Part shown: positions 1 through 64,000 of the stretch, in pieces
Numbering within the stretch: the stretch's first letter is position 1
How the letters are laid out: each line of letters begins with the position of its first letter
Origin: an uncultured Opitutia bacterium
Lineage (GTDB): Bacteria > Verrucomicrobiota > Verrucomicrobiia > Opitutales > UBA953
Length of the DNA stretch: 64,000 bases
Assembly (NCBI GenBank): GCA_903840355.1
Contig: CAIMFJ010000005.1
Span: forward strand, 1-64,000
Reading direction: 5' to 3'
Made by a program: the position numbers and the translations under genes
The notes under the pieces: model-generated
Told to the model about the DNA's origin: nothing
Database searches by the model: none
Seen by the model: the letters and a program-made list of their open reading frames with translations, nothing else

Positions 1-1
1 C

Positions 2-106
2 TACCTCACCCCGGACGAACTCATGGGCGGGGAACCGGGCCTGCGGCCCAGTGGCTTGACACAAGAACCCTCCAAAACTACCTTACCTGAAGCGACCCAA
101 CTGTAA
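2..106 (+). CDS. C-terminal end of an unidentified protein (partial)
   Basis: An open frame enters from the left edge and stops at TAA 104-106. The 34 visible residues begin YLTPDELMGGEPG and end in LPEATQL. No start codon is visible because the gene would begin outside the window. It converges on kdpA and overlaps its last 24 bases. I do not recognise the protein, and such a short open frame could be chance. It matters because the place where kdpA normally continues is occupied by sequence that is open on the opposite strand. Confidence 0.3.
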   Translation, partial: YLTPDELMGGEPGLRPSGLTQEPSKTTLPEATQL

Positions 107-1480
107 CATTACGGTTGGCCCCACAAACCGTCCCCGATCAATGCCACTGCGTCCGGCTTCGAGATAAAATGAGCCGACGCAGCCTAATAGCACGAGACCG
201 CAGGGAAGTAGTACGGCGATAGCCGCCGCACAGACTTCATGGGATTCGATTTTTTTGCCGAGGTATTCGGGCGTTCGACCTACCATCAAGCCTGCCAAGA
301 AAACCGTGAGCGTAATCATCATCACCATGCCGTAGAGTCCAGATCCTACGCCCCCGAACACGATTTCACCTAACAACATGTTCAGGCAAGCCACCCCGGT
401 CGTAATGGGGGATAGTGAGCCTTGGGAAGCATTGGTGGCCCCAGTGGAGGTAGCGGTAGTCACTTGGGACCAAACGACACTAGAGACTACACCATGGCGC
501 GTTTCTTTGCCTTCCATGGTAATATTTTTGCCAGCTTCAATTAAGCCGTTCGCGGGGTGAGTTTCGGCGTAAAGTGAGCAAGCAATCGCAGTGGTTAAGA
601 ATAGGCCCATCACCGCTAAAATAGCCCAGGCGTGCTTATGCGCTTTAGTCATCCGACCGAAGGCATCCACGCAGGCTGCGGGCAGAAATAACATCGCAAA
701 GATTTCCAAAAAGTTGGTCAGAGGAGTTGGGTTTTCAAAGGGGTGAGCGGAGTTGGCGCCAAAAAAGCCTCCTCCGTTGGTCCCGATTTGTTTAATCGCA
801 ATTTGCGAAGCTGCTGGACCGAGAGGAATGGTTTGCGTGGTCCCTTCGAGGGTGTGGGCTATGGCATAGGGTCGGAAGGACATGACCACCCCTTGTGACA
901 GCAGAACCACTGCGAGAATAAAACAGAGTGGAAGTAGGACGTAGAGCGTAGTACGTGTAAGATTGGCCCAGAAGTTGCCTAAGCTTGAAACTTGATTTTG
1001 TCGCAGACCTCGGGCAAGCGCTGCAATGACGGTGATGCCTGTCGCGGCACTCAAAAAATTTTGGACGCCGACACCCAGCATCTGGCTAAAATAACTTAAC
1101 TGACTTTCGCCTGCGTAGGTTTGCCAATTGGTATTTGTAACAAAAGAAACCGCGGTATTGAGGGCGACGCCAAGGTCCAAGTTGCCTACCTGCTGAGGGT
1201 TGAGGGGGAGAAAACTTTGAAAAGATAAAAGACCCAGTAAGATGACGATTCCAGCCAAGTTGAAACTGACCAATGCAAGTGCGTATTGCCGCCAGGACAT
1301 GTCCTCATGGGGGTTGATGCCAAGCAGGCGGTAGAGCAGGGTTTCTAGGTGCCCAATCCATTTGAGGAAATTAGGGATTTCGCCTTCAAGGACTCGGACC
1401 ATCCATGATCCCGCAAAAGGGGTGGTAGCGATCAGGAGCGCCGGCAAAAGAATGAGCAGCGTAAGGTCGTAGGAATTCAC
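83..1480 (-). pseudogene. kdpA: Truncated K+-transporting ATPase subunit A (KdpA)
   Basis: KdpA is the inner-membrane, K+-binding and translocating subunit of the Kdp P-type ATPase. The 465 residues follow the family closely: LNPQQ, an N-terminal LNTAVSFVTNTNWQ loop, the filter segment TNGGGFFGANSAHPFENPTP, and GEIVFGGVGSGLYG then GRTPEYLGKKIE. Homology stops just after AGRSGID and the frame ends about 18 residues later at TAA. Usual length is near 557-600, so roughly 100 residues are missing, including the last pore loop (NNNGSAFAG in other KdpA). I could not restore that loop in another frame, and no kdpB follows, since the next open frame converges from the other strand. Family identity is certain. 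That it is inactive is an inference. Confidence 0.85.
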
Positions 1481-1598
1481 CTAATAATTATAGGTCTTTT
1501 CAGGGGAATTTCACAGTTAACATGCCCCCTTAAATCACTAATTTAATATTAAAAACCTTATTTTACTGGGTGATTTAACCTATGTTTTAACACCTTAA

Positions 1599-1628
1599 TT
1601 GACACACAGTCTAAGATTTGCTTAAAAA
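1599..1628 (+). promoter_or_regulatory. Candidate sigma-70-type promoter for the DUF535 gene
   Basis: A perfect TTGACA -35 element lies at 1599-1604. After an 18-base spacer there is a weak -10 box TAAAAA at 1623-1628. It sits in an AT-rich gene-free stretch (1481-1779) and points at the DUF535 gene 150 bases downstream, with three tandem 14-bp repeats in between. The -10 match is only 4 of 6, so this is a reasonable candidate and no more. Confidence 0.4.
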
Positions 1629-1660
1629 TCATCATTAGGTAGCAAAACTATAAAAATTAT

Positions 1661-1702
1661 ATAAGAATTGCCATATAAGAATTGCCATATAGGAATTGCC
1701 AT
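1661..1702 (+). repeat. Three tandem 14-bp repeats (ATAAGAATTGCCAT)
   Basis: Units at 1661-1674, 1675-1688 and 1689-1702 are identical except for one A-to-G change in the third. They lie in the presumed 5' leader of the DUF535 gene, downstream of the candidate promoter. The spacing of 14 bases is not a whole number of helical turns. They could be a protein-binding array or a simple slippage product; the sequence does not decide. Confidence 0.9.
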
Positions 1703-1779
1703 TAAGGTAGGCTTAAAAAAATTGGGAGAAACAATCCTATAAACCAAATAAGTAGCAGGCCTCCCCATCTTCCATCGAA

Positions 1780-2685
1780 ATGCAATTTAGCCACTGGCGT
1801 GCTTTTAATTTATCTTGGAACTTAACCCATAGGTTTAGTCCCCACCGTGGATGGTCGGGCTGTTTGGGGCGTGGTTTATCGGCCTGCTTAAAGCATCGTG
1901 AATATTTGGAGTGGTACCGGTTTATTTCGGCTCCGGAGTTTGCTCTGATTCGGAGTCGAGACTCTTTAGTTTGGTTTAAAGGTTTACGCGGTTATCTTTC
2001 GCGCCGTTGGCCAAGCCAGCGTGTTTATAAGGTTCTCCAGGATACTTATCGCTTCGGTTTAGAGAATCCTGGGCCTTTGCAGCGGGCTTTGTTGTGGGGT
2101 GAGACGATTAAGGTTTTAGACTTACCGATTGATGACGAAGCGGGATCGATGCAGTTGTTTTTAAGTCATGACCCCCTTTTTAAGCGTGAAGGTGAGTGGG
2201 CCTTGACGCTGTGTTGTCCGCAATTAGGCGGCAAATTAGTCTCCTTGGGATTTTCGGTGGAAAACGTTGCAGGAGGTTGGGTTTTATACGCTGGAGCCAT
2301 TCAGCATCATGGTGGAATTTGCCCTGAGCATATTAAACTGGCTCACCGGGCTTTATTTGGCGTTCGCGCTAAATCACTGCTGGTTTATTTACTCGAAGAG
2401 TTTGCCCGTAATCTTGGTTTTAAGCGAATTTTAGGGGCTTCGAATGCCATCCACATGAGCCATCGGAAGCATCTTATCAAGGTGCCCTGGAATCGGATCA
2501 AGTTCGATTACGATCAAACGTGGTTAGATATGCGGGGAACTTTGGTGGAAGATGGTTGGTATGAAATTCCATTGCGTAATCCACGCCGTGCCCCTGCGGA
2601 TATTAAGCCTAATAAACGCACGATGTATAAACGTCGTTATGCTTTCTTGGATCGCGTCGATCAAGCAATGGAAAAAGCCCTATAA
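1780..2685 (+). CDS. VirK/YbjX family protein (DUF535)
   Basis: A 301-residue protein of the DUF535 (VirK/YbjX) family, whose members are mostly linked to envelope stress and antimicrobial-peptide resistance in enterobacteria; the molecular function is not established. Family hallmarks are the central block GGKLVSLGFSVE and YAGAIQHHGG, the RALFGVRAKSLLVYLLEEFAR helix, and the C-terminal FDYDQTWLDMRG...DGWYEIPLRNPRR followed by KRTMYKRRYAFLDRV. No signal peptide or membrane span is evident, so it is probably cytoplasmic. It stands alone, with a promoter candidate and tandem repeats upstream and a hairpin at its stop codon. The ATG at 1780 has no obvious ribosome binding site. Confidence 0.85.
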   Translation: MQFSHWRAFNLSWNLTHRFSPHRGWSGCLGRGLSACLKHREYLEWYRFISAPEFALIRSRDSLVWFKGLRGYLSRRWPSQRVYKVLQDTYRFGLENPGPLQRALLWGETIKVLDLPIDDEAGSMQLFLSHDPLFKREGEWALTLCCPQLGGKLVSLGFSVENVAGGWVLYAGAIQHHGGICPEHIKLAHRALFGVRAKSLLVYLLEEFARNLGFKRILGASNAIHMSHRKHLIKVPWNRIKFDYDQTWLDMRGTLVEDGWYEIPLRNPRRAPADIKPNKRTMYKRRYAFLDRVDQAMEKAL

Positions 2686-2702
2686 CCAGGTGCAGGGCTT
2701 TT
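2673..2702 (+). terminator. Hairpin at the end of the DUF535 gene, probably bidirectional
   Basis: AAAAGCCCT (2673-2681) pairs perfectly with AGGGCTTTT (2694-2702) across a 12-base loop. The left arm overlaps the last codons of the DUF535 gene. A-rich and T-rich arms on both sides let it serve the facing gene (stop at 2729) as well. Confidence 0.6.
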
Positions 2703-2728
2703 AGTCCATGAAGTCGTAAGTGCTTAAC

Positions 2729-3499
2729 TTACTTAGCTGTGGCGCCAATGCGCGACTTGCTGAGTGCTAAGTCGTCAATCCAGACGGTGAAACCTTCACC
2801 GGCGGCGGGTTGATAATTTAGCCAACCAAAGCTCATGCTGTCGTAGTTAGCAGGTAATTCTGCGCCTTCGAATTTACCAGTACCCTTATTGACGGCGATA
2901 TCGGCAACTTCCGTGCCATTAATGTAAAAATGGTAGGACTGCGTGGTGTTATCGACGGACCATTCTGCGAGCGTCCATTCATCGGTGTACTTGGCACGAG
3001 TCTTCGTGCTCACGCCGAATTCTTTGCGTTTTGAGGGTTGGACATTGTAGAGCCAGGCATAGGTTCCAGCGGTGTTGTAACTGTTACCCATCATGCGGAT
3101 TTCAATGGGGTCATTGAAAAGCGGTGAGCTTGCTTTGCCACTGACGAAGGTGGTGTGGATTGAACCAGTGGTCTTGCCTTCAGGGACGAGTGGCAACGGG
3201 GCGGGGAGTTTGACTTTAAAATAAAGTCGACCCCAGAACTGGCCACCTAAGGCGGTGAGTTCAGGGCCAGCTTGTTTGACGAGGGTTCGAGGGCCTTTGA
3301 CGGCGGGGTTTAATTGCAGGCAGTGTTTGCCGCTATGGGCGTTGCCTTCGACGACTTCGACCGAACCATTTTTCGTAAACCCTTTGGGGATTTGGCCCAC
3401 GGGGGTAGACTCAAAGTCTTCGTTGATGATTAACTTGGCGGCGGAGTTATCCGCGGCGAAAGTTACGGCGGCGGGTAAGAGCAGGAGGAATTTTAGCAT
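2729..3499 (-). CDS. Secreted lectin-fold protein, Cip1-like
   Basis: About 256 residues from the chosen ATG (3499), beginning with the signal peptide MLKFLLLLPAAVTFAA. The longer in-frame start (3565) is rejected because it would overlap the terminator at 3562-3587. The mature part reads like a concanavalin/jelly-roll domain: an N-terminal DFESTPVGQIPKGF strand, HSGKHCLQL, TYAWLYNVQ, then YHFYINGTEVADI and a closing GFTVWIDDLALSKSRIG. This order resembles the carbohydrate-associated protein Cip1 and polysaccharide-lyase-like folds. I see no certain catalytic residues. Export is well supported; sugar binding is an inference from fold resemblance and the glycan-degrading neighbourhood. Confidence 0.6.
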   Translation of the reverse strand: MLKFLLLLPAAVTFAADNSAAKLIINEDFESTPVGQIPKGFTKNGSVEVVEGNAHSGKHCLQLNPAVKGPRTLVKQAGPELTALGGQFWGRLYFKVKLPAPLPLVPEGKTTGSIHTTFVSGKASSPLFNDPIEIRMMGNSYNTAGTYAWLYNVQPSKRKEFGVSTKTRAKYTDEWTLAEWSVDNTTQSYHFYINGTEVADIAVNKGTGKFEGAELPANYDSMSFGWLNYQPAAGEGFTVWIDDLALSKSRIGATAK

Positions 3500-3561
3500 G
3501 AGGTTTCGCTTTGAGGCGTAAATGATAGTTGGCATTGGTCGAGACGGGAATCGTGAAAAAT

Positions 3562-3587
3562 ACAAGGGCCCCGATAGGGGCCCTTGT
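3562..3587 (-). terminator. Strong intrinsic terminator after the sedolisin gene
   Basis: ACAAGGGCCCC (3562-3572) pairs over all 11 bases with GGGGCCCTTGT (3577-3587) around a GATA loop. On the minus strand it is followed by ATTTTT. It lies 21 bases past the stop of the protease gene. Confidence 0.85.
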
Positions 3588-3608
3588 TAAGAAGGATCGG
3601 GTAGGTGC

Positions 3609-5030
3609 TCAGCGGTGCCACCAATTACGCCAATTATTCCAGCGGTTGTTCAGCCAGTTCCGGTCATTATCGCCATCGTTATCGTGATCGTGGCCATTGC
3701 TTGGAGGCGTCGGCGTGGGCTGCTTGGGGGGAGTTGGCGTAGGTGCAGGAGGAGTCGGAGGCGTAGGTGCAGGGGGCGTCGGCGTGGGCGTGGGGGTTGT
3801 TGACCCGCTATCTGGTAAGAGGGCAATGCCTGCTAAGAGGTTCTGAGCAATAGGGGAGCCCAAGCCAGTGGTTTCGTCGTAGCCAGTGCCTGCGGAGTAA
3901 GTGCCCGTGTTGCCGCTCGTGATGTCGTCGAAGAATAGCGAGTATTGCGAGGTGCCTTGGTTCGTGGCATTGGCAACCGTGTAGAATGAAGGGTTGGCTT
4001 GGGTCGTAGGGTGGAGCGATTGAGCCACGCGCAGTTCGTCGGCTAAGGCGTACATAGCACTCACGATGGGCGAGCTCGCACTCGTGCCACCCACGGCCCA
4101 CCAACCACTCGTGCCATTGTAAGGGGTGGAGTCGTAGACTGAAACCCCCGTGGCAGGATCGGCTACCGCAGAGACGTCGGGGTAAGCACGGTACGTATTG
4201 CTATTCCAGCCATTTTGGTAGTTTGGGCGGGTGAAGATGGCGCTGAAGCCACCACCACTGCCAGACCAAGCGACTTCAGCTCCAATGCGATTGCCAGCCG
4301 TGTCGAGTGGCAGGGTGGTGCCGCCAACCGCGGTCACGCTGGGGGAAGCTGCAGGCCAGGAGGTGCCTTGCGAAGAACCGCTGTCACCCGAAGAGGCGAA
4401 GAAAGCTACCCCGGTGCGATTGAAATGAGATTCGTAAGCAGACTGACCATTAAACTCAGCGGAGCCCCAACTCATGCTGACCACATTGGCACCCGCGGCG
4501 ACAGCGGCATCCACCGCCGTCATCAAGTCATCTAATGATGCCGAGCGCGCGATGGAGAGGAGGATGGTCGCATTTGGTGCAATGGCGTGAGACCATTCAA
4601 CATCGAGCGAAGTTTCTAAGGCCCAGCCGGCATCAACGGCCGTCGCAGTCGTGCTAGTACGAATGATTTGCAGGGTAGTTGCTGGTAAACCGTATTGCCT
4701 GCTAAAAGTATTGAGGTCGTTTTGAATCGTCGGACTGCCGTACGGCACAATGATGGCAATCGTACGACCAACTCCACCGTTGGGAAGTTGATCGAGACCG
4801 TAAGCGTGACGAATTTGCGTGGGTGAATAGCCGATAGGGCCCGTCGTAGCGCGGGAAGTCACGGTGCGGTGGCGATGCACCGCGGCCGTAGGTTTCACCG
4901 TAGCAGGCGGGACGTAAACATAGCGAGGTTGTTCAAAGATGAAAGACCACCAACTGGTCTGGGATGAAATAACTGGGGTTGCGAAAGCAACGGCCGTAAG
5001 AGCTACTAAAACAGCACGTGGGGTTTTCAT
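3609..5030 (-). CDS. Sedolisin (S53) family serine-carboxyl peptidase, exported
   Basis: A 473-residue exported protease. The signal peptide covers residues 1-22. The catalytic domain runs from about 65 to 405 and shows the sedolisin set: E139 and D143 in ALETSLDVEW, oxyanion D216 in SSGDSG, and nucleophile S317 in GGTSASSP. DDITSG and the closing ETTGLGSP fit the calcium-site region. S53 enzymes usually carry a prodomain of roughly 150-200 residues; only about 40 lie between signal and catalytic domain here. After residue 405 comes a Pro/Thr linker, then DHDNDGDND and a tail rich in Trp, Asn and Arg ending WWHR. The gene has its own terminator. Family assignment is firm; the substrate is unknown. 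Confidence 0.88.
   Translation of the reverse strand: MKTPRAVLVALTAVAFATPVISSQTSWWSFIFEQPRYVYVPPATVKPTAAVHRHRTVTSRATTGPIGYSPTQIRHAYGLDQLPNGGVGRTIAIIVPYGSPTIQNDLNTFSRQYGLPATTLQIIRTSTTATAVDAGWALETSLDVEWSHAIAPNATILLSIARSASLDDLMTAVDAAVAAGANVVSMSWGSAEFNGQSAYESHFNRTGVAFFASSGDSGSSQGTSWPAASPSVTAVGGTTLPLDTAGNRIGAEVAWSGSGGGFSAIFTRPNYQNGWNSNTYRAYPDVSAVADPATGVSVYDSTPYNGTSGWWAVGGTSASSPIVSAMYALADELRVAQSLHPTTQANPSFYTVANATNQGTSQYSLFFDDITSGNTGTYSAGTGYDETTGLGSPIAQNLLAGIALLPDSGSTTPTPTPTPPAPTPPTPPAPTPTPPKQPTPTPPSNGHDHDNDGDNDRNWLNNRWNNWRNWWHR
3700..3800 (-). repeat. Low-complexity GGCGTxGGxG repeat encoding a Pro/Thr linker
   Basis: Degenerate short repeats on the plus strand (GGCGTAGGTGCAGG, GGCGTGGGCGTGG and variants) encode PTP and PAP units of the protease linker on the minus strand. 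Such tracts commonly change length by slippage. Confidence 0.7.
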
Positions 5031-5182
5031 AACAGTTTTTATTTTAACCCGTTTTGAGGGGAGTCAAGGCTGGGCCCCTAAGGATTAGGCAGAAATTATT
5101 AATAAAAATTCTATAAAATTGGGAACTTAGGGGTCTGGTTTTAAAGGGTTCAGAGGGTTAAGATTTCAGCTACTCAATAAAA

Positions 5183-5206
5183 AACTCCACGGTTGAAGGT
5201 GGAGTT
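5183..5206 (-). terminator. Intrinsic terminator after the His-rich protein gene
   Basis: AACTCCAC (5183-5190) pairs with GTGGAGTT (5199-5206) over an 8-base loop. On the minus strand the stem is followed at once by a T tract. A second small hairpin, AGTCCC/GGGACT, lies at 5212-5228 between it and the stop codon at 5244. Confidence 0.8.
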
Positions 5207-5243
5207 AGGGGAGTCCCTCTCCGGGACTTATGAATTTGAGGGT

Positions 5244-5603
5244 TTAGGCGCCAGCTAACGTGCCAGTTCCCGTGGTAGAACCAGTGGAGGTAGGAGTCGT
5301 GCCGTTAGTGGGGGCAGTGACAGGAGCCCCTGCTACTGGGTGGTGATGGTGATGATGGTGGTGACGATGTTCTAACTCGGCTACTTCATGTTTAAGCATA
5401 TGAACTTCGGCTTCCAGGCGACGGATTTCACCCTCTTCGCCATGATTGTGGGGAGCGACGGATTTAGGGGCGGCGCTGGCGGTGGGGCTGAAGGGGCTGG
5501 TGGTCGTGGTGCTAACTGGGGTTGCCGTGCTATCTTCGGCACGACCTAAGGTGGCGAGGCAAAGGAGACTGGCGATGGCTAGGTAGGGCTTGAGATTTTT
5601 CAT
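5244..5603 (-). CDS. Small exported protein with an eight-histidine run
   Basis: A 119-residue protein with a signal peptide (about 1-22, ending GRAED) and a Thr/Ser/Ala-rich stretch. A short coiled-coil-like segment EIRRLEAEVHMLKHEVAELEH (about 59-79) leads into eight consecutive histidines at 81-88, then a Gly/Thr/Pro-rich tail. The His codons alternate CAC and CAT, so the run is not a pure DNA repeat. Periplasmic metal binding or buffering, for example nickel, zinc or copper, is the obvious guess but is only inferred. It has its own terminator and no operon partner. I do not recognise a family. Confidence 0.75.
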   Translation of the reverse strand: MKNLKPYLAIASLLCLATLGRAEDSTATPVSTTTTSPFSPTASAAPKSVAPHNHGEEGEIRRLEAEVHMLKHEVAELEHRHHHHHHHHPVAGAPVTAPTNGTTPTSTGSTTGTGTLAGA

Positions 5604-5744
5604 AGGGGTGAGGTAAAGATGAAACCCCGTCGACCTTGAAGAAGTTACAAAAAGATTATCATTTTATGGTCATGCCATCTAAACCGGTAATGGGGTGAAG
5701 AAAGACGCTGACAGGGCTGGGGTTGATGATTGGGTAGCGGTAAC

Positions 5745-7358
5745 ATGAGGTTGTATTGTTTTACCTTCGGTTGGCTTAGTTTGTGGGGAGTTTTTTCCAG
5801 CCTGACCGCCGAAGAGCAGCCTGCGCGCACGCAACTTTTTGCAGGCTTAGTTCCGCGTTTTGACCTCCAAATTTCCCCTGAAAATATCCAGAAGCTCGTT
5901 AAAGATCCGAAAGTTTTAGTGGAATGTAATTTAGCCGAAGTAGGTCAGCCAGTGATGACGCAGTGTATGATTAAGTTGAAAGGAACCTACGGGAGTTTTC
6001 GACCGATTACTGATCCAAGACCGGGCTTTTCGTTGCGCACTAAGAAAGTAGTCGATGAGCAATACTTCCATGGTATTGCGAAATTTCAGTTAAACAACTG
6101 TGCCCAAGATACGAGTTATTTGCATGAATTGCTAGCGGGAGAAATGGCCCGTCGTGGCGGAATTCCCGCGTCGCGGTGCACTCATGCTTATGTGAGTTTG
6201 AACGGTAAGGTGCTTGGGACTTACGTGTTGAAAGAAGGTTTTGATGGAGACTTTTTAAGAGCCTTTTTTAAGAATCACCGTGGGCATTTGTATGATGGCG
6301 GGTTGCATAATGACATCAGTCCAGACTTGGAGTGCGACCGTGGGAACTTGGCCGATAAAATTAAAATTACAGAATTTACGCAGGCTTTGAATGAATCTGT
6401 CTTAGAGAAGCGGCGAGTGCGCTTACCAAAGATTTTAGATGTGGATGCTTATCTGAGTCATTTAGCGATGGAGGATATTTTAGACCATGTGGATGGCTAT
6501 TCTTACCGGGCGAATAATTACCGTGTGTACGAGGACCCAAGCACGGGTAAGTTTGTCTTTATTCTCCATGGCATGGATATTATGTTTGGGATCGATCCGT
6601 ATTATGGGGGAGGCCATCCACGGCAGTATGTTTTAGCTTCGCCCCTAGCGGCACCGCTTTATCCTGGTTCGAGCGAGACGGCGGTGGCCCGGGCTTTATG
6701 GTCGGATCCCGAGGACATGACCTTGCGTCAACGATTCCGGCAACGAGCTTTAAGAGTATACCAACAAGCCATTGTAGGGGTGGATTGGCCTGCTCGGGCC
6801 TTGTTGGTGGCGGCACATGCCAAAGCCCAAATGATGGAATACGATCCGAAGGAGGCTGCGAAATTCGATGAGCGCGGCCGAGAGGCGGCTGCCCAACTGC
6901 GTGAGCGTTTGGATGCCGTGCACGCTCAATTTGCAGATGTTGAGCAACTTAGTCAGCCCCAGGGGCAGGCAAATTTAGCGAAATATTTTTGGTTTTATAA
7001 TGCCGATCAAGGTGAGGCATCCGAGGTTGGTCAAGGTCGGCAGAATTTTATCCGATTAAAAACCTCGGGAGGGAAGGCCGATGGGAGACTGGCAATGTGT
7101 CTAGAACCCGGTCGTTACCAGTGTTCTTTAACGGCTATGACGCAGGGGATGAAACAGGCGCAACTAGTTTTGCGACTTAGCGGGCAAAGCACGCAGCCTA
7201 ATTTGCCACACCTTGAAGATAACCAAACGGCTAAAGTTCTGACCTATGAATTTAAGGTCGGGACGACGGATGACCCCGTCATCGTTATTGAATTAAAAGG
7301 GCAGGCCGGTGAGGCCTTGATTTCTAAAGACACTATTTTACTCCGTCGGTTGCCATAA
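5745..7358 (+). CDS. CotH-family protein, exported
   Basis: About 537 residues starting at ATG 5745; a TTG five codons earlier is less likely because the signal peptide MRLYCFTFGWLSLWG begins at the ATG. The CotH-like protein-kinase-fold domain (about 30-330) shows the usual order: FDLQISPENIQKL, CMIKLKGTYGSF, FSLRTKK, FQLNNCAQDTSYLHELLAGEMAR, LGTYVLKEGFD, and near the end YLSHLAMEDILDHVDGYSYRANNYRVY with ILHGMDIMFG. Some CotH proteins phosphorylate partner proteins; bacterial exported ones in PVC genomes are uncharacterised. The C-terminal 140 residues look like a separate beta domain. It is monocistronic, with a hairpin directly after the stop. Confidence 0.85.
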   Translation: MRLYCFTFGWLSLWGVFSSLTAEEQPARTQLFAGLVPRFDLQISPENIQKLVKDPKVLVECNLAEVGQPVMTQCMIKLKGTYGSFRPITDPRPGFSLRTKKVVDEQYFHGIAKFQLNNCAQDTSYLHELLAGEMARRGGIPASRCTHAYVSLNGKVLGTYVLKEGFDGDFLRAFFKNHRGHLYDGGLHNDISPDLECDRGNLADKIKITEFTQALNESVLEKRRVRLPKILDVDAYLSHLAMEDILDHVDGYSYRANNYRVYEDPSTGKFVFILHGMDIMFGIDPYYGGGHPRQYVLASPLAAPLYPGSSETAVARALWSDPEDMTLRQRFRQRALRVYQQAIVGVDWPARALLVAAHAKAQMMEYDPKEAAKFDERGREAAAQLRERLDAVHAQFADVEQLSQPQGQANLAKYFWFYNADQGEASEVGQGRQNFIRLKTSGGKADGRLAMCLEPGRYQCSLTAMTQGMKQAQLVLRLSGQSTQPNLPHLEDNQTAKVLTYEFKVGTTDDPVIVIELKGQAGEALISKDTILLRRLP

Positions 7359-7365
7359 CCAAAAA

Positions 7366-7391
7366 AAAGCCCCGAAAACAATCGGGGCTTT
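7366..7391. terminator. Bidirectional intrinsic terminator
   Basis: AAAGCCCCGA (7366-7375) pairs with TCGGGGCTTT (7382-7391). A run of eight A lies to the left and T-rich sequence to the right. On the minus strand the T run is long, so it ends the repeat-protein gene well; it also lies seven bases past the CotH stop. Confidence 0.85.
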
Positions 7392-7412
7392 AGAGATTTA
7401 AAACAGTCCAGT

Positions 7413-8033
7413 TTACTTAGCTTCTTGGCGGAGCTCGCGGAGTTTTTCGATGTTTTCTTTAATTTCAGGATGCGCTTGAAGGTACGCTTGGCGCTCAGCA
7501 GGAGTCATGCCCTTTAACTTGGCCAAATGCTCTTTGAGTTCAGGGTGATTAGCTAAGAAGTCAGCTTTCTTCATGTTGGCTAATTGATCCTTGGCTTGCT
7601 CGCTATTTTGGGCGAGCGCATGGTACTTTTGAACAGCTTCTTTAATTTCAGGATGGGCTTGGAGGTAGGCTTGGCGCTCAGCTGGACTCATCGACTTAAG
7701 CTTTTCGAGGTGCTCTTTGAGTTCAGGGTGCTCCTTAAGCATTTCCGCGGCACGATCACTGCGCATTTTATCGGCGATTTCAGGATGGGCCTTGAAGTAT
7801 TCAGCACGCTCGGCTGGGCTGAGGTTTTTCAGCTTTTCAAAGTGTTCTTTAAGTTCAGGGTGGTTACCTAGGAATTGCTTCCGTTCTTCTTCCGACATGT
7901 CTTTGATGCGATCGATGCCTTCGCCGGGACGGACTTCATTGGCTTTAGCGCCTTCTTTTTCCGCGGCGATCACCGTGGGCTGACTGACTAAGGAGCCGAG
8001 TGCTAAGAGGGTAAGGAGGTAGCGAAGTTTCAT
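7413..8033 (-). CDS. Exported helical repeat protein (HPELKEH repeats)
   Basis: A 206-residue protein with a signal peptide (1-24). The rest is charged and helical. A 29-residue unit occurs three times, at about 58-85, 102-130 and 163-191. The consensus is HPELKEHLxKLKxMSPAER followed by QAYLQAHPEIKE. The second and third copies are nearly identical, which is visible in the DNA too. No cysteine, lipobox or transmembrane span is seen after the signal. It may form an extended periplasmic helical rod or bind a ligand through the regularly spaced His-Pro-Glu motifs. I do not recognise a named family. It is monocistronic with a strong terminator. Confidence 0.75.
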   Translation of the reverse strand: MKLRYLLTLLALGSLVSQPTVIAAEKEGAKANEVRPGEGIDRIKDMSEEERKQFLGNHPELKEHFEKLKNLSPAERAEYFKAHPEIADKMRSDRAAEMLKEHPELKEHLEKLKSMSPAERQAYLQAHPEIKEAVQKYHALAQNSEQAKDQLANMKKADFLANHPELKEHLAKLKGMTPAERQAYLQAHPEIKENIEKLRELRQEAK

Positions 8034-8140
8034 AGGGTGTTGGTTTCGATAATAGAACCCCCGCTTGAGGGGAAAGTTGCAAAGAAGTTAAAAATAAATC
8101 CGGGTGACATTACGTGGTGGCTGCTGCTACAAGTAAAGTC

Positions 8141-8869
8141 ATGCGAATTCATCGGGGTGCATGGCTCTTTTTACTGGGAGTGCTGGGTATGCCCAATTTT
8201 TTACCCGCGGCAGAAACGTTAAGTCCCACGCGGAAGCCCGGCCAAAACTTTAATCTCAAAGGTTTTAAATTACAATTACCAGTCGAACGAGGTAATGGGG
8301 TGGAGGAGATTAGCCTGCCCGCTTTAACAACTTATAGCAGCGAGTATTTCTATACCGATAATAAAACAGGAGCGATGGTTTTCTGGGTGCCCTCGGACGG
8401 TGCCCATACCAGTGGTTCGAAGTATCCGCGGACTGAATTGCGCGATACGAAAGATTTCACCATTTCTGCGGCAACGACTTCCTTGGCGGTAACCCTGGCG
8501 GTTTTGCAGACACCGCAACGTAACAATATTGTGGTGGGGCAATTAAAAGGTGAAAGCGATCAGCCGATTGAGTTGCGCTGGATGGATGGCGAGGTCTTAG
8601 CTTCGGTAAAAACTTCTTATAAACAACCCCATGTTGAAACGGTAAAATTAGTCACGGGCTTAAAGGAAGGGACTAAATTCACTTACCAAATGTCCGTGGA
8701 GCATGGAGTCGTGACTATCAAGGTGAACGACACGGAGAAGAAATTAAATTTTGATAAATCTTGGGATGCGGACAAAGCTTACTGGAAATTCGGGAATTAC
8801 TGCCAAGATAACAGTAAAACGCCTAACAATGTCGCTAAAGTTGCCGTCTTTACTTTCACGGTGAAGTAG
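8141..8869 (+). CDS. Polysaccharide lyase family 7 (alginate-lyase-like) protein, exported
   Basis: From ATG 8141 the protein has 242 residues: a signal peptide (about 1-24) and one PL7 beta-jelly-roll domain. Family motif 1, R-(S/T)-E-L-R, appears as RTELR at 97-101. Motif 3 appears as YWKFGNYCQ at 214-222, with the presumed catalytic tyrosine at 220. Motif 2, normally Q-(I/V)-H, reads QLKG at 134-137, so lysine 136 stands where the catalytic histidine is expected. The substitution may mean a changed mechanism, a non-alginate substrate or a binding-only role. The gene faces an OprB porin, with stops 11 bases apart. An upstream GTG (8114) is less likely, as it adds residues before the signal. 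Confidence 0.82.
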   Translation: MRIHRGAWLFLLGVLGMPNFLPAAETLSPTRKPGQNFNLKGFKLQLPVERGNGVEEISLPALTTYSSEYFYTDNKTGAMVFWVPSDGAHTSGSKYPRTELRDTKDFTISAATTSLAVTLAVLQTPQRNNIVVGQLKGESDQPIELRWMDGEVLASVKTSYKQPHVETVKLVTGLKEGTKFTYQMSVEHGVVTIKVNDTEKKLNFDKSWDADKAYWKFGNYCQDNSKTPNNVAKVAVFTFTVK

Positions 8870-8880
8870 CGGAACGACTT

Positions 8881-10218
8881 CTAAAATTCCGCATGCAAAC
8901 GCAGCGCAAAAAGGCTGACCGGCCCGCGATCTGGATTGTACGCAGGGTTTTGAACGAACTGGTAATCAAACGTTAGGTTCGTGCCCGCAAAGAGGTGGGC
9001 TGAATAAAAGAGTTCGATAATTTGTTCTGGGGCGTAGGAGGGGTGTAGGCCATCGCCGATGAGAATGCCCATGCCTCCAGCCTTAAAGTATTGTTGGGCA
9101 TTACTCGAGAGTTCGTTCTGAACGTAGGCGATACCGGTCTTATCCTTTTCGCGTCCCCAATTCTTGCCGTTCATTATGAGACCCAGTGACCATGAAGTAT
9201 TAATGTCCGTGAAGTCGAACGACTCGGTTTTACCATCGTTATGACTGAAGCGGGCAAACGCCCCCAGTTGCTCGGTGATGGCTTGCTCAAGGTTAAGGGC
9301 CAAGCCGGTCTTGGTGTTCATCGTGCGCACGGAGGCGGTGCTGGGAGGCGTATTGATAGGGGCTTGTTGGAGTGCGGTGAAGTAGTTCCCCATGTATCCT
9401 TGATTGGCAAACAAGAGCACCTTGATTTTGCCTGGTTGGGTACTCCAAGTGTAGGCTCGCTCGAGTTCGGTGACCGCTTCGAATTGCTTGAAACTCGTAT
9501 CGAGGTTTTCGCTATTCGGAAATTGGGAGAGGGTGAAAAGTCCCGTACGCCAAGTCCAATTCGTGAGTACTAATTCTGTCGCGGCTCCGTAGGTGTAGCC
9601 CCAAGAGTCCGCAGCATAGTCAAAGGCGCCGGCATCCATGACAGCCCAATTCAAAAAATCATTTTTAGCGTCGTGCGCGTAACTGTTGTTATCAAAAATA
9701 TCGACCACGGAAAATTTACCCACAGTGATCACCAAGCGATCTTTACTCGGTGTCATCGCAAACTGATTGGCGCCTGCTTCGAGGGGGGTGTCTGCTGCTC
9801 CCCAGTTGATGGTTTGTCGATAAAAACAACACGGGATGCGGAGGTAAGGGGTGCTTTTGCCTACTTTGTAGGCTTCGCCACTACTATACCCCGCCAGACC
9901 GAGCGTATCACTGAGTCCAAAGCCTTGGTCGACTTCGGGATTGATAAAAAATTCACCCGTGGTGCCAACGCGAACTCCTAGAAAAAGCGTCAGGTCATTC
10001 GTTGTCTTACAAGATGCTTGTGGGGTGAGGCTGTTATCGCCGACCTGAGTCGAACTGAAACTGGGATGAGCTTGGGTGGTGACCGTGTACTGCCCATGAA
10101 AACTAAAAAGTTCGGATGGTTGTAGCGGAGTTAGCCCAGCTGACGTTGGGGTGCCCGATGACGACTCCTCCGCCCACAAAGTGGTGGCGGCGATGAGTGT
10201 GAAAAAGGACAGTCGCAT
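8881..10218 (-). CDS. OprB-family carbohydrate-selective porin
   Basis: A 445-residue outer-membrane beta-barrel protein. Residues 1-16 form a signal peptide ending LWAEE. The chain then shows alternating hydrophobic strands and OprB features: GQYTVTTQAHPSF near the start, DLTLFLGVRVGTTGEFFINPEVDQGFGLSDTLGLAGY-type strands, LVITVGKFSVVDIFDNNSYAHDAKNDFLNWA in the middle, and a terminal ALRLHAEF. The last residue is phenylalanine, as expected for a BAM substrate. OprB porins admit mono- and oligosaccharides. Convergence with the PL7-like gene fits oligosaccharide uptake, though the two are not co-transcribed. Confidence 0.85.
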   Translation of the reverse strand: MRLSFFTLIAATTLWAEESSSGTPTSAGLTPLQPSELFSFHGQYTVTTQAHPSFSSTQVGDNSLTPQASCKTTNDLTLFLGVRVGTTGEFFINPEVDQGFGLSDTLGLAGYSSGEAYKVGKSTPYLRIPCCFYRQTINWGAADTPLEAGANQFAMTPSKDRLVITVGKFSVVDIFDNNSYAHDAKNDFLNWAVMDAGAFDYAADSWGYTYGAATELVLTNWTWRTGLFTLSQFPNSENLDTSFKQFEAVTELERAYTWSTQPGKIKVLLFANQGYMGNYFTALQQAPINTPPSTASVRTMNTKTGLALNLEQAITEQLGAFARFSHNDGKTESFDFTDINTSWSLGLIMNGKNWGREKDKTGIAYVQNELSSNAQQYFKAGGMGILIGDGLHPSYAPEQIIELFYSAHLFAGTNLTFDYQFVQNPAYNPDRGPVSLFALRLHAEF

Positions 10219-10439
10219 GTACGGTCATAAAGTTCGGGTTTAGTGACGGAAGCTGCGAGATAATTATAAAAATCGGGTTGTGACTTTTAGGTGCCTTTTC
10301 GGAGTAAATATGGAAATATGAGCAGGATGGCGGGCTACATCCTCTCCTTTGTTAGCACTGGTTTTATATGAAGGTCTATGAAAGCCTTGTGAAATTATTT
10401 TGTAACTTTAAGCCGGCCAGAGGTTTTTAATTAGTATCT

Positions 10440-11075
10440 ATGCTCGTTTCTTCTTTACTAATTATTTTAGCAGCGGCCGCTCCGGCAGGTAGTCTCTCGG
10501 CGCCCATCTCTCCGCTGACTACGCCAGGAAGTACGGTAGTGTCGCCCGATGTCTTGAAGGCGGCGGGAATCGCAGATCTGCCTCCGCCACCACCTGCTTT
10601 AACGATCACGCAGGTGCCTGGAGCGCCGACTTTCTTGGTAAATGTGGAGGCGAAGTCGGCACAGCTCCCGGTGGCCAAGTTAACGGAAGAGCAGAACGCC
10701 CTACAGACCATGAATCTGTCGAATTTACGTTCCCTCTATGATGCTTTAAAAACGGCGCACGATACGGCCGTGGCCGTTGCAGGCGATAATGATACGGCGA
10801 CCAAAGATGCCCAGCGGGAGAAAGATAAGGCGAATAAGTTTCAAGCCGAGTATGATCATGTAAAAAAGAATACGCACGTGAATCATAACGAGTTGCTCGA
10901 AAATCTTAAGACCGCCAAAGATAATGCGAGTCGTCTCGACCTCGTTGCGAAGAATCACGCGGCTGATTTAAAAACTGCGGTGGCCAATTATAATACGGCC
11001 AAGACCGCTTACAGTAATGCTCTGAACGCCGCGAGTGGGAGTATTGATGCTTTTAAACACGCTGCCGGCCTGTAG
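10440..11075 (+). CDS. Exported coiled-coil protein of unknown function
   Basis: A 211-residue protein with a short hydrophobic N-terminal signal (MLVSSLLIILAAAAPAG), a Pro-rich stretch (PPPPPALTITQVPGAPTF, about 50-67), and an alpha-helical half from about 78 onward. That half is rich in Ala, Lys, Asp and Asn with heptad spacing. There are no cysteines, no lipobox and no second membrane span. The 221 bases upstream hold no gene and no clear promoter. It ends seven bases from the stop of the facing carbonic anhydrase gene. I do not recognise a family. Confidence 0.65.
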   Translation: MLVSSLLIILAAAAPAGSLSAPISPLTTPGSTVVSPDVLKAAGIADLPPPPPALTITQVPGAPTFLVNVEAKSAQLPVAKLTEEQNALQTMNLSNLRSLYDALKTAHDTAVAVAGDNDTATKDAQREKDKANKFQAEYDHVKKNTHVNHNELLENLKTAKDNASRLDLVAKNHAADLKTAVANYNTAKTAYSNALNAASGSIDAFKHAAGL

Positions 11076-11081
11076 AACCTC

Positions 11082-11795
11082 TTAGAGGAAAGTCACCTTG
11101 CCGGTTTCAAGTGAATAAATGGCCGGGGTAAGTTTGAGTTTGCCTGCTTGGTGTTCGCGGCGAATCAACGCTGAGCGCTCGAGTAGGTCTTGCACAATCC
11201 CCTGGGTGTTCGTGGTGCTCTCTTCGCGAAGCTGCTGCGAGCGTGGTTGGCCTTTGAATCCTTGCAGTCGTGGCTGTAAATCCCCTAAAAGTTCGCGAAG
11301 CGAGGTACTCGCTTCGGTATTAGTTGGGTGACCATCTAAAAGATCGAGGGTTGCTTTGACGGCGCCGCAGGAAGTGTGTCCTAAAATGACAACATGCCGG
11401 CTTTGAAGGTGCTGAATGGCGTATTCTAAACTACCAATTACATTGCTATCAAGTGACATGCCAGCTGTTCGCACGGTGAAAAGGGTGCCAATGCCTTGGT
11501 CGAAGATGATTTCTGGCGGGACGCGACTATCGGAGCAGGAGAGGATAATCGTGTGGGGCTTTTGGGCAGCAGCGAGGCGTTTGAGGAAATCGACGGTGGG
11601 AGTGGGCGCATCCGTTAGCTTCTTTTGAAATCGCAGGTTGCCCTCACGGATTTTTTCCAAGGCTTCGCTTCCGCTAGAGGCGGTCGTTAAAGAGGGGTAG
11701 GCTGGATTGGCCGTGGGGGTCTCAGCCCAGCTTAGGAGGGAACTGCCTAGAAAAATATTAAGAAGGAGGATGTTTTGGAAGGTAGAGGATTTCAT
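11082..11795 (-). CDS. Exported beta-class carbonic anhydrase
   Basis: Interconverts CO2 and bicarbonate with a zinc ion. From the chosen ATG (11795) the protein has 237 residues. A longer in-frame start 24 codons upstream would place a charged leader ahead of the signal peptide MKSSTFQNILLLNIFLGSSLLSWAE. The zinc ligands are C87 in SCSDSR, H140 and C143 in GHTSCG; D89 and R91 form the catalytic dyad. GTLFTVRTAGM and GSLEYAIQHL are also typical. Most beta enzymes are cytoplasmic, so the signal peptide points to periplasmic use, perhaps in pH or bicarbonate supply. Monocistronic. Confidence 0.9.
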   Translation of the reverse strand: MKSSTFQNILLLNIFLGSSLLSWAETPTANPAYPSLTTASSGSEALEKIREGNLRFQKKLTDAPTPTVDFLKRLAAAQKPHTIILSCSDSRVPPEIIFDQGIGTLFTVRTAGMSLDSNVIGSLEYAIQHLQSRHVVILGHTSCGAVKATLDLLDGHPTNTEASTSLRELLGDLQPRLQGFKGQPRSQQLREESTTNTQGIVQDLLERSALIRREHQAGKLKLTPAIYSLETGKVTFL

Positions 11796-11937
11796 GCCAC
11801 ACAACCTTAAGGAAAGCCGCGGGGTTGTTAATGGCATATAAACCTCAGGTGTTTTACCCTCTATCACCTTGGAATCCTTATTTCAGTTGAAACTTTAGGG
11901 GTTTAGAGGGGGTTAATGGCTATCTTAGCAACGATTC

Positions 11938-13386
11938 ATGAATCTGCGCCCTATTTTAAAGACTGCCTTGATTCTAAGCTGTTTAGGGTTGGCTGCGATT
12001 TATAGCTTTTTAGAGGCCGGACCAGGACCGGGAGGCAAGGGGGGGGATCGCCATGGTGCTGGCGTTGAGCCTGCGGTAACGCCCGAGTATCCTTTTAATA
12101 CCTGGCTTTGTCGTCCCGGCGCCGAAGAGGCTACCGTGAGTATCTTGGCTTGGCAGCCTCTGAGTGGCTTTATCGCTTATGGGGATAGTGCGGAGATGTT
12201 AAAAAATCGTACGGCTACGGTTAACTGGACCCCGAGTGAGGTTAAGAATCTTTTACTCAACGGACTGAAGTCAGATCATGCCGTTTATTATCAATTTAAT
12301 TATAAGTTAGGGCAGGCCGCGAGTTGGCAGACGGAACCGGTACGCCAATTTCATACCCAGCGTAAGCCGGGCTCGAGTTTCACCTTTGCGATTCAGGCAG
12401 ACTCTCACCTCGACGTGGCTACCGATGTAAAAGTCTACCAACGTACTTTGGCGAATATCAGCAATGACCACCCTGACTTTTTAATCGATTTAGGCGATAC
12501 CACGATGGTCGATAAGTTTGGACGTGATTTTACAAAAGCCGAATCGCAATACCGAGCCCAGCGCTACCTATTAGGGTCTGTCGCCCATAGTAGTGCCTTG
12601 TTTATGGTCTTAGGGAATCACGACGGGGAAGATGGTTCTCGTTTAGATGGACCTAATTCGATGCCCGTTTGGTCCGTAGGGATGCGGAAGCGGTTTTTCC
12701 CTAACCCTGAAAACGGCGGAATTTATTCAGGCAATGTGAAGCCCGAGCCGCAGGCCGGACTTTTGCAGGATTATTATGCCTGGGAATGGGGTTCGGCATT
12801 ATTTGTCGTTTTGGACCCTTTTTGGTACTCCCGTGAGGGTCGCTCCAAAGATCAATGGAGTCCTACGTTGGGGACTGATCAGTACCGTTGGCTCGCGACT
12901 ACTTTAGAGAAAAGTAAAGCCCGGCAGAAATTCATTTTCATCCACCACCTCGTGGGTGGTCTTTCACATGATGTGCGTGGCGGCGTACACGTGGTACCTT
13001 ACATGGAATGGGGTGGTAAAAATGAAGATGGCTCCGAGGGTTTTGCGAAACACCGTCCGGGTTGGACGATGCCCTTACATGCCCTCTTTGTTAAAAATGG
13101 CGTTACGGCGGTTTTTCACGGGCATGATCACCTTTACGTAAAAGAACAAATGGACGGCATTATCTATCAAGAAGTGCCTCAACCCAGTCACCCAACGGGG
13201 GGCACGCGGAGCGCCGAAGATTATGGCTACCAAGGCGTGGTCTTGGGTAGTTCGGGCCATTTACGTGTGACGGTGAATGACCAGCAGACTAAGGTAGATT
13301 ACGTTCGTGCAGGGGTTCAAGGCGTCACGCGTGACAATGTCGTCAACGGCGCCGTGGAGTATTCCTACACCATCCCTGCGAAGTAA
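11938..13386 (+). CDS. Purple-acid-phosphatase-like metallophosphoesterase, exported
   Basis: A 482-residue protein with an N-terminal signal or anchor (about 5-27) followed by a Gly-rich linker. An N-terminal beta-sandwich (about 55-145, ending PVRQFHTQRKPG) resembles the purple-acid-phosphatase N domain. The catalytic domain has the metallophosphoesterase blocks in order: QADSHLD, DLGDTTM, LGNHDGEDG, FIHHLVGG and FHGHDHLY, which together supply the two-metal site. The substrate is not evident; phosphomonoesters or phosphodiesters outside the cytoplasm are likely. Its stop lies eight bases from that of the facing sulfatase gene, with no hairpin between. Confidence 0.85.
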   Translation: MNLRPILKTALILSCLGLAAIYSFLEAGPGPGGKGGDRHGAGVEPAVTPEYPFNTWLCRPGAEEATVSILAWQPLSGFIAYGDSAEMLKNRTATVNWTPSEVKNLLLNGLKSDHAVYYQFNYKLGQAASWQTEPVRQFHTQRKPGSSFTFAIQADSHLDVATDVKVYQRTLANISNDHPDFLIDLGDTTMVDKFGRDFTKAESQYRAQRYLLGSVAHSSALFMVLGNHDGEDGSRLDGPNSMPVWSVGMRKRFFPNPENGGIYSGNVKPEPQAGLLQDYYAWEWGSALFVVLDPFWYSREGRSKDQWSPTLGTDQYRWLATTLEKSKARQKFIFIHHLVGGLSHDVRGGVHVVPYMEWGGKNEDGSEGFAKHRPGWTMPLHALFVKNGVTAVFHGHDHLYVKEQMDGIIYQEVPQPSHPTGGTRSAEDYGYQGVVLGSSGHLRVTVNDQQTKVDYVRAGVQGVTRDNVVNGAVEYSYTIPAK

Positions 13387-13393
13387 GCCTCGC

Positions 13394-14839
13394 TTACTTT
13401 TCGGAATTTTCAGCCTTACCTTTTTTCTTCTTCGTTTCTGCTTTCGGATCGTAGTTAGGATTAGGCGTCGGCAATTGGGCATCGACCGATTTCAACCAAC
13501 TTTCTAAGCGCTCCCGGAGGGATTTAGTGCGGGCGGGTTCTTGGGCGGCGATATTGGGAGATTCGCTGGCGTTATCGGTGAGTTTATAAAGTTCGTCGTG
13601 ATTGTCCTCGTAGAAGTGTACGAGACGGTAATCGCCGCTGCGGATGGCACTGTGTGGCGTGGAACCGCCGCCGTGGTAGTGCGGGTAATGCCAATACAGC
13701 GCATCGCGATCGAGTTTCCCGGTGTTTTTCATCAGCGGGGTGAGGTCGGCCCCGTCCACTAAAGATTGGAGTGGCTTAACGGCCGTCATGCTGAGGACGG
13801 TAGGGTAGAGGTCGTGGGAGATGACTGGCGTCGCTTCGGTCGTGCCCGCCTTGGTAACGTTCGGCCAATACACAATGAGGGGCACCCGCACGCCGCCTTC
13901 ATAGGCCGAGCCTTTACCGGCGCGGTAAGGCGAGTTGTCCGTGTAGGCCATCTTGCCCCCGTTATCGCTGGTGAAGATGATGATGGTGTGGTCGTCTAAA
14001 TTGAGTCGCTTTAAGGCCGTGCGGATGGTGCCGAGGGCATCATCGACGCTTTTAACTAAGGCAGCGTAGGTGGCATTATGCTGTTTTGATTCAGGCATCG
14101 TGGCCGCTTTCGCTTTGAACTTTTCGATATACTCGGGCTTGCCTCCGAGGGGGTCATGCACGGCGTAGTGGGGTAAGTATACGAAGAAAGGCTTATCTTT
14201 ATTGGCTTCGATAAATTTGACGGCTTCCGCGGCTTCGCGGTCGGTTAAGAATTCACCTTTGGGCCCATCGGTGAGCACGGGGTTATGGTAGGGCGAGAAA
14301 TAACTCGCTGGCTGACCCCGGTGGTAGCCTCCGATGTTTACATCAAAGCCTTGTTTATCTGGATAATAAGCTTCGTCGCCTTCTTTAAGTCCAGGCGTCA
14401 GGTGCCATTTTCCGATACTAATCGTGGCATAACCCGAAGCTTTTAATTGTTCGGCTAAAGTAATTTCTTCTAAGGGCAGGTACTTGGTCCAATCGGGAAT
14501 TTTTAATTTCGCTTTAGGGTGATCTTCACCGGGGATCCAATCGGTGATGTGGAGGCGGGCGGGGTATTTTCCCGTGAGCAACGCCGCACGCGTCGGCGAA
14601 CACACGGTGCAGGAGGCATAACTCTCGGTAAACTTAACACCTTCGCGGGCCAGTTGGTCGACGTTGGGTGTTTCAAAAAACTTACTACCGTAGCAACCTA
14701 AGTCAGTAATGCCCATGTCATCGACCAAGATGAGCACGACATTCAGCGGCTTGGCGGGATTCGTTTCGGCTGCGGTTGAGGGAGTAATCAGGCCCAAGAC
14801 TGCAACTAAACTGGCCGTGAGAACGCGTGTAAAAGACAT
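13394..14839 (-). CDS. Exported sulfatase (FGly type)
   Basis: A 481-residue sulfatase with a signal peptide (1-23). The formylglycine motif C-S-P-T-R is at C80-R84 within SCTVCSPTRAALLTG. Metal ligands are in ILVDDMG near 38-43 and TSDNGG further on, with GKWHL and the HYAVHDP motif also present. It removes sulfate esters from a sulfated sugar or small molecule; substrate class is not readable here. Activity needs the formylglycine-generating enzyme, which is not in this window. A lysine-rich tail (KAETKKKKGK) ends the protein. It lies 87 bases downstream of the DUF1501/PSD1 pair on the same strand and may be read with it. Confidence 0.92.
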   Translation of the reverse strand: MSFTRVLTASLVAVLGLITPSTAAETNPAKPLNVVLILVDDMGITDLGCYGSKFFETPNVDQLAREGVKFTESYASCTVCSPTRAALLTGKYPARLHITDWIPGEDHPKAKLKIPDWTKYLPLEEITLAEQLKASGYATISIGKWHLTPGLKEGDEAYYPDKQGFDVNIGGYHRGQPASYFSPYHNPVLTDGPKGEFLTDREAAEAVKFIEANKDKPFFVYLPHYAVHDPLGGKPEYIEKFKAKAATMPESKQHNATYAALVKSVDDALGTIRTALKRLNLDDHTIIIFTSDNGGKMAYTDNSPYRAGKGSAYEGGVRVPLIVYWPNVTKAGTTEATPVISHDLYPTVLSMTAVKPLQSLVDGADLTPLMKNTGKLDRDALYWHYPHYHGGGSTPHSAIRSGDYRLVHFYEDNHDELYKLTDNASESPNIAAQEPARTKSLRERLESWLKSVDAQLPTPNPNYDPKAETKKKKGKAENSEK

Positions 14840-14926
14840 CTCTATCCCCTAGACTGCGAAAGCAGGGGGGACAAGCCAAAGCGTGGCGCGACGTTTATAT
14901 GAAATTTTAATACAAGCTGCACTAGC

Positions 14927-16402
14927 TTAAGCGAGGACCCCTTTGACCACATGGGCCTCTTCAACGCCAGTCAGTTTAACATTGAGGCCGCGGAATTTGA
15001 ACGTGAAGCGTTCGTGATCAATCCCCAAGCAGTGTAAAATCGTGGCGTGTAAATCGCGCAAGTGGACGCCATCTTTAACAATGTTATAACTGAAATCGTC
15101 CGTTTGGCCGTATTCAAAGCCAGGTTTAATCCCCCCGCCTGCGAGCCAGACCGTAAAGCAACGCCCGTGGTGATCGCGGCCGCTGCCTGGGTTACCAAAG
15201 CCGCCCTGCGTGAAGCTGGTGCGACCAAATTCCGTGGCAAAGACGACCAGAGTATCTTCGAGCAGACCGCGACTCTTTAGGTCTTTGACTAAAGCGGCCG
15301 TGGGTTGATCGATGTCGTGACACTGGTTCGGGAGTTGGCGACCGAGGGCGATATGTTGATCCCAGCCTCGGTGGAAGAGTTGCACGAAGCGGACGTTGCG
15401 CTCTAGTAAGCGTCGCGCCAGTAAGCAGTTGGCCGCGTAGGAGCCAGGTCGGGTTACTTCGGGTCCGTAGGCTGCCAGAGTGGCTTTCGATTCTTGGGAG
15501 ATGTCCGTGAGTTCCGGGACCGAGGTTTGCATCCGGAAGGCCATTTCATAGGCTTTAATTCGGGTAATGGTTTCAGGGTCCCCGATTTCTTTAGCCCGCA
15601 TTTCATTCAGGTTAGCCAGATCGTCTAAAAGTGCCCGGCGTTGCTCGGCATCGACCGAAGGAGGATTTTGCAGATACAGTACGGGATTGGCTCCGGGACG
15701 AAGTCCTACGCCTTGGTGATTAGATGGTAGGAAACCACTGCCCCAAAGGCGTGAGAAGACAGGTTGTCCGGGGTTTTTGCCCGTGCCTTGAGAAACCATG
15801 GCGATGAAGGCGGGGAGGTTGGCATTTTCGGTCCCGAGACCGTAACTCGCCCAAGCTCCCATACTCGCATAACCGGGTTGTTGGTTTCCGGTGTTCATGA
15901 AAGTGACCGCAGGGTCGTGGTTGATGGCCTCGGTGTATAAGGATTTTATAACACAGATGTCATCGGCGATGGTTTGGATGTGCGGGAGTAAATCGCTGAT
16001 CCACGTGCCATGCTTGCCGCAACGTTTACCGCCTTGAATCGGAGGTTGTACTGGGTAGGCCGACTGGCCGCTGGTCATACCCGTAAGACGCTGGCTGCCT
16101 TTGATTGAAGGGGGGATTTCTTTACCCGCAAATTGGTGGAGGGAGGGTTTGTCGTCGAATAAATCGACGTGGGAGAGGCCACCGGATTGGAATAAGCAAA
16201 GCACGCGTTTTGCTTTAGGAGCGAAGTGCGGTAAGCCGGGTAGGCCACCTTCACGCGTGGTGATTAAATTACCATTGGCCGCGCCTTTTAAGAGCTCGGG
16301 GAAGAGCATCGTACCTAAGGCTAAGCCCCCCACGCCGCGGGCGGTTTGTCCAATGAACGTTCGGCGGGTGAGGTGATTGGTAAATTCGTCGCGAGGGTCC
16401 AT
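14927..16402 (-). CDS. DUF1501 protein with Tat signal
   Basis: A 491-residue DUF1501 protein, a family related to alkaline phosphatases and sulfatases but without an established reaction. The twin-arginine leader is TRRTFIGQTARG (from about residue 12), so it is probably exported folded. Diagnostic segments are HFAPKAKRVLCLFQSGGLSHVDLFDDKPSL, then MASMGAWASYGLGTEN-like text, RRLLERNVRFVQLFHRGWDQH and FATEFGRTSF...GRDHHGRCF near the end. It starts four bases after the stop of the DUF1549/DUF1553 gene and is surely co-transcribed with it. A second pair at 20653-24638 has the same order, and a third DUF1501 gene is at 39024. Confidence 0.92.
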   Translation of the reverse strand: MDPRDEFTNHLTRRTFIGQTARGVGGLALGTMLFPELLKGAANGNLITTREGGLPGLPHFAPKAKRVLCLFQSGGLSHVDLFDDKPSLHQFAGKEIPPSIKGSQRLTGMTSGQSAYPVQPPIQGGKRCGKHGTWISDLLPHIQTIADDICVIKSLYTEAINHDPAVTFMNTGNQQPGYASMGAWASYGLGTENANLPAFIAMVSQGTGKNPGQPVFSRLWGSGFLPSNHQGVGLRPGANPVLYLQNPPSVDAEQRRALLDDLANLNEMRAKEIGDPETITRIKAYEMAFRMQTSVPELTDISQESKATLAAYGPEVTRPGSYAANCLLARRLLERNVRFVQLFHRGWDQHIALGRQLPNQCHDIDQPTAALVKDLKSRGLLEDTLVVFATEFGRTSFTQGGFGNPGSGRDHHGRCFTVWLAGGGIKPGFEYGQTDDFSYNIVKDGVHLRDLHATILHCLGIDHERFTFKFRGLNVKLTGVEEAHVVKGVLA

Positions 16403-16406
16403 GAAA

Positions 16407-19400
16407 TTATTGACGGGTGATGGTTTCGCTGAGGTTGAAAAGTAAGGTAGCCACTTGCATCCACGTGGCTTGGGCGACGGGATCGACTTCCGTGTTGAGC
16501 GGGGTTTCCCCTAATTGAAGTACGGTCTTCGCCCGAGCAGGGTCTTTTTGGTAGCGTTGGCTTTCGCGTGCTAGCGTCCGTTGTAAAATTTGCAGTTCAG
16601 CACTGGAGGGTGGGCGCGAGACGACTTCGGTGAAGGCCCAGGTTAGCTTTTGGTCATCACTGATTTTTTGTTGGAGAATTTTAGAGGCAAACACCCGAGC
16701 GGCTTCGGTGAATTGCACGTCATTAAGCGTCACGAGAGCTTGTAAGGGCGTCGTGGTGTTGCCGCGCGTGATGGTGCAGATTTCGCGATTAGGTGCATCA
16801 AACGCCACCAGATTAGGCGGCGGGGCGGTGCGCTTCCAATAAGTGTATAAGCTGCGACGGTAGAGTTTGCTACCATGGTCCTGCACGAAAGTTTGAGCTG
16901 TGGCAGGGGTCGAACCATAGTGACTAACTTCGCGCCAAAGGTCGAAAGGAGTGTAGGGATTGACGCTTGGACCTCCAAGGTCTTCGACTAACAGTCCGCT
17001 TGTTTTCAGGGCGGCATCTCGAATGAATTCCGCTGGCAGTCGGAAGCGAGGCCCCCGAGCTAGGAGGCGATTGGCAGGATCTTTTTCTAAGAGTTCGGGT
17101 GTGGCGTGACTGCTTTGTCGGTAGGTTTGCGAGGTTACAATTTGGCGAACCAGTTTTTTAACATCCCAGCCTGAGTTGATGAAATCAACCGCAAGCCAGT
17201 CTAGTAATTCCGGGTGGCTGGGCCATTGACCTTGTAAACCAAAGTCAGAAGCCGTGGCCACAATGCCAGTACCAAAAAAGGTTTTCCAGAAACGGTTTAC
17301 AGCGACGCGTGCCGTGAGGGGATTTTCTTTCATCACCATCCATTGAGCTAAGCCAAGGCGATTGGCGGGAGCGCCTGCGGGGAGTGCGGGAAAGCGACTC
17401 GGCGTGTTGGGGCTGACTTTGACCGTCGGTTGAGAGTAGTCGCCTCGATTCAAGATGAAGGTTTCGCGCGGTTTGGCGGCGATATTCATCACCATAACCG
17501 GGAAGGGTTGAGTGAGTGTCTTGAGGCGCTCCTCGGCGTTAGCCAAATCAACCCGAGTGCGCTTCAAGCCTTCGCCATGTTGGGCAAAGTAGGCCCAGAG
17601 CTGCTGTTGTTGGGCATCGGTCCGTTGTGCTGCCGCAGTCTCAATGATACTAATAATATTGCTGGGTAAGTCCGTGCCATCGTCATGCCCAGTGACGGCA
17701 AAGAGTTGGCCTTGGGATGGCACCATCCCGCCGTTGGCGAAGAAAACTTGGGTGGTGATGGAGGGTTGCGTTTGGGCACTGATGGGTTGGGCAAAGGTTA
17801 AGGTTAAGTGAGCCCCGTCGGCATGGGCGGGTTCGGGAGACCAGCCTTTACCTGGTAGGAAAGAGTGTACCTCGGCTGCGGGAAAATCAGGCAACCAGGA
17901 ACTCGCCGTCACGCGGCTAAACTTTTGGAGTTTATGAATGTTAACTTGGTCGCTGGGAACTAAGTCCGCAGTAACATCGACCGCGGAAACTAAGAAGGTG
18001 CCCAGAGGTCCTGGGATTTTTTTCTTCGGATCTTTGGGGTCGGCTACCATTTTGGGTCTGGGGCCATGGAAAACTAAGCGAATGCCGATAATCGGATCTG
18101 GGGTGACCGGCGTTTCTCCCAGTAAATCGTAAGCCGCACCGCTCAGTCCTTTGAACGTATTGCCCTCTACCGTGAAACCGCCGCCACTGTTAGGCGTAGA
18201 AATTTTGGTAAGGTGGATAGGGTAGAGTTTGAGGCCGAGTTGACGGTCGTGGAGCAAGGCTTTTTGAGCTTGGACCCACGTCTCGAGTCGTGGTGTGTCT
18301 AGTGTAGTTAGAACCTTTTTCAGGTCGGCGATGCGGCGTTGCAGTTCGGCTTCATCCTGGGTTTTCAAGACGGTTCTCTTCATCATGGAAGGACCTGAAT
18401 TATTGCCCGCATTGCCATCGAGGCCGGCATCTCCGAGGGAGTTAAAGTAAGCAAAAATCTGATAATAATCTTTTTGGCTGATGGGGTCGAATTTGTGGTC
18501 GTGGCATTGGGCACAAGCGAGCGTGAGTCCGAGCATCGCTTCACCGAGCGTTTTAACGCGATCTGCGTTATAGTTAAGAAGGTTCTCCGCAGGGATGGTG
18601 CCTCCCTCGTGGGTATTCATATTATTGCGCTGGAAACCGGAAGCGATGATTTGAGCGTCCGTTGCGTTGGGTAGTAAATCGCCTGCGAGTTGTTCGACGA
18701 TAAAACGGTCGTAAGGGAGATTATCGTTAAAAGATTGAATAACCCAATCTCGCCACAGCCACATGTGCCGTCCGCCATCAATCGAGAAGCCATTGGTGTC
18801 GGCGTAGCGGGCCGCATCTAACCAGTCGAGAGCCAGGCGTTCGCCGTAATGAGGGCTTTGCAGTAAACGCTCGACGAGTTTTTCGTAGGCATCCGGCCGG
18901 GTGTCTTGGCAGAAGGCCGCGACTTCTGCGCCCGTGGGAGGGAGGCCGGTTAGGTCGAGGGTGACGCGACGAATTAAGGTGGCTCGATCGGCTTCGGGGG
19001 AGAAGGTCCGACCTTCCTTTTTTAATCTGTCCCCAATAAACGCATCGATGGGGGCGATTCCCTTGATGGGTGGATTGCTGGCGACTGGAGCAATAAAGGC
19101 CCAGTGCTCTTCATACTTAGCCCCTTGTTCAATCCAAAGTTTTAGCTTCGCTTTATCTTGGGCCGAGAGGGTTAGGTGAGATTTCGGGGGCGGCATGACC
19201 TCTTCGGGGTCAGTGCTTAAAATCCGCTGCCACGCTTCGCTCTTAGCCAAATCACCTGGGGTGATGGCGGTCGTGTCTTTGTGCGGCTTGGTGGCGTCAG
19301 CAAAACTATCGAGGCGCAACTTTGCTTTGCGGCTTTTCTCGTCGGGCCCGTGGCAACTGAAACAGTTTTCGGACAAGATTGGCCGAATGTCGCGATTATA

Positions 19401-19490
19401 TTTCATCTCCTCAGCCCCGAGGCTTAGCACGCTGAGGCAGGTGAGGGGTAAAAAGCGGAGCAAGGACACCATGAGCAATGATTTAGACAA
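16407..19490 (-). CDS. PSCyt1/DUF1549/DUF1553 cytochrome-like protein
   Basis: A 1027-residue exported protein with a signal peptide (about 1-26). The N-terminal planctomycete-type cytochrome c domain carries [11 protein letters not shown] (C43-x-x-C46-H47) and the VMPPPKSH loop. DUF1549 follows ([12 protein letters not shown] through [13 protein letters not shown], which adds a second CxxCH). A middle beta region of about 250 residues comes next, then DUF1553 ([54 protein letters not shown]). The reaction is not established; the heme motifs suggest redox chemistry in the periplasm. The middle region makes it about 190 residues longer than its paralogue at 22122. Confidence 0.92.
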
Positions 19491-19608
19491 AGCGGAGATG
19501 GGTAAGTTGCAAGGGGATAGGCGGGTTTTTAATCGGTAGATTTTGACGGGGGCGACCTCGTTGATGATTCGTCTTTAACAATCACGCTTATTTAACTTAT
19601 AAGGCCTG

Positions 19609-20619
19609 ATGCACGAAAGCTCCTTTCCTCGTCGGGAATTTTTAGGCGCGGCCGCAGGCACGCTGGCTGCTTGGGCGATGGGGTCCTCCCGTTTGCTGGC
19701 CCAAGAAGGTACCCTCACGCCTTTAAAGCGTCCGCCCAACCCTTATGTTTATAAATTTAAGATTGGGGACTTGGAGGCTTTTTCAATTAGCGACGGTCAC
19801 ATGCTCTTCCGCGAAGGTCTTAACTTGATGTGGCCCGCAGAGGATCGTCCGGTGATGAAGGCGGCGATGGAATTTAATCGCGAGCGTTTGGATGCCTTGC
19901 CCCTTTACATCAATGTCCTCGTCTTACGTCGCGGGGAAGAAGTCGCCGTGATTGATGCTGGTTTTGGGATCCGTCACCCCAATCCTAATTTCGGTTGGCT
20001 GGAAGAAGGTCTCAAAGCCATCGGGATTAAGCGCGAGCAAGTAACGGCGGGTTTCTTGAGCCATTCCCACTCCGATCACTTGGATGGGTTTGTCGATGGC
20101 GAGCGTCCGACTTTCCCCAATGCCAAGATTTACCTGCTACAAGCGGAGTATGATTTTTGGACGGGCCCTCATCCGGACTTCTCCAAGTCCAAGCGCGATA
20201 AAAAACCTTTGCCTGCCATGGTGAAGACCGTGGTGAAAAACTTTGGGATTTTAAAAGATCAACTCGTGATTGTGAAAGACGGCGATAAGTTCTTTCATGA
20301 TGCCGTAGAAATCATCGCGGCTCCGGGGCATACGGATGGACATGCTTGTTTCGAAATTCGCTCCGGTGACGCCTCTTTGGTGCATATCAGTGACGTGGTA
20401 CACCACCATGTTTTGATGTTTGATAATGTGGGCTGGACGGTGGCGATGGATCATGACCCTGAAACAGCCGTGAAGACGCGGCAAAAACTCTTTACCCGAA
20501 TGGCGGCGAATAAATCGCGTGCCTTTGGCTTTCACCTCCCTTGGCCTGGGATTGGCACGGTCGTCCCCAGGGGTAGCCAATATGCTTGGGTACCCGAGCG
20601 TTGGAGCTGGGGATCGTAA
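19609..20619 (+). CDS. Tat-exported metallo-beta-lactamase-fold hydrolase
   Basis: A 336-residue protein with a twin-arginine leader (FPRREFLGAAAG) and a cleavage region ending LLAQE. The metallo-beta-lactamase fold shows VAVIDAGFG, the zinc motif HSHSDHLDG (H-x-H-x-D-H), AAPGHTDGH with the third histidine, and SDVVHHHV supplying the bridging aspartate. The family includes lactonases, phosphodiesterases and quorum-quenching enzymes; nothing here picks one. AAGG is not present before the ATG, but AAGG at 19601 is a weak ribosome site. It stands divergent from one DUF1501/PSD1 pair and convergent with the other. Confidence 0.88.
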   Translation: MHESSFPRREFLGAAAGTLAAWAMGSSRLLAQEGTLTPLKRPPNPYVYKFKIGDLEAFSISDGHMLFREGLNLMWPAEDRPVMKAAMEFNRERLDALPLYINVLVLRRGEEVAVIDAGFGIRHPNPNFGWLEEGLKAIGIKREQVTAGFLSHSHSDHLDGFVDGERPTFPNAKIYLLQAEYDFWTGPHPDFSKSKRDKKPLPAMVKTVVKNFGILKDQLVIVKDGDKFFHDAVEIIAAPGHTDGHACFEIRSGDASLVHISDVVHHHVLMFDNVGWTVAMDHDPETAVKTRQKLFTRMAANKSRAFGFHLPWPGIGTVVPRGSQYAWVPERWSWGS

Positions 20620-20652
20620 GTAACCTTAAAAGTTTAAAGTCGAAAACTGACC

Positions 20653-22119
20653 TTATCCCAAAAGGCCATTGACCAGTTTGCCGTGCACGTCGGTGAGGCG
20701 GAACTGGCGGCCTTGGTAGCGGAAGGTGAGGGCTTCATGATTAATCCCGCAGAGATGGAGGAGCGTGGCTTGCATGTCATGAATGTGCACGGAGTCTTTG
20801 GCGACGTTCCAGCCAAATTCGTCGGTTTCCCCATAAACATGGCCACGTTTGACGCCACCTCCGGCCAGCCACCAACTGTAAGCTCGCCCAAAGTGATCGC
20901 GTCCACCCACTTTAGGGCCTTGTTGATTTTGACCAAAGGGGGTGCGCCCAAACTCACCGCCCCAAATAACTAAAGTATCCTCGAGTAGACCGCGTTGCTT
21001 TAAATCTTTGACTAATGCGGCACTGGGTTGGTCGGTATCCCGACATTGGAGTTCGAGTTGGGTGAATAAATTATTATGCTGATCCCAGCCCGCATGCATG
21101 AGTTGGGTGAAGCGCACGCCACGTTCCGCGAGGCGGCGAGCGATGAGGCAATTGTTGGCAAAAGTGCCAGGCGTGAGTACGTCGGGTCCATACATATCGA
21201 GGACCGACTTCGGCTCGTTTTTGAAATCAAGTAAGTCGGGTACCGACGCCTGCATGCGGAAGGCCATTTCATATTGGGCGATACGCGTGTCGATTTCAGG
21301 GTCGCCTACGATGCCTGCGTTTTCCCGGTTCAGGGCTTGGACGTCGTCGAGTAGGGTGCGACGTGCGGCACGACTCATGCCTGCGGGATTGTTGACATAC
21401 GGTACAGGTTCGCCGACGCCTCGGAAGCGCACCCCTTGGTGTTTTCCAGGCAAGAACCCGTTGCTCCAATAGTGTTCAAAGAATAACTGTCCGCAGGTTT
21501 TGCCTTTATCGGACGAGGTCATCACGACGAACGAAGGTAGATCTTCGTTCATGGTTCCTAGTCCATACGAAAGCCAGGCCCCCATGGCGGGACGCCCCGG
21601 GATTTGCGAGCCGGTCATGAAGAACGTTACGCCCGGGGCATGATTCACGGCTTCAGTGTTGAGGGAGCGGACAACGCAAATCTCATCAGCAATTGAACCG
21701 ATGTGAGGTAGCATCGTACTCAGCGTGCGTCCTGATTGGCCGTATTTTTGAAATGGTTTAATGTTAGGGACAATCGGCCACTTCGAGTAGCCGCTCGACA
21801 TGGTAGAGAGGCGGGTATCGCCGCGCACACTCGCAGGGATATCCTGACCTGCGAGTTTTTCGAGCGTGGGCTTATGGTCGAATAAATCAACGTGGGAGGG
21901 ACCTCCGCCTTGCCACAGGCAGATGATGCGTTTGGCTTTGGGAGCAAAGTGCGGCAGGCCTGGTAAAGCGCCTACGGGGTTCGGGGCGGCTTTAAGGTCG
22001 CGGGCGAGGAGCGTGGAGAGGGCCACGGTACCAATGCCTTGAATCGAAGCGCTCAGAAAACTACGACGGGTCAGGAGGCGACGCCATTCTTGAGGAGAGA
22101 GGTCAGAGGCGGAGGGCAT
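20653..22119 (-). CDS. DUF1501 protein with Tat signal (second copy)
   Basis: A 488-residue DUF1501 protein, clearly a paralogue of the one at 14927 (shared HFAPKAKRIICLWQGGGPSHVDLFDHKP, RMQASVPDL, RGVRFTQLMHAGWDQH and GGEFGRTPFGQ...GRDHFGRA). The leader RRSFLSASIQGIG gives a twin-arginine signal. It begins two bases after the stop of the partner DUF1549/DUF1553 gene. Export across the inner membrane and pairing with the cytochrome-like partner are strongly suggested; the reaction is unknown. Confidence 0.92.
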   Translation of the reverse strand: MPSASDLSPQEWRRLLTRRSFLSASIQGIGTVALSTLLARDLKAAPNPVGALPGLPHFAPKAKRIICLWQGGGPSHVDLFDHKPTLEKLAGQDIPASVRGDTRLSTMSSGYSKWPIVPNIKPFQKYGQSGRTLSTMLPHIGSIADEICVVRSLNTEAVNHAPGVTFFMTGSQIPGRPAMGAWLSYGLGTMNEDLPSFVVMTSSDKGKTCGQLFFEHYWSNGFLPGKHQGVRFRGVGEPVPYVNNPAGMSRAARRTLLDDVQALNRENAGIVGDPEIDTRIAQYEMAFRMQASVPDLLDFKNEPKSVLDMYGPDVLTPGTFANNCLIARRLAERGVRFTQLMHAGWDQHNNLFTQLELQCRDTDQPSAALVKDLKQRGLLEDTLVIWGGEFGRTPFGQNQQGPKVGGRDHFGRAYSWWLAGGGVKRGHVYGETDEFGWNVAKDSVHIHDMQATLLHLCGINHEALTFRYQGRQFRLTDVHGKLVNGLLG

Positions 22120-22121
22120 GG

Positions 22122-24638
22122 TTATTCGCGGGTAATGGCCGCATCGAGGTTGAATAATCCTAAACAGGCAGCGGTTAGGGCGGCGTGTTCAATCGCAGGA
22201 ATACGCTGGTCGCGAGTCGACTCACCGAGTTTAAGTAGTGCTTCGGCGGCGGGTAAGTCCTGACGGTAAATTTCACGTTGGTGGCTCAGTAAGTTTTGGA
22301 GCAGGACGGTTTCCGTGCTTTGTGGGTCTCGACCGAGAATACGTTTAAAAGCGGCACTTAGCCTTGTCGTATCATCGGAACCTTCATGCCAAACGACTTG
22401 GGCCAAGGCACGCGAAGCTTCGACCCAAGTGGGATCGTTGAGCATGGTTAAGGCATGCAGCGGAGAGGACGTGGTGGCGGTGCGCACGCGGCACGTTTGG
22501 CGCGATGCGGTATCAAACATATTAACGGGAGCAATGGTGCGTCGCCAAAAAGTATAGAGACTGCGGCGATATAAATCAGGGCCCTTGGAGGTAGGGTAGG
22601 TGAAGTCGCGTTCTTTCGTGATGGCGAGACTCTCCCAAGGTGCGGGCGGCATGTAAGGGTAGACCGGCGCCCCACCGATTTGAGGATTGAGTAAACCACT
22701 CGCCGTCAGGGCTAAGTCGCGTAGGAGCATGGAGGGCAGGCGGAGTCGGGGGGCGCGTGCGAGCCATTTATTATCCGGGTCTTTTTGTAAGAGTTCGGGA
22801 CTGACGTGACTCGTTTGACGGTAGGTTTTGCTCGTGACGATAAGACGTTGGAGGGCTTTGGTCTTCCAGCCTGACTTCCGGAATTCTACGGCCAGCCAAT
22901 CCAGTAATTCACGGTGCGTGGGCTGTTCGCTTTGCACGCCCAAGTCTTCCGAGGTGCGTACAATCCCTTTGCCAAAGAACAGTTGCCACTGGCGATTGAC
23001 TTGGACGCGAGCCGTGAGCGGGTTTTCGGGGGCAAAAAGCCATTGGGCGAAGCCGAGACGATTCGCCGGAGCTTGCGGGGGGGGCGGGGGCAGGAAGGCT
23101 GGAGTATTAAAGGTGACTTTTTCTTTTTTAGACAAGTAGGCTCCTCGGTAGAGGATGTTGGTCTCGCGCGGTTGGACGTCGCTCATTACCATGACCCGCG
23201 GAAGGTTTTCGGAAGTGCGGAACTGATCGAGGGCTGCTTTCGCTTGATCGATTGCCAGAACGGCGGGGATTTTTTTGCGGGCCTCCGGGAAGATATTTTT
23301 TATATAATAATCTAAGACTTTCTTGTTTTCATCTTTTGTTAAAGCATGTCCCGGGGTCAAAAGAGCTTGTAGCTCAGCGGGGATTTTATCCTTCGGCTTA
23401 TCAGGTTGTTGGAGCCAGGTTTGATAGGCTTGATTGCGGAGGGTGAAGAATGCCTGGTTTTTTTCGTTAAAGTTTTTTTCTAAAGCGGTGAGTTTGGCTT
23501 GTTGCTCGGCATTGGGGTATTCAACGACAGGCTGGTCGAGGCGGAAGCGAGAGGGCCCGCCGCTGGGGACGCCGCGTTCGGGCACGTGATTAAAGGCATC
23601 GAGTAAACTATAATAATCTTTTTGCGTAATCGGGTCGTATTTATGGTCGTGGCATTGGGCACAGGCCATTGTCAGTCCCAGCCACGTGGTGGCAGTGGCG
23701 TCGACGCGATCGAAGAGACTAGTGTAGCGTTGCTCTTCCGCAATATTGCCGCCCTCACCATTAAGGATGTGATTACGGTTAAACCCGGTGGCGATTTTTT
23801 GCTCCAGTGTAGCATTAGCCAAGAGGTCGCCTGCTAGCATTTGCGTGCTTAATTGATCGAACGGGAGGTCCGCATTGAGTTGGCGAACGAGCCAGTCGCG
23901 CCACACCCATTGGAAGGTATCTCCATCTTGCTGAAAACCGTTACTGTCGGCATACCGGGCAGCATCGAGCCAGGGCAGAGCCATACGTTCCCCGTAATGG
24001 ACTGACTGCATAAGACGATCCACTTGTCGCTCGTAGGCATCGGCTCTGGCGTCGTTGAGGAAATGGGTAATCTCTTCAGGAGTGGGCGGTAGGCCAGTTA
24101 AGTCTAAAGAGACCCGGCGGAGCAGGGTGGTCTTGGGGGCTTCAGGGGAAAGTTGGAGTCCGAGGGTTTTGAGCTTGGCGACGATGAAGGCGTCGATGGG
24201 GTTAACTTCGCCGACGTTGGGGAGGGGAGGCTGGATGGGGGTTACAAAAGTCCAGTGCGGTTGGTAGACCGCTCCTTCGGCAATCCAACGTCGCAGGGTT
24301 TCACGTTGTGCTGGCGTCAGTGAGCGATGCGAAGTCGGTGGCGGCATGACTTCCTCGGGGTCTTGACTGAAGATTCGTTTAATCAGCTCACTATCGTCAG
24401 GTCGCCCTGGGGTAAAGGCTTTGGCTTTAAGGGCCTCGGCCCGCTCATCGAGACGTAATTTGGCCTTACGCTTATTGGCGTCGGGTCCGTGACAGTAGAA
24501 ACAGTTTTCGGATAAAATGGGGCGAATGTCGTTGGTATAGTCGACGGACCCTGTTTCTGCCGCTCCAAGTTTAACCACCCCGATTGCGAGGACGGCAAAC
24601 GAGGTCACGAGCCTGCGGAAAACGCTCGGACGAGGCAT
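22122..24638 (-). CDS. PSCyt1/DUF1549/DUF1553 cytochrome-like protein (second copy)
   Basis: An 838-residue exported protein. The signal peptide spans about 1-27. The cytochrome c domain carries ENCFYCHGPD (C46-x-x-C49-H50) and VMPPPTSH. DUF1549 runs from NPIDAFIVAKLK to [13 protein letters not shown] with its own CxxCH. DUF1553 starts at NRLGFAQWLF and includes VNRQWQLFFGKGIV and [16 protein letters not shown]. Unlike the copy at 16407, a short helical insert rather than a long beta region joins the two DUFs. It leads a two-gene unit with the DUF1501 gene (2-base gap). Substrate and electron partner are unknown. Confidence 0.92.
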   Translation of the reverse strand: MPRPSVFRRLVTSFAVLAIGVVKLGAAETGSVDYTNDIRPILSENCFYCHGPDANKRKAKLRLDERAEALKAKAFTPGRPDDSELIKRIFSQDPEEVMPPPTSHRSLTPAQRETLRRWIAEGAVYQPHWTFVTPIQPPLPNVGEVNPIDAFIVAKLKTLGLQLSPEAPKTTLLRRVSLDLTGLPPTPEEITHFLNDARADAYERQVDRLMQSVHYGERMALPWLDAARYADSNGFQQDGDTFQWVWRDWLVRQLNADLPFDQLSTQMLAGDLLANATLEQKIATGFNRNHILNGEGGNIAEEQRYTSLFDRVDATATTWLGLTMACAQCHDHKYDPITQKDYYSLLDAFNHVPERGVPSGGPSRFRLDQPVVEYPNAEQQAKLTALEKNFNEKNQAFFTLRNQAYQTWLQQPDKPKDKIPAELQALLTPGHALTKDENKKVLDYYIKNIFPEARKKIPAVLAIDQAKAALDQFRTSENLPRVMVMSDVQPRETNILYRGAYLSKKEKVTFNTPAFLPPPPPQAPANRLGFAQWLFAPENPLTARVQVNRQWQLFFGKGIVRTSEDLGVQSEQPTHRELLDWLAVEFRKSGWKTKALQRLIVTSKTYRQTSHVSPELLQKDPDNKWLARAPRLRLPSMLLRDLALTASGLLNPQIGGAPVYPYMPPAPWESLAITKERDFTYPTSKGPDLYRRSLYTFWRRTIAPVNMFDTASRQTCRVRTATTSSPLHALTMLNDPTWVEASRALAQVVWHEGSDDTTRLSAAFKRILGRDPQSTETVLLQNLLSHQREIYRQDLPAAEALLKLGESTRDQRIPAIEHAALTAACLGLFNLDAAITRE

Positions 24639-24767
24639 TCCTTTATAACAGTTTTTAGAAGATTAGGTTTCAAGGTAAGTTTGTGCTAAAAGCCAAGTAG
24701 CCTGAGGGGTGTAAATTGAAGCCAGCGGAGGCTTTGGAGTTGCTGAGATGGCTTAGCTTGTTGTGAT

Positions 24768-25898
24768 TTGGGAGTCTTGAGTCTCCTTGATCGCTATATC
24801 CTCCGTGAATGGGCTAAAGTTTTCAGCCTCTGCATTATTTGTTTTTCAGGGTTATTGCTGATTTCCGAGGGTTATAACTGGATTCCGGAGTTGCTATCTT
24901 GGGGGTCAAGTTTGGCGACGATTGGGCTCTTCCTTTGGACGAAACTGGTGGGTGGGGTTTCGATGCTTCTGCCCATTTCCCTTTTAATTTCGGTAGTTTT
25001 CGTACTTTCAGCTATGAATCGTAACCAGGAACTGGCGGCGATTCGCGCCGCGGGGATTGGTATGTGGCGCCTAACGCTACCTCTCTGGGCGATGGGCTTG
25101 GCCTTGGCGTTTCTTTTAGCGGCCTTAAACGCTTGGTGGGTACCCGATGCTTTAGACACGCAGCGTAATATTTTAGATCGGGAAAAATTCGCGGCAATTA
25201 AGCGCAAAGGTGGTACGGCCTTGCCGGTGGGTGAGTCTGGTTCGGTTTGTTTTGAAAATCCTAAGTCGGGGCGCTTGTGGCGCATCAGCCGTCTTGGCTT
25301 AACGATTGGCCAAGCCTTTGAGGTCGAGGTGCATCTTTTTGACCCGAAGCACCGTGAGGTGCGTTGTGTTTCTGCCCGCTTTGCCGATTTCCAGAAAACG
25401 GCGGGTCGCTGGCATTGGAGTTTTCGCCAAGGGCGCGATATGCACTTTGACGCCGCGACGGGGACTTTGCTTTCCCAACCTGCGTTTCAAGAGTTAAGCG
25501 TTCCAGAGTTGGATGATGATCCCGAAATCATGCTCTATGCAGAACGGGATGCGGAATTACTGTCCCTGCGTGAAGTCGCTCGGTTTATTGATCAAACTGG
25601 CCAGAATGCCTCCGGTCGTAATGCGATGTACGCCATGCGTTATCATAGCATTTTGGCAGGTCCGATTATTTGTTTGGTGGTAGTTGCCGTGGCGATTCCG
25701 TTTTCGGTGGTGGGTGGACGGGTTAGTCCCATGATTGGGGTCGCAAAAACGTTCGGCCTGTTCTTAGCCTTCTTCTTTATTTCTTCGGTGTGTAATGCTT
25801 TCGGTAACAGCGGGGCTTTACCACCGGTTTTGGCGGCATGGTTGCCGGCGATTATCACGGCACTTTGGGCTATTCCAAAACTTCGTTCTGTAAACTAA
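24768..25898 (+). CDS. LptF/LptG-type lipopolysaccharide-export permease
   Basis: A 376-residue inner-membrane protein of the LptF/LptG (YjgP/YjgQ) family, the permease of the LptB2FG transporter that lifts lipopolysaccharide to the Lpt bridge. It opens LLDRYILREWAKVF with a first span at about 15-35. Spans at about 60-80 and 98-120 follow, then a periplasmic beta-jellyroll (about 130-265) and three C-terminal spans. The family feature MNRNQELAAIRAAGI is at about 84-98. No ATG start exists: the frame opens after a TGA at 24744-24746, leaving TTG 24768 or TTG 24777; the second has GGAG nearby and gives the more usual N-terminus. The stop overlaps the next start by one base. Confidence 0.88.
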   Translation: MGVLSLLDRYILREWAKVFSLCIICFSGLLLISEGYNWIPELLSWGSSLATIGLFLWTKLVGGVSMLLPISLLISVVFVLSAMNRNQELAAIRAAGIGMWRLTLPLWAMGLALAFLLAALNAWWVPDALDTQRNILDREKFAAIKRKGGTALPVGESGSVCFENPKSGRLWRISRLGLTIGQAFEVEVHLFDPKHREVRCVSARFADFQKTAGRWHWSFRQGRDMHFDAATGTLLSQPAFQELSVPELDDDPEIMLYAERDAELLSLREVARFIDQTGQNASGRNAMYAMRYHSILAGPIICLVVVAVAIPFSVVGGRVSPMIGVAKTFGLFLAFFFISSVCNAFGNSGALPPVLAAWLPAIITALWAIPKLRSVN

Positions 25899-27055
25899 TG
25901 TTACGAGCTCTTCGTCTTCGTCCCGGTCGTCCTGCACGTGTGTTGCGGGGTCATCCTTGGGCCTTTTTGGGTGAAATTGACCTCACGCTAGGTACGCCTC
26001 CGGCGGATGGTGATCACGTGGAGTTGACGGACTTGAAAGGTCGCTGCTTAGGGGCAGGGTTATGGAACGGCCGTTCGCAGATTGCGTGGCGTCGGTATTC
26101 GCGTCGCCCAATTCCATTAGATGCGACGTTGCTGGAGGATTTAATCAAGTCGGCCTTGAAACGCCGCGAAGGTAAATTGGTGGCTCGTTTGGTATGGTCC
26201 GAAGCGGATAGTTTACCGGGTTTGGTCGTAGACCGATTTCACGATTTACTGTCGGTGCAGACTTTGACCTTAGGCATGGAGCAGCGCTTGCCGCTTATTT
26301 TAGAAATCCTGCAACGTCACCTGCGTCCGCGCGAAATCGTCTTAAAGAATGATGCCGCCACCCGAAAGCTGGAAGGGATGGATGCTTATGTGCGTACGGT
26401 ATCAGGTAAGCCTTTAGAGCCTTCATGGATGGAGGTGGGTGGGGTGCAGTGGCGCGTTGATTTGCTTGGTGGTCAGAAGACAGGTCTCTATTTAGACCAA
26501 ATTGAGCAACATGCACATGTGGCCCAGTGGGCTAAGGGTCGCCGCGTCTTGGACACCTTTTGTAATCAAGGTGGTTTTGGCTTAGCTTGTGCCCGCGCCG
26601 GAGCCACTTCGGTTTTAGGTTTAGATTCCTCCGAGGAGGCCATCCAGGCCGCTCAAGCGGCTGCGACGCGCAATCAGTTAGCCGCCCGCTTTGAAGTCGC
26701 CAATGTGTTTGATTGGTTCACCGAGCACCGTGAAGAGGTCTTTGATTTAATCATTTTAGACCCGCCACCTTTTGCCCGGAGTAAAGACTCGGTCGAAGGT
26801 GCTTTGCGTGGTTACAAGGAACTCAACTTGCGAGCCCTGCGTTTGCTGGCTCCGGGCGGAATCTTGGCGACTTACTCCTGTTCCCATCGCGTGACAGAGG
26901 AAATGTACCTTGAAGTCATTGAGGCTGCGGCGGCGGATGCGCGCCGCGAAGCGATTGTTTTAGAACGCACTTCGCAACCAGCCGATCACCCCGTGTTGGT
27001 GAATTTCCCCGAAAGCCGTTACCTTAAAGGGTTTTTAATTGAGATTCGGGCTTAA
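25898..27055 (+). CDS. RlmI-like class I rRNA (cytosine-C5) methyltransferase
   Basis: A 385-residue S-adenosylmethionine-dependent RNA methyltransferase of the RlmI/YccW group. The ATG at 25898 overlaps the TAA of the LptG/F gene (TAATG), implying coupled translation; an in-frame start 20 codons upstream lies inside that gene. An N-terminal PUA domain (about 1-75, RPGRPARVLRGHPWAF) is followed by an RNase-H-like linker domain and the Rossmann core. The core shows GLYLDQI, the SAM loop LDTFCNQGGFGLACARAGA, and LDPPPFARSK before SCSHRV. It probably modifies 23S rRNA; the exact nucleotide is not readable. Cytoplasmic. Confidence 0.88.
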   Translation: MLRALRLRPGRPARVLRGHPWAFLGEIDLTLGTPPADGDHVELTDLKGRCLGAGLWNGRSQIAWRRYSRRPIPLDATLLEDLIKSALKRREGKLVARLVWSEADSLPGLVVDRFHDLLSVQTLTLGMEQRLPLILEILQRHLRPREIVLKNDAATRKLEGMDAYVRTVSGKPLEPSWMEVGGVQWRVDLLGGQKTGLYLDQIEQHAHVAQWAKGRRVLDTFCNQGGFGLACARAGATSVLGLDSSEEAIQAAQAAATRNQLAARFEVANVFDWFTEHREEVFDLIILDPPPFARSKDSVEGALRGYKELNLRALRLLAPGGILATYSCSHRVTEEMYLEVIEAAAADARREAIVLERTSQPADHPVLVNFPESRYLKGFLIEIRA

Positions 27056-27085
27056 CATAGGGCTGATTTCAGATTTATTGGCGGT

Positions 27086-27694
27086 ATGATTGTCGTGCTT
27101 CGAGGCAAACTCATTGAGGCCAGCGTCCTGCGTGTGGTCATTGATGCCGCTGGCGTTGGCTATGAAGTGAATGTTCCGGTCACGACCGCTGAGCGTTTAC
27201 CGGCTGTCGGACAAGAAGTGACGTTGTTAATTCACCACGTTTTTCGCGAAGATGGCCAAGCCCTTTACGGATTTGCCCAGGCTGATGAACGAGATTTCTT
27301 CCGGTTATTAGTCGAAAAAGTTTCCGGTATTGGTCCCAAGACGGCCTTAAATATTATCAGCCGTTTGGCTCTTCCGATTCTCCGTCAGGCCATCTTGCAT
27401 GGTGATGTAGCGTTGCTGTCGCAATGCCCAGGTATCGGCAAAAAAACCGCGGAGCGTTTGGTTGTAGAGTTGAAAGATAAAGTCGGTCCAGACGCCGTAG
27501 GAGGTCCTGTAAATGTCGGGGCAACGAGCCGTCAGCCGATGGTGGCACCTACGCCTGCGAGCGATGCTTTGGCAGCCTTGCTGGCGCTTGGGTTTAAAGC
27601 TAGCGAAGCCGAGAAGGGCTTGCGTACGGCTGTAGCCAAGCTCGGTACGGGGGCTACCGCCGATCAGTTGGTTAAAGCCGCCTTGGGTCGCTAA
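27086..27694 (+). CDS. ruvA: Holliday junction DNA helicase subunit RuvA
   Basis: A 202-residue RuvA, which binds four-way junctions as a tetramer and loads the RuvB motor for branch migration. The N-terminal OB domain begins MIVVLRGKLIEA and contains VLLIHHVFREDGQALYGF-like text. Two helix-hairpin-helix motifs follow, VSGIGPKTALNIIS (about 77-90) and CPGIGKKTAERLVVELKDK (about 113-131). A flexible linker leads to domain III (SDALAALLALGFKASEAEKGL), which contacts RuvB. It is same-strand with the methyltransferase 30 bases upstream; no ruvB or ruvC is adjacent. Its stop lies six bases from that of dapB. Confidence 0.95.
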   Translation: MIVVLRGKLIEASVLRVVIDAAGVGYEVNVPVTTAERLPAVGQEVTLLIHHVFREDGQALYGFAQADERDFFRLLVEKVSGIGPKTALNIISRLALPILRQAILHGDVALLSQCPGIGKKTAERLVVELKDKVGPDAVGGPVNVGATSRQPMVAPTPASDALAALLALGFKASEAEKGLRTAVAKLGTGATADQLVKAALGR

Positions 27695-27700
27695 CGTCGC

Positions 27701-28444
27701 TTACTTTAAGCCCAAGACGTCTTCCATGGCGTACAGGCCTGCTGGTTGATTTTTTAACCAGTGGGCTGCCCGGATGGCACCGCGGGCAAAGATCTCGCGG
27801 TTGGAAGCTTTGTGGGTTAACTCGAGGCGTTCTCCTTCGGAGGCGAACAGCACCGTGTGGTCACCAATGACGTCGCCACCGCGGAGGGCATGGACGCCGA
27901 TTTCGTTGAGCGGGCGCTCACCCACGAGGCCTTCGCGACCATGGGTCAGGGCCTCTTGGCTAAGTTGGCGTTCTTCTAGTAAAACTTTGAGTAATTTTTC
28001 TGCCGTGCCGCTCGGGGCGTCTTTTTTCAAGCGGTGGTGCATCTCGATGACTTCGATGTCCCAGCGTCCGGCATGCGCCAGCGAGCGGGCCGCTTGGCGG
28101 ACTAAGGCGTTGAGCAACGTGACACCTACGGAGTAATTACCGGCCCAGACCACGGGGAGGCCTTTGATGGCTTGTTGGATGGCGATTTTTTCTTCGGGCG
28201 TGTGGCCCGTCGTACCAATCACCAAGGGTTTACGGTGCTGAGCGCAGAGTTGGGCGATGCCAAGCGTCGCGGTGTGGAAGGAGAAATCGATGACAACGTC
28301 AACGCCTTGAATCACGGCCGCTGCATTGTCGCCCTGATCTACTGAGGCTTTGATGGTGGCCCCTTCTGAAGTTGCCACGGCGATAATCGCCTGGCCCATA
28401 CGGCCTTTAGAACCTTGTAAAAGAATCTGCACGGAGGAGCTCAT
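27701..28444 (-). CDS. dapB: 4-hydroxy-tetrahydrodipicolinate reductase DapB
   Basis: A 247-residue enzyme reducing hydroxy-tetrahydrodipicolinate with NAD(P)H in the diaminopimelate/lysine pathway. The nucleotide loop is GSKGRMGQAI (about 10-19). VVIDFSFH, VIGTTGHT and WAGNYSVGVTLL follow, then the substrate-binding EMHHRLKKDAPSGTA. Its ATG overlaps the TGA of dapA (ATGA), so the two are translated in tandem, in pathway order. Supplies diaminopimelate for peptidoglycan as well as lysine. Cytoplasmic. Confidence 0.95.
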   Translation of the reverse strand: MSSSVQILLQGSKGRMGQAIIAVATSEGATIKASVDQGDNAAAVIQGVDVVIDFSFHTATLGIAQLCAQHRKPLVIGTTGHTPEEKIAIQQAIKGLPVVWAGNYSVGVTLLNALVRQAARSLAHAGRWDIEVIEMHHRLKKDAPSGTAEKLLKVLLEERQLSQEALTHGREGLVGERPLNEIGVHALRGGDVIGDHTVLFASEGERLELTHKASNREIFARGAIRAAHWLKNQPAGLYAMEDVLGLK

Positions 28445-29370
28445 CGAAAGAGGGCGAGGGTAGCGTCGACGACTTTGTCGACTTGCTGGCGGTTGGCGAC
28501 TTGCATTTCGCAGAGGGGGAGACGTACTTCCGCGGAAGCAATAATCCCCGCCCGTTGCATCGCGTGTTTGACGGGTACGGGATTGGGCTCGATGAAGAGC
28601 ACCTTGAAGAGGTCGGCCAGTTTTTGATGCAGCACTTGGGCCTCGGCGAAGCGCCGGGTGCGCGATAAGGTAGCCAATTCGGTGACCTGTTTAGGAATTA
28701 AATTAGAGGCCACGGAGATGATGCCTTGGGCACCCACTTCTGCGAAAGGCAAGGTCAGCGAGTCGTCGCCACTGAGCACTAGGAAGTCGTGATCACATTC
28801 CTTCACTAAACGGGCAGCCTTCTCAACTTGGCCACCTGCTTCTTTAATACCGATGATATTAGAATATTTTTGGCGCAGACGGACGACCGTCTCGACGGTG
28901 ATTTCGATGCCGCAACGACCAGGAATCGAATAAAGCACAATGGGCTTAGGCGTCGCCTCGGCGAGCAGTGCAAAGTGACGGAAGAGGCCTTCTTGGCTGG
29001 GCTTGTTGTAATAGGGCGCGACCAAGAGGAAGGCATCGGCCCCGACGGCATCGGCTTGTTTAGTCAGTTCCAGAGCTTCTTTAGTAGAATTGGAACCCGT
29101 GCCAGCCATGACTGGAACTTTGCCGGCGGCGTACTCTACCGTGCGCTGGATTACTTCGATGTGTTCCGAGTAATCGAGGGTCGGGGATTCGCCAGTGGTT
29201 CCCACGGACACCAGACCGTTGATGCCTTGGTTGATTTGGAATTCGACTAACTTTTTAAGACCAGCCCAGTCGACTTTACCCTCTTGGAAGGGGGTAATCA
29301 GAGCCGTGTGGGCACCCGCAAATGATGTGGGGCCAAAAGGACGGCGGAGGGATGGATGGGAGGCTGACAT
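28441..29370 (-). CDS. dapA: 4-hydroxy-tetrahydrodipicolinate synthase DapA
   Basis: Condenses pyruvate with aspartate semialdehyde. From the chosen ATG (29370) the TIM-barrel protein has 309 residues; an in-frame TTG nine codons earlier is less likely. Catalytic features are GTTGESPTL near the N-terminus, APYYNKPSQEG with the tyrosine pair, and the Schiff-base lysine in IGIKEAGG. LSGDDSLTLPFAEVGAQGIISVASN is also typical. A leader of about 19 residues precedes the usual start of the fold. First gene of the dapA-dapB unit, overlapping dapB by four bases. Confidence 0.95.
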   Translation of the reverse strand: MSASHPSLRRPFGPTSFAGAHTALITPFQEGKVDWAGLKKLVEFQINQGINGLVSVGTTGESPTLDYSEHIEVIQRTVEYAAGKVPVMAGTGSNSTKEALELTKQADAVGADAFLLVAPYYNKPSQEGLFRHFALLAEATPKPIVLYSIPGRCGIEITVETVVRLRQKYSNIIGIKEAGGQVEKAARLVKECDHDFLVLSGDDSLTLPFAEVGAQGIISVASNLIPKQVTELATLSRTRRFAEAQVLHQKLADLFKVLFIEPNPVPVKHAMQRAGIIASAEVRLPLCEMQVANRQQVDKVVDATLALFR

Positions 29371-29433
29371 GGGTTTAGTCGCTGACCCCAGACCCAACCC
29401 TGCTCCGCCAAAAGAGACAAACCCAAAAACCCT

Positions 29434-30492
29434 TTAAGGGGCAGGACCGATTAAAATTCGGTCGTTTTCGCTATCCACGACGTAAAGTTTCCCGTCGGGT
29501 CCCACACGTGCCCCGTGCGGGCGGCGCAATTGGGTGCTACTCCAATCTGTTCCGACTTGGGTGCCTGGTTTACCCAAGGTGCCAGCCACGGTTCGTAGCG
29601 TATGATTTTTGGGGTCATAGGCACGGACGGCATGGTTTTCAGTGTCCAAGATGAGGACTAAGCCACTCGGTGCCATGCAGACATACTTTGGGCCGTTGAG
29701 TTGGGCTTGGAGGGCGGGGCCTTGATCGCCCGCGGACCCTTTTTGGCCACTTTGATTCACGACGATATTAATCTTACCGTCTTTAACCGCGGCAAGGGCA
29801 TGGGCTTCGCGGAGAATGATGTACAAGGTGCCGTCGGGGGCGACACAGCAGGCGCGCGGACCGGAGAGTGGGGCTTGTGTGGCCACACTGTTAGGGGTGG
29901 GGATGCCGCGCTTTCCATTGCCAGCGACGGTTTCGATCGTGCCAGTTGGCAAATGTACGCGACGAATCCGGGCATTACCTAAGTCCGCGATGTAAATGGA
30001 TTGTTTGTCCGGAGCGAGTGCGGCGCAGAAGGGATTATTGAATTGGGCTTCCATTGCGGGGCCGCCATCGCCTTTGAATCCAGGAGTCCCCGTGCCAGCG
30101 AGCAGGGTCGTTTGGTGGGTTTGGGGGTCGAGACGACAAAGCCGATGTTGAAAGGTGTCGGAGAGAATCAGCGAATGATCGGGTGCCACGGTGATATCGT
30201 GGAGGGCATTGTAGACCGCAGGGTTTAAATCACGCGGGTTGGCGGGTGCCGGTGGTTTCGCGCCTTTAGGTTCACTGTTCCATTTAACGCCTGAGATATA
30301 ATGGAATTTTCCGTCGCTTACCGTGAAGACTTGGTTGGTGGGTTGAAATTCCACACCATAGAGTTGTCCTTTTGCGTCAAAATCTACGCTGAAAGGCTGT
30401 TTGAGGGTAGTGCTTCCTGGTGCGGTCCAAACTTCAATAGCTTGGAGTGGTAATAAACTCAGCAAACTTAGGGGTAGAAAGTAGCGAAGCAT
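29434..30492 (-). CDS. Exported NHL-repeat beta-propeller protein
   Basis: A 352-residue protein with a signal peptide (1-18, ending LLPLQA). The rest is an NHL/SMP-30-type propeller: repeated blades with signatures such as HDITVAPDHSLILSDTFQHRLCRLD, LAPDKQSIYIADLGNARIRRV, VAPDGTLYIILREAHALAAV, MAPSGLVLILDTENHAVRAYD and VGPDGKLYVVDSENDRIL. At least five blades are evident. No catalytic site is visible; such proteins often bind partners or sugars outside the cytoplasm. It lies on the same strand as dapA, about 120 bases upstream of its start. Confidence 0.82.
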   Translation of the reverse strand: MLRYFLPLSLLSLLPLQAIEVWTAPGSTTLKQPFSVDFDAKGQLYGVEFQPTNQVFTVSDGKFHYISGVKWNSEPKGAKPPAPANPRDLNPAVYNALHDITVAPDHSLILSDTFQHRLCRLDPQTHQTTLLAGTGTPGFKGDGGPAMEAQFNNPFCAALAPDKQSIYIADLGNARIRRVHLPTGTIETVAGNGKRGIPTPNSVATQAPLSGPRACCVAPDGTLYIILREAHALAAVKDGKINIVVNQSGQKGSAGDQGPALQAQLNGPKYVCMAPSGLVLILDTENHAVRAYDPKNHTLRTVAGTLGKPGTQVGTDWSSTQLRRPHGARVGPDGKLYVVDSENDRILIGPAP

Positions 30493-30557
30493 TTACCGAA
30501 GGAAAATGAGTTCGACCCCTGTGGCGAGGGTAGATTAGGGTTCTCCATCAACGGATT

Positions 30558-31667
30558 ATGGCGGCTCTTCCTAAAATTATAAAAGATTTATTCAGTTTAG
30601 CGGTGTCCCATGCAGCGAGTGATTTGCACCTCAAGGCCGGTCGGCCCGCTTTGTTTCGAGTGGGGGGCGAATTAGTCGCCGCTGAGATGGCCCCGCTGGC
30701 CGCGACCGATTTAAAGGAGCTAATCGACGCGACTTTGCCCGAGCGATTTCGCGAGCGCTGGCTGGCAACGCATCAGATTGATTACGCCCTAGATTGCACT
30801 GACCTTAATTTAGGGAGGTATCGCGTTAACGCCTACGTAGAACGTGGTCAACTTGCCGTGGCTTTACGTCTCGTGAAAAGCAAACCGCCCACCCTGGCAC
30901 AGCTCAATCTCACCTTGGCGCCAGTGATGAAGGCCGTGCAGCAAGGGGCGGGTTTAGTGTTGGTCTGTGGTCCCACCGGTTCCGGTAAAAGTTCTACCCT
31001 GACGGCCATTTTGCAGGAGCTTAATCAGCAAGCAGCGAAGCATATTATTACTTTAGAAGATCCGATTGAATACACCTTCACCGATGAAAAGGCGTCGTTC
31101 AGTCAGCGCGAAATCGGTATTGATGTGCCCGATTTTGCCGCCGGTTTGTTGGCCGCTTTACGCCAAGATCCGGATGTTATTTTAGTCGGTGAGATGCGAG
31201 ATCGCGATACGTTTGAAACGGCTTTGCGGGCGGCGGAAACGGGACACTTGGTGCTTTCGACTTTGCATGCGGGTACGGCCCAGCAGGCTATTCAGCGGCT
31301 GTTTGAATTCTATCCGCCCGAACAATTACCGTTAGCTAAACGCAATATTTCTGCAGGGTTGAAAGCGGTAGTCGTGCAAACTTTGGTGCCTCGTGCCGAT
31401 GGTACGGGGGTCTTGCCCGCATCCGAAGTATTCATCATCGATCCGTTGTCGCGCCGCGTTTTGGCCGACGGACAATTCGAAAAAATCCCCGACCTTGTCG
31501 AAGCGGGGGGTGATTTTGGTTCGCGTGTTTTAAATCAAGATCTAGGTAAAATGGTGCGGGCTGGGTTAATCACCAAAACGGTTGCCATGACACATTCGCC
31601 TAATCCTAAGGGCCTAGAAATGAGTTTGAGCGGTATTAACTTTCAGTCCACTCGGATTGTTTCTTAA
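30558..31667 (+). CDS. PilT/PilU-type pilus retraction ATPase
   Basis: A 369-residue hexameric ATPase that drives type IV pilus retraction. The PAS-like N-domain has SDLHLKAGRPALFRVGGEL (about 21-39). Walker A is GPTGSGKSST (138-147), the Asp box ITLEDPIEY (164-172), Walker B DPDVILVGEMRD (204-215), and the His box GHLVLSTLHAGT (229-240). After the core, the usual PilT AIRNLIRE signature is replaced by LSRRVLADGQFEKI, so it is a divergent PilT or PilU-like protein. No other pilus gene is adjacent, though a pilin-like giant lies at 55559. The hydrolase gene follows by two bases. Confidence 0.88.
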   Translation: MAALPKIIKDLFSLAVSHAASDLHLKAGRPALFRVGGELVAAEMAPLAATDLKELIDATLPERFRERWLATHQIDYALDCTDLNLGRYRVNAYVERGQLAVALRLVKSKPPTLAQLNLTLAPVMKAVQQGAGLVLVCGPTGSGKSSTLTAILQELNQQAAKHIITLEDPIEYTFTDEKASFSQREIGIDVPDFAAGLLAALRQDPDVILVGEMRDRDTFETALRAAETGHLVLSTLHAGTAQQAIQRLFEFYPPEQLPLAKRNISAGLKAVVVQTLVPRADGTGVLPASEVFIIDPLSRRVLADGQFEKIPDLVEAGGDFGSRVLNQDLGKMVRAGLITKTVAMTHSPNPKGLEMSLSGINFQSTRIVS

Positions 31668-31669
31668 TC

Positions 31670-32437
31670 ATGCCACTGGCTTTAGCTTATCGCGAACTCG
31701 GCGGCGCGGGCCGTCCGATGTTAATTTTACATGGGTTGCTCGGCTCGGTGCGCAATTGGCAATCCGCCGGTGTTGAATTGGCAGCGCAGGGGTATCGCGT
31801 GTTGGCGGCAGATTTACGCAACCACGGACAATCGCCCTGGTCGGAGGATTGCTCTTATGAAGCGATGGCAGCTGATATCATTGCGCTGCTTGAACGACTC
31901 CAGTGTGGTCCGGTTCATTTAGTCGGCCATAGTATGGGCGGAAAGACGGCGATGCGGGTTGCGATGGATGCTCCCCACTTGCTGACGCGGTTAACCGTAG
32001 TCGATATTGCCCCCAAAGCTTACCCAGACCGCGTGCGGATCGAGTTCGCCGCGATGGCGGCGTTAGATTTAAAAAGTATTACCACTCGGAAGTCGGCCGA
32101 TGGGAGTTTGGCCACGCTCGTGACGGATTGGGGGATGCGGCAGTTTATCCTAACGAATTTAGTTAAGAATCAGGCCGAAGAGTGGGTTTGGGGCGTTAAT
32201 CGGGAGGCCCTGACGCAGTCCTTACCTTTGATTCTAGGCAATCCTTTGCGCGAGGGGGAAACTTGGGATGGGCCCACGACGTTTATTCGCGGCGGAAAAT
32301 CTTCTTACCTAAAACCTGAAGACGAAGTTTTGATTAAAAATCATTTCCCACATGCCACGGTGGTGACGTTGCCAGAAAGTGGTCACAACCCTCATTTTGA
32401 TGCTCGGTCTGGGTTTGTGGCCGCGGTTTGTCAGTGA
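31670..32437 (+). CDS. Alpha/beta hydrolase (YbfF-like esterase)
   Basis: A 255-residue cytoplasmic alpha/beta-hydrolase. LILHGLLGSVRNWQ forms the oxyanion region, the nucleophile serine lies in GHSMGGKTA (about 84-92), and the catalytic histidine in PESGHNPHFDA near the C-terminus. The acid is probably the aspartate in VVDIAP or one near the end. The layout LADLRNHGQSPW matches YbfF-type esterases. It begins two bases after the PilT-like gene, so the two are co-transcribed. It overlaps the facing membrane-protein gene by seven bases. Substrate unknown. Confidence 0.85.
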   Translation: MPLALAYRELGGAGRPMLILHGLLGSVRNWQSAGVELAAQGYRVLAADLRNHGQSPWSEDCSYEAMAADIIALLERLQCGPVHLVGHSMGGKTAMRVAMDAPHLLTRLTVVDIAPKAYPDRVRIEFAAMAALDLKSITTRKSADGSLATLVTDWGMRQFILTNLVKNQAEEWVWGVNREALTQSLPLILGNPLREGETWDGPTTFIRGGKSSYLKPEDEVLIKNHFPHATVVTLPESGHNPHFDARSGFVAAVCQ

Positions 32438-33057
32438 CCGCAACGCCCTGGAATTTTCTTCAAGAGGTAACGCGTGAGCAGGATCAGTCCGAGACCGAAA
32501 ATGACCCAAGCCGCCATTAGCCAACTAGACTGACGGGAGGGTGCGCGTGTGATGAGTGGTGATTCATCCCCACCAATCATGATGTTCCAGCGAATTTCCT
32601 GCTGAGGTTGCTGCTCGTCTGCCATCCATAATATAAAGGTCTGCGGGCATGCCGGCGGCACTTTAAGGGTAAGTGCTGCGGGGGGGGTCTTCCATTGGTA
32701 GTGGAGAATGCCGAGTTGGTAGTTTTGGGCTAATTCTTCCGCCGAATGGCCAAGAGGGCTGCGGGGGTCTAAGTGTTGGGCTGCTGCATAATGCTTGCTC
32801 GCCTGACTCGCGGATAAGGGGGTCGTTTGTTGCGAGGTGTGAAGTTCCAAGAAAGTATCTGCTGCCTGTTGAAAGTCTGCGGCGTTTTTAATCCAAAGGT
32901 TGGACTCGTAGTCGACGGTTAAGGTTAGTTCGGCCGAGCCATCCACGTGCCAAGCCCATTGAGCCGTGATGAACTCACCGTTGTGGGCGAAGCAAAAAAA
33001 GGGGAGCATGTAACATGCTCCCAGAACGAGAAAGTGACGATACCAGGCGGCGTTCAC
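32431..33057 (-). CDS. Exported single-pass membrane protein of unknown function
   Basis: About 208 residues from GTG 33057, which overlaps the TGA of the upstream propeller gene (GTGA). The N-terminal signal reads HFLVLGACYMLPFFCFA. A soluble periplasmic part follows (HNGEFITAQWAW..., with DVDYESNLW-like acidic strands), then one transmembrane helix near the C-terminus (WLMAAWVIFGLGLILLTRYLL) and a basic tail KKIPGRCGH. This outside-in layout resembles small anchored periplasmic sensors. The signal codons themselves form a strong terminator hairpin (32994-33022). If the first ATG inside the hairpin were used, the signal would shrink to MLPFFCFA. I do not recognise a family. Confidence 0.65.
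   Translation of the reverse strand: MNAAWYRHFLVLGACYMLPFFCFAHNGEFITAQWAWHVDGSAELTLTVDYESNLWIKNAADFQQAADTFLELHTSQQTTPLSASQASKHYAAAQHLDPRSPLGHSAEELAQNYQLGILHYQWKTPPAALTLKVPPACPQTFILWMADEQQPQQEIRWNIMIGGDESPLITRAPSRQSSWLMAAWVIFGLGLILLTRYLLKKIPGRCGH
32994..33022 (-). terminator. Intrinsic terminator inside a signal-peptide coding region
   Basis: On the minus strand GGGAGCATG, loop TTA and CATGCTCCC make a perfect 9-bp stem. It is followed by one C and seven T (plus-strand A at 32994-33000). It lies 32 bases past the propeller gene's stop (33054) and within codons 12-21 of the next gene. It can end the propeller transcript or act as an attenuator opened by ribosomes initiating at the overlapping GTG. 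Confidence 0.85.
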
Positions 33058-34016
33058 TTGACATCCCAACGCAGGACGCGGCCGTACTGATTCCACTCCG
33101 TCTCTAAAATATTTCCTTTGGCATCAAAGGTGATGCCGTGAGGCGAGGTCACGACGCCCGTACGCCAGTCGGCAGGTTTAACGCCGGGGGTATTGGTTTG
33201 TCCTTTGGTGTCATTAACGCCCAAGGAGGCGACCATCTTGCCTGCTTTGTTCCAAACCGAGACGCGACCCGCGATTTCGGCTACACACATCAGGTCGCCA
33301 TGGAAGGAAGCCGAGCTCGGATTACGCAAGCCCGTGTCGGCAATCATTTGGGGGTTGGTACCATCGAGATCGAGGTGGAACATGCGGTTATTCCCACGAT
33401 CGAGGCAGAGCAGGCGAGCGGGGCTGAAGCGATGGTCGACGAAGATTTTGTGGGTATTCTTAAACCCTTTGTTGTTTACCAGTTGGTTAGGGCCGCCGAA
33501 GACGCGGATGAATTTACCTGTCTTGTCGAATTGGAAAATCCAGCTCTTGCCGTACCCATCCACGATGTAGATGTCGCCGTTGTCAGCCACATCACAGTTG
33601 GTGAGCTTAAGGGGCTCTTTGGCCTGCTCGGCAGGGAAAGCACTCTTTTTGATTTCCATTACGATTTTGCCGTCGAGTTGGCACTTAATGAAACTCCCTT
33701 CTTTTTCGTTGAGGATGGTGGCGTAAATAAACTCTCCGTCTTCGGTTTTACGAATCACAAAGCCGTGAATCGATTTGGGCAAGGGCAGGGCTTTGATGAA
33801 TTTGCCATCCGTGCCGTAGACTTGAATCCCCGCGGCCTCTTGCACGCTCACGTAAATGAGGCCTTTGGAGTCGACGGCGATTTCGCCGTGGCCATTACCA
33901 ATGGTGGTCTTGCCAGGAGGGGGGGTGATGAAATCGGGGACGATTTCATATTTTAATTCTTGGGCCTGGGCGGCGAGACCAAGAACGAGGCAACCGAAGA
34001 GACGAAGTGTTTTCAT
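33054..34016 (-). CDS. Exported six-bladed beta-propeller (NHL) protein
   Basis: From ATG 34016 the protein has 320 residues with a signal peptide (MKTLRLFGCLVLGLAAQAQ). A longer start 21 codons upstream is rejected because it precedes the signal. Propeller signatures recur: GEIAVDSKGLIYVSVQEAAGIQVY, FVIRKTEDGEFIYATILN, CDVADNGDIYIVDGYGKSWIFQFD, RLLCLDRGNNRMFHLD and HGITFDAKGNILETEWN. A charged KTNC-type segment links the blades. It is likely periplasmic or outer-membrane-associated; no active site can be named. It precedes and overlaps the small membrane-protein gene. Confidence 0.8.
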   Translation of the reverse strand: MKTLRLFGCLVLGLAAQAQELKYEIVPDFITPPPGKTTIGNGHGEIAVDSKGLIYVSVQEAAGIQVYGTDGKFIKALPLPKSIHGFVIRKTEDGEFIYATILNEKEGSFIKCQLDGKIVMEIKKSAFPAEQAKEPLKLTNCDVADNGDIYIVDGYGKSWIFQFDKTGKFIRVFGGPNQLVNNKGFKNTHKIFVDHRFSPARLLCLDRGNNRMFHLDLDGTNPQMIADTGLRNPSSASFHGDLMCVAEIAGRVSVWNKAGKMVASLGVNDTKGQTNTPGVKPADWRTGVVTSPHGITFDAKGNILETEWNQYGRVLRWDVK

Positions 34017-34155
34017 AGCGGGGTGTGGCTTTGAACAAAGCGAGGTTTGAGCCGCAGACAAGCCTACTTGCACACCCAACTGATTTAGGTGGGGGTCGGT
34101 GGGCCGACTCTGAGGTTTACTTGCCCCCTTTTCAGGGTTTATTGAAGGATACTTT

Positions 34156-34797
34156 ATGAAACCCCAACATTATCTTAGTATTCTATTGTCAGTGCTGTGT
34201 TTGCCATTGGCACAGGCTGCCGAAGAGAAAGCCGCTCCCGCGGGCCCCGTGACCATCTTTAATGGCAAAGACCTCACCGGTTGGAAAGATGCCAAAGATA
34301 ATAAATTCTGGAAAGTGGTGGATGGCATTTTGGTCGGTGAGAATGACGAGAAATTGAAGGGCAACATGCTCTACACCGAGAAGGCTTATTATAACGTCGC
34401 CGTGGAGTGTGAGGTGCGTTTCAGCGGTGACATCGATAGTGGTATTATGCTGCGCCGTTCGGCGGACGGTAAGCATGACATCCAAATGCAAATTGGAGTT
34501 TCGCGCAGTTTGAAGAAGGACATGACCTGTTCCATTTACTGTTCGCCCTTAAAGGTGAAATACCCCGAGGCTGGCCAAGCCAAACGCCTCGCCGAATTGT
34601 GGAAGAAGGATGATTGGAATCGCGTGCGTTTCCAAGCTAATGGCGATAAGTATTCCGTGTGGTTAAATGGCGAGAAGGTCGTGAATGATTACACGGATCC
34701 TTTCTACACCAAGCCTGAGTCGATTGGGCTCCAAATCCACCCTGGCGTTAAGATGAAGGTGGAGTATCGAAATATTAAGGTCGAAGAACTGAACTAA
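34156..34797 (+). CDS. Exported DUF1080 (3-keto-disaccharide hydrolase-like) protein
   Basis: A 213-residue single-domain protein with a signal peptide (1-21, ending LAQAAEE). Family marks are FNGKDLTGWK, FWKVVDGILVGEN, CEVRFSGDIDSGIMLRRS, and the closing strand VEYRNIKVEELN. DUF1080 has a concanavalin-like fold; some members cleave 3-keto-disaccharides made by glucoside 3-dehydrogenases, others may only bind sugars. A good ribosome site (GAAGGA at 34144-34149) precedes the ATG, which is unusual for this window. It is monocistronic with a clear terminator. A relative is at 51746. Confidence 0.85.
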   Translation: MKPQHYLSILLSVLCLPLAQAAEEKAAPAGPVTIFNGKDLTGWKDAKDNKFWKVVDGILVGENDEKLKGNMLYTEKAYYNVAVECEVRFSGDIDSGIMLRRSADGKHDIQMQIGVSRSLKKDMTCSIYCSPLKVKYPEAGQAKRLAELWKKDDWNRVRFQANGDKYSVWLNGEKVVNDYTDPFYTKPESIGLQIHPGVKMKVEYRNIKVEELN

Positions 34798-34839
34798 AAG
34801 TTAGGACCATCAGGCGGACTTTGAGAGTTCGCTCGGCAT

Positions 34840-34860
34840 AGTCGGCTCGATGAGCCGACT
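34840..34860 (+). terminator. Intrinsic terminator after the DUF1080 gene
   Basis: AGTCGGCTC (34840-34848) pairs perfectly with GAGCCGACT (34852-34860) over a GAT loop. It is followed on the plus strand by ATTTCTTTTC. Its right edge overlaps the stop codon of the facing lipoprotein gene by two bases. Confidence 0.8.
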
Positions 34861-36244
34861 ATTTCTTTTCTGGAGGGTCCTTCGTTTCGTCCGAATCTTT
34901 AATCAAATACTTGAATATCGCTTCTCGCAAGCGACGTTGCTCCTCCGCTCGAGTGGCCAGTTCTTCGGTGGATTTAGCGGTTTGCTTGGCTACCCACTGC
35001 CGATGCATCGCTTCATTGGAGATCCATTCAGAGAGCCTGAAGGGCCGCGGAGGTTGGGGCGTTTTTAGGACGACGAGTTCGCTTCCCGCTGGGGGCAATG
35101 GAGTGGCAGTGGTTGACGGCTGAATGTTTGGGGCACTGGGGACGTCGGGGATGGGGGGCGTATTCGTTGCCACCTTTTTCCCGCCGGGGTTGGCTTGGGG
35201 GGCGATGCTTAACGTGATACTCGTAGGTTCGCTGGTTTTACTCTCAAACGCCTCATTTAAGGCTAAACTTGGCCAAGGGGTCGTGGGGGACGGCATCACG
35301 ACTTTATCGCTTATCTCCAGAGAGGGTGATTTTGCTGTAGTGCGCTGCGAGAGTCCTTCTGAGGCTGCATCAGTTGGCTCCTTGCCTGTAATCAGATCAG
35401 GACGGGAGGGGTTGGCGTCATCACTAAAACCAGGCAGGCTTAAACGGCTTTTCGTCCGGGCTTTAGTGCCGCTTTGGGCTTCGAGTTGAGGGGTTGCAAA
35501 GGGTGCTGCCTTGGTGCCGATATTTTCATTTTTATCACCCACTGCTAAGCCAACGGGGTTGTTGGTGTTCAGGCGTGAAGCACCCTCTTGCAGTTCGAGG
35601 CTGGGCGAGTTGGTGCCACCTTGGTTTTTCATCACCGCCTCTGCGATGTCGGGGAGAGTCAGTTGGGCCCCTACTTTGCCTTTTAGTTCCCGCTGCTTTG
35701 CCAAGTTCATTTCCCGATCGGAACCTTGGTTAAGTTGGGTTGGCGACGAAGCCGCGAGCTCGGGCAAGGAAAGGATGGGGCGATGAGTTGGAGTCGTGTC
35801 CGCCGAGTCGTTTAAAGTAGCATTCAGGCTAAGTGCTGATGGCTTAGGGGTCGCCGTTTTGTCCCCTACATTCGCTGTTAAAGGGTTGGAGGGCATACCC
35901 GTCGTGGCCTCTGGCTCTATTTTATTTTCTAGTTTAGCGGCCACGGGCGATTCCGCCGTTGTGGAGCCTGTCGTAGGACCTGCAGGATTGGTTCCCGACG
36001 CGTTCATGGTCTTGTCGTCGGGAGGGCACTTGGCATCTTTCTTCGAGCCAGGAGTGGGCTGAGGAGTGACGGTCTTGGTGTCTTGGGAAGGTTCTTGGAC
36101 GGACGTGGTTGCAGGTGCCTTGGAGTGCGATCCAAAGTTGAACCACGAAGAACTTTCTTCGTGTCCCGTATCCGTTTGGCATCCCGTGAGGACAAAACAA
36201 CCTAAGGCTAAAAGCCAGAGGTTGGGATGCTTCCGGGCCGACAT
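34859..36244 (-). CDS. Low-complexity lipoprotein of unknown function
   Basis: From ATG 36244 the protein has 461 residues. A lipoprotein signal ends with the lipobox LTGC (WLLALGCFVLTGCQTD). The rest is rich in Pro, Thr, Ser and Ala with little predicted structure. It carries short motifs repeated loosely, such as LSLPELA, LTLPDIAEAV and RLSLPGFSDD. The last 60 residues are more ordered and charged (WISNEAMHRQWVAKQTAKSTEELATRAEEQRRLREAIFKYLIKD). It begins four bases after the stop of the large coiled-coil membrane protein, so the two form one unit and may act together in the envelope. No family recognised. Confidence 0.7.
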   Translation of the reverse strand: MSARKHPNLWLLALGCFVLTGCQTDTGHEESSSWFNFGSHSKAPATTSVQEPSQDTKTVTPQPTPGSKKDAKCPPDDKTMNASGTNPAGPTTGSTTAESPVAAKLENKIEPEATTGMPSNPLTANVGDKTATPKPSALSLNATLNDSADTTPTHRPILSLPELAASSPTQLNQGSDREMNLAKQRELKGKVGAQLTLPDIAEAVMKNQGGTNSPSLELQEGASRLNTNNPVGLAVGDKNENIGTKAAPFATPQLEAQSGTKARTKSRLSLPGFSDDANPSRPDLITGKEPTDAASEGLSQRTTAKSPSLEISDKVVMPSPTTPWPSLALNEAFESKTSEPTSITLSIAPQANPGGKKVATNTPPIPDVPSAPNIQPSTTATPLPPAGSELVVLKTPQPPRPFRLSEWISNEAMHRQWVAKQTAKSTEELATRAEEQRRLREAIFKYLIKDSDETKDPPEKK

Positions 36245-36248
36245 GGAC

Positions 36249-38861
36249 TTATTGGGATAAAATCTGCATAGCCGAAATAATCGGCGGACCTGCTTTGGCA
36301 TCAAAGCGCGTGTTCATGGTGAACTTAGCATCGCGCGGAGAGTTGATGGTTTTTTCGACTAGAACCTGTTGGGCTCCGGGGCCTTTGCCTTCACTGAGGG
36401 CGCCGCGCATGTGTTCAATCATGGTTTCGTAGTCGAGCGTATCGAGGCAACGGTTCATGAGTTTCCAACCTAAGTCCGGCTTGGCCGGAGTTTCCATTTT
36501 GGGCAGATTTTTCAGGGAATCGATGGCGATACCTTCGTGGAAGCGGTCAAATTGGTAGATATAGCTGGCATTCAATACGAGGGCATCGGTGCCTTTCGTG
36601 TTCAAGGCCATGAGTAATTCAAAGTCGAGCGAGGGCTCGAGTTTCTCGTAGCGTGCCCGGGTCGCATTGCTCATGGGCAGGCGCCGGAAAAAGCGGTTCG
36701 CATCGAGCCAAAAGGTGAGGGCGCCGGGTTGTTCTTTCGCGTAAGCGGGAATCTTGTCTTTGGTTAGTTCGCCGTTGCGATACTTGGAACGCGAGTAGTT
36801 CAAGCACGAGCGAATTTCATTTTCCACGCAAGGGGCAGCGGGATTGCCTTCGAACTCAACTAAGATGATGGCGGTCCGGTTCGTCAGACCAAAGGTAAAA
36901 AAACCGCCTTCAGGGTCCATGTAACGCCCCTCCCCGTAGCGAATCATGGAGCGACTGCGTGTGAGGTTGGAGGTGGGTTTGCCCGTTTCGCCGCGCAGGG
37001 TGTTGTTGATTTGATCCGCGATACGCGAGAGGGCTGCTTCAGCGGCCACGGGGTCGGTGACGTGAATCACGAGACCACAGAGCATGGTCGGGTGGGCGGG
37101 GTCGACGCCCGTTTTTTGATTCGAGGTGCTCGGAAATTTAGCGAAAGCGTAGAGCTCAGTGTGGGGGTCTAAACCGTTTTTAAGTAATTCGGCGACGGCC
37201 GCAGACATGCCTTTTCCTCCCGTACGCTCGAGCCATTCGGGGAAAGCGTGGTTTCCTTTTTGACGCAATTCGTCGGGCCGAAAGGTGAGGACGGCAAAGC
37301 TGTCCCCAGGGATGATGTTGGAGGTGCCCACGTTGGAACGGGCGGCTTGGGAGGAGCGTTCGCTAATCCAGAGCCATGCCACAATCAGAGCGATAATACT
37401 GGTTAAAATAACGACAACGGAGATTTCCCAAGCTGACCAACCCGTGCGAGGCTTAGGCTTAGCGGGGGTTGCTTCTGCAGTGCTCGAAGGGCTGGAGAGG
37501 ATTTGTTCTTGGCGATTCTTGGCCCGCGTCGTTGCCATGTTAAACGCCACGACGAGGGTCACCGCCAGCGGGTCGAAGACCGAGACTAGGGCCAGCATGA
37601 GCCACTTCACCACATCGTCCGCTTCAGCCTCGAAGGCACGAGCAACGAAACGGTATGAACCGATGTCCGAACCAGCAATGGCATCGCGCAGGACGTGGAT
37701 CTGTTGGTTGCGATCGTGGATTTGCTTATGCAGGGTCTCGATTTCGGCTTCCGTCATCGTGACCTTGCCTTGGTCGTGCTCTTGGAGCGCAGCGATTTGC
37801 TTTTCTAAGTCGGCAATCGTGGCGGCCCCAGCTTTGCGCAGTTCTTTCTCTTCGCTATCCAGTTTGGCGAGGTCGCTAGCAAATTGTTGGCGAAGTTGGG
37901 CCACGTCTTTATTGGCCGATTCATTGATGCGGGATTGTTCCGTACGGAGCTGTTCAATGCGGCGATTGGCTTCGCTACGGCCGCGGTCGATACGTGCGGA
38001 GGCATTGGCTAACGCAACTGCGATTTGGTCGCGTTCGGGACGTTGTTCATCCCGTAATTCTTGGCCTTTCTTCACGTTATCTTTTTCGAAGAAAAGGTAT
38101 TGGGTGCTGGTACCTTGCGCCGTGTAGGCCGCTACTGCTGCGTCGAGTACTTTCAGTCGTTCATTCAGGCCAGCAATAACGGTTTCTTCCGCCGCGATGG
38201 CCTTGGCACTGGCCGCTTCTTCTGCCGCAATACTTTTAGCAATAGTGCTGCTTTGTTCCGTGGCCCGTTGCGTAGGAGCGGCGAGGTCTTGAGTGCGGCG
38301 TTCGTTGACCGCCTTGCGTTGTTCTTGGAGGCGAGTGAGGGATTGTTCGAGCGAAGCCGTGGCTTGGGTTAAGCGCAGTTGGGCTTTGCTGAGGTCTTCG
38401 CGGCTGGCCGAATTTAGGCGGTTGTTTTTGCCCTGTGATTCGTCGAGTTGGTGTTGGATGTCGGCGATCTCTTTTTCCAAGGTCGCGATTTCTAATTCAT
38501 TCCGATTAATTTGCGTCGTGGTCTTTTCATAAGCCCGAGCCAAGTAGCCATAATTACCGAGCGAGGTGATGCCGATGAGGATGAGGACGGCGAGGGTGAG
38601 GTAGAAGCGCAGGACGCTGTTAATCCGATCCCAGTAGCGGTAGAGAAAAGAGGCTGCGACCAACTTGCCGACTTCCAGCGAGGCCGCCATGATCATCACC
38701 TCGGTGTCGGAGCCAACGAAGAGCAACCCGAGACCGCGGACGGAGAAAAAGGCGGAGCACCCGGCAATGTAGAGTGCGGAGGTAATGAGGATGAACCGAA
38801 ACACCCAACTGAGTGACTTAGCTTCTTCGGCGGGAGGGGTGGAGGGGGAGGGCTCAGTCAT
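36249..38861 (-). CDS. Large coiled-coil inner-membrane protein
   Basis: An 870-residue protein. Spans at about 20-40, 45-75 (EVMIMAASLEVGKLVAASFLY) and 86-108 are followed by a long coiled coil (about 112-395) full of Glu, Gln, Lys and Arg heptads. Then comes a membrane block DDVVKWLMLALVSVFDPLAVTLVVAFN (about 416-441), a Pro/Lys linker, and one more span (478-499). The last 370 residues form a mixed alpha/beta domain starting GDSFAVLTFRPDELR. The three-span/coil/DPLAV layout resembles coil-containing membrane proteins I recall from marine phages and their hosts; that is memory, not a search. Co-transcribed with the lipoprotein downstream. Function unknown. Confidence 0.7.
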   Translation of the reverse strand: MTEPSPSTPPAEEAKSLSWVFRFILITSALYIAGCSAFFSVRGLGLLFVGSDTEVMIMAASLEVGKLVAASFLYRYWDRINSVLRFYLTLAVLILIGITSLGNYGYLARAYEKTTTQINRNELEIATLEKEIADIQHQLDESQGKNNRLNSASREDLSKAQLRLTQATASLEQSLTRLQEQRKAVNERRTQDLAAPTQRATEQSSTIAKSIAAEEAASAKAIAAEETVIAGLNERLKVLDAAVAAYTAQGTSTQYLFFEKDNVKKGQELRDEQRPERDQIAVALANASARIDRGRSEANRRIEQLRTEQSRINESANKDVAQLRQQFASDLAKLDSEEKELRKAGAATIADLEKQIAALQEHDQGKVTMTEAEIETLHKQIHDRNQQIHVLRDAIAGSDIGSYRFVARAFEAEADDVVKWLMLALVSVFDPLAVTLVVAFNMATTRAKNRQEQILSSPSSTAEATPAKPKPRTGWSAWEISVVVILTSIIALIVAWLWISERSSQAARSNVGTSNIIPGDSFAVLTFRPDELRQKGNHAFPEWLERTGGKGMSAAVAELLKNGLDPHTELYAFAKFPSTSNQKTGVDPAHPTMLCGLVIHVTDPVAAEAALSRIADQINNTLRGETGKPTSNLTRSRSMIRYGEGRYMDPEGGFFTFGLTNRTAIILVEFEGNPAAPCVENEIRSCLNYSRSKYRNGELTKDKIPAYAKEQPGALTFWLDANRFFRRLPMSNATRARYEKLEPSLDFELLMALNTKGTDALVLNASYIYQFDRFHEGIAIDSLKNLPKMETPAKPDLGWKLMNRCLDTLDYETMIEHMRGALSEGKGPGAQQVLVEKTINSPRDAKFTMNTRFDAKAGPPIISAMQILSQ

Positions 38862-39023
38862 GGGCTTTGATTGTTTATTGATTTTTAATAGTTATGCGTG
38901 AGCAAAGTCAAAAGAAGACGCCGTAAACGATTGATAAGTTTCATATAAAGGCCAGCCAGTTTCTTGATTATAAATCGCAACTTTTATAGTTTTTATATGT
39001 CTAAAGCATAACCCCCACCGGCT

Positions 39024-40355
39024 ATGAAACTCCACCGTCACTGCGAAGGTAACCACCCCGATATTCTTTCCGCTTTGAGTCGTCGCGATTTCTTGCACGT
39101 CGGCATGCTCAGTACGCTCGGTTTGAGTCTCGGCGGGATGATGCGCTTGCAAGGGATGGAGATGCCCAAGGTCGAGGGCTATAATGCTTTAGCGGATGCG
39201 GTAATTCACATTTACCTCCCCGGTGGGATTGCGCAACACGAGTCCTGGGATCCGAAGCCCTTCGCTGCCCCCGAATATCGCGGGCCTTACACGCCGATTA
39301 AAACTTCGATTCCTGGCGAGTACGTCGGTCAGAAGTTTGAACGCATTGCGAAGATTATGAACAAGTTGACCATTGTGCGTTCGATGACGCACGGGGAAGC
39401 CGCCCACGAGCGTGGGACGCACAATATGTTCACGGGCTATCGCCCTAGCCCCGCCATTAAATTCCCGAGTTTTGGTTCCATCATTTCGCATGAGCAAGGC
39501 TCCCGTAATAATTTACCACCTTACGTGGTAGTGCCCAATCAGTCCCATCCCGAGCAAGGTACGGGTTATATGAGTAGTGCCTACGGCCCCTTTGCTTTAG
39601 GCAGTGATCCCGCGGATAAAGGCTTTACGGTGCGTGATTTGTTGGCTCCAAAGGAAATCACCACCAATCGTTTTGATCGTCGTCGTAATTTATTGGAAGC
39701 CGTCGACAACCATTTCCGCCAGACGGAGAAGTCGGATGCTATCGGTGCTATGGATAGTTTTCAGCAAGCAGCTTATGGATTAGTGAGCAGTGCGAAGGCC
39801 CGCCAAGCGTTTGATTTAAGTCAAGAGTCTGATAAGCTGCGTGATGAGTACGGTCGTAACACCGCTGGTCAGCGCTTCTTGCTGGCTCGGCGTTTAGTGG
39901 AAGCGGGCGTACGCATGGTTTCCGTCAATTTTGGCGGTTGGGATCACCACTCGAATATTCAAGGTGGCTTTGATGGTCAAGCACCGCAGTTTGACCAAGC
40001 CTTTGCGCGTTTAATCACTGATTTAGCGGACCGCGGTATGTTGAAGCGGACGCTGGTGATGGTGAGCTCGGAATTTGGACGGACGCCTAAAATCAATGCC
40101 ACCAATGGTCGCGATCACTGGCCACGCGTTTTCTCGGTGGCCATGGCTGGCGGGGGAATGAAGGAAGGTTATATTCACGGTGCCTCAGATGCTCTCGGCG
40201 GCGAGCCTGACCGCGACCCTGTAGGTCCCGAAGATTTAGCGAAGACCATGTATCGCGTTTTAGGCATTAATGCCGAGAAGCGCATTGTGTCGGACGGTGG
40301 GCGTCCTATCGATATCGTTAACGGCGGTCGCGTGATGACCGATTGGCTCGCTTAA
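39024..40355 (+). CDS. DUF1501 protein with Tat-like signal (third copy)
   Basis: A 443-residue DUF1501 protein and first gene of a six-gene cassette. The leader LSRRDFLHVGMLSTLGLSLGG is a twin-arginine signal. Family text includes VIHIYLPGGIAQHESWDPKPFA, HEQGSRNNLPPYVVVP, RRLVEAGVRMVSVNFGGWDHH and SSEFGRTPKIN...GRDHW. It is more distant from the copies at 14927 and 20653 than those are from each other. The AT-rich 162 bases upstream contain TTGATT at 38964 and TATAGT at 38985 (15-base spacer), a weak promoter candidate. The next gene starts three bases after its stop. Confidence 0.92.
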   Translation: MKLHRHCEGNHPDILSALSRRDFLHVGMLSTLGLSLGGMMRLQGMEMPKVEGYNALADAVIHIYLPGGIAQHESWDPKPFAAPEYRGPYTPIKTSIPGEYVGQKFERIAKIMNKLTIVRSMTHGEAAHERGTHNMFTGYRPSPAIKFPSFGSIISHEQGSRNNLPPYVVVPNQSHPEQGTGYMSSAYGPFALGSDPADKGFTVRDLLAPKEITTNRFDRRRNLLEAVDNHFRQTEKSDAIGAMDSFQQAAYGLVSSAKARQAFDLSQESDKLRDEYGRNTAGQRFLLARRLVEAGVRMVSVNFGGWDHHSNIQGGFDGQAPQFDQAFARLITDLADRGMLKRTLVMVSSEFGRTPKINATNGRDHWPRVFSVAMAGGGMKEGYIHGASDALGGEPDRDPVGPEDLAKTMYRVLGINAEKRIVSDGGRPIDIVNGGRVMTDWLA

Positions 40356-40358
40356 GTC

Positions 40359-42812
40359 GTGCGTTACATGACTTCGAGCGCAAAGTGGCTGCGCTATTTA
40401 GCCGGGATGTTTTGCCTCACGCTCGGACTCTATGCCGCCTACCCTGAAGTCTCCCGAACCGAGCCGAATGGTGGCCAGCGTGGAACGGACTTGAAGGTTA
40501 CTTTGACGGGGCAGCGGTTGGGAGATTTTGAAGACTTACTATTCTTTTCTCCCGGGATAAAAGTTAAAAGCGTCGAGAGTACGACGTCGACGAAAGTCGA
40601 GTTGACGCTCTCCATTGGGGCTGAGGTGCCACCCGGTAATCATGTGATGCGGGTGCGGACGAAGTCGGGTATTTCGCACCCTCGTCAGTTTTTTGTCGGG
40701 ATTTTTCCTAATGTCGCTGAAAAGGAACCGAATGATACTCTAGCGACTGCACAGCCCGTGCAATTAAACCAAACGATTGAGGGCGTGATTCTGCCTGAAG
40801 ACGTGGATTATTTTAAAGTCCCCATGAAAAAAGGGCAGCGTCTCAGCGTTGAGATTGAAGGATTACGTCTGGGGTACGCACTGTTTGATCCCTACATCGC
40901 CATTGTGGATAAAGATCGTTTCGAGAAAGCATTTTCGGATGATACGATTTTGCACCGTCAAGATGGTTATTGTTCCTATGTTGCAGATTATGATGGGGAT
41001 TATTATGTGATGGTACGAGAGTCGGCTTACCAAGGTAGTGCTACCTCCCATTATCGTTTGCATATTGGAAGTTTCCGGCGTCCCGATGTGGTCTTTCCTG
41101 GAGGTGGCCGTCTCGGCACGAAACTGAAAGTAAACTTCATCGATGGTAAGGAGTCTTTCAGTGAAGAAGTGACCTTGCCCACCGCGGAAAATCCCGAATT
41201 CCAACTCTTCGCGCATTCGCAAGACTCCGCTCCTTCGGGTAATCCATTCCGTTTAAGTCCGTTTGATAATACGTTTGAGGTCGAACCCAATGACACGCGC
41301 GAACAAGCCACGGTGGTACCTCCTGCAGATGCCTATGCCCTCAATGGGATTATTGATAAGCCTGGTGATATCGATTATTACAAAATTAAGCTTAAAAAAG
41401 GCCAAGTATTAGAAGGGCATTGTTATGCCCAGGCCTTGGGTTCACCGCTAGATCCTACGGTGCGCATTACCTCTACGACGGGGAATGAGCTGGTGGCTAA
41501 TGATGATGGAGGCGGCATGCACCGTTTAGATTCACAATTTAAAGTCACGGTACCTGCGGACGGCGATTACTACGTCCGCATTAAAGATCACCTCGAGCGT
41601 GGTGGTCCCAATTACGTTTATCGTTTAGAATTAGTCGCCTCCGTACCGCGGCTGACCTTTGCCTCGCCCGATTACACGGTGAATGACACCCAGTATCGCC
41701 AATTTATGGCCGTGCCACGTGGTGGGCGGATGGCGTTACTTGAGAATTTTACCCGCAGTGGGGTGAATGGAGATTATCGTTTTGAAGCTCCGGGTTTACC
41801 CGCGGGAGTAAAGTTACTGACAGACTTGGCCCCCAAGGACATGCCTAACATGCCTTTAGTTTTTGAAGCGGCACCCGATGCCCCTTTGGGACAAGCGGCC
41901 GTGCCACTCCGTTTGCAACCCGTTGATCCCGCGAATAAAGTCGTGGGAGTCTTGCGACAGACCTACGACATCGTGCGCAATGGTAACGTGATTTATTATC
42001 AGGGTATTTTAGATGCCTTGCCGGTGGTTGTCGTGGAGTCGGTGCCCTTTGATTTAAGTATTGTTAAGCCGACGGTTCCCGTGGTGCAAAATGGAGTCTT
42101 AGATCTCAAAGTCGTGGCGAAGCGTAAGGATGGTTTTAAAGCGCCAATCCGCGTTTTCATGGTGTGGACCCCGCCGGGCATGACCGCTATCGGCGAGCAA
42201 ACCATTGCGGCTGACGCGAACGAATGTGTGTTCCAACTCAACGCTACGGGCGGGGTGGCTACGGGAGATTGGAAATTTGTCGTGATGGGTGAAGCCGACG
42301 CCGGTAATGGCCGAATGTACAACGCCTCGCCCTTTGTGTCAGTCAGTACTATGCCTGCCATGGTGGCAGCTAATGCCATTCCACTTACCTCGATTGAGCA
42401 AGGGCAGGAGGGGCGAGTGGTGACCAATTTTGAAGTCACGCAAACTTTTGAAGGTGAGGCCGTGGCTCGTTTGGTGGGCGTGCCTGAGACGATTGTGATT
42501 CCGCCGATTAAAGTTACCAAGGATAGCAAGGAGTTGGTGTTCACGGTGAAGACTACCAAGGATTCCCCATTGGGTAAGCAGGCTAATCTTTTTGTGCAAG
42601 TGGATGTTCCGCTGAAGACGGGTGGTACGACCACCCACCGCATTGCTTTGGGCTCGATGATTCGGGTCGATGCTGCTCGCAAGGCGACGCCTGCGCCGGT
42701 GGCTAATAACGCAGCGACGCCCGCCAAGCCTGCCGAAACTAAGCCCAGTAATACTCCCGTGCTTTCGCGGTTAGAACAGCTCCGTCAGAAGAACGAACCA
42801 ACCAAAAACTAA
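40359..42812 (+). CDS. Exported PPC-domain (pre-peptidase C-terminal) protein
   Basis: An 817-residue exported protein beginning at GTG 40359 or ATG 40368; the signal is WLRYLAGMFCLTLGLYAAYP. An IPT/TIG-like beta domain follows (EPNGGQRGTDLKVTLTGQRL). Two PPC domains are clear, near 130-230 (EKEPNDTLATAQPV...DVDYFKVPMKKGQRLSVEIEG) and 310-410 (VEPNDTREQATVV...GDIDYYKIKLKKGQVLEG). The C-terminal third is Ig-like beta sandwich and ends in a Pro/Ala/Thr linker. No protease domain is present, so it probably serves as a binding or scaffold protein. Middle of the cassette, five bases before the next start. Confidence 0.85.
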   Translation: MRYMTSSAKWLRYLAGMFCLTLGLYAAYPEVSRTEPNGGQRGTDLKVTLTGQRLGDFEDLLFFSPGIKVKSVESTTSTKVELTLSIGAEVPPGNHVMRVRTKSGISHPRQFFVGIFPNVAEKEPNDTLATAQPVQLNQTIEGVILPEDVDYFKVPMKKGQRLSVEIEGLRLGYALFDPYIAIVDKDRFEKAFSDDTILHRQDGYCSYVADYDGDYYVMVRESAYQGSATSHYRLHIGSFRRPDVVFPGGGRLGTKLKVNFIDGKESFSEEVTLPTAENPEFQLFAHSQDSAPSGNPFRLSPFDNTFEVEPNDTREQATVVPPADAYALNGIIDKPGDIDYYKIKLKKGQVLEGHCYAQALGSPLDPTVRITSTTGNELVANDDGGGMHRLDSQFKVTVPADGDYYVRIKDHLERGGPNYVYRLELVASVPRLTFASPDYTVNDTQYRQFMAVPRGGRMALLENFTRSGVNGDYRFEAPGLPAGVKLLTDLAPKDMPNMPLVFEAAPDAPLGQAAVPLRLQPVDPANKVVGVLRQTYDIVRNGNVIYYQGILDALPVVVVESVPFDLSIVKPTVPVVQNGVLDLKVVAKRKDGFKAPIRVFMVWTPPGMTAIGEQTIAADANECVFQLNATGGVATGDWKFVVMGEADAGNGRMYNASPFVSVSTMPAMVAANAIPLTSIEQGQEGRVVTNFEVTQTFEGEAVARLVGVPETIVIPPIKVTKDSKELVFTVKTTKDSPLGKQANLFVQVDVPLKTGGTTTHRIALGSMIRVDAARKATPAPVANNAATPAKPAETKPSNTPVLSRLEQLRQKNEPTKN

Positions 42813-42817
42813 TCCCT

Positions 42818-45622
42818 ATGCTTTCCCGCTTACTCTGTGCTGGTTTACTTTTAGTCGGTGGTGCACTGACCGCCGCAGACTTTTCGACCTTTGAGCCCGC
42901 CCGCCAAGTTTTAGAGACGCGCTGTGTGGAGTGTCATAACCCTGATAAAGTGAAAGGTAAGTTGCTGATGACGACGCAAGAGAACTTCATGAAAGGCGGG
43001 GAGAATGGCGTGATTGTGGTGCCTGGGCAGTTAGATAAGAGTGAGTTAATTAAAAGAATTTTATTACCAGCGGGGCATGACGATTTAATGCCGCCGAAGC
43101 AGGGTCCATTGGCGGCAAGCGATATTGAGGCTTTAAAACAGTGGGTGCGTGCCGGAGCGCCTTGGCCTGCGGGCGTAACGTTGGTCGCCCAAACCAAGGA
43201 AGACCTAATCGCCCGAGCCGAGTTAAAGGAGAAGTTGGCCTCGCTAGAAAAGTTAGAGATTTTTCCTGAAAAAGTTTCGTTAGAAACCAAGCGAGATTTT
43301 CACCGCTTGATTGTCTTTGCGACTTTCAAAGATGCCACCACCCGCGATGTGACGGCTTATGCAAATTTAAAAGTCAATGATCCCAAGGTCGCCCAGTTTG
43401 AGGGCTATGCTTTGCATGCGGTGGCTAATCAAGGAGCGACGGAAGTCGAAGCGGAGATTGGGGGGTTGAAGGCAAAGATTCCGGTGCTCGTTAAGGATGG
43501 TCAGCAGGATCGCCCAGTGTCATTCCGCCTTGATGTCATGCCGGTCTTTATGCACGGGGGCTGCAATCAAGGTGGTTGTCACGGTGCCGCGCGGGGTAAG
43601 GACGGTTTTCGGCTTTCGCTTTTTGGCATGGATCCGGATGGCGATTACCTGCGCCTTACCCGTGAAATGATTGGGCGCCGAATCAATTTAGCGATTCCCG
43701 AAGAAAGTGCTCTGGTGGAGAAGGCTGTGGGTGCGGTACCGCACTCTGGCAACAAACTCTACGATATGGATTCCGCTTATAATCGCACCATCTTGGAGTG
43801 GATTTCCCAAGGGGCGAAGGATGATGCTCCCACGGTGGCCAAGGTGACCGGGATTGAGGTTTATCCTAAACAAATTGTTTTAGAGGGGCCGAATGCGACC
43901 CAGCAAATCTCGGTGCGTGCTACCTACTCTGATGGCACAGATCGCGATGTCACCAGCCTCGCCTTATTCATGTCGAATAATGACCCCGTGGCTAAGGTGG
44001 CTAAAGATGGGGTAGTGAAGTCGAATGAACGTGGGGCGGCCTTTATTTTGGCTCGCTTTAATGTCTTTAGTGTCGCGACCCAGGTTTTAGTGATTCCGAA
44101 GAATCTGGTCTACACGCGTCCTAAGGCTCTTGAAGTGAACTACATTGATAAAGCGGTGAATGAGCGCTTGCACCGTTTGCGGATTTTACCTTCCGGGACG
44201 TGTACGGATGAGGAGTATGTGCGCCGCGTCTTTATTGATGTCGTCGGGCTCTATCCTAAGCCGGAAGAAATCAAAGCATTCTTGGCCGATCAGCGTCCTG
44301 ATAAGCGGTCCCAATTGGTCGAAGGCTTATTACAACGCAAAGAGTTCACCGAGCTCTGGGTGATGAAGTGGGCAGAGCTTTTGCAAATTCGCTCGGGGAT
44401 TAACGGCGGTAACAATCAACCACCTTTTTATAAGAATGCATTGCTTTATTACAACTGGTTGGCCGACCGCATTGGTAAGAACGTCCCGATGGACAAAATT
44501 GTCGTGGAGTTACTTTCGGCCAGCGGGGGCACGGTGTCTAATCCGCCCGTTAATTATTACCAAACCGAGTTGGATCGCTTGAAGTTGAGCGAGAATGTGG
44601 CCCAGGTCTTCATGGGGATGCGGATTCAGTGTGCCCAGTGCCACAATCACCCCTTTGACCGGTGGACAATGAATGACTATTATGGGTTCAATGCTTTCTT
44701 TGCGCAGATTGGCCGCAAGCAAACCGATGACCCTCAAGACATGGTTATCTTTAACAGCAAGAACGGGGAAACGCAGCACTTTCTGACGAAGCAAAATGTG
44801 AAGCCAAAGTTCTTAGGCGGTGAAGAACCCGAAATTAAACCCGGGGAAGACCGCCGCAAAGTTTTGGCGGAATGGCTCGCCTCGCCCCGCAATCCTTACT
44901 TCGCCCGTAATATTGCGAATATCATTTGGGCCCACTTCCTCGGCGTTGGGGTGGTTGACCCCGTCGATGATGTCCGGGTTTCGAATCCGCCCTCGAATCC
45001 CGAGTTGCTGGAAGCCTTGGCGCAGCACCTCACGGACTATAACTATGACATCCGCCGTTTGGTGCGTGATATTACCGCTTCGGCCGCCTACCAGCGCTCG
45101 ACCCACGTTAACGAGAGTAATGCGGGAGATAAATTGAACTTTGCCCACGGCTCGATTCGCCGCGTCCGGGCTGAAGTGCTACTGGATGCCATTTCTCAGA
45201 TTACCGAGACGCCGAATAAGTTCCAGGGCTTACCCATTGGGGCGCGGGCGGTGCAAATTGCCGATGGTGCCGTCAGTAACTATTTCCTATCCACCTTTGG
45301 TCGAGCGAAACGCGAATCAGTAGCGTCTTCGGAAGTGAAGACGGATCCGAGTCTTTCGCAGGCGTTGCACTTGATGAATGGTGATGCCGTCAATGAGCGC
45401 ATACGTCGCGGTAAGGTCGTGGAACGGCTGATTGGCGAAGGGAAGAAGGATGAGGAAATTATTACCGAGCTATTCTTAAAAGTCTTCGGTCGTCATCCGC
45501 TGCCTGAAGAAATGAAAGTCACGTTAAAGTCCTTGCAGGCGGAACCTGAAAGTCGCCAAGCCATTCTAGAAGACATCTTCTGGGCGTTAATGAATTCCAA
45601 AGAGTTCTACTTTAACCATTAA
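42818..45622 (+). CDS. PSCyt1/Big/DUF1549/DUF1553 cytochrome-like protein (third type)
   Basis: A 934-residue exported protein with a signal peptide (1-20). The N-terminal cytochrome c domain has C36-VE-C39-H40 (RCVECHNPDKVKGKLL). Two Ig-like Big segments follow (KVSLETKRDFHRLIVFATFKD and GIEVYPKQIVLEG), separated by a heme-like GGCNQGGCHGAARGKDGFRLSLFG. DUF1549 begins near NYIDKAVNERL and includes QCAQCHNHPFDRW; DUF1553 starts near RRKVLAEWLASPRNPYFARN and includes ANIIWAHFLGVGVV. Three candidate heme sites exist. It differs in layout from the copies at 16407 and 22122. Probably periplasmic or surface-bound; reaction unknown. Confidence 0.92.
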   Translation: MLSRLLCAGLLLVGGALTAADFSTFEPARQVLETRCVECHNPDKVKGKLLMTTQENFMKGGENGVIVVPGQLDKSELIKRILLPAGHDDLMPPKQGPLAASDIEALKQWVRAGAPWPAGVTLVAQTKEDLIARAELKEKLASLEKLEIFPEKVSLETKRDFHRLIVFATFKDATTRDVTAYANLKVNDPKVAQFEGYALHAVANQGATEVEAEIGGLKAKIPVLVKDGQQDRPVSFRLDVMPVFMHGGCNQGGCHGAARGKDGFRLSLFGMDPDGDYLRLTREMIGRRINLAIPEESALVEKAVGAVPHSGNKLYDMDSAYNRTILEWISQGAKDDAPTVAKVTGIEVYPKQIVLEGPNATQQISVRATYSDGTDRDVTSLALFMSNNDPVAKVAKDGVVKSNERGAAFILARFNVFSVATQVLVIPKNLVYTRPKALEVNYIDKAVNERLHRLRILPSGTCTDEEYVRRVFIDVVGLYPKPEEIKAFLADQRPDKRSQLVEGLLQRKEFTELWVMKWAELLQIRSGINGGNNQPPFYKNALLYYNWLADRIGKNVPMDKIVVELLSASGGTVSNPPVNYYQTELDRLKLSENVAQVFMGMRIQCAQCHNHPFDRWTMNDYYGFNAFFAQIGRKQTDDPQDMVIFNSKNGETQHFLTKQNVKPKFLGGEEPEIKPGEDRRKVLAEWLASPRNPYFARNIANIIWAHFLGVGVVDPVDDVRVSNPPSNPELLEALAQHLTDYNYDIRRLVRDITASAAYQRSTHVNESNAGDKLNFAHGSIRRVRAEVLLDAISQITETPNKFQGLPIGARAVQIADGAVSNYFLSTFGRAKRESVASSEVKTDPSLSQALHLMNGDAVNERIRRGKVVERLIGEGKKDEEIITELFLKVFGRHPLPEEMKVTLKSLQAEPESRQAILEDIFWALMNSKEFYFNH

Positions 45623-45628
45623 GGAATT

Positions 45629-48600
45629 ATGTCGCCCGTGGTGTCATGCCGTAAATTGTCGCGCCGGTCGTTGATTATGGCGGCGGCTTGGTCGGTCGCG
45701 GTTTTATCAGCCCAAGACACTGAAAAGTTAACGTACGATGACCACGTGCGCCCTCTGCTCGAAAATAAGTGTTTCTCGTGTCATAATCCTGATAAGAAAA
45801 AAGGCGGGTTGGATTTAACCAGTTATGCAGCCATCTTAGCAGGCGGGGGCGGTGGGGCGGTGGTAGATCCAGGTAATCCTGCAGGAAGTCGTTTGTGGAC
45901 TTGCAGTGCCAAGAAAGAAGAGCCCTTCATGCCACCTGAGGGTGCCCCGTTGGAGGCCAAGGATCAGACTTTATTATCGAAGTGGATTGCGGGCGGGGTT
46001 TTGCAGGCCAAGGGCAGTGTGGCGCGTAAGGCCAATAAGCCCAAAGTTGATTTAGCCGTGGCGGTGTCGACGGGCAAGCCTACGGGGCTCGTGGCTCGGC
46101 CTGAGCATGTGCTTTTAGAGCCCGTGGTCGTGACGCCGCGCACGACCGCGGTGGTGGCGATGGCTGCGAGCCCCTGGACTTCGTTGCTCGCAGTGGCCGG
46201 GCAGAAGCAAATTCTCCTTTATGATACCGAAAGTCACGATTTAGCAGGGGTGTTGCCGTATCCTGAGGGCTACGCTCACTCCCTGAAGTTTAGCGCCAAT
46301 GGTTCCTTGCTAATCATGGGTGGCGGACGGGCGGGTAAATTGGGTCATGCCGTGGTTTGGGATGTGAAGACCGGACGACGCGTCACCGAGGTGGGCAAAG
46401 AGTTCGATCAAATCATGAGTGCCGACATTAGTGCGAATCATCGCATGATAGCGATGGGCACGAATGCAAAGCGCGTGAAGTGTTTTGATACCACGAGCGG
46501 CGAGGTGCTTTACACGATTTCTAAGCACACCGAGTGGGTCACGGCGGTCGGCTTTAGTCCCGATGGCGTATTACTCGCTTCCGCTGATCGCAACGGTAAC
46601 GTCATGGTCTGGGAGGCCGAAAACGGCGGAGAGTTTTATAATTTAGGCCAACACAAAGGTGCGGTCACTGATTTGGCCTGGCGCAGTGATGGCAACGTTT
46701 TGGCTACCTGTGCCGCTGATGGTACCATTGCCGTTTGGGAAATGAAGACCGGTAAACGGGTGGCCGGTTGGTCTGCGCATGGCAAAGCGGTGCAATCCGT
46801 CGCTTTCACCCCGGACGGGAAAATTCTTTCGGCGGGGAATGACGGGATGACGGCGCTGTGGACGATCGAAGGGAAACGTCTCGAGCAGAAAGAAAATGTT
46901 CATCAGGACGACATCGTCTCCAAGGTGGTCGCCTTGTATGATAGCAAAACTTACGTCACGGGAAATTGGTTAGGTGAAGTGCGTTTCTTTGAGGTTGGCA
47001 CGGGACGGGAGTTAACGCGGATTTCTAGTAATCCCCCGAAAATTGAACAGCGCATCGCCGATACCCAGAAGCGTCTCGCTGAATTAGAGGCTTTATTGCA
47101 AATGCCGGCAGCACCGGCACCGCCGCCTGAACAACTTGCGATGCAGAAGGCCGTGGCGGAAGCCCAGGCGCGTCTGACCCCCTTGCAGGAGCAGATTGAT
47201 GCCGTAACTAAGGAGCGGGATGCACTGCGGGTACAACGGGATAAGGCGACCGATGAGGCCATTCGGACGGAGATTCGGAAGAAGATGACGTTGTTACGGG
47301 AACAGATCACGCCCGTCGTCAATGCCTCGGAGAAAGATCGGGCCTTTTTACATCTGAATAGCACGAATCTGAATTGGCTGAATGCAGAACTCGTGCAGTT
47401 GCGTACGCGTTTAACCGAAGCCGACTCATCCGTAGATTATTTTAAAAAGCAAAAGGCTAAGGTGCAGGGTAAAGAGCTGGAGTCTGCCGAAGCGAATTTA
47501 GCACAATGGGTCAAGAAACAGGAGGCTTTCCGTGAGGAAATTGCTAAGACGCAGGCTCAGGCCGAGGCCGTGCAAAAGGTGGAAAGCCTTGCCAAACAAC
47601 GGTTATCCGCGGCCACGGAAATTCAAGCGTTGCAGCAACACCTCGCCTACCTGCGTGCCGCCCAATTTAATGTCGGGGTTATTTCCGAACGTGATAAGTT
47701 AAATAAATTACAAAGTGACCTCGCGGATTTACAGGCCGCCAAGGTGGAAAATGAGGCCGGTAAGGTGGCCGATGCCAAGTTAATCGAGACGAATAAAGAG
47801 CTTTCAGATACTTTGGCCGGGCAACTGCCTGCTTTGACGGAAAAAGTCCAAGCGCAGCAAGCTGAGGCAAAGGCTTTGGAGCAGGCTTTAATGCCCCAGC
47901 GTCTGGCTGAATCGACTGCGGCTGGGGAAGTTGAAACCCAGCATAAACTTATTAAACAACGTGAAGACGCTTGGGCGGAACTGAATCGAAGTCGCGAAGT
48001 CGACGTAGCCCGTGCCAAGGCGATGGTGGATGAGTATGCACGTTCGACGATGCGTCCGACGCGCCTACGAATCAATGAACTAGGTGCCAAGTTGGACGAA
48101 GTTAATAAGCAAGCTGAGGAGCTTAAGGCGGCTGAAGCCAAAGCCCAAAGTAACTACGTCCAAGCGCAAGAAGTTCTAAAAGCTTCGGAGTCAAAGCAGC
48201 TCGCGGTGCAAACCTCGCTCGGGGTGGCCGAAAAAGCTCACACCTTAGCTGAAACCTCTTTGATTCAAGCTCAGGATGCGTACCGTCAGGCGCGAGAGTG
48301 GAAGGCTTGGTTCTCGACTTACTACTTTGCGAACAAAGAATGGACGAGTCAGACACTCGCTCAGGCTCAAGGTGCGGTAAAATCCAGTTCGCAACATCTC
48401 GCTGCCCAGCAGCAAGAACTCATGCAGGCGACGGAGGTAATTAAACAGGCGAAACAAAGCTTGTTAGCATCGCAGGCGCAAGTCGAACTCGCCCAAAAGA
48501 ACGTTGCCCAAACTGAAGCCACCATTCCCCCCTTGGTAAAAGAGCGTGATCAGCTCCGCTTAGTTCAAAAGGATCAATATAAAGAGCAGGTGCGACTGCA

Positions 48601-48997
48601 GGCGGTCCCTGTCAGTATCGAGAAGGAAGCTCAGCCTAAATTAGCGGCTTTGCAGTCAGCCCTTAAAGAGGCTCAAGACGCTTTGCCGACCAAGGTGAAG
48701 CAGTGGGAGAATGCCAAGCAGAAGTTAGCCGAAGTCTCGCCTCCGCTGGAGAAACAAAAGGCGCTGTTAGCTGAGAGTACGAAGGCTTTAACGGAACTTA
48801 AGCAACGCCAAGAGGCCGCCCAGAAAGCCTTGGTTAAGGCCGAAAAAGACATTCCCCAACGCGAGCAGAATTTACAAGAAATCACCAAGAATCTCGCCAT
48901 TTTAGAGCCCCAAATTGAGCCGCAGAAGTTGAAGGTCAAAGAAGTCGAGGCGAAGTACTTGGCCATGCTCCCCTCGACTAAGCCTAAGCCGCAGTAG
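45629..48997 (+). CDS. Fused c-type cytochrome, WD40 propeller and long coiled coil
   Basis: An 1122-residue exported protein. The leader LSRRSLIMAAAWSVAVLSAQ suggests Tat export. A cytochrome c domain holds C48-FS-C51-H52 (KCFSCHNPDKKKGG) and EPFMPPEGAPL. A WD40 propeller follows, about 160-460, with blades such as SPDGVLLASADRNGNVMVWEAENG and RSDGNVLATCAADGTIAVWEMKTG. From about 470 to 1115 it is a nearly unbroken coiled coil rich in Ala, Gln, Lys and Glu. AAGGA (45621-45625) lies before the ATG and overlaps the previous stop. The fusion suggests a redox domain placed on a long rod. Fourth gene of the cassette. Confidence 0.88.
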   Translation: MSPVVSCRKLSRRSLIMAAAWSVAVLSAQDTEKLTYDDHVRPLLENKCFSCHNPDKKKGGLDLTSYAAILAGGGGGAVVDPGNPAGSRLWTCSAKKEEPFMPPEGAPLEAKDQTLLSKWIAGGVLQAKGSVARKANKPKVDLAVAVSTGKPTGLVARPEHVLLEPVVVTPRTTAVVAMAASPWTSLLAVAGQKQILLYDTESHDLAGVLPYPEGYAHSLKFSANGSLLIMGGGRAGKLGHAVVWDVKTGRRVTEVGKEFDQIMSADISANHRMIAMGTNAKRVKCFDTTSGEVLYTISKHTEWVTAVGFSPDGVLLASADRNGNVMVWEAENGGEFYNLGQHKGAVTDLAWRSDGNVLATCAADGTIAVWEMKTGKRVAGWSAHGKAVQSVAFTPDGKILSAGNDGMTALWTIEGKRLEQKENVHQDDIVSKVVALYDSKTYVTGNWLGEVRFFEVGTGRELTRISSNPPKIEQRIADTQKRLAELEALLQMPAAPAPPPEQLAMQKAVAEAQARLTPLQEQIDAVTKERDALRVQRDKATDEAIRTEIRKKMTLLREQITPVVNASEKDRAFLHLNSTNLNWLNAELVQLRTRLTEADSSVDYFKKQKAKVQGKELESAEANLAQWVKKQEAFREEIAKTQAQAEAVQKVESLAKQRLSAATEIQALQQHLAYLRAAQFNVGVISERDKLNKLQSDLADLQAAKVENEAGKVADAKLIETNKELSDTLAGQLPALTEKVQAQQAEAKALEQALMPQRLAESTAAGEVETQHKLIKQREDAWAELNRSREVDVARAKAMVDEYARSTMRPTRLRINELGAKLDEVNKQAEELKAAEAKAQSNYVQAQEVLKASESKQLAVQTSLGVAEKAHTLAETSLIQAQDAYRQAREWKAWFSTYYFANKEWTSQTLAQAQGAVKSSSQHLAAQQQELMQATEVIKQAKQSLLASQAQVELAQKNVAQTEATIPPLVKERDQLRLVQKDQYKEQVRLQAVPVSIEKEAQPKLAALQSALKEAQDALPTKVKQWENAKQKLAEVSPPLEKQKALLAESTKALTELKQRQEAAQKALVKAEKDIPQREQNLQEITKNLAILEPQIEPQKLKVKEVEAKYLAMLPSTKPKPQ

Positions 48998-49048
48998 GGA
49001 GTTGCCAATGATGGGTGGTTGGAAGCAATGTGAGTTACCCCTATCTTC

Positions 49049-50422
49049 ATGCGCGCTACGACGCTTTTGCTTTTTATTGGAAGTCTCTGGCAAGGGATGG
49101 CAGCCGAGCCGGTGCGCCCGAATATTTTATTTTTAGTAGCCGATGACATGGGATGGTCCGATGTCAGTTGGCATAACCCTAAATTTCAAACCCCGCGGAT
49201 GGCGGAGATGTTGAAGACCAGCATCGAACTCGATCGTCATTACGTCCAACCCGTGTGTACCCCAACGCGAACGGCACTACTTTCAGGTCGTTGGACGAGT
49301 CGTTTTGGGCCCCACGTTTTAGCGCCCACGAATATGCGCGCCTTTCCGCCGGGCACCTTCACCTTAGCCTCGGCGATGAAGACCGCAGGGTATCGTACGG
49401 CGATAACCGGTAAGTGGCACCTAGGCGGTAAGTTTGAGTGGGGTCCCTTGCACTATGGTTTCGATGAGGCCTACGGCTTTTTAACCGGGGCCGTTGATCC
49501 TTGGACGCATAAGTATCGCCCGGGCGTTTTGGAGGATACCTGGAACCGTAATGGCGTGTTGCTGAAAGAGGAGGGTAATGCCACGGAACTTGTCGCCGCT
49601 GAAGCACAGCGACAAATTCGAGCCAAGCAAGGTCCATGGTTTCTATATGTGCCGTTTGGGGCGGTGCATATTCCCATCGATGCACCCAAGGAATACTTTG
49701 CTCCGTACGAGAAAGTGAAATTCCATGACGATCCCGCTAAGGATGAGTCGATGCGTCGCTATGCGGCTTTTGTGACGCAGCTGGATACGAAGGTGGGGCA
49801 ACTCATTGATACGCTGCGTGAGACCCAGCAATTAGAGAACACGTTAATTATTTTCACTTCGGATAACGGTGGTATTGAAAGTGGAGCGAATCCCTATGTG
49901 GGGAAAGTAAAGCCCACGCCTGCCGTCACCACCAACGCTCCCTTGCGCGGCTGGAAAAACCAAGTCTATGAAGGCGGTATTCGGGTGAATGCCTGGGTCA
50001 GTTGGGCGGGGCATTTGACCGCCAGCAAGAATACCGTCCCGATGCATGCAGCGGATTGGATGCCGACGTTATGCCACTTAGCAGGGGCTAAAGTCCCAGA
50101 TACGGTAAAGTTCGATGGACAGGACCGCTGGGCGGTGCTCACGGGGCAGGACCCCCATCCTGCTCCCCGCGTGATTTACATTCCCCATTATCAGCGCTCG
50201 GCGATTATTTATGACGATTGGAAACTGATTGTCCCGCATCGTGACCCTCAGGGTAAGGCCGAGCTCTTTCACTTGTCGGTGGATCCTTATGAAACCACGA
50301 ATTTGGCCGCGCAGGAGCCGGCGAAGTTACGCGAGATGCGTCAACGTATGGTGGAGGTGCAGAAAGATGATTTAGCGGAGGCTCCTGCGGACGCTTACCT
50401 TAAAGAAAAACCCGAAAAATGA
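49049..50422 (+). CDS. Exported sulfatase in the cytochrome cassette
   Basis: A 457-residue sulfatase with a signal peptide (1-19). The formylglycine motif is C70-T-P-T-R74 in QPVCTPTRTALLSGRW. Metal ligands are in FLVADDMGW and FTSDNGGIE; ITGKWHLGG, FGAVHIPID and HAADWMPTL are also in place. The HxP and KxH residues agree with arylsulfatase-B-like (S1) enzymes. It differs clearly from the sulfatase at 13394. The gap of 51 bases to the cytochrome-WD40 gene is the longest in the cassette. Its stop overlaps the next gene by four bases (ATGA). Confidence 0.92.
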   Translation: MRATTLLLFIGSLWQGMAAEPVRPNILFLVADDMGWSDVSWHNPKFQTPRMAEMLKTSIELDRHYVQPVCTPTRTALLSGRWTSRFGPHVLAPTNMRAFPPGTFTLASAMKTAGYRTAITGKWHLGGKFEWGPLHYGFDEAYGFLTGAVDPWTHKYRPGVLEDTWNRNGVLLKEEGNATELVAAEAQRQIRAKQGPWFLYVPFGAVHIPIDAPKEYFAPYEKVKFHDDPAKDESMRRYAAFVTQLDTKVGQLIDTLRETQQLENTLIIFTSDNGGIESGANPYVGKVKPTPAVTTNAPLRGWKNQVYEGGIRVNAWVSWAGHLTASKNTVPMHAADWMPTLCHLAGAKVPDTVKFDGQDRWAVLTGQDPHPAPRVIYIPHYQRSAIIYDDWKLIVPHRDPQGKAELFHLSVDPYETTNLAAQEPAKLREMRQRMVEVQKDDLAEAPADAYLKEKPEK

Positions 50423-51327
50423 AATCCCTCCTGCTGCTTATAGGCTTAACTTGGTCGCTGTCGGCATTGCCGGCTGAGGTCACGGTACCTCCGCCCGAAT
50501 TACACTTACCTCCGTTTTATCAAAAATATATCAGTGCCCATGGCCTACCAGTAGTCGCTTCGGCGAAGGTCAACGACTATGCTCTCAAAGAGACGGCGTA
50601 TTTGGCCGATATGATGTTGGCCAAGCGACCGGATGTGCGGGAGGCGATGATTGCGAATGGCTCGCGCATTATCGTGATGGGGTATCAGGAGTTCACTACA
50701 GACATTCCGGAGTATCACGATTTTAAACCCAAAGACTACTGGGATGCCCGGGCGCGGGGTTTAGGTGGTTCAGAGACCGACCCAGTGTGTTGTTGTGCGG
50801 AGGAGAATATGCTCGCGTACCCCGGCGATCCTTATGCCGCCGAGAATATTTTTATTCATGAATTCGCACATAATATTCATTTGCGGGGCATGCTAAAAAT
50901 TGACCCCACGTTTGATGCTCGTTTGAAGAAGACCTATGAAGCTGCCATGGCGGCAGGGCTCTGGAAGGGGAAGTATGCCGCAACGAACCACCACGAGTAT
51001 TTTGCGGAAGGCGTGCAATCCTGGTTTGATAACAATCGCTTCAACGACCACGACCATAACCACGTCCATTTACGTTCGCAGTTAATTGAATATGATCCCG
51101 GTTTGGCGGCTATGTGTCGCGAGGTCTTTGGAGATACCGAATTGAAATACACCAAGCCACCCACGCGTTTAACGGGGCACATGGCTGGCTATGATCCTTC
51201 TCAGGCTCCGACTTTTAAATGGCCTGACCGCTTAAAGGCTGCGAAGGAAGAAATCCATCGTCAGGCCGTGGAACGAGATCAGAAAGCCAATGGTAAGCCA
51301 GCCGCTCCGAAAACGGAGCAAAAGTAA
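50419..51327 (+). CDS. Exported HExxH zinc-metallopeptidase-like protein
   Basis: A 302-residue protein with a signal peptide (about 1-19). The zinc signature is H147-E-F-A-H151 in IHEFAHNIH. A likely third ligand is the glutamate in HHEYFAEGVQSWF (about residue 197), giving a gluzincin-like set. Nearby are an unusual CCC triplet (124-126, TDPVCCCAEEN) and the metal-rich stretch NDHDHNHVHLRS. The C-terminal 40 residues are charged and flexible. The gene is translationally coupled to the sulfatase (ATGA), so a shared substrate or maturation role is plausible. I cannot name the family; whether it is a peptidase is inferred from the motif. Confidence 0.8.
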   Translation: MKSLLLLIGLTWSLSALPAEVTVPPPELHLPPFYQKYISAHGLPVVASAKVNDYALKETAYLADMMLAKRPDVREAMIANGSRIIVMGYQEFTTDIPEYHDFKPKDYWDARARGLGGSETDPVCCCAEENMLAYPGDPYAAENIFIHEFAHNIHLRGMLKIDPTFDARLKKTYEAAMAAGLWKGKYAATNHHEYFAEGVQSWFDNNRFNDHDHNHVHLRSQLIEYDPGLAAMCREVFGDTELKYTKPPTRLTGHMAGYDPSQAPTFKWPDRLKAAKEEIHRQAVERDQKANGKPAAPKTEQK

Positions 51328-51702
51328 CTAAACGATTTTACAGTGAATCCAAATATCCTCTTCGCACTCGTAGATGGCGCAAAGGCGATGGTAGCCATCG
51401 GCGATGATGACGCGACGATTGATAGCATCGCGAACCAGCAGGAGGGGGGAGAGGGCTTCGCCCTTCTTAATCTTTTTCAGGTCTTTTTTGACGTGCAGGT
51501 TGCTCACGCCGAGGAGTGAGAGTTGCGACGCACGAAAGATATCTTTCGCTTTAAATTGGGTCAGTTCAGCTTTGCGAAGTTTGGTCACGAGCGTGGTGAC
51601 CTCTTCGGGCGTAAAAGTCAGGGCGAGGTAAGACGCCGCGCTTGGGTAATCATGCTCCTCGACTTCCTTGAGCCATAAGATTTCGCGATCTTTTTTGGAC
51701 AT
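51328..51702 (-). CDS. Small ParB/sulfiredoxin-fold-like protein
   Basis: A 124-residue cytoplasmic protein. The C-terminal part LSPLLLVRDAINRRVIIADGYHRLCAIYECEEDIWIHCKIV has the ParB/sulfiredoxin-like order, where a strand is followed by an IADGYHRLCA helix that resembles the nucleotide-binding box. The N-terminal part is helical (SAASYLALTFTPEEVTTLVTKLRKA). There are no DNA-binding helices as in a true ParB. Small stand-alone proteins of this shape are common in bacteria and not understood. It ends one base after the cassette's last gene, on the opposite strand. Confidence 0.7.
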   Translation of the reverse strand: MSKKDREILWLKEVEEHDYPSAASYLALTFTPEEVTTLVTKLRKAELTQFKAKDIFRASQLSLLGVSNLHVKKDLKKIKKGEALSPLLLVRDAINRRVIIADGYHRLCAIYECEEDIWIHCKIV

Positions 51703-51745
51703 CGGCGAAGGCTAGTGGCTCAAGGTGGAGGCAGTCCTAACTCGA

Positions 51746-52387
51746 TTAGAGTTCGGTGATGGTTAAATCTTTGAACCAGCAGGGATCGTGGTGCTCGGTG
51801 AGCATCAACTTACCTTTTCCAGGGGCGAAACCTTCTTTCTTGGCGAACTTGCTTTTGGCTAAGGCAGCTTTCCAGACGGGCGTGCTGGTGTCGACTGAGG
51901 CGCAGAGTTTGCCGTTGAGGTAGTGTTCAATCTTGCCGTCTTTAACGACTACTTTGCTGTGGTTCCATTGACCGATGGGGTTGAGAATCTTGCCCTTATC
52001 GGAGTCGATGAGGTCGTAGAGACTGCCCGTGTCGTGGTTACCGCCGCGCTTACCGTCGGGGTTCTTTTGGTCGTCGATCATTTGGTACTCGATGCCGAGC
52101 CATTCTTTACCGCCTACTTTGGTGACCCAATATTTGATCCCGTTATTACCGGCGTCGGCGAGTTTCCAATCCCACTCGAGGACGAAATTGGTATATTCTT
52201 TCTTGGAGAGCACAAAACTCGTGCCCTTGGCAGGCGTGAGTTTGATGATGCCACCTTCTTCGGTGGACCAACCTGGCTCGGGCTTATTGCCATCGGGGCT
52301 GGTGAAATCGTCCAAGGTGAGTTTCACAGGCTCGGCGGCAAACGCCACCGAAGCGAGGAGGACGAGGAGGAAGGAGGGGAGCTTCAT
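51746..52387 (-). CDS. Exported DUF1080 (3-keto-disaccharide hydrolase-like) protein, second copy
   Basis: A 213-residue protein with a signal peptide (1-17). It shows DDFTSPDGNKPEPGWSTEEGGIIKLTP, SKKEYTNFVLEWDWKLADAGNNGIKYWVTKVG, LGIEYQMIDDQKNPDG, and the closing WFKDLTITEL strand of the DUF1080 concanavalin-like fold. The EWDWKL / NSGIxY-type pair is more canonical here than in the 34156 copy. It is not in an evident operon: the facing metalloprotein gene and the ParB-like gene lie downstream. Role in sugar or keto-sugar handling is inferred from the family. Confidence 0.88.
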   Translation of the reverse strand: MKLPSFLLVLLASVAFAAEPVKLTLDDFTSPDGNKPEPGWSTEEGGIIKLTPAKGTSFVLSKKEYTNFVLEWDWKLADAGNNGIKYWVTKVGGKEWLGIEYQMIDDQKNPDGKRGGNHDTGSLYDLIDSDKGKILNPIGQWNHSKVVVKDGKIEHYLNGKLCASVDTSTPVWKAALAKSKFAKKEGFAPGKGKLMLTEHHDPCWFKDLTITEL

Positions 52388-52449
52388 GGGGTGATGAAGC
52401 CTTTTATAAACTTAATATGAAACGCCCTGCAAGGGGGAATGAGCCGATC

Positions 52450-53430
52450 TTAAGGACTCAACTGCACCGTAACCATGTCCGAGAAGTGCGCGGCCGTAAT
52501 CCAGCGTGGGCTACCATTAGCGGCGAGGGGGAGGAAATTATCAATTACGCCAATAAAAATTTGGTCGCCCAAGCGAAGGTAGCCGACGCCCACGACTTCA
52601 TGACCCCAAGATAAGTGGGGCTTTTGGGGCACGGGTACCGTGCAGGAAAGGAGGACGGGCCGGGCTGCTTCAAGTTCGCTCAAATAAACCTTCGGGTCGA
52701 AGGGTCGGTGTTGAATGGTGGCATGCAGGCCGCAGGCTGTTGCATCGGCTTTTAAGCCCTCGGCTAAGTTGGCAGGAAAAGCCCCAGCTAAGGCCATGGT
52801 TTTATCGGTGTAGCCCGCCTCGTCGGGAATCACCGACATCGTCAGCCGTTGGCGCAAGCGTTGGGTCAATGCGTCATATTTTAAATCAGACGGACACCAT
52901 GAGCGATAACCACGCTGCGACCAGTATGCGATTAAACTAGCTCCAGCGGTCGGCACGCAACCGGAGGCCACGATGTTGGAGGGCGTGCTCTGGATGGGGA
53001 ATTGCTGCAACGGCGGAACGTCGGGCAAGAAAATCAGATTAGGTTGTAAGGTTTTGTCCGCAGTTTTGGTCACACTGCGGTAAGCCTTTTGCCAGAGACC
53101 TTGGGAGTCGGAGAGCAGAAATTCCTCCAGGGCATAGGGGGCTTGAGTTGACCACGAGAGGTAGCCGGTAATTTCATGAGGACCCTTGAAGTCGGCCCAC
53201 CAGAGATTTTCGGGCGTGTCCTGCCAAGCGCCTTTTTGGCCTTTAATTTCTCGGGTATTTTCGAGTTTGAGTTGAAAGTCTTTGGACTCGGAGATGTAGA
53301 TGCTTTGTTGAAAGAACTGCTGCAGGGAGTTCAACTGCGACTCGCCAGAGTTCGAAGGCGTCGGGGCTGGCCGGCAACTGGCGAGCAGCAGGGCGCCGAG
53401 ACCGATGAGAACGGGGTGGGAGGCTTTCAC
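52450..53430 (-). CDS. C39-like cysteine-peptidase lipoprotein
   Basis: A 326-residue lipoprotein: MKASHPVLIGLGALLLASC ends in the lipobox cysteine C19. After a linker the catalytic domain shows the cysteine in VASGCVPTAGASLIAYW and the histidine in WGHEVVGVGYLRLGDQIFIGVIDNF, as in C39-like papain-fold peptidases. No transporter is adjacent, so it is not a bacteriocin exporter of the ABC type. It overlaps the deacetylase-like gene by four bases (ATGA) and is translated after it. Substrate unknown; an envelope location is supported by the lipobox. Confidence 0.82.
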   Translation of the reverse strand: MKASHPVLIGLGALLLASCRPAPTPSNSGESQLNSLQQFFQQSIYISESKDFQLKLENTREIKGQKGAWQDTPENLWWADFKGPHEITGYLSWSTQAPYALEEFLLSDSQGLWQKAYRSVTKTADKTLQPNLIFLPDVPPLQQFPIQSTPSNIVASGCVPTAGASLIAYWSQRGYRSWCPSDLKYDALTQRLRQRLTMSVIPDEAGYTDKTMALAGAFPANLAEGLKADATACGLHATIQHRPFDPKVYLSELEAARPVLLSCTVPVPQKPHLSWGHEVVGVGYLRLGDQIFIGVIDNFLPLAANGSPRWITAAHFSDMVTVQLSP

Positions 53431-54227
53431 TTGTTACTCGCGGGCGGGTGTAGGCTGGTCGTGTACTGGCTGGCGGTCATTGCTTGCCAACCTTCGGTCT
53501 TTAAGAAGTCGACAATTTTTAGAAAATCGCGATACGAGTTTTCGTCCCATTGGGCACCGTGGCCTTGTAAAACGAGTGGTGAAGTCAGCGTTTTCTGGCG
53601 CTTGCTGGTTTGATAGCTATTTAAGAAAGTATCCGCGCTGATTTTTCCCGTAGCGATTTCGAGGTTGAGCGTACGCTTGAGAATTTGCCGGCGCTTATCT
53701 GAGCCTGGTCCGTAAAACCAGATTGAAAGTTCCGGGGTTTGATCGAGTGCGGTGGCTGTTTGTTCGTCGACTTGGTTGTAAGGAGCTCCGAAGGTGTGAA
53801 AAGTCAGGCCGGTTGTTTTGGTGAAGAGGGCGCAAGCGGCCTTGAGGTGTTCGACCTGAGTGTTTAGGGGCGTGCCTTTAAACTCATACGACTTTTGGCC
53901 ATCGGCGGCGGTGGTGGCTTGGTGGTCGAGCCCATGGAGCCAGAACTCGATGAGTCCGCCGTTTTCGAGGGCATGCTTTTTAATCCAGGCCACGTCTTCG
54001 GCATTGGGATTGGAGAGGGAGTTGCAGATCACTCCCATCGTGACAGGGATTTTTTGTTGTTCGGACCAGTCGGCGATGCGTTTGAAGCCGGGACTCAGGC
54101 GACTTTTTTCGCCGGCCCGCACGTCGTCGATTTTCCAGATAACCACTTTCGAGTCTGCGGCCGAGACCGATAAGGTTAGGCTAGATAACAGGCTAACGAC
54201 CATGAGGCGGGAAACAAAGCGCAGCAT
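53427..54227 (-). CDS. Exported polysaccharide-deacetylase-like protein
   Basis: From ATG 54227 the protein has 266 residues with signal peptide MLRFVSRLMVVSLLSSLTLSVSA. A longer frame reaches 54275 but would run into the tRNA at 54251, so it is rejected. The core resembles NodB/DUF2334-type deacetylases: VIWKIDDVRAG (Asp-Asp pair), IPVTMGVICNSL, EFWLHGLDHQ with two histidines, FHTFGAPYNQVD and the late LVLQGHGAQWD. Such enzymes usually remove acetyl groups from glycans. The gene begins 24 bases downstream of the aberrant tRNA-Gly and overlaps the C39-like gene. Confidence 0.72.
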   Translation of the reverse strand: MLRFVSRLMVVSLLSSLTLSVSAADSKVVIWKIDDVRAGEKSRLSPGFKRIADWSEQQKIPVTMGVICNSLSNPNAEDVAWIKKHALENGGLIEFWLHGLDHQATTAADGQKSYEFKGTPLNTQVEHLKAACALFTKTTGLTFHTFGAPYNQVDEQTATALDQTPELSIWFYGPGSDKRRQILKRTLNLEIATGKISADTFLNSYQTSKRQKTLTSPLVLQGHGAQWDENSYRDFLKIVDFLKTEGWQAMTASQYTTSLHPPASNK

Positions 54228-54250
54228 TGGTAGAATAGAGCAGAAAAGGG

Positions 54251-54319
54251 AGCAGGCGGCAGGACTTAAACCCACATCTCTACCCTGGAAGGGTAACGCT
54301 TTAATTAAGCTACGCCCGC
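54251..54319 (-). tRNA. Aberrant tRNA-Gly(UCC)-like gene
   Basis: The minus strand folds into a full cloverleaf: acceptor GCGGGCG / CGCCTGC with discriminator T (54251), D stem GCTT/AAGC, anticodon stem TTACC/GGTAG with loop CTTCCAG (anticodon TCC at 54287-54289), and T stem GTGGG/CCTGC. G1-C72, C2-G71, C35, C36 and U73 are glycine-type. Oddities: the D loop is AATTA, short and without G18G19; the T loop is TTTAAGT with U in place of C56; the third acceptor pair is G3-U70, a major alanine identity element; the variable loop has four bases; and CCA is not encoded (CCC). All stems are intact. Either a dedicated non-ribosomal tRNA or a decaying copy. Confidence 0.75.
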
Positions 54320-54398
54320 GAAACTATTTCCACTTAGAGGGGTTTAAATTTTTTGTCGATAAACTAAATTGTTACCGGTTTTTAATACATTTGTAAAA

Positions 54399-54420
54399 AA
54401 ACCGCCCCGATGGGCGGTTT
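54399..54420 (-). terminator. Intrinsic terminator after the dienelactone-hydrolase gene
   Basis: AAACCGCCC (54399-54407) pairs with GGGCGGTTT (54412-54420) over CGAT. The minus strand continues with a T run (plus-strand A at 54395-54400). It lies 38 bases past the stop at 54458 and separates that gene from the tRNA. Confidence 0.85.
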
Positions 54421-54457
54421 GACGAAAAGTTGGCAGGCTGAAGTTAGCAGACCAAAA

Positions 54458-55237
54458 TTACTGACCGAGGATAGTTTTGAGGAAGTTGGACATTTCTTTC
54501 CAGGAGGCTTGGTCGGCCTCGGCATTGTAAGCCGCGCCTTTAGAATTGTCGTTGCCGGCAGCTTTGATGGTGAAGCTATGGACGGCGCCAGGATACTTGA
54601 TCAGTTTGTAATCCACTTTAGCATTCTGCATCTCAGCTTCGAACGCTTGGATGTCTTTAGCAGGTACATAGGGGTCGTCAGCACCATGGAGGACCAAGAC
54701 TTTACCTTGAATATTTTTACCATCGTCGGGGTTGGGGGAGTCGAGACCACCGTGGAGGCTCACGACGCCTTTAACTGCGGCACCGCTGCGAGCTAGTTCG
54801 AGGACGCCTGTGCCCCCGAAGCAATAGCCAATAGCGGCGAGGTTATGGGCATCGGTGTGTCCGTCTTTAGCCAAGGTTTGCAGGGCGGCGTTTAAGTGAG
54901 CACGGAAGAGGTCGCGATGGTTTTTATATTTACCAGCTTCTTGTCCAGCCGCGGGAGGTTGCGGGCGAACGCCTTTGCCGTAGATGTCGGCGACGAGTAC
55001 ACTGTAGCCCATCTCAGCTAGTTTCTTCGCGACTGCTTTCTCGTGGTCGCTGACTCCGGTCCATTGGTGAATGATGAGAATGCCAGGGCGAGGACCTTTT
55101 TGTTGGTCGTCGTAAGCTTGCCAGCCTTCGCTGGTGACGTCGCCCGAAGCGTATTCAAGAGGCTTTTCGACGATGGCGGCGGAAAGGTTTTGCCAAGCCA
55201 TGGCGGAGATAAGGGGGAGGAGGCGGAGGAACTTCAT
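54458..55237 (-). CDS. Exported dienelactone-hydrolase-family protein
   Basis: A 259-residue alpha/beta-hydrolase with a signal peptide (1-20). It has the dienelactone hydrolase set: IHQWTGVSDH near the start, VLVADIYGKGVRP, nucleophile cysteine in AIGYCFGGTGVLE (about residue 146), acid in HGADDPYVP and histidine in GAVHSFT. In cytoplasmic forms it opens dienelactones in aromatic degradation. The signal peptide makes a periplasmic, perhaps ester-cleaving role more likely. It has its own terminator. The 150 bases upstream hold only inverted repeats before the tRNA-Ser. Confidence 0.88.
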   Translation of the reverse strand: MKFLRLLPLISAMAWQNLSAAIVEKPLEYASGDVTSEGWQAYDDQQKGPRPGILIIHQWTGVSDHEKAVAKKLAEMGYSVLVADIYGKGVRPQPPAAGQEAGKYKNHRDLFRAHLNAALQTLAKDGHTDAHNLAAIGYCFGGTGVLELARSGAAVKGVVSLHGGLDSPNPDDGKNIQGKVLVLHGADDPYVPAKDIQAFEAEMQNAKVDYKLIKYPGAVHSFTIKAAGNDNSKGAAYNAEADQASWKEMSNFLKTILGQ

Positions 55238-55390
55238 AGAGTGGTTATGATGAAAAGAAATGTCTGGTTAGCAAATTTAGGATGCCAAATGAGGTTTAAT
55301 CCTAGAAGGCTCTGGCTCAACCCTGTGGATTGCCTGTTCGGCCTAACGGCCTCACCGAACCCCGAGGGTTCTCATCCCTCAAACGATAAC

Positions 55391-55478
55391 TGGCGGAGAG
55401 AGAGGGATTCGAACCCTCGGTACCTTGCGGTACACAGCATTTCCAATGCTGCGCAATCGACCACTCTGCCATCTCTCC
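55391..55478 (-). tRNA. tRNA-Ser(GGA)
   Basis: A class II tRNA of 88 bases including an encoded CCA (plus-strand TGG at 55391-55393). Acceptor GGAGAGA pairs with the 3' TCTCTCC. The D loop contains GG. The anticodon loop TTGGAAA carries GGA (55442-55444). The long variable arm TACCGCAAGGTA and the T loop TTCGAAT follow. It is canonical in every part and so contrasts with the tRNA-Gly-like gene about 1.1 kb downstream. Confidence 0.96.
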
Positions 55479-55558
55479 TAGTTATCTATCGAAGGTTTAG
55501 CGAAAAGGGAGGAGGGCAGTTCGTCAACCACGGACTGTTTGCTCGTTTCGGCCCGTTT

Positions 55559-58500
55559 TTATAACTTATCCGGGGCAATCCACTTGGCACTGATGACTTT
55601 GAAGCGTCGCCCGAGAATTTTGTTTACCGCCAGTAAAGTGGCATCTTCCAGTCGGGTTTCAGGTGGGTTGGTGGGATTTATGAATTCGGGGGTGCGTTGG
55701 ACGATGATTTCCAGCACCGCCGTGGCACCGATATCCGTGGTGCTGTTGCTGTTAGTGCGATCCCCGTAGGCACGAATGGTAAAGGTGTCGGAACGATTGG
55801 TTAAGATCGGCCCTAGCACTTGAAGGAGGGCGCTTTGAGTGAGGCACCCCGCCGCTCCGAAGCCCGTGTGCATCCGGCTGTTATTATTGGTGTCCAAGAT
55901 TTCGAGGTTACGGAAGTAGCAGCCAGGTGGCATGCCACTCCGTTGACCTGCGGTACCCCAATTATGCGAAATGGCGGGGTTGATAGGTTGCGCGTTGGTA
56001 AAGCCCGTGCTGAGACCGTTAGAGCCCAGCAAGGTGTCGGCCCGGGAGATGGCGGCATCGAGTGTGCCGGAGCGGAACATCCATTTATTGGTTTCAGCGG
56101 TGCCGGGTAGGGCGGGGAAAGGAGCGGATTGATTTTCGAGGGTGTAAAAACTATTTTGGTAGTAGTTGCCCGATTGCTTGGTCGGCCCGAGGAAGCGGTT
56201 GATGAACTCACAGAGCCCCAGGAATGGCGTGCCCATGTTTTTGCCACCAGGGAAATTGGCAAAGTGACGCGGTGAAATGGCGACGTCTTGGTCGCGTTCG
56301 TTGCGCTGATAAAATTTAGTGCGGGCTTTGATTTCGTCGACCGTGGCTTTAGCAAGAGCGCTAATTTGCAAGTCGCTTAAATTAGCGAAACCAGACCAGA
56401 AGGCATCGTCGCGCAAGTTGCGAGTCGCAGGGTCTTGTGGGGATTTAATCACTAAGGGTGCACGGGCATTGAGATTTGGGCTAGGAGCCGAGGCGGCTTG
56501 TGAGCCTAAGCCGATTTGTTTCAGCGACCCAAATAGAGCGGTCCAAGCTTCCACCGAGGTAGAATTAACATTAAAGGCTCCATCATTCAGTAAATAGCCG
56601 CCTAGGCGACGGTAGCCTGAGGGGGCTTTATTACCTACGGGCGTCAGGAAGTTGGGATCGGCGAGGGCGGTGTTGAGCGAGGGTAAGCTGCTAGGCTGGT
56701 ATAAACGCATGCGCGGGTTACCCAACGGTTTGGTGTAAGTCGAAAAATCATTGAGCACGTCGGAGGTCTTTTTGACGCGAATGACATTATAATCTCCATT
56801 GCGTGTATCGCTTAAGCGTGGGGCGGCTCCGGAAAAATAGTAACCATCCCAGAGGGCAGAATTCATCAAGTAACTATAGTCGGGAAAAGTCAGACCATTC
56901 GGACTGTAAGGGATGCTGTGAATCCAAGCTTTGTCTAAAGGACAGGTGAGGTTGGGGAAGGAATTGCCGACCGTACGATAATTAAACCAATCCCACGTTG
57001 TGAAATTGGCATGCATGAATTGTCCTAACGACAACGGGGCTTGGGTTGGAATATCAATGGCAACATAGGTGCTGTTGCCATTAGAGGAGTGCGAGTACCC
57101 GCCGTAGGTATTGGTCCCATTGGGCTTCGAGGCATCGACTTCAATAAAGTTAGACCAATTGGTACTACTATTCATTAATAATTCATCGCCGCCAAAAACT
57201 TGCAGTCGGTGACTCGGGGCTCCGATAGAGGGCATGCCGTTATTCCCCGGTACGGTGGAAGATTGGGCGAGGGGATTGCTGAAAAGAAAAATAGGATTAG
57301 GGGCGGGAACCGGACTCGCTTGGGCATCGGGCCAATGCAGGACATCGCGATTGTAGGTCGTAATGCGGGTGGTGTCGGCGGTGCGAATGCGCGTGTCGAA
57401 TACGGCAATGACTGGTCCGGGATTATTCACTTCGGAAAAATCTCGTAACTGACTTATGGGTGGCGTGTAGACGGGGTTACTGATGGTGCCGGGGTCGCCG
57501 TGGAAATTCTTATTTCCACCAAAACTTCCCACGTCGATCATGCTACCCAAGCTAGCCGTGGAAGTTTTTTGGGCGGTGCTAATGATTTCATTAGAACCTA
57601 AATCCGAGCCCAAGGGTGCAATCACATCATTGTTTAACTGAGTTTTCCAAGCCGAGCGCAGGTAGAAATAATGGTACCAAGAAGTGCCCGTGTAGTAGAA
57701 CCAAGTGGCGACTGGTTCGTTGGCATTAAAGAGCTGATTGACGAGCGGCGTATTGGTGTCGGGGGAATTGGTAGCTGCATTCCAATTGCGCGTGTGGGCG
57801 TCGGTGTAGAAGCCGCCGTTTTGGTAGAGCCCATTTTGAAACTGGTTAACGCGCGTGGCGGGGATGAGATTGAGGGCAGAGAAGACGCGGAATTCTCCAG
57901 GGGCGAGGGTGCAGGCGGGAATTAGGGAGACAAAATTTTCGCTGTCGGACTGACTCGTCATGCCATAAATATCATAGATACTAGCCGAGGTTTGGACCAT
58001 CGCGGGGTTCGTGGGGTCATTATTCGCGTGGGCTAAAAGATTGAAGAAGAGGCCATTTTGCCGGGTCCAAGAAATCCGGCCCGCCATACCCGTCGCCAAT
58101 GGATCATTTTCCGCCATGCTGGCCGCCCTCATACTTAAGCCGACGTTATAAGGATTGTGGAGCACCAGAACGGGCGTGCAAATGAGGCGGAGGTAGTAAG
58201 TCGTGGGCGTGAAGGCGACGCGTTTGACAGAGTAAACCAAACTCAAGCGATGCACGATCGGCATATAGGCACCGCGCACTGCGCGCGGGAGCAGTTGGTT
58301 GCCCCGTACGGGGTTAATATTACCCATCGGGTCGGTGCTACCATTCGGCCAATAGCCGTGGTTTAATTCGTAGCTCGTGTCGGTGGCATTGGTGAAGCCT
58401 CCAGTGAGAAACGCGTACGTATTAGGGTAGAAGGAACGGGCATCGAGGGAAGGCGTCCCGCTGTTCCAATTTAATTCTTTGTATAAACGATAGTAGTCGC

Positions 58501-59887
58501 GCAGCGAATGCCACAGTGGCCCGACGGTGCGCCGGGGCCCGCCATCGAGCGGCGAGGTCGCAAACTCATCATCGCGAAGATAAACGGGGCTCCAAGGAAA
58601 GCCGCGATAGCCTTTAACTGTTTGCGAAAGTCCTGGATTACCTCGTCCGGGGTTGTCGGGATTATTTTCCCACGTCGGAGCCCAGACGCGTAACCGAGCG
58701 TCTTCGCCGCTGGGTAGGCGCGTCGCTTTAAAGGTGTTATCGTCGTAAGGGTAGTAGAGTCGGCGGAGCGGTGGAACCAAGGTCGCGTCGGTGGCGTAGA
58801 CTTCGGTGGCATTCCCCGCACCGGCCCCAAACTCTGAAAAATCAAAAGCCGCATCATCCATTTCAAAAGCCAGCGAAAGGTCGCGTTTGAGTCCGCCGTG
58901 AAAAGCATCCGCCAACACTCCGGCCGCTACGTAACTATGGTCGTGGTAGCGTGCGAGTAGGCTATCGACGCCCAGGGCTGAAGGATCGAGTGGGTTGTAG
59001 CCAGTGACCGTGTAAATTAAATCGCGCGACACGCCGTTGAGCGTGGGAGCATTGGGGGCGACCGTTTTAAAGCCGGTCAGCAACTCGGTGCCAGCTCGGC
59101 CCGGGCCATGAATCACATCGGTCATATCGCCTGACGCCGTCGCTAAGCCGTTAGGCGAATTAGTGAGGCGGGGGTCGGTGAGATTAATCCGTGCTTTGAC
59201 TCCTTCGTCGCCAATCCAGTAGGCGTAGTTGCCGGTCACATCGCCCACGTTTGCTCCGGGTAGCGGGATGCGCGGTAAAGCAATGCGACCATCAACATCA
59301 TCGCTATTGCCCATGATGCCATCGGGGCCAGGACCCATGGCGGCGGTATTATTGCCTACTAATACGACAAAGCCTGCGTAGGTCCCGGGAATCGGGTAGG
59401 AAGTTTGCCAAGGGACCCATTGCGTGGGCAGGTAATCCGTAGCGTTTGAGAGTGAAATCGATTGGGCCGTGTAAGCCGTGTTGGCACTGGTGATGGCTTT
59501 ATCGCCTCGTCCACTGATGAGCCAAGCGGGTGGTTGATCTGGTTTGTCAGAGCGCCAAACGCCCGTCCAATAGGATTGGCCCTGACCGATTTTAATTTGG
59601 TTCGTGAAGCCGCTGGGCCAGGGCGACGTTGGTGTGGGGTCGCACGCTAAATCTCCGCGGGCAGTGACACGACGATCGGGGCCGGCTTCTTGTTGCAAGT
59701 GTGCCAAGGCCAGTCGAGCTGACATCAGGGCATTCATGCGGGCTTGCATCCGCATTTGCGTAGAAGTCGCCAGTCGAGTTTCCACCGCTAAAAAGGCAGC
59801 CAAAGTAATCACCATGAGCACCATCGCTGCCATGATGACGAGCGAGAGTACGAGGCTAAAACCGGATGACTTAGATGGACGCGTCAC
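55559..59887 (-). CDS. Giant pilin-like protein, Verru_Chthon cassette protein A type
   Basis: A 1442-residue protein with a type IV prepilin-like N-terminus: SSGFSLVLSLVIMAAMVLMVITLAAF followed by the helix VETRLATSTQMRMQARMNALMSARLALAHLQQ. The length and the remaining, mostly Asn/Thr/Pro-rich beta text (for example ITSANTAYTAQSISLS and HNPYNVGLSM) match Verru_Chthon cassette protein A. Its role is not known; a pseudopilin-like exported or surface protein is likely. It starts at GTG 59887, overlapping the TGA of the upstream gene (GTGA). None of the short cassette partners B, C and D is seen nearby. Cysteines are few and mostly in the last 250 residues. Confidence 0.82.
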   Translation of the reverse strand: MTRPSKSSGFSLVLSLVIMAAMVLMVITLAAFLAVETRLATSTQMRMQARMNALMSARLALAHLQQEAGPDRRVTARGDLACDPTPTSPWPSGFTNQIKIGQGQSYWTGVWRSDKPDQPPAWLISGRGDKAITSANTAYTAQSISLSNATDYLPTQWVPWQTSYPIPGTYAGFVVLVGNNTAAMGPGPDGIMGNSDDVDGRIALPRIPLPGANVGDVTGNYAYWIGDEGVKARINLTDPRLTNSPNGLATASGDMTDVIHGPGRAGTELLTGFKTVAPNAPTLNGVSRDLIYTVTGYNPLDPSALGVDSLLARYHDHSYVAAGVLADAFHGGLKRDLSLAFEMDDAAFDFSEFGAGAGNATEVYATDATLVPPLRRLYYPYDDNTFKATRLPSGEDARLRVWAPTWENNPDNPGRGNPGLSQTVKGYRGFPWSPVYLRDDEFATSPLDGGPRRTVGPLWHSLRDYYRLYKELNWNSGTPSLDARSFYPNTYAFLTGGFTNATDTSYELNHGYWPNGSTDPMGNINPVRGNQLLPRAVRGAYMPIVHRLSLVYSVKRVAFTPTTYYLRLICTPVLVLHNPYNVGLSMRAASMAENDPLATGMAGRISWTRQNGLFFNLLAHANNDPTNPAMVQTSASIYDIYGMTSQSDSENFVSLIPACTLAPGEFRVFSALNLIPATRVNQFQNGLYQNGGFYTDAHTRNWNAATNSPDTNTPLVNQLFNANEPVATWFYYTGTSWYHYFYLRSAWKTQLNNDVIAPLGSDLGSNEIISTAQKTSTASLGSMIDVGSFGGNKNFHGDPGTISNPVYTPPISQLRDFSEVNNPGPVIAVFDTRIRTADTTRITTYNRDVLHWPDAQASPVPAPNPIFLFSNPLAQSSTVPGNNGMPSIGAPSHRLQVFGGDELLMNSSTNWSNFIEVDASKPNGTNTYGGYSHSSNGNSTYVAIDIPTQAPLSLGQFMHANFTTWDWFNYRTVGNSFPNLTCPLDKAWIHSIPYSPNGLTFPDYSYLMNSALWDGYYFSGAAPRLSDTRNGDYNVIRVKKTSDVLNDFSTYTKPLGNPRMRLYQPSSLPSLNTALADPNFLTPVGNKAPSGYRRLGGYLLNDGAFNVNSTSVEAWTALFGSLKQIGLGSQAASAPSPNLNARAPLVIKSPQDPATRNLRDDAFWSGFANLSDLQISALAKATVDEIKARTKFYQRNERDQDVAISPRHFANFPGGKNMGTPFLGLCEFINRFLGPTKQSGNYYQNSFYTLENQSAPFPALPGTAETNKWMFRSGTLDAAISRADTLLGSNGLSTGFTNAQPINPAISHNWGTAGQRSGMPPGCYFRNLEILDTNNNSRMHTGFGAAGCLTQSALLQVLGPILTNRSDTFTIRAYGDRTNSNSTTDIGATAVLEIIVQRTPEFINPTNPPETRLEDATLLAVNKILGRRFKVISAKWIAPDKL

Positions 59888-60621
59888 GGGTTGCTTTTGG
59901 GACGCTTCGGCGTGGTCCCTGTTTTCTTTTCAGCGGCTTTACCAGGCTCCGGGACGGGCGGTGCCGCTGGTAGGATGCGTTCTTCGATGCCTCTTAATTG
60001 CACTCGTTGGGGGTCGGTGGGATCTGCGAGTACGAAATAAATGATTCGCGTATCATCGAGTTGTAGCCAGCGAAGGTTCTTGGCGGGCTTCCAGGTGCCA
60101 TCCACGGTGACGAGAACTTGGGCTTGGCCGTATTCACCGTTTTTAGTCGTCGGTTTAAACGTCAGGTTATTGTTGGCGGTGAGGACTTGATTGAATCCTG
60201 GAAAAGCGAGGTTCACCGCATGCCCGCTGAGGTTGAAAAAGCGGAAAGTTCCCCCGGCACCATTCACGTCATTGTCATTGATGACGGTTACTTTGCCTTG
60301 TTCCTGATTACCGGAGATGATGAAGAGGAATTTGCCATTCCCCGGTGGCACCGTGACCGTCGTGTAAAGTTGGTAAGTGGGTTTGCCCGTGGGGTCGGGG
60401 CTGGCGGGTTTAAGAATTTCCAGCGTGCCGTCTTTGTTGAGCTCGGCGGTGATTTCGGGCGTTAGGGCTTGGCCGTAGACTTCAAGGCTGACGGGCTTCT
60501 TGTGAACCATCAGGGCGAGTTGAAGACGCGGCGTGTCAAAAGCCAGTGCCCGGAAATGAACTTCGGCCGGTGTCTCCCCAGACGGGGTCACGGCGAGCCA
60601 AACTAATAGGGGTAGGAGCAC
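59884..60621 (-). CDS. Exported protein coupled to the pilin-like giant
   Basis: A 245-residue protein starting at GTG 60621; a stop codon lies just upstream, so no longer form exists. The N-terminal signal is short (MLLPLLVWLAVTPSG). Beta-rich text follows, including VHFRALAFDTPRLQLALM, VTVPPGNGKFLFIISGNQ and GGTFRFFNLSGHAVNLAF. The tail is Pro/Lys-rich (PAAPPVPEPGKAAEKKTG). It overlaps the giant gene by four bases and is translated first, so a shared assembly or export role is likely. I do not recognise a named family. Confidence 0.7.
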   Translation of the reverse strand: MLLPLLVWLAVTPSGETPAEVHFRALAFDTPRLQLALMVHKKPVSLEVYGQALTPEITAELNKDGTLEILKPASPDPTGKPTYQLYTTVTVPPGNGKFLFIISGNQEQGKVTVINDNDVNGAGGTFRFFNLSGHAVNLAFPGFNQVLTANNNLTFKPTTKNGEYGQAQVLVTVDGTWKPAKNLRWLQLDDTRIIYFVLADPTDPQRVQLRGIEERILPAAPPVPEPGKAAEKKTGTTPKRPKSNP

Positions 60622-60691
60622 GCTGGAGTTTTACCGCAAGACTAGCCTGAGGCAATCCCTAGCACCGAGTAATGATTAAAAATATGAAACC

Positions 60692-62383
60692 TTAGGCCTT
60701 CTGCACCTGTTTCGCCCACGAGTCTTTCAGTGTGACCGTGCGATTGAAGATGGGCTTACCAGGTTGCGAGTCTTTCGCATCGACGCAGAAATAGCCCGTG
60801 CGCTCGAATTGGACGCGCGTGCTGGGGGCTAGGGTCAAGAGGGCGGGTTCAACTTTAGCACGCTGCGTTTTGAGCGAGTGCGGGTTGAGGTAATCGCGCC
60901 AATCCGCTTTCTCGGGCAGGTCGTTGAGGTCTTCGTGTTGGAAGAGACGATCGTAGAGGCGGACTTCCACATCGCCAGCGTGGCTAGCCGACACCCAGTG
61001 AATCGTACCTTTGACTTTCCGGCCATCGGGAGAGTCACCACCTTTGGTGGCGGGGTCGTAGGTGCAACGCACTTCAATGACATTACCGGCGGCGTCTTTA
61101 ACACACGAGGTGCAGGTCACGAAGTAAGCCCAGCGCAGCCGAACTTCTTGTCCGGGAGCGAGGCGGAAGTATTTTTTGGCGGGCACTTCCATGAAGTCGT
61201 CACGCTCGATATACAGGACTTTAGAGAAGGGCACTTGGCGCGAGCCGGCTTGAGGATCTTCAGGATTGTTTTGGGCCTCGAGGTGTTCCACTTGGCCTTC
61301 AGGGTAATTTTCAATCACCAAGCGGATAGGGTCTTGGACGGCCATGAAGCGGGCCGAAGTTTTATTTAAATCTTCGCGTACGGCGTGCTCGAGCAGTGCT
61401 ACGTCGGAGAGAGAATTATGCTTCGTGATGCCGATGGTTTCGCAGAACTTGCGGATTGCCGCGGGCGTGTAGCCCCGGCGGCGCATACCCGAAATCGTGG
61501 GCATACGGGGATCGTCCCAGCCAGAGACGCGTTTTTCTTGGACCAATTCTAATAAGCGTCGCTTGGACATGACCGTGTAGGTCAGGTTCAGGCGGGCGAA
61601 TTCGATTTGTTGCGGTTTAGCAGGCGTATCGAGCGTACGGAGGAGCCAATCGTAGAAGGGACGGTGGACTTCAAATTCTAGAGTACAAATGGAGTGGGTG
61701 ATGCCTTCGTACGCATCTTCGAGCGGGTGCGCGTAGTCATACATCGGGTAGACGCACCACTCATTGCCGGTGTTGTGGTGCGACGTCTTGCGGATACGGT
61801 AGATTACTGGGTCGCGCATGTGCATGTTGGGCGACGCCATATCGATTTTGGCCCGCAGGACGGCTTGGCCTTCTTCGAACTCGCCCCGCGTCATTTTAGC
61901 AAATAACTCTAAATTTTCTGCTACGCTGAGATTCCGATTGGGGCTTTCCTTGCCAGGATTTTTTTCGTCGCCGTGGTATTCGCGGATTTTTTCTTGGGTA
62001 AGGGTACAGACGTAGGCCTTGCCGAGTTGAATCAGTTTAATCGCATCTTCGTGCATGCGCTTAAAATAATTGGAGGCCTGGTAATAGTGGTCGTGCCAAT
62101 CAAAGCCTAACCAACGGACATCTTCTTTAATCGAATCGACGTATTCCACTTCTTCCTTGGTGGGATTGGTGTCATCCATCCGCAGGTGGCAGCGGCCTTT
62201 AAATTCGAGGGCTAGGCCAAAATTCAGGCAGATCGACTTCGCATGGCCGACGTGCAGGTAGCCATTCGGTTCAGGGGGGAAGCGGGTGACGATGGACGTG
62301 TGCTTGCCCGAGGCTAAATCAGCGTCGATGATTTGCTGGATGAAGTGGCGAGAAGGGTGTGCCGGTGCGGTAGGTTCGGACAT
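60692..62383 (-). CDS. glnS: Glutaminyl-tRNA synthetase
   Basis: A 563-residue class I synthetase that charges tRNA-Gln directly. The catalytic site shows [19 protein letters not shown] (HIGH-type motif at 44-47) and [11 protein letters not shown] (KMSKS type). [16 protein letters not shown] and the [16 protein letters not shown] segment are GlnRS-specific. The C-terminal anticodon-binding double beta barrel begins near [13 protein letters not shown]. Its presence means glutamine is attached directly, and GatCAB is not strictly required for tRNA-Gln. The next gene upstream is gltX, 105 bases away on the same strand. Confidence 0.96.
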
Positions 62384-62488
62384 AGGAAGTAGGCCAAGGT
62401 CTCCTCAATGGAGGCCACATTGATAGACGGACTTAGGCGGAGAGTGCAAGATAATGGGGAATCCCACCGCTTGCCCCCAGAAACTGGC

Positions 62489-63844
62489 TTAGAAGGCTCG
62501 CAGACGGGCTAAAACCTTCGCTTGGCCGAGTAGGCGTAGGATACCTAGCAGGTGTGCTCCGCCCCCTTGGCCTGAAACTGCATAACGCACTGGGGCAAAG
62601 TAATCGGTGGCCTTGCGTTGGTGGGCTAGACCGGTGGCGGTGAAGGCCGCATCGAGGTCGGTCTCGGTCCATGCACAGGTTTCGAGGGCGGGAAGGATTT
62701 CGCAGAGGCGGGCGGCGGGGTCGCCCCCTTTTTTCGTCAAGTTCGCCAAGGCCGCCGGGTCTTTGGTAAATTGGTCCGTGAAGAAATAGCTCACGAATTC
62801 AGGTAAGTGTTCGAGCGAGTTAACCTTCTCTTGGACAATCGCAAAAACTTCATTCAGCCGCTCCGTGGTAACTTGGTCATCGATGACTTGGGCCGATTTT
62901 AGAATCGGTTGAGCCAGCGACACAAAGGTCTCGCGCGGTAAATGACGCAGGGTTTGCGTATTGATGTGGGCCATCTTCCGCTCGTCGAAACGGGCGTTGG
63001 ATTGGTGGATGTCTTTGAGTTCGAATTGCCGGATGATTTCTTCGATGGGCAGGACTTCTTGGCCGTTGGCAGGGGTCCAACCGAGCAGGCAAAGGTAATT
63101 GCGGACGGCTCCAGGTAAGTAGCGACGCTGTTGATATTCTTCAATCAAGGCCCCACGGTCACGCTTGGACATTTTGCCCGGACCGTCGGTTTTTAAAATT
63201 AAAGGAATGTGGGCGTAAGCGGGTGGGGTGACCCCGAAAGCTTTAAAGATTTCTAGGTGCTTTGAGGTGTTCGAAAGGTGATCTTCACCGCGAATCACGT
63301 GGGTGATTTGCATGGCGATATCATCCACCACATTGACGAAGTGAAAGACTGGTTCGCCATTGGAGCGAAAAATAACGAAGTCACGATCTTCGGCCCGTTC
63401 TACGCGGCCCCGGATGAGGTCATCCAAGACCATGGGTGCCGCTTCCACCTTTTCGATTTCGCGACCCAAGTGGTCGTCAAAAACTTTACTGCGTGCCCCT
63501 TCGAGGCGTAACCACCAAGCCCCATCCTTTTCATAAGCCCGACCTTTGGCCGCGAGCTCTTGGAGTTTCTGCCGATAAAAATCCGTGCGCTGCGATTGGA
63601 AGTAGGGGCCGTAATTGCCCCCAACATTGGGACCCTCATCCCAGTCCATGCCTAACCAATGCATGGAATCTAGAATAACTTTTAAGAAGGCCTCGGAGTT
63701 GCGCTCTTTGTCGGTGTCTTCAATGCGCAGGATGAATTTACCACCCGTGTGTCGGGCATAGAGCCAGTTAAAGAGAGCCGTGCGGGCGCTGCCGATGTGG
63801 AAGAAGCCGGTGGGACTGGGTGCAAAGCGGACGCGGACGGTCAT
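62489..63844 (-). CDS. gltX: Glutamyl-tRNA synthetase
   Basis: A 451-residue class I synthetase, slightly shorter than the usual 470-490. HIGH motif: [21 protein letters not shown] (16-19). KMSKR in [44 protein letters not shown] and LCLLGW are also present. The C-terminal alpha-helical anticodon domain is complete (ESYFFTDQF-type text through [19 protein letters not shown]). It precedes glnS, so both Glx synthetases are clustered. ATG at 63844 is preceded by GC-poor spacer with no clear ribosome site. Confidence 0.96.
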
Positions 63845-63927
63845 AAGAGCGAGAGAATCAAAGTTTAGCAGGCATAGGCTCGGCTCTTAGAAAAGCAAGC
63901 CACAGCCCAAGAAACGTGAGGTGGGCT

Positions 63928-64000
63928 TTATTTTTTGATTTCGGGCCCACCTTCCCACGGCTTGATCCCGAGGGCTTCGAGGTGGGGCAGGAAGCCGGTG
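63928..64000 (-). CDS. C-terminal end of an unidentified protein (partial)
   Basis: A minus-strand frame enters from the right edge and ends at TAA (63928-63930). The visible residues are TGFLPHLEALGIKPWEGGP and EIKK. It lies 83 bases upstream of the glutamyl-tRNA synthetase start on the same strand. Nothing in these residues identifies a family. Confidence 0.45.
   Translation of the reverse strand, partial: TGFLPHLEALGIKPWEGGPEIKK

Follow-up and report, generated by a model that had tools for sequence, protein, structure and literature searches.

Terminators and attenuators of transcription that lie in coding frames are already known. The signal that controls one of them, the pyrBI attenuator of Escherichia coli, is pyrimidine-dependent pausing. 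Predicted intragenic terminators are usually dismissed as chance occurrences or as elements that are silenced by ribosomes. The pyrBI (pyrL) attenuator contains an intrinsic terminator within a translated frame, and excerpts of two studies report that translation can suppress it (PMC5021804, PMC4824070). According to one of these excerpts, a terminator in E. coli is repressed by a ribosome at a stop codon only if the two are less than about 27-30 nt apart, and a terminator placed 30 bp into a second open reading frame had its efficiency reduced by only about 10% when this frame was translated (PMC4824070). The engineered tR2 construct W48 described there has a terminator about 30 nt after the stop/start codon of a two- or three-gene unit. 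Transcript 3' ends within coding sequences, some of them attributed to intrinsic termination, are reported in excerpts on ORF-internal ends in E. coli (PMC7815308) and on intragenic ends in Pseudomonas aeruginosa (PMC8297930). For genes with a GTGA or ATGA overlap, re-initiation is the expected route of translational coupling, according to part of a review (PMC12548453). Literature searches retrieved no paper on a terminator that codon choice conserves where two genes overlap.

The locus described here lies in the window, i.e., the whole stretch of 64 kb of DNA that was analyzed. Judged from sequence comparisons, the element found in these lake Verrucomicrobiota very probably has a function, as a brake or switch that acts between two genes that overlap. 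The features of the locus are as follows:

33054..34016, minus strand: propeller gene, encoding a secreted NHL-type beta-propeller protein of 320 amino acids (PF01436 above cut-off)
32431..33057, minus strand: second gene, encoding a membrane protein of 208 amino acids with a signal peptide, a beta domain and one C-terminal transmembrane helix (no Pfam match)
33054..33057, minus strand: GTGA, in which the GTG start of the second gene and the TGA stop of the propeller gene overlap (in 38/38 genus orthologs)
32986..33057, minus strand: signal-peptide codons of the second gene, with a cleavage site before H25 (...CFA|HNGE) predicted from the sequence
33002..33022, minus strand: terminator-like hairpin in codons 12-19 of the second gene, with a 9-bp stem GGGAGCATG/CATGCTCCC and the loop TTA (stem kept in 38/38 genus orthologs)
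32994..33001, minus strand: tail of C and seven T, codons 19-22 (interrupted yet T-enriched in most relatives)
31670..32437, plus strand: convergent alpha/beta hydrolase gene, its stop overlapping the end of the second gene

On the minus strand, GGGAGCATG-TTA-CATGCTCCC (33022-33002) is followed by a C at 33001 and by T7 at 33000-32994. The stem of 9 bp is perfectly paired and has a loop of 3 nt, and the arrangement of stem, loop, C and seven T is exactly the one that the sequence-only reading had described. When the GTG at 33057 is counted as codon 1, the stem starts at the third base of codon 12 and continues into codon 19; the last T of the run is the first base of codon 22. The claim that the element occupies codons 12-21 was thus correct for its start, but not for its end, while the reported overlap of the GTG with the propeller stop is found as GTGA at 33057-33054. 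A G-C-rich stem with a short loop and a U-rich tract directly 3' of it are the characteristics of an intrinsic terminator, and both are present, the exceptions for the U-rich tract being the relatives L027, L032 and L039. As in the pyrBI case, the element overlaps a translated frame. The region of 121 nt around the hairpin has a fold z of -2.9 compared to shuffles; this value was obtained with the complementary strand, in which the same palindrome pairs. Six distinct sites in the 64-kb window combine 8 or more perfect pairs, 5 or more of them G-C, with 5 or more T in 8 positions; 20 dinucleotide shuffles gave 0.15 such sites on average. Comparison with the listed open reading frames revealed that the hairpin is the only one of the six that lies inside a gene on its sense strand, and that the remaining five are intergenic or antisense to a gene. 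The hairpin of the window was confirmed to be real and not due to chance. One other perfect hairpin with a T-containing tail (11296-11316, plus strand) is antisense within a carbonic-anhydrase-like gene (11082-11867, minus strand; named by sight).

Because the hydrolase stop overlaps the end of the second gene, there is no space for a terminator at that position in the window. The tail-to-tail contact of these two genes is unusually stable: the two stops are -4 to +6 nt apart in each of the 37 genus loci that extend to this point, and the locus L037 ends at a contig edge. Lack of space at the operon end was considered as a general reason for the element and rejected, because the hairpin also exists in L055-L057 and L060, in which a co-directional reading frame (OsmC-like by sight) lies 3' of the second gene. 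The use of C-ending codons in the propeller gene is near-fixed and very strong across the genus (mean 0.885, versus 0.60 in the hydrolase gene), which suggests high expression. The codon bias of the propeller gene exceeds that of the second gene in 30/34 genus loci and in 36/44 loci of another family, f53 (see below); in the window's species the difference is reversed (0.65 vs 0.73).

A protein search of 95 genomes revealed the second gene in 38, all of them among the 55 genomes of the window's genus. The amino acid identity to the window protein is 28-40% among 22 aligned relatives, and the codon identity at sites with the same residue is 16-31% (0.16-0.31) between the window and nine representatives, which is at or below the random expectation. 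Therefore, synonymous sites elsewhere in the second gene are saturated. In spite of this, the stem GGGGAGC-N6-GCTCCCC is formed by the same codons in the genus orthologs, and GGA GC. ... CTC CCC is found in 38/38 genomes. The window's species has GGGAGC-N9-GCTCCC, i.e., one extra loop codon, and its stem is lengthened inward. The strict pattern was found in 37 of the 55 genus genomes, at a single place in 36 and at two places in one (G016). The second copy in the latter genome, GGGGAGC-N4-GCTCCCC at G016:C15:4097-4114, lies away from the orthologous gene. A repeat element or repetitive extragenic palindrome was rejected, since these counts are low and the 21-mer of the hairpin has one copy in its own 2.27-Mb genome.

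The two arms of the stem change together. Species in which codon 20 is CTG have the matching G in the preceding arm, together with the rare leucine codon CTA (9/10), which extends the stem, and species with ATG at this codon have the matching T there, together with GCA (3/3). Pairing was counted on 33 distinct sequences (27 of the genus and six others); in the MAFFT alignment used (A3) the 3' arm of L059 is one base off register, and L059 was kept in the counts. Among these sequences 87.9% of the cells are paired, compared to 47-61% when the arms are slid, and compensatory changes on both sides occur at 3 of 10 stem pairs. The covariation score is 0.110, compared to 0.090 +/- 0.008 after shuffling, and 6 of 500 shuffles reach it. 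The covariation support is modest because the core of the stem is almost invariant. The sequence-only reading had set conservation of the stem through synonymous changes as a check, and stem and T-rich tail are indeed kept via synonymous choice, accompanied by compensatory changes.

The codons that build the stem are unusual for the two genes. In the genus, codon 13 is GGA in 38/38 genomes, although GGA represents 7.8% of the glycine codons in the two genes; glycine at position 12 is always GGG (18/18; 9.2% in the two genes), and leucine at position 20 is TTG in 24/34 cases (8.8% in the two genes). CTC and CCC are each found in 38/38. When the 395 codon columns of both genes are ranked by improbability, GGA comes first and TTG follows in second place. 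With 13 representatives of the genus, P values of 1.8e-15 for GGA (13/13), 1e-6 for GGG (6/6), 5.5e-7 for TTG (9/12) and 0.0026 for a T-ending following codon (6/13) were obtained.

When 384 genomes of the class were searched with a profile, 15 proved to carry the second gene, and a search of the 68 genomes of the family f53, which belongs to another order, revealed it in 51. The propeller gene is directly upstream at 48 of the 51 f53 loci and absent at two (L061, L164); L173 could not be resolved. The two genes have an ATGA/GTGA overlap or a near-overlap also in f53. A GGGG(G)...CCCC(C) hairpin is found in 41 of the 48 loci with the gene pair. In five others (L133, L139, L154, L155, L165) a palindromic repeat, GAATGACGAAT...ATTCGTCATTC, is present in its place, and each of these five genomes has 1-6 places with the exact repeat pattern. 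The repeat has taken the place of the hairpin-bearing signal-peptide region in these genomes, so that the protein has a new N-terminus and a different hairpin stands at this position. The remaining two loci have an unrelated hairpin (L147) or none at all (L145). The hairpin is absent at both f53 loci in which the second gene has no upstream propeller gene (L061, L164). Matched changes of the arms relative to the genus are GGGGGAAC/GTTCCCCC in L063 and L167-L172 and GGGGGG/CCCCCC in L056, and bulges also occur. In L060, L063 and L167-L172 the hairpin codons precede the likely hydrophobic core; therefore, the function of the signal peptide does not explain the choice of these codons. In the family f65 the hairpin was found at one of five loci (L059) and is lacking in L058, L062, L064 and L065. 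A sample of 387 genomes of the phylum revealed no additional group with the element. The gene pair may have moved between orders, and its spread thus does not fix the age of the element. At one locus (L112, genome G257) a propeller gene without the second gene is followed by its own hairpin, CACGGGAGTTG...CAACTCCCGTG, and the second gene of this genome is located elsewhere (L061), without hairpin. Descent of the element from a stand-alone propeller terminator, for which this is the one locus observed, was rejected.

The f53 sequences enabled a search for selection at every wobble base. For this, 27 representatives were chosen such that none exceeds a codon identity of 0.6 to the first member of any cluster formed before, and a column was included if 18 or more sequences were usable, which gave 650 tests in 192 columns. 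Although saturated, these representatives have a common ancestry, and all P values, including those of the genus, therefore serve as guides. The six lowest values (4e-13 to 4e-25) are, without exception, those of the stem codons and of the two codons that come next. Within the stem these are GGG (27/27, 4.5e-25), the preceding A-ending codon (23/27, 1.2e-18), GGA (21/27, 2e-15) and CCC (27/27, 2e-14); in the tail they are T-ending codons at the second (24/27, 3e-15) and the first position after the stem (25/27, 4e-13). The next values are 1.9e-8 (column 17, within the hairpin) and 7e-8 (column 5). This coincidence of the six most extreme tests with the stem and the T-ending codons indicates that both halves of the putative terminator, stem and tail, are under selection through codon choice. 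An excess of wobble T outside of the tail, which counts against this, was observed in f53 at columns 9 and 230 (4e-6 and 9e-6) and in the genus at codon +8 (6.5e-4) and four codons ahead of the G run (1.6e-6). The U-tail score is above the synonymous null (P<0.05) in 17/38 genus loci and 24/39 f53 loci. The tail is interrupted in most relatives and essentially missing in the three exceptions named above, and the uninterrupted T7 is a trait of the window's species and not of the element in general.

Folding is in agreement with the codon data. Compared to nulls with synonymous codons, the fold energy has a mean z of -2.0 in the genus (38 loci; 14/38 within the best 1%) and of -3.05 in f53 (39 loci; 29/39 within the best 1%). 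A group of genus loci folds weakly, with z only -0.45 to -1.9 (L019, L021-L026, L028, L030, L031). When 150 nt upstream are included, the pairing probability of the stem is at least 0.8 in 36/38 genus loci (exceptions: L011, L025) and in 38/45 f53 loci; the other seven are six loci without this hairpin type and L158. Rfam covariance models gave no match at E<=1 in eight loci.

The distance from the propeller stop to the G run is 29-31 nt in 38/38 genus genomes, and that to the hairpin is 29-43 nt in the 39 f53 loci measured. The sequence-only reading had assumed that a ribosome at the overlap covers the hairpin, which is in conflict with a stem that starts 29-31 nt past the stop, beyond the limit reported for E. 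coli, where more than 27 nt is too far (PMC4824070, in part). Its broader claim of a tie to the upstream gene fared better: the constant GTGA overlap and the lack of the hairpin at both loci without a propeller gene support it in part, and only the covering as it had been worded is not supported. If the E. coli spacing rule carries over, the element would be a default, leaky stop that is not automatically lifted by coupling. A conserved Rho-independent terminator in the signal-peptide codons of the second gene, acting as a leaky stop between the two genes, is the reading that we prefer, with a probability of roughly 0.55. The data directly establish the hairpin, its tail, the synonymous selection on both, their distance from the propeller stop and the association with the gene pair, and the scheme would be the following. 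After RNA polymerase has passed the propeller gene, a G-C-rich hairpin and a U-rich tail would form about 30 nt after the propeller stop codon, and the ribosome that finishes the propeller gene would be too far behind to block folding. Most transcripts would end at the tail, as short propeller mRNAs that carry a stable hairpin at the 3' end. A smaller share of the polymerases would read through and produce a long mRNA for the membrane protein, which would be translated by re-initiation at the overlap. The most likely role would therefore be a short propeller mRNA as the default and a restricted second gene; termination and leakiness would serve a high ratio of propeller to membrane protein. 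The stronger codon bias of the propeller gene in most loci fits such an excess. The interrupted tail in most relatives, the modest folding in the genus and the reversed codon bias in the window's species speak against a leaky terminator, and so do two further points. A transcript that ends at the tail is a non-stop message for any re-initiating ribosome, and four of the five f65 loci as well as one of the 48 f53 pair loci (L145) lack the hairpin.

A trailing ribosome that re-initiates immediately might still reach the hairpin. The element could thus be a translation-gated attenuator, in which immediate re-initiation into the hairpin codons lets the polymerase pass and transcription otherwise stops, so that the second gene would need a well-translated first gene. 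This is possible, if doubtful. The overlap in all 38 genus orthologs and its counterparts in f53, the missing hairpin where the second gene has no propeller gene (2/2), and the suppression of the E. coli pyrL terminator by ribosomes (PMC5021804, in part) are in favor of it, but the E. coli terminator 30 bp into a second ORF was hardly affected by translation (a loss of about 10%; PMC4824070, in part), and neither a pause site nor an antiterminator partner came to light at the locus. A variant, which we regard as rather doubtful, is that the start of the downstream gene carries a full terminator just past the reach of the upstream ribosome and that the gene is opened by nothing but immediate re-initiation; the RNA function would then have shaped the codons of this gene and, to some extent, the residues of its signal peptide, a lost hairpin could be replaced by a repeat palindrome, and such elements would form a class in Verrucomicrobiota. 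The replacement by a palindromic repeat of different sequence at five f53 loci, as if any strong hairpin suffices, and the weak tail in some species would also be expected for a stabilizing or processing hairpin at the mRNA 3' end, which shields the propeller mRNA from 3' exonucleases after downstream cleavage and does not terminate transcription. However, such a function does not predict the selection for T at the two codons directly after the stem, and it is unlikely.

The location within signal-peptide codons, in the genus and in much of f53, could also indicate a hairpin that slows ribosomes and aids membrane targeting. This is very improbable, because the hairpin lies ahead of the likely hydrophobic core in L060, L063 and L167-L172, second genes without propeller gene (L061, L164) have no hairpin, and the T tail would be left unexplained. 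A palindromic DNA site for a regulatory protein would fit a near-palindrome that is present once per genome in most genomes searched. It is hardly plausible for arms whose spacing is 6 in most of the genus but 9 in the window and differs again in f53, where bulges occur, for arms that change jointly (GGGGAGC/GCTCCCC, GGGGGAAC/GTTCCCCC), and for a T selection that is one-sided, after the stem. An accident of conserved residues and codon bias is the least credible: CTC and CCC are frequently used here, the encoded residues are G-C rich and the fold z of the genus is modest, but GGG, GGA, TTG and T-ending codons are rare yet near-fixed, and the f53 wobble tests disfavor it. Frameshift stimulators are usually located within a few nucleotides of the shift site. 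A stimulator of frameshifting into the second gene was set aside, as the stem is about 30 nt past the overlap and thus much farther away than usual.

The protein that the leaky terminator would restrict has no Pfam match. Its structural model has a pLDDT of 89.6 and one C-terminal transmembrane helix, and the closest fold is the copper-binding domain of Ang-1 (9gce; Foldseek E 1.1e-4, TM 0.37/0.44; VIA Z 8.6, rmsd 5.0 over 131 residues). The HupE/UreJ-2 permease of Ang-1 is absent from the second-gene protein, which has the single C-terminal helix, without Pfam match, in its place. H25 and H104 are invariant in 23 sequences. Ang-1 has a metal site with an N-terminal histidine, as reported in an excerpt of PMC12537917, and the predicted mature N-terminal histidine of the second-gene protein (A|HNGE) fits this site. 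The likeness of the model to Ang-1 may be a lead on the function of the second gene.

The locus exemplifies an intragenic terminator-like element, stem and tail, whose fixed position is maintained, in lineages from two orders, by selection on the choice between synonymous codons, and a signal peptide whose codons also serve an RNA function. Rare codons that build a stem, followed by T-ending codons, represent a signature with which similar elements can be searched for. In addition, the element is a natural test of ribosome spacing and re-initiation as controls of transcription between overlapping genes. Compared to the described systems, it shares the terminator within a translated frame with pyrBI/pyrL, but there the frame encodes a leader peptide, whereas here it belongs to one of two overlapping genes and encodes a real membrane protein. 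It resembles the tR2 construct W48 in its position, but that construct is artificial, while the element described here is natural and conserved by codon choice. The internal 3' ends of E. coli and P. aeruginosa are, as far as the excerpts describe them, known from transcript mapping, in contrast to an element that was recognized by comparative genomics at a conserved position. And, compared to translational coupling by overlapping genes, this locus adds a signal that resembles a transcription stop just past the overlap.

What the first reader, a model, noticed from the sequence alone, without database searches (positions are those of the whole stretch)
54251..54319. tRNA-Gly(UCC) lacking both partners of the D-loop/T-loop contact, with a G3-U70 pair
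Seen directly: every stem pairs, but D-loop G18G19 and T-loop C56 are both absent, so the pairs G18-psi55 and G19-C56 that lock the tRNA elbow cannot form. The joint loss with intact stems argues against simple decay. Established: some staphylococcal tRNA-Gly(UCC) genes have lost the D-loop GG and avoid the ribosome, serving glycine transfer to peptidoglycan. Also seen: G3-U70, the main alanyl-tRNA synthetase determinant, inside a glycine-type body. Inference: this may be a dedicated non-ribosomal aminoacyl carrier, possibly charged with glycine or alanine.
Basis: partly seen in the sequence, partly recalled or inferred. Interest (0 to 1): 0.85.

Follow-up and report, generated by a model that had tools for sequence, protein, structure and literature searches.

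The report
Phage-type glycine tRNA missing its elbow
A bacterial chromosome carries a spare glycine tRNA that lacks the contact which normally locks a tRNA's elbow; nothing like it was found in several hundred related bacteria, but the same unusual build recurs in tRNAs of unrelated phages, so it is most likely a phage-derived tRNA and not a cell-wall glycine carrier.

Summary
Window 54251-54319 (-) is a genuine tRNA-Gly(UCC): Rfam 52.7 bits, 21/21 stem pairs, D-loop AAUUA without G18G19, T-loop UUUAAGU (C56 to U), G3-U70. It is supernumerary: the genome has a canonical Gly(UCC)/(CCC) pair and a Gly(GCC). It is not a recent copy of its own Gly(UCC) (37/69 identical). It is absent from 36 congeners, and its signature hits no other genome among 388 Verrucomicrobiota.

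The staphylococcal analogy is not supported. There is no FemAB homologue above threshold, the EF-Tu-weakening pairs are absent, and relatives do not conserve it. G3-U70 sits in a glycine context (U73, C2-G71) lacking A73 and G2-C71.

The same build recurs on phage contigs of several isotypes: a D-loop shortened by the GG, variable region AGAY, and frequent C56 loss. Across 17 members, 98.5% of acceptor, D and T stem cells pair, with strong covariation. Phage Gly(UCC) genes share G38, where 36 canonical chromosomal Gly(UCC) have A38.

Best reading: a horizontally acquired, phage-type elbow-less tRNA-Gly, probably glycine-charged and a marginal or stress-resistant decoder. Decay is not excluded. 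Expression and charging are untested. The recurrent elbow-less phage class, which I did not find described, is the interesting part.

The parts
54251..54319 (-). elbow-less tRNA-Gly(UCC), 69 nt, CCA not encoded
   Evidence: ARAGORN, Rfam RF00005 52.7 bits; 21/21 stem pairs; signature pattern 1 hit vs 0 in 100 shuffles of the window
54302..54306 (-). 5-nt D-loop AAUUA lacking G18G19 (A14 A15 U U A21)
   Evidence: sequence; canonical Gly(UCC) of another family in the class aligns with exactly two extra bases here
54264..54270 (-). T-loop UUUAAGU (C56 replaced by U)
   Evidence: sequence; C56 lost in 7 of 17 GG-less tRNAs vs 0 of 111 chromosomal ones
54276..54279 (-). 4-nt variable region AGAU
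   Evidence: AGAY precedes the T-stem in 9 of 10 GG-less tRNA-like viral hits found without requiring it, vs 1 of 112 chromosomal tRNAs
54285..54291 (-). anticodon loop CUUCCAG (anticodon UCC; G38 able to pair with C32)
   Evidence: 36 other Gly(UCC) sequences collected all carry A38; G38 shared with phage Gly(UCC) L272, L291, L336 group, L339, L348
54368..54397 (-). weak sigma-70-like promoter TTTACA-N18-AACAAT upstream of the tRNA
   Evidence: consensus scan, 9 of 12 matches; not evidence of function
53427..54227 (-). DUF2334 (polysaccharide-deacetylase-like) gene starting about 24 nt downstream of the tRNA, same strand
   Evidence: Pfam PF10096 E 1.3e-10; no phage gene in the neighbourhood

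Best explanation
The gene is an intact, supernumerary tRNA-Gly(UCC) of a phage-type structural class in which the D-loop GG is deleted, so the G18-psi55 and G19-C56 elbow pairs cannot form, and the fold instead relies on the remaining core (U8-A14, A15-U48, variable region AGAU). It most likely reached this chromosome from a phage or another mobile element. Its most likely activity is charging with glycine by the host GlyRS and use as a minor GGA/GGG decoder, possibly retained because its altered elbow and G38 anticodon loop make it a poor target for tRNA-attacking enzymes. Shown: anatomy, supernumerary status, absence in relatives, recurrence of the architecture in phages. Inferred: direction of transfer, charging, decoding, resistance to nucleases.
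For: Real tRNA with 21/21 pairs. Canonical Gly isoacceptors exist, so it is extra. Not a recent paralogue: 37/69 to own Gly(UCC); it carries U73 where own Gly(UCC) has A73. Absent from 36 congeners by blastn and by a covariance model. Two signature patterns hit only this genome among 388 and 384 sampled genomes, overlapping sets. The same patterns hit viral contigs, where most hits fold as cloverleafs of several isotypes. 17 members: 98.5% of cells paired, covariation 0.905 vs 0.226 shuffled. L272, a phage contig with integrase, Erf, SSB and RusA, carries a 69-nt tRNA-Gly(UCC) with 52/69 identity, same AGAU and same G38; the model of the window tRNA scores it 77 bits, above every canonical Gly(UCC) in the phylum sample (at most 66). 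L298 (terminase, portal) carries one with AAUUA, UUUAACU and G38.
Against: By plain pairwise score, canonical Gly(UCC) of another family in the class is slightly nearer (55/69 with a clean 2-nt GG deletion, score 38.5) than L272 (52/69, score 35), so an independent GG deletion after acquisition from a bacterium is possible. No phage gene or duplicated tRNA end lies nearby. No related copy exists for testing selection. C32-G38 and U33-A37 could close the anticodon loop, which would hinder decoding. GG-less tRNAs in chromosomes outside Verrucomicrobiota were not surveyed.
Confidence: 0.5

Rival explanations
1. A foreign or duplicated tRNA gene that has lost its role and is in an early stage of decay; the stems are intact only because little time has passed.
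For: Canonical Gly(UCC) exists; no relative keeps the gene; C56U and G3-U70 are single-step damage; no encoded CCA; the predicted ensemble is mixed; own lineage does not need it.
Against: 21/21 pairs although it differs at 14 of 69 aligned positions from the nearest canonical tRNA; A15-U48 and U13-A22 are coordinated; the same D-loop, variable region and C56 loss occur in well-folded phage tRNAs.
Confidence: 0.25
2. A canonical tRNA-Gly(UCC) of another Verrucomicrobiota family was acquired and lost its GG independently; the likeness to phage tRNAs is convergent, because deleting GG always gives a loop of the form AAnnA.
For: 55/69 identity to the family f24 Gly(UCC) with only a 2-nt gap; the phage forms also look like GG deletions of canonical loops, e.g. 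crAss-like tRNA-Trp AATGGTA vs AAGTA in L276.
Against: G38 is absent from the 36 other Gly(UCC) collected but shared with several phage lineages; AGAU fits the phage class; no other GG-less case in 388 Verrucomicrobiota genomes.
Confidence: 0.3
3. Dedicated non-ribosomal glycine (or alanine) carrier for cell wall or another aminoacyl-transfer pathway, as in staphylococci.
For: Loss of G18G19 and an extra UCC isoacceptor resemble the staphylococcal tRNAs (PMC4052509).
Against: No FemAB and only a sub-threshold PF13480 hit; EF-Tu-weak T-stem pairs absent; not conserved in the genus; neighbours unrelated.
Confidence: 0.05
4. A tRNA-like regulatory element in the 5' leader of the DUF2334 gene.
For: The tRNA ends about 24 nt before the start codon on the same strand with no terminator found between.
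Against: Full tRNA with anticodon and glycine identity elements; the arrangement is not known in relatives.
Confidence: 0.05

Closest known systems
GG-less phage tRNA-Gly(UCC) on IMG/VR contigs L272, L298/L291, L336 group, L339, L347, L348 (found here)
   Same: glycine UCC anticodon, D-loop reduced to AAnnA without GG, mostly AGAU variable region; U56 in L298, G38 in most
   Different: phage-encoded; closest pair only 52/69 identical; L272 has G4-U69 instead of G3-U70 and keeps C56; L336 group has an 8-nt anticodon loop and a 6-nt T-loop
Staphylococcal non-proteinogenic tRNA-Gly(UCC) (Giannouli 2009, described in PMC4052509)
   Same: extra UCC isoacceptor lacking G18G19
   Different: there GG is replaced by UU or CU with weak EF-Tu pairs A49-U65 and A51-U63 and FemXAB present; here GG is deleted, C56 is lost, T-stem is G49-C65/G51-U63 and no FemAB was found
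Type II mitochondrial tRNAs and tRNA-Pyl (PMC7609411)
   Same: no G18G19; the TpsiC sequence is not conserved; short D-loop in tRNA-Pyl
   Different: different isotypes and origin; tRNA-Pyl has one linker nucleotide and a 6-bp anticodon stem
Bacillus cereus tRNA-Other pseudo-tRNA (PMC3399842)
   Same: supernumerary non-canonical bacterial tRNA gene
   Different: Trp anticodon, flanks a genomic island, poorly charged; no sequence relation tested
Anticodon-loop-mutated phage tRNAs (PMC10264068)
   Same: phage tRNAs with altered anticodon loop (compare G38)
   Different: that paper concerns anticodon loops; D-loop, T-loop and Gly are not mentioned in its text

Membership tests
tRNA (Rfam RF00005) | score over the gathering threshold and full cloverleaf | tested here: met
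   52.7 vs 29 bits; 21/21 pairs
Bacterial tRNA-Gly identity set (PMC9976931 Table 1) | U73, G1-C72, C2-G71, C35, C36 | tested here: met
   sequence; set
Bacterial tRNA-Gly identity set (PMC9976931 Table 1) | G3-C70 | tested here: not met
   G3-U70
Bacterial tRNA-Ala identity set (PMC9976931 Table 1) | A73, G2-C71, G20 besides G3-U70 and G4-C69 | tested here: not met
   U73, C2-G71, no G20; only G3-U70 and G4-C69 present
Staphylococcal non-proteinogenic tRNA-Gly | loss of G18G19 | tested here: met
   D-loop AAUUA
Staphylococcal non-proteinogenic tRNA-Gly | weak EF-Tu pairs A49-U65 and A51-U63 | tested here: not met
   G49-C65 and G51-U63
Staphylococcal non-proteinogenic tRNA-Gly | FemABX-type transferase in the genome | tested here: not met
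   PF02388 none; PF13480 one hit at 18.2 bits, below the 22-bit cut-off
GG-less phage tRNA architecture (defined here) | 5-nt D-loop AAnnA, no GG | tested here: met
GG-less phage tRNA architecture (defined here) | AGAY variable region | tested here: met
   AGAU
GG-less phage tRNA architecture (defined here) | phage genes around it | tested here: not met
   neighbours are DUF2334, C39-like, 3-keto-disaccharide hydrolase, DLH and glnS/gltX-like ORFs; no duplicated tRNA end in the window
GG-less phage tRNA architecture (defined here) | expressed and charged | not testable with these tools
   needs RNA

The most novel reading that the evidence does not exclude
Phages repeatedly evolve a distinct class of elbow-less tRNAs (GG deleted from the D-loop, AGAY variable region, C56 free to drift) that escape enzymes recognising the tRNA elbow or anticodon loop, and this chromosome has domesticated one, a glycine tRNA.
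Probability: 0.25. Interest if true: 0.75.

Novelty: new variant of a known kind. Interest (0 to 1): 0.55.

Why it matters
The G18-psi55 and G19-C56 elbow contacts are among the most conserved features of tRNAs, and many maturation and decay enzymes read them. A recurrent class of well-folded phage tRNAs without them, plus a chromosomal member, suggests that bacterial systems can keep cloverleafs lacking this lock. It makes two questions testable: whether the bacterial ribosome uses such tRNAs, and whether losing the elbow protects a tRNA from defence nucleases.

Tried and rejected
Blastn of the tRNA in phages, plasmids and 384 class genomes gave nothing useful; the one class hit (G186) is a chance match in a leucine-rich-repeat coding gene. 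A covariance model of the single tRNA found only canonical tRNAs in relatives; a 39-bit hit in congener G027 (L210) is not a tRNA by ARAGORN or Rfam. Synteny: a close homologue of the DLH gene occurs in 23 of 40 congeners, but none has the tRNA or another window neighbour beside it in the flanks held. Cultured phages: probes with GG-less tRNAs from L272, L261, L259, L276, L284, L274, L291 and the marine group gave no clear GG-less relative; the crAss-like tRNA-Trp hit has a normal GG. Full-text searches found no paper describing GG-less phage tRNAs. Staphylococcal-type carrier, alanine carrier and leader element were considered and marked down as in the rivals.

Full report
Observation. The window holds a tRNA-Gly(UCC) gene on the minus strand at 54251-54319, found by ARAGORN and by Rfam RF00005 at 52.7 bits against a cut-off of 29. 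The RNA is GCGGGCG UA GCUU AAUUA AAGC G UUACC CUUCCAG GGUAG AGAU GUGGG UUUAAGU CCUGC CGCCUGC U. All 21 stem pairs are standard; four are G-U, among them G3-U70. U8-A14 is kept, and the 15-48 (Levitt) pair is A15-U48. G38 can pair with C32, and the minimum-energy fold extends the anticodon stem accordingly. CCA is not encoded.

It is an extra gene. The genome (2.27 Mb, 8 contigs, 99.27% complete) has 43 RF00005 matches above threshold, among them a canonical Gly(UCC)/Gly(CCC) tandem on C4 and a Gly(GCC). The window gene shares only 37 of 69 aligned positions with the own Gly(UCC) and has U73 where that gene has A73. It is therefore not a recent duplicate.

It is not inherited within the genus. 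Blastn in 36 congeners and 20 order members finds nothing significant; a covariance model of the gene finds Gly(GCC) in most congeners and no match with the variant's D-loop, apart from one non-tRNA hit. Two sequence signatures of the D-loop and T-arm each hit only this genome, among 388 Verrucomicrobiota genomes and 384 genomes of the class; the two samples overlap. Its nearest canonical relative is Gly(UCC) of another family in the class, 55/69 identical with exactly two bases (GG) deleted.

The architecture recurs in phages. A pattern for a GG-less D-arm followed by a T-arm, scanned over IMG/VR, gave 11 contigs, most with cloverleafs. In 9 of 10 tRNA-like hits the T-stem is preceded by AGAY although the pattern did not require it, against 1 of 112 chromosomal tRNAs. 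Further patterns gave more. Seventeen members aligned: in the acceptor, D and T helices 98.5% of cells pair, 13 of 16 pairs show double changes, and the covariation score is 0.905 against 0.226 in shuffles and at most 0.206 in slid versions. These are structured RNAs and not chance hits, although L259 has no anticodon stem. C56 is lost in 7 of 17 members and in none of 111 chromosomal tRNAs. One caution: ARAGORN favours canonical T-loops, so that contrast is somewhat inflated; the less biased part is that the viral patterns did not require C56.

Glycine members. L272 is a phage contig (integrase, Erf, SSB, RusA, DnaC-like) with a 69-nt Gly(UCC), 52/69 identical to the window gene and sharing AGAU and G38. 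The window model scores it 77 bits, more than any canonical Gly(UCC) in the phylum sample (at most 66). L298 (terminase, portal) carries a Gly(UCC) with D-loop AAUUA, T-loop UUUAACU, AGAU and G38, though with one bulge in its T-stem. More GG-less Gly(UCC) genes are in the L336 group, L339, L347 and L348 and in a marine group of contigs. By my count 5 of 8 such lineages have G38, whereas the 36 other Gly(UCC) sequences collected by then all have A38. Phage Gly(UCC) genes with a normal GG can also have G38 (L292, L299), so G38 marks phage tRNAs and not GG loss itself.

Mechanism. The identity elements U73, G1-C72, C2-G71, C35 and C36 fit GlyRS; G3-U70 replaces the favoured G3-C70; A73, G2-C71 and G20 of the alanine set are missing (PMC9976931). 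Glycine charging is therefore the best guess. Position 32-38 pairing is known to affect ribosome binding and glycine codon reading (PMC10853795), so decoding may be weak. Phage tRNAs have been proposed to survive host anticodon nucleases through loop mutations (PMC10264068); G38 fits that idea but no nuclease was tested. The staphylococcal route is not supported: no FemAB, one sub-threshold PF13480 hit, no EF-Tu-weak pairs (PMC4052509), no conservation.

What remains open. Direct phage origin versus independent GG loss in an acquired bacterial gene cannot be settled with 70 bases; plain identity slightly favours the bacterial parent, the structural details favour the phage class. No phage gene lies beside the tRNA. 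Expression, charging and function are untested. My stepwise estimates: real tRNA 0.98; horizontally acquired 0.75; shares the phage-type architecture 0.85; of direct phage origin 0.5; functional as a glycine acceptor 0.55; used in translation 0.45.

Noticed in passing
L305 and about 28 related IMG/VR contigs (L302-L332; tRNA at L305:7-75): Marine phage group with a tRNA-Gly-like gene lacking the D-loop GG and with G at position 33 (loop UGUCCAA); about nine distinct sequences, no match in cultured phages.
   Followed up: partly
L259:11717-11785 and L261:2472-2546: Phage tRNA-like genes with the window's exact D-arm; L259 has an unpaired anticodon arm, L261 a 13-nt anticodon loop; ARAGORN misses both.
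   Followed up: partly
L336, L342, L343, L345, L357, L361: Six contigs with GG-less Gly(UCC)-like genes having an 8-nt anticodon loop, one mismatch in the anticodon stem and a 6-nt T-loop.
   Followed up: no
genome G000: No 16S rRNA, tRNA-Ala(UGC) or tRNA-Ile(GAU) was found; probably the rRNA operon is missing from the assembly.
   Followed up: partly
L025 (own Gly UCC/CCC) and order relatives: Canonical Gly(UCC) in this order carries discriminator A73 instead of the bacterial U73, while Gly(GCC) mostly keeps U73.
   Followed up: no
L209:498-571 (congener G021): tRNA-Gly(GCC) with one base missing in the anticodon stem compared with other congeners; sequencing error or decay.
   Followed up: no
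L210 around 500-570 (congener G027): tRNA-like hit (39 bits in the window model) that is not a tRNA by ARAGORN or Rfam; a GGTGAAAATCCC stretch recalls a cobalamin riboswitch, not confirmed.
   Followed up: no
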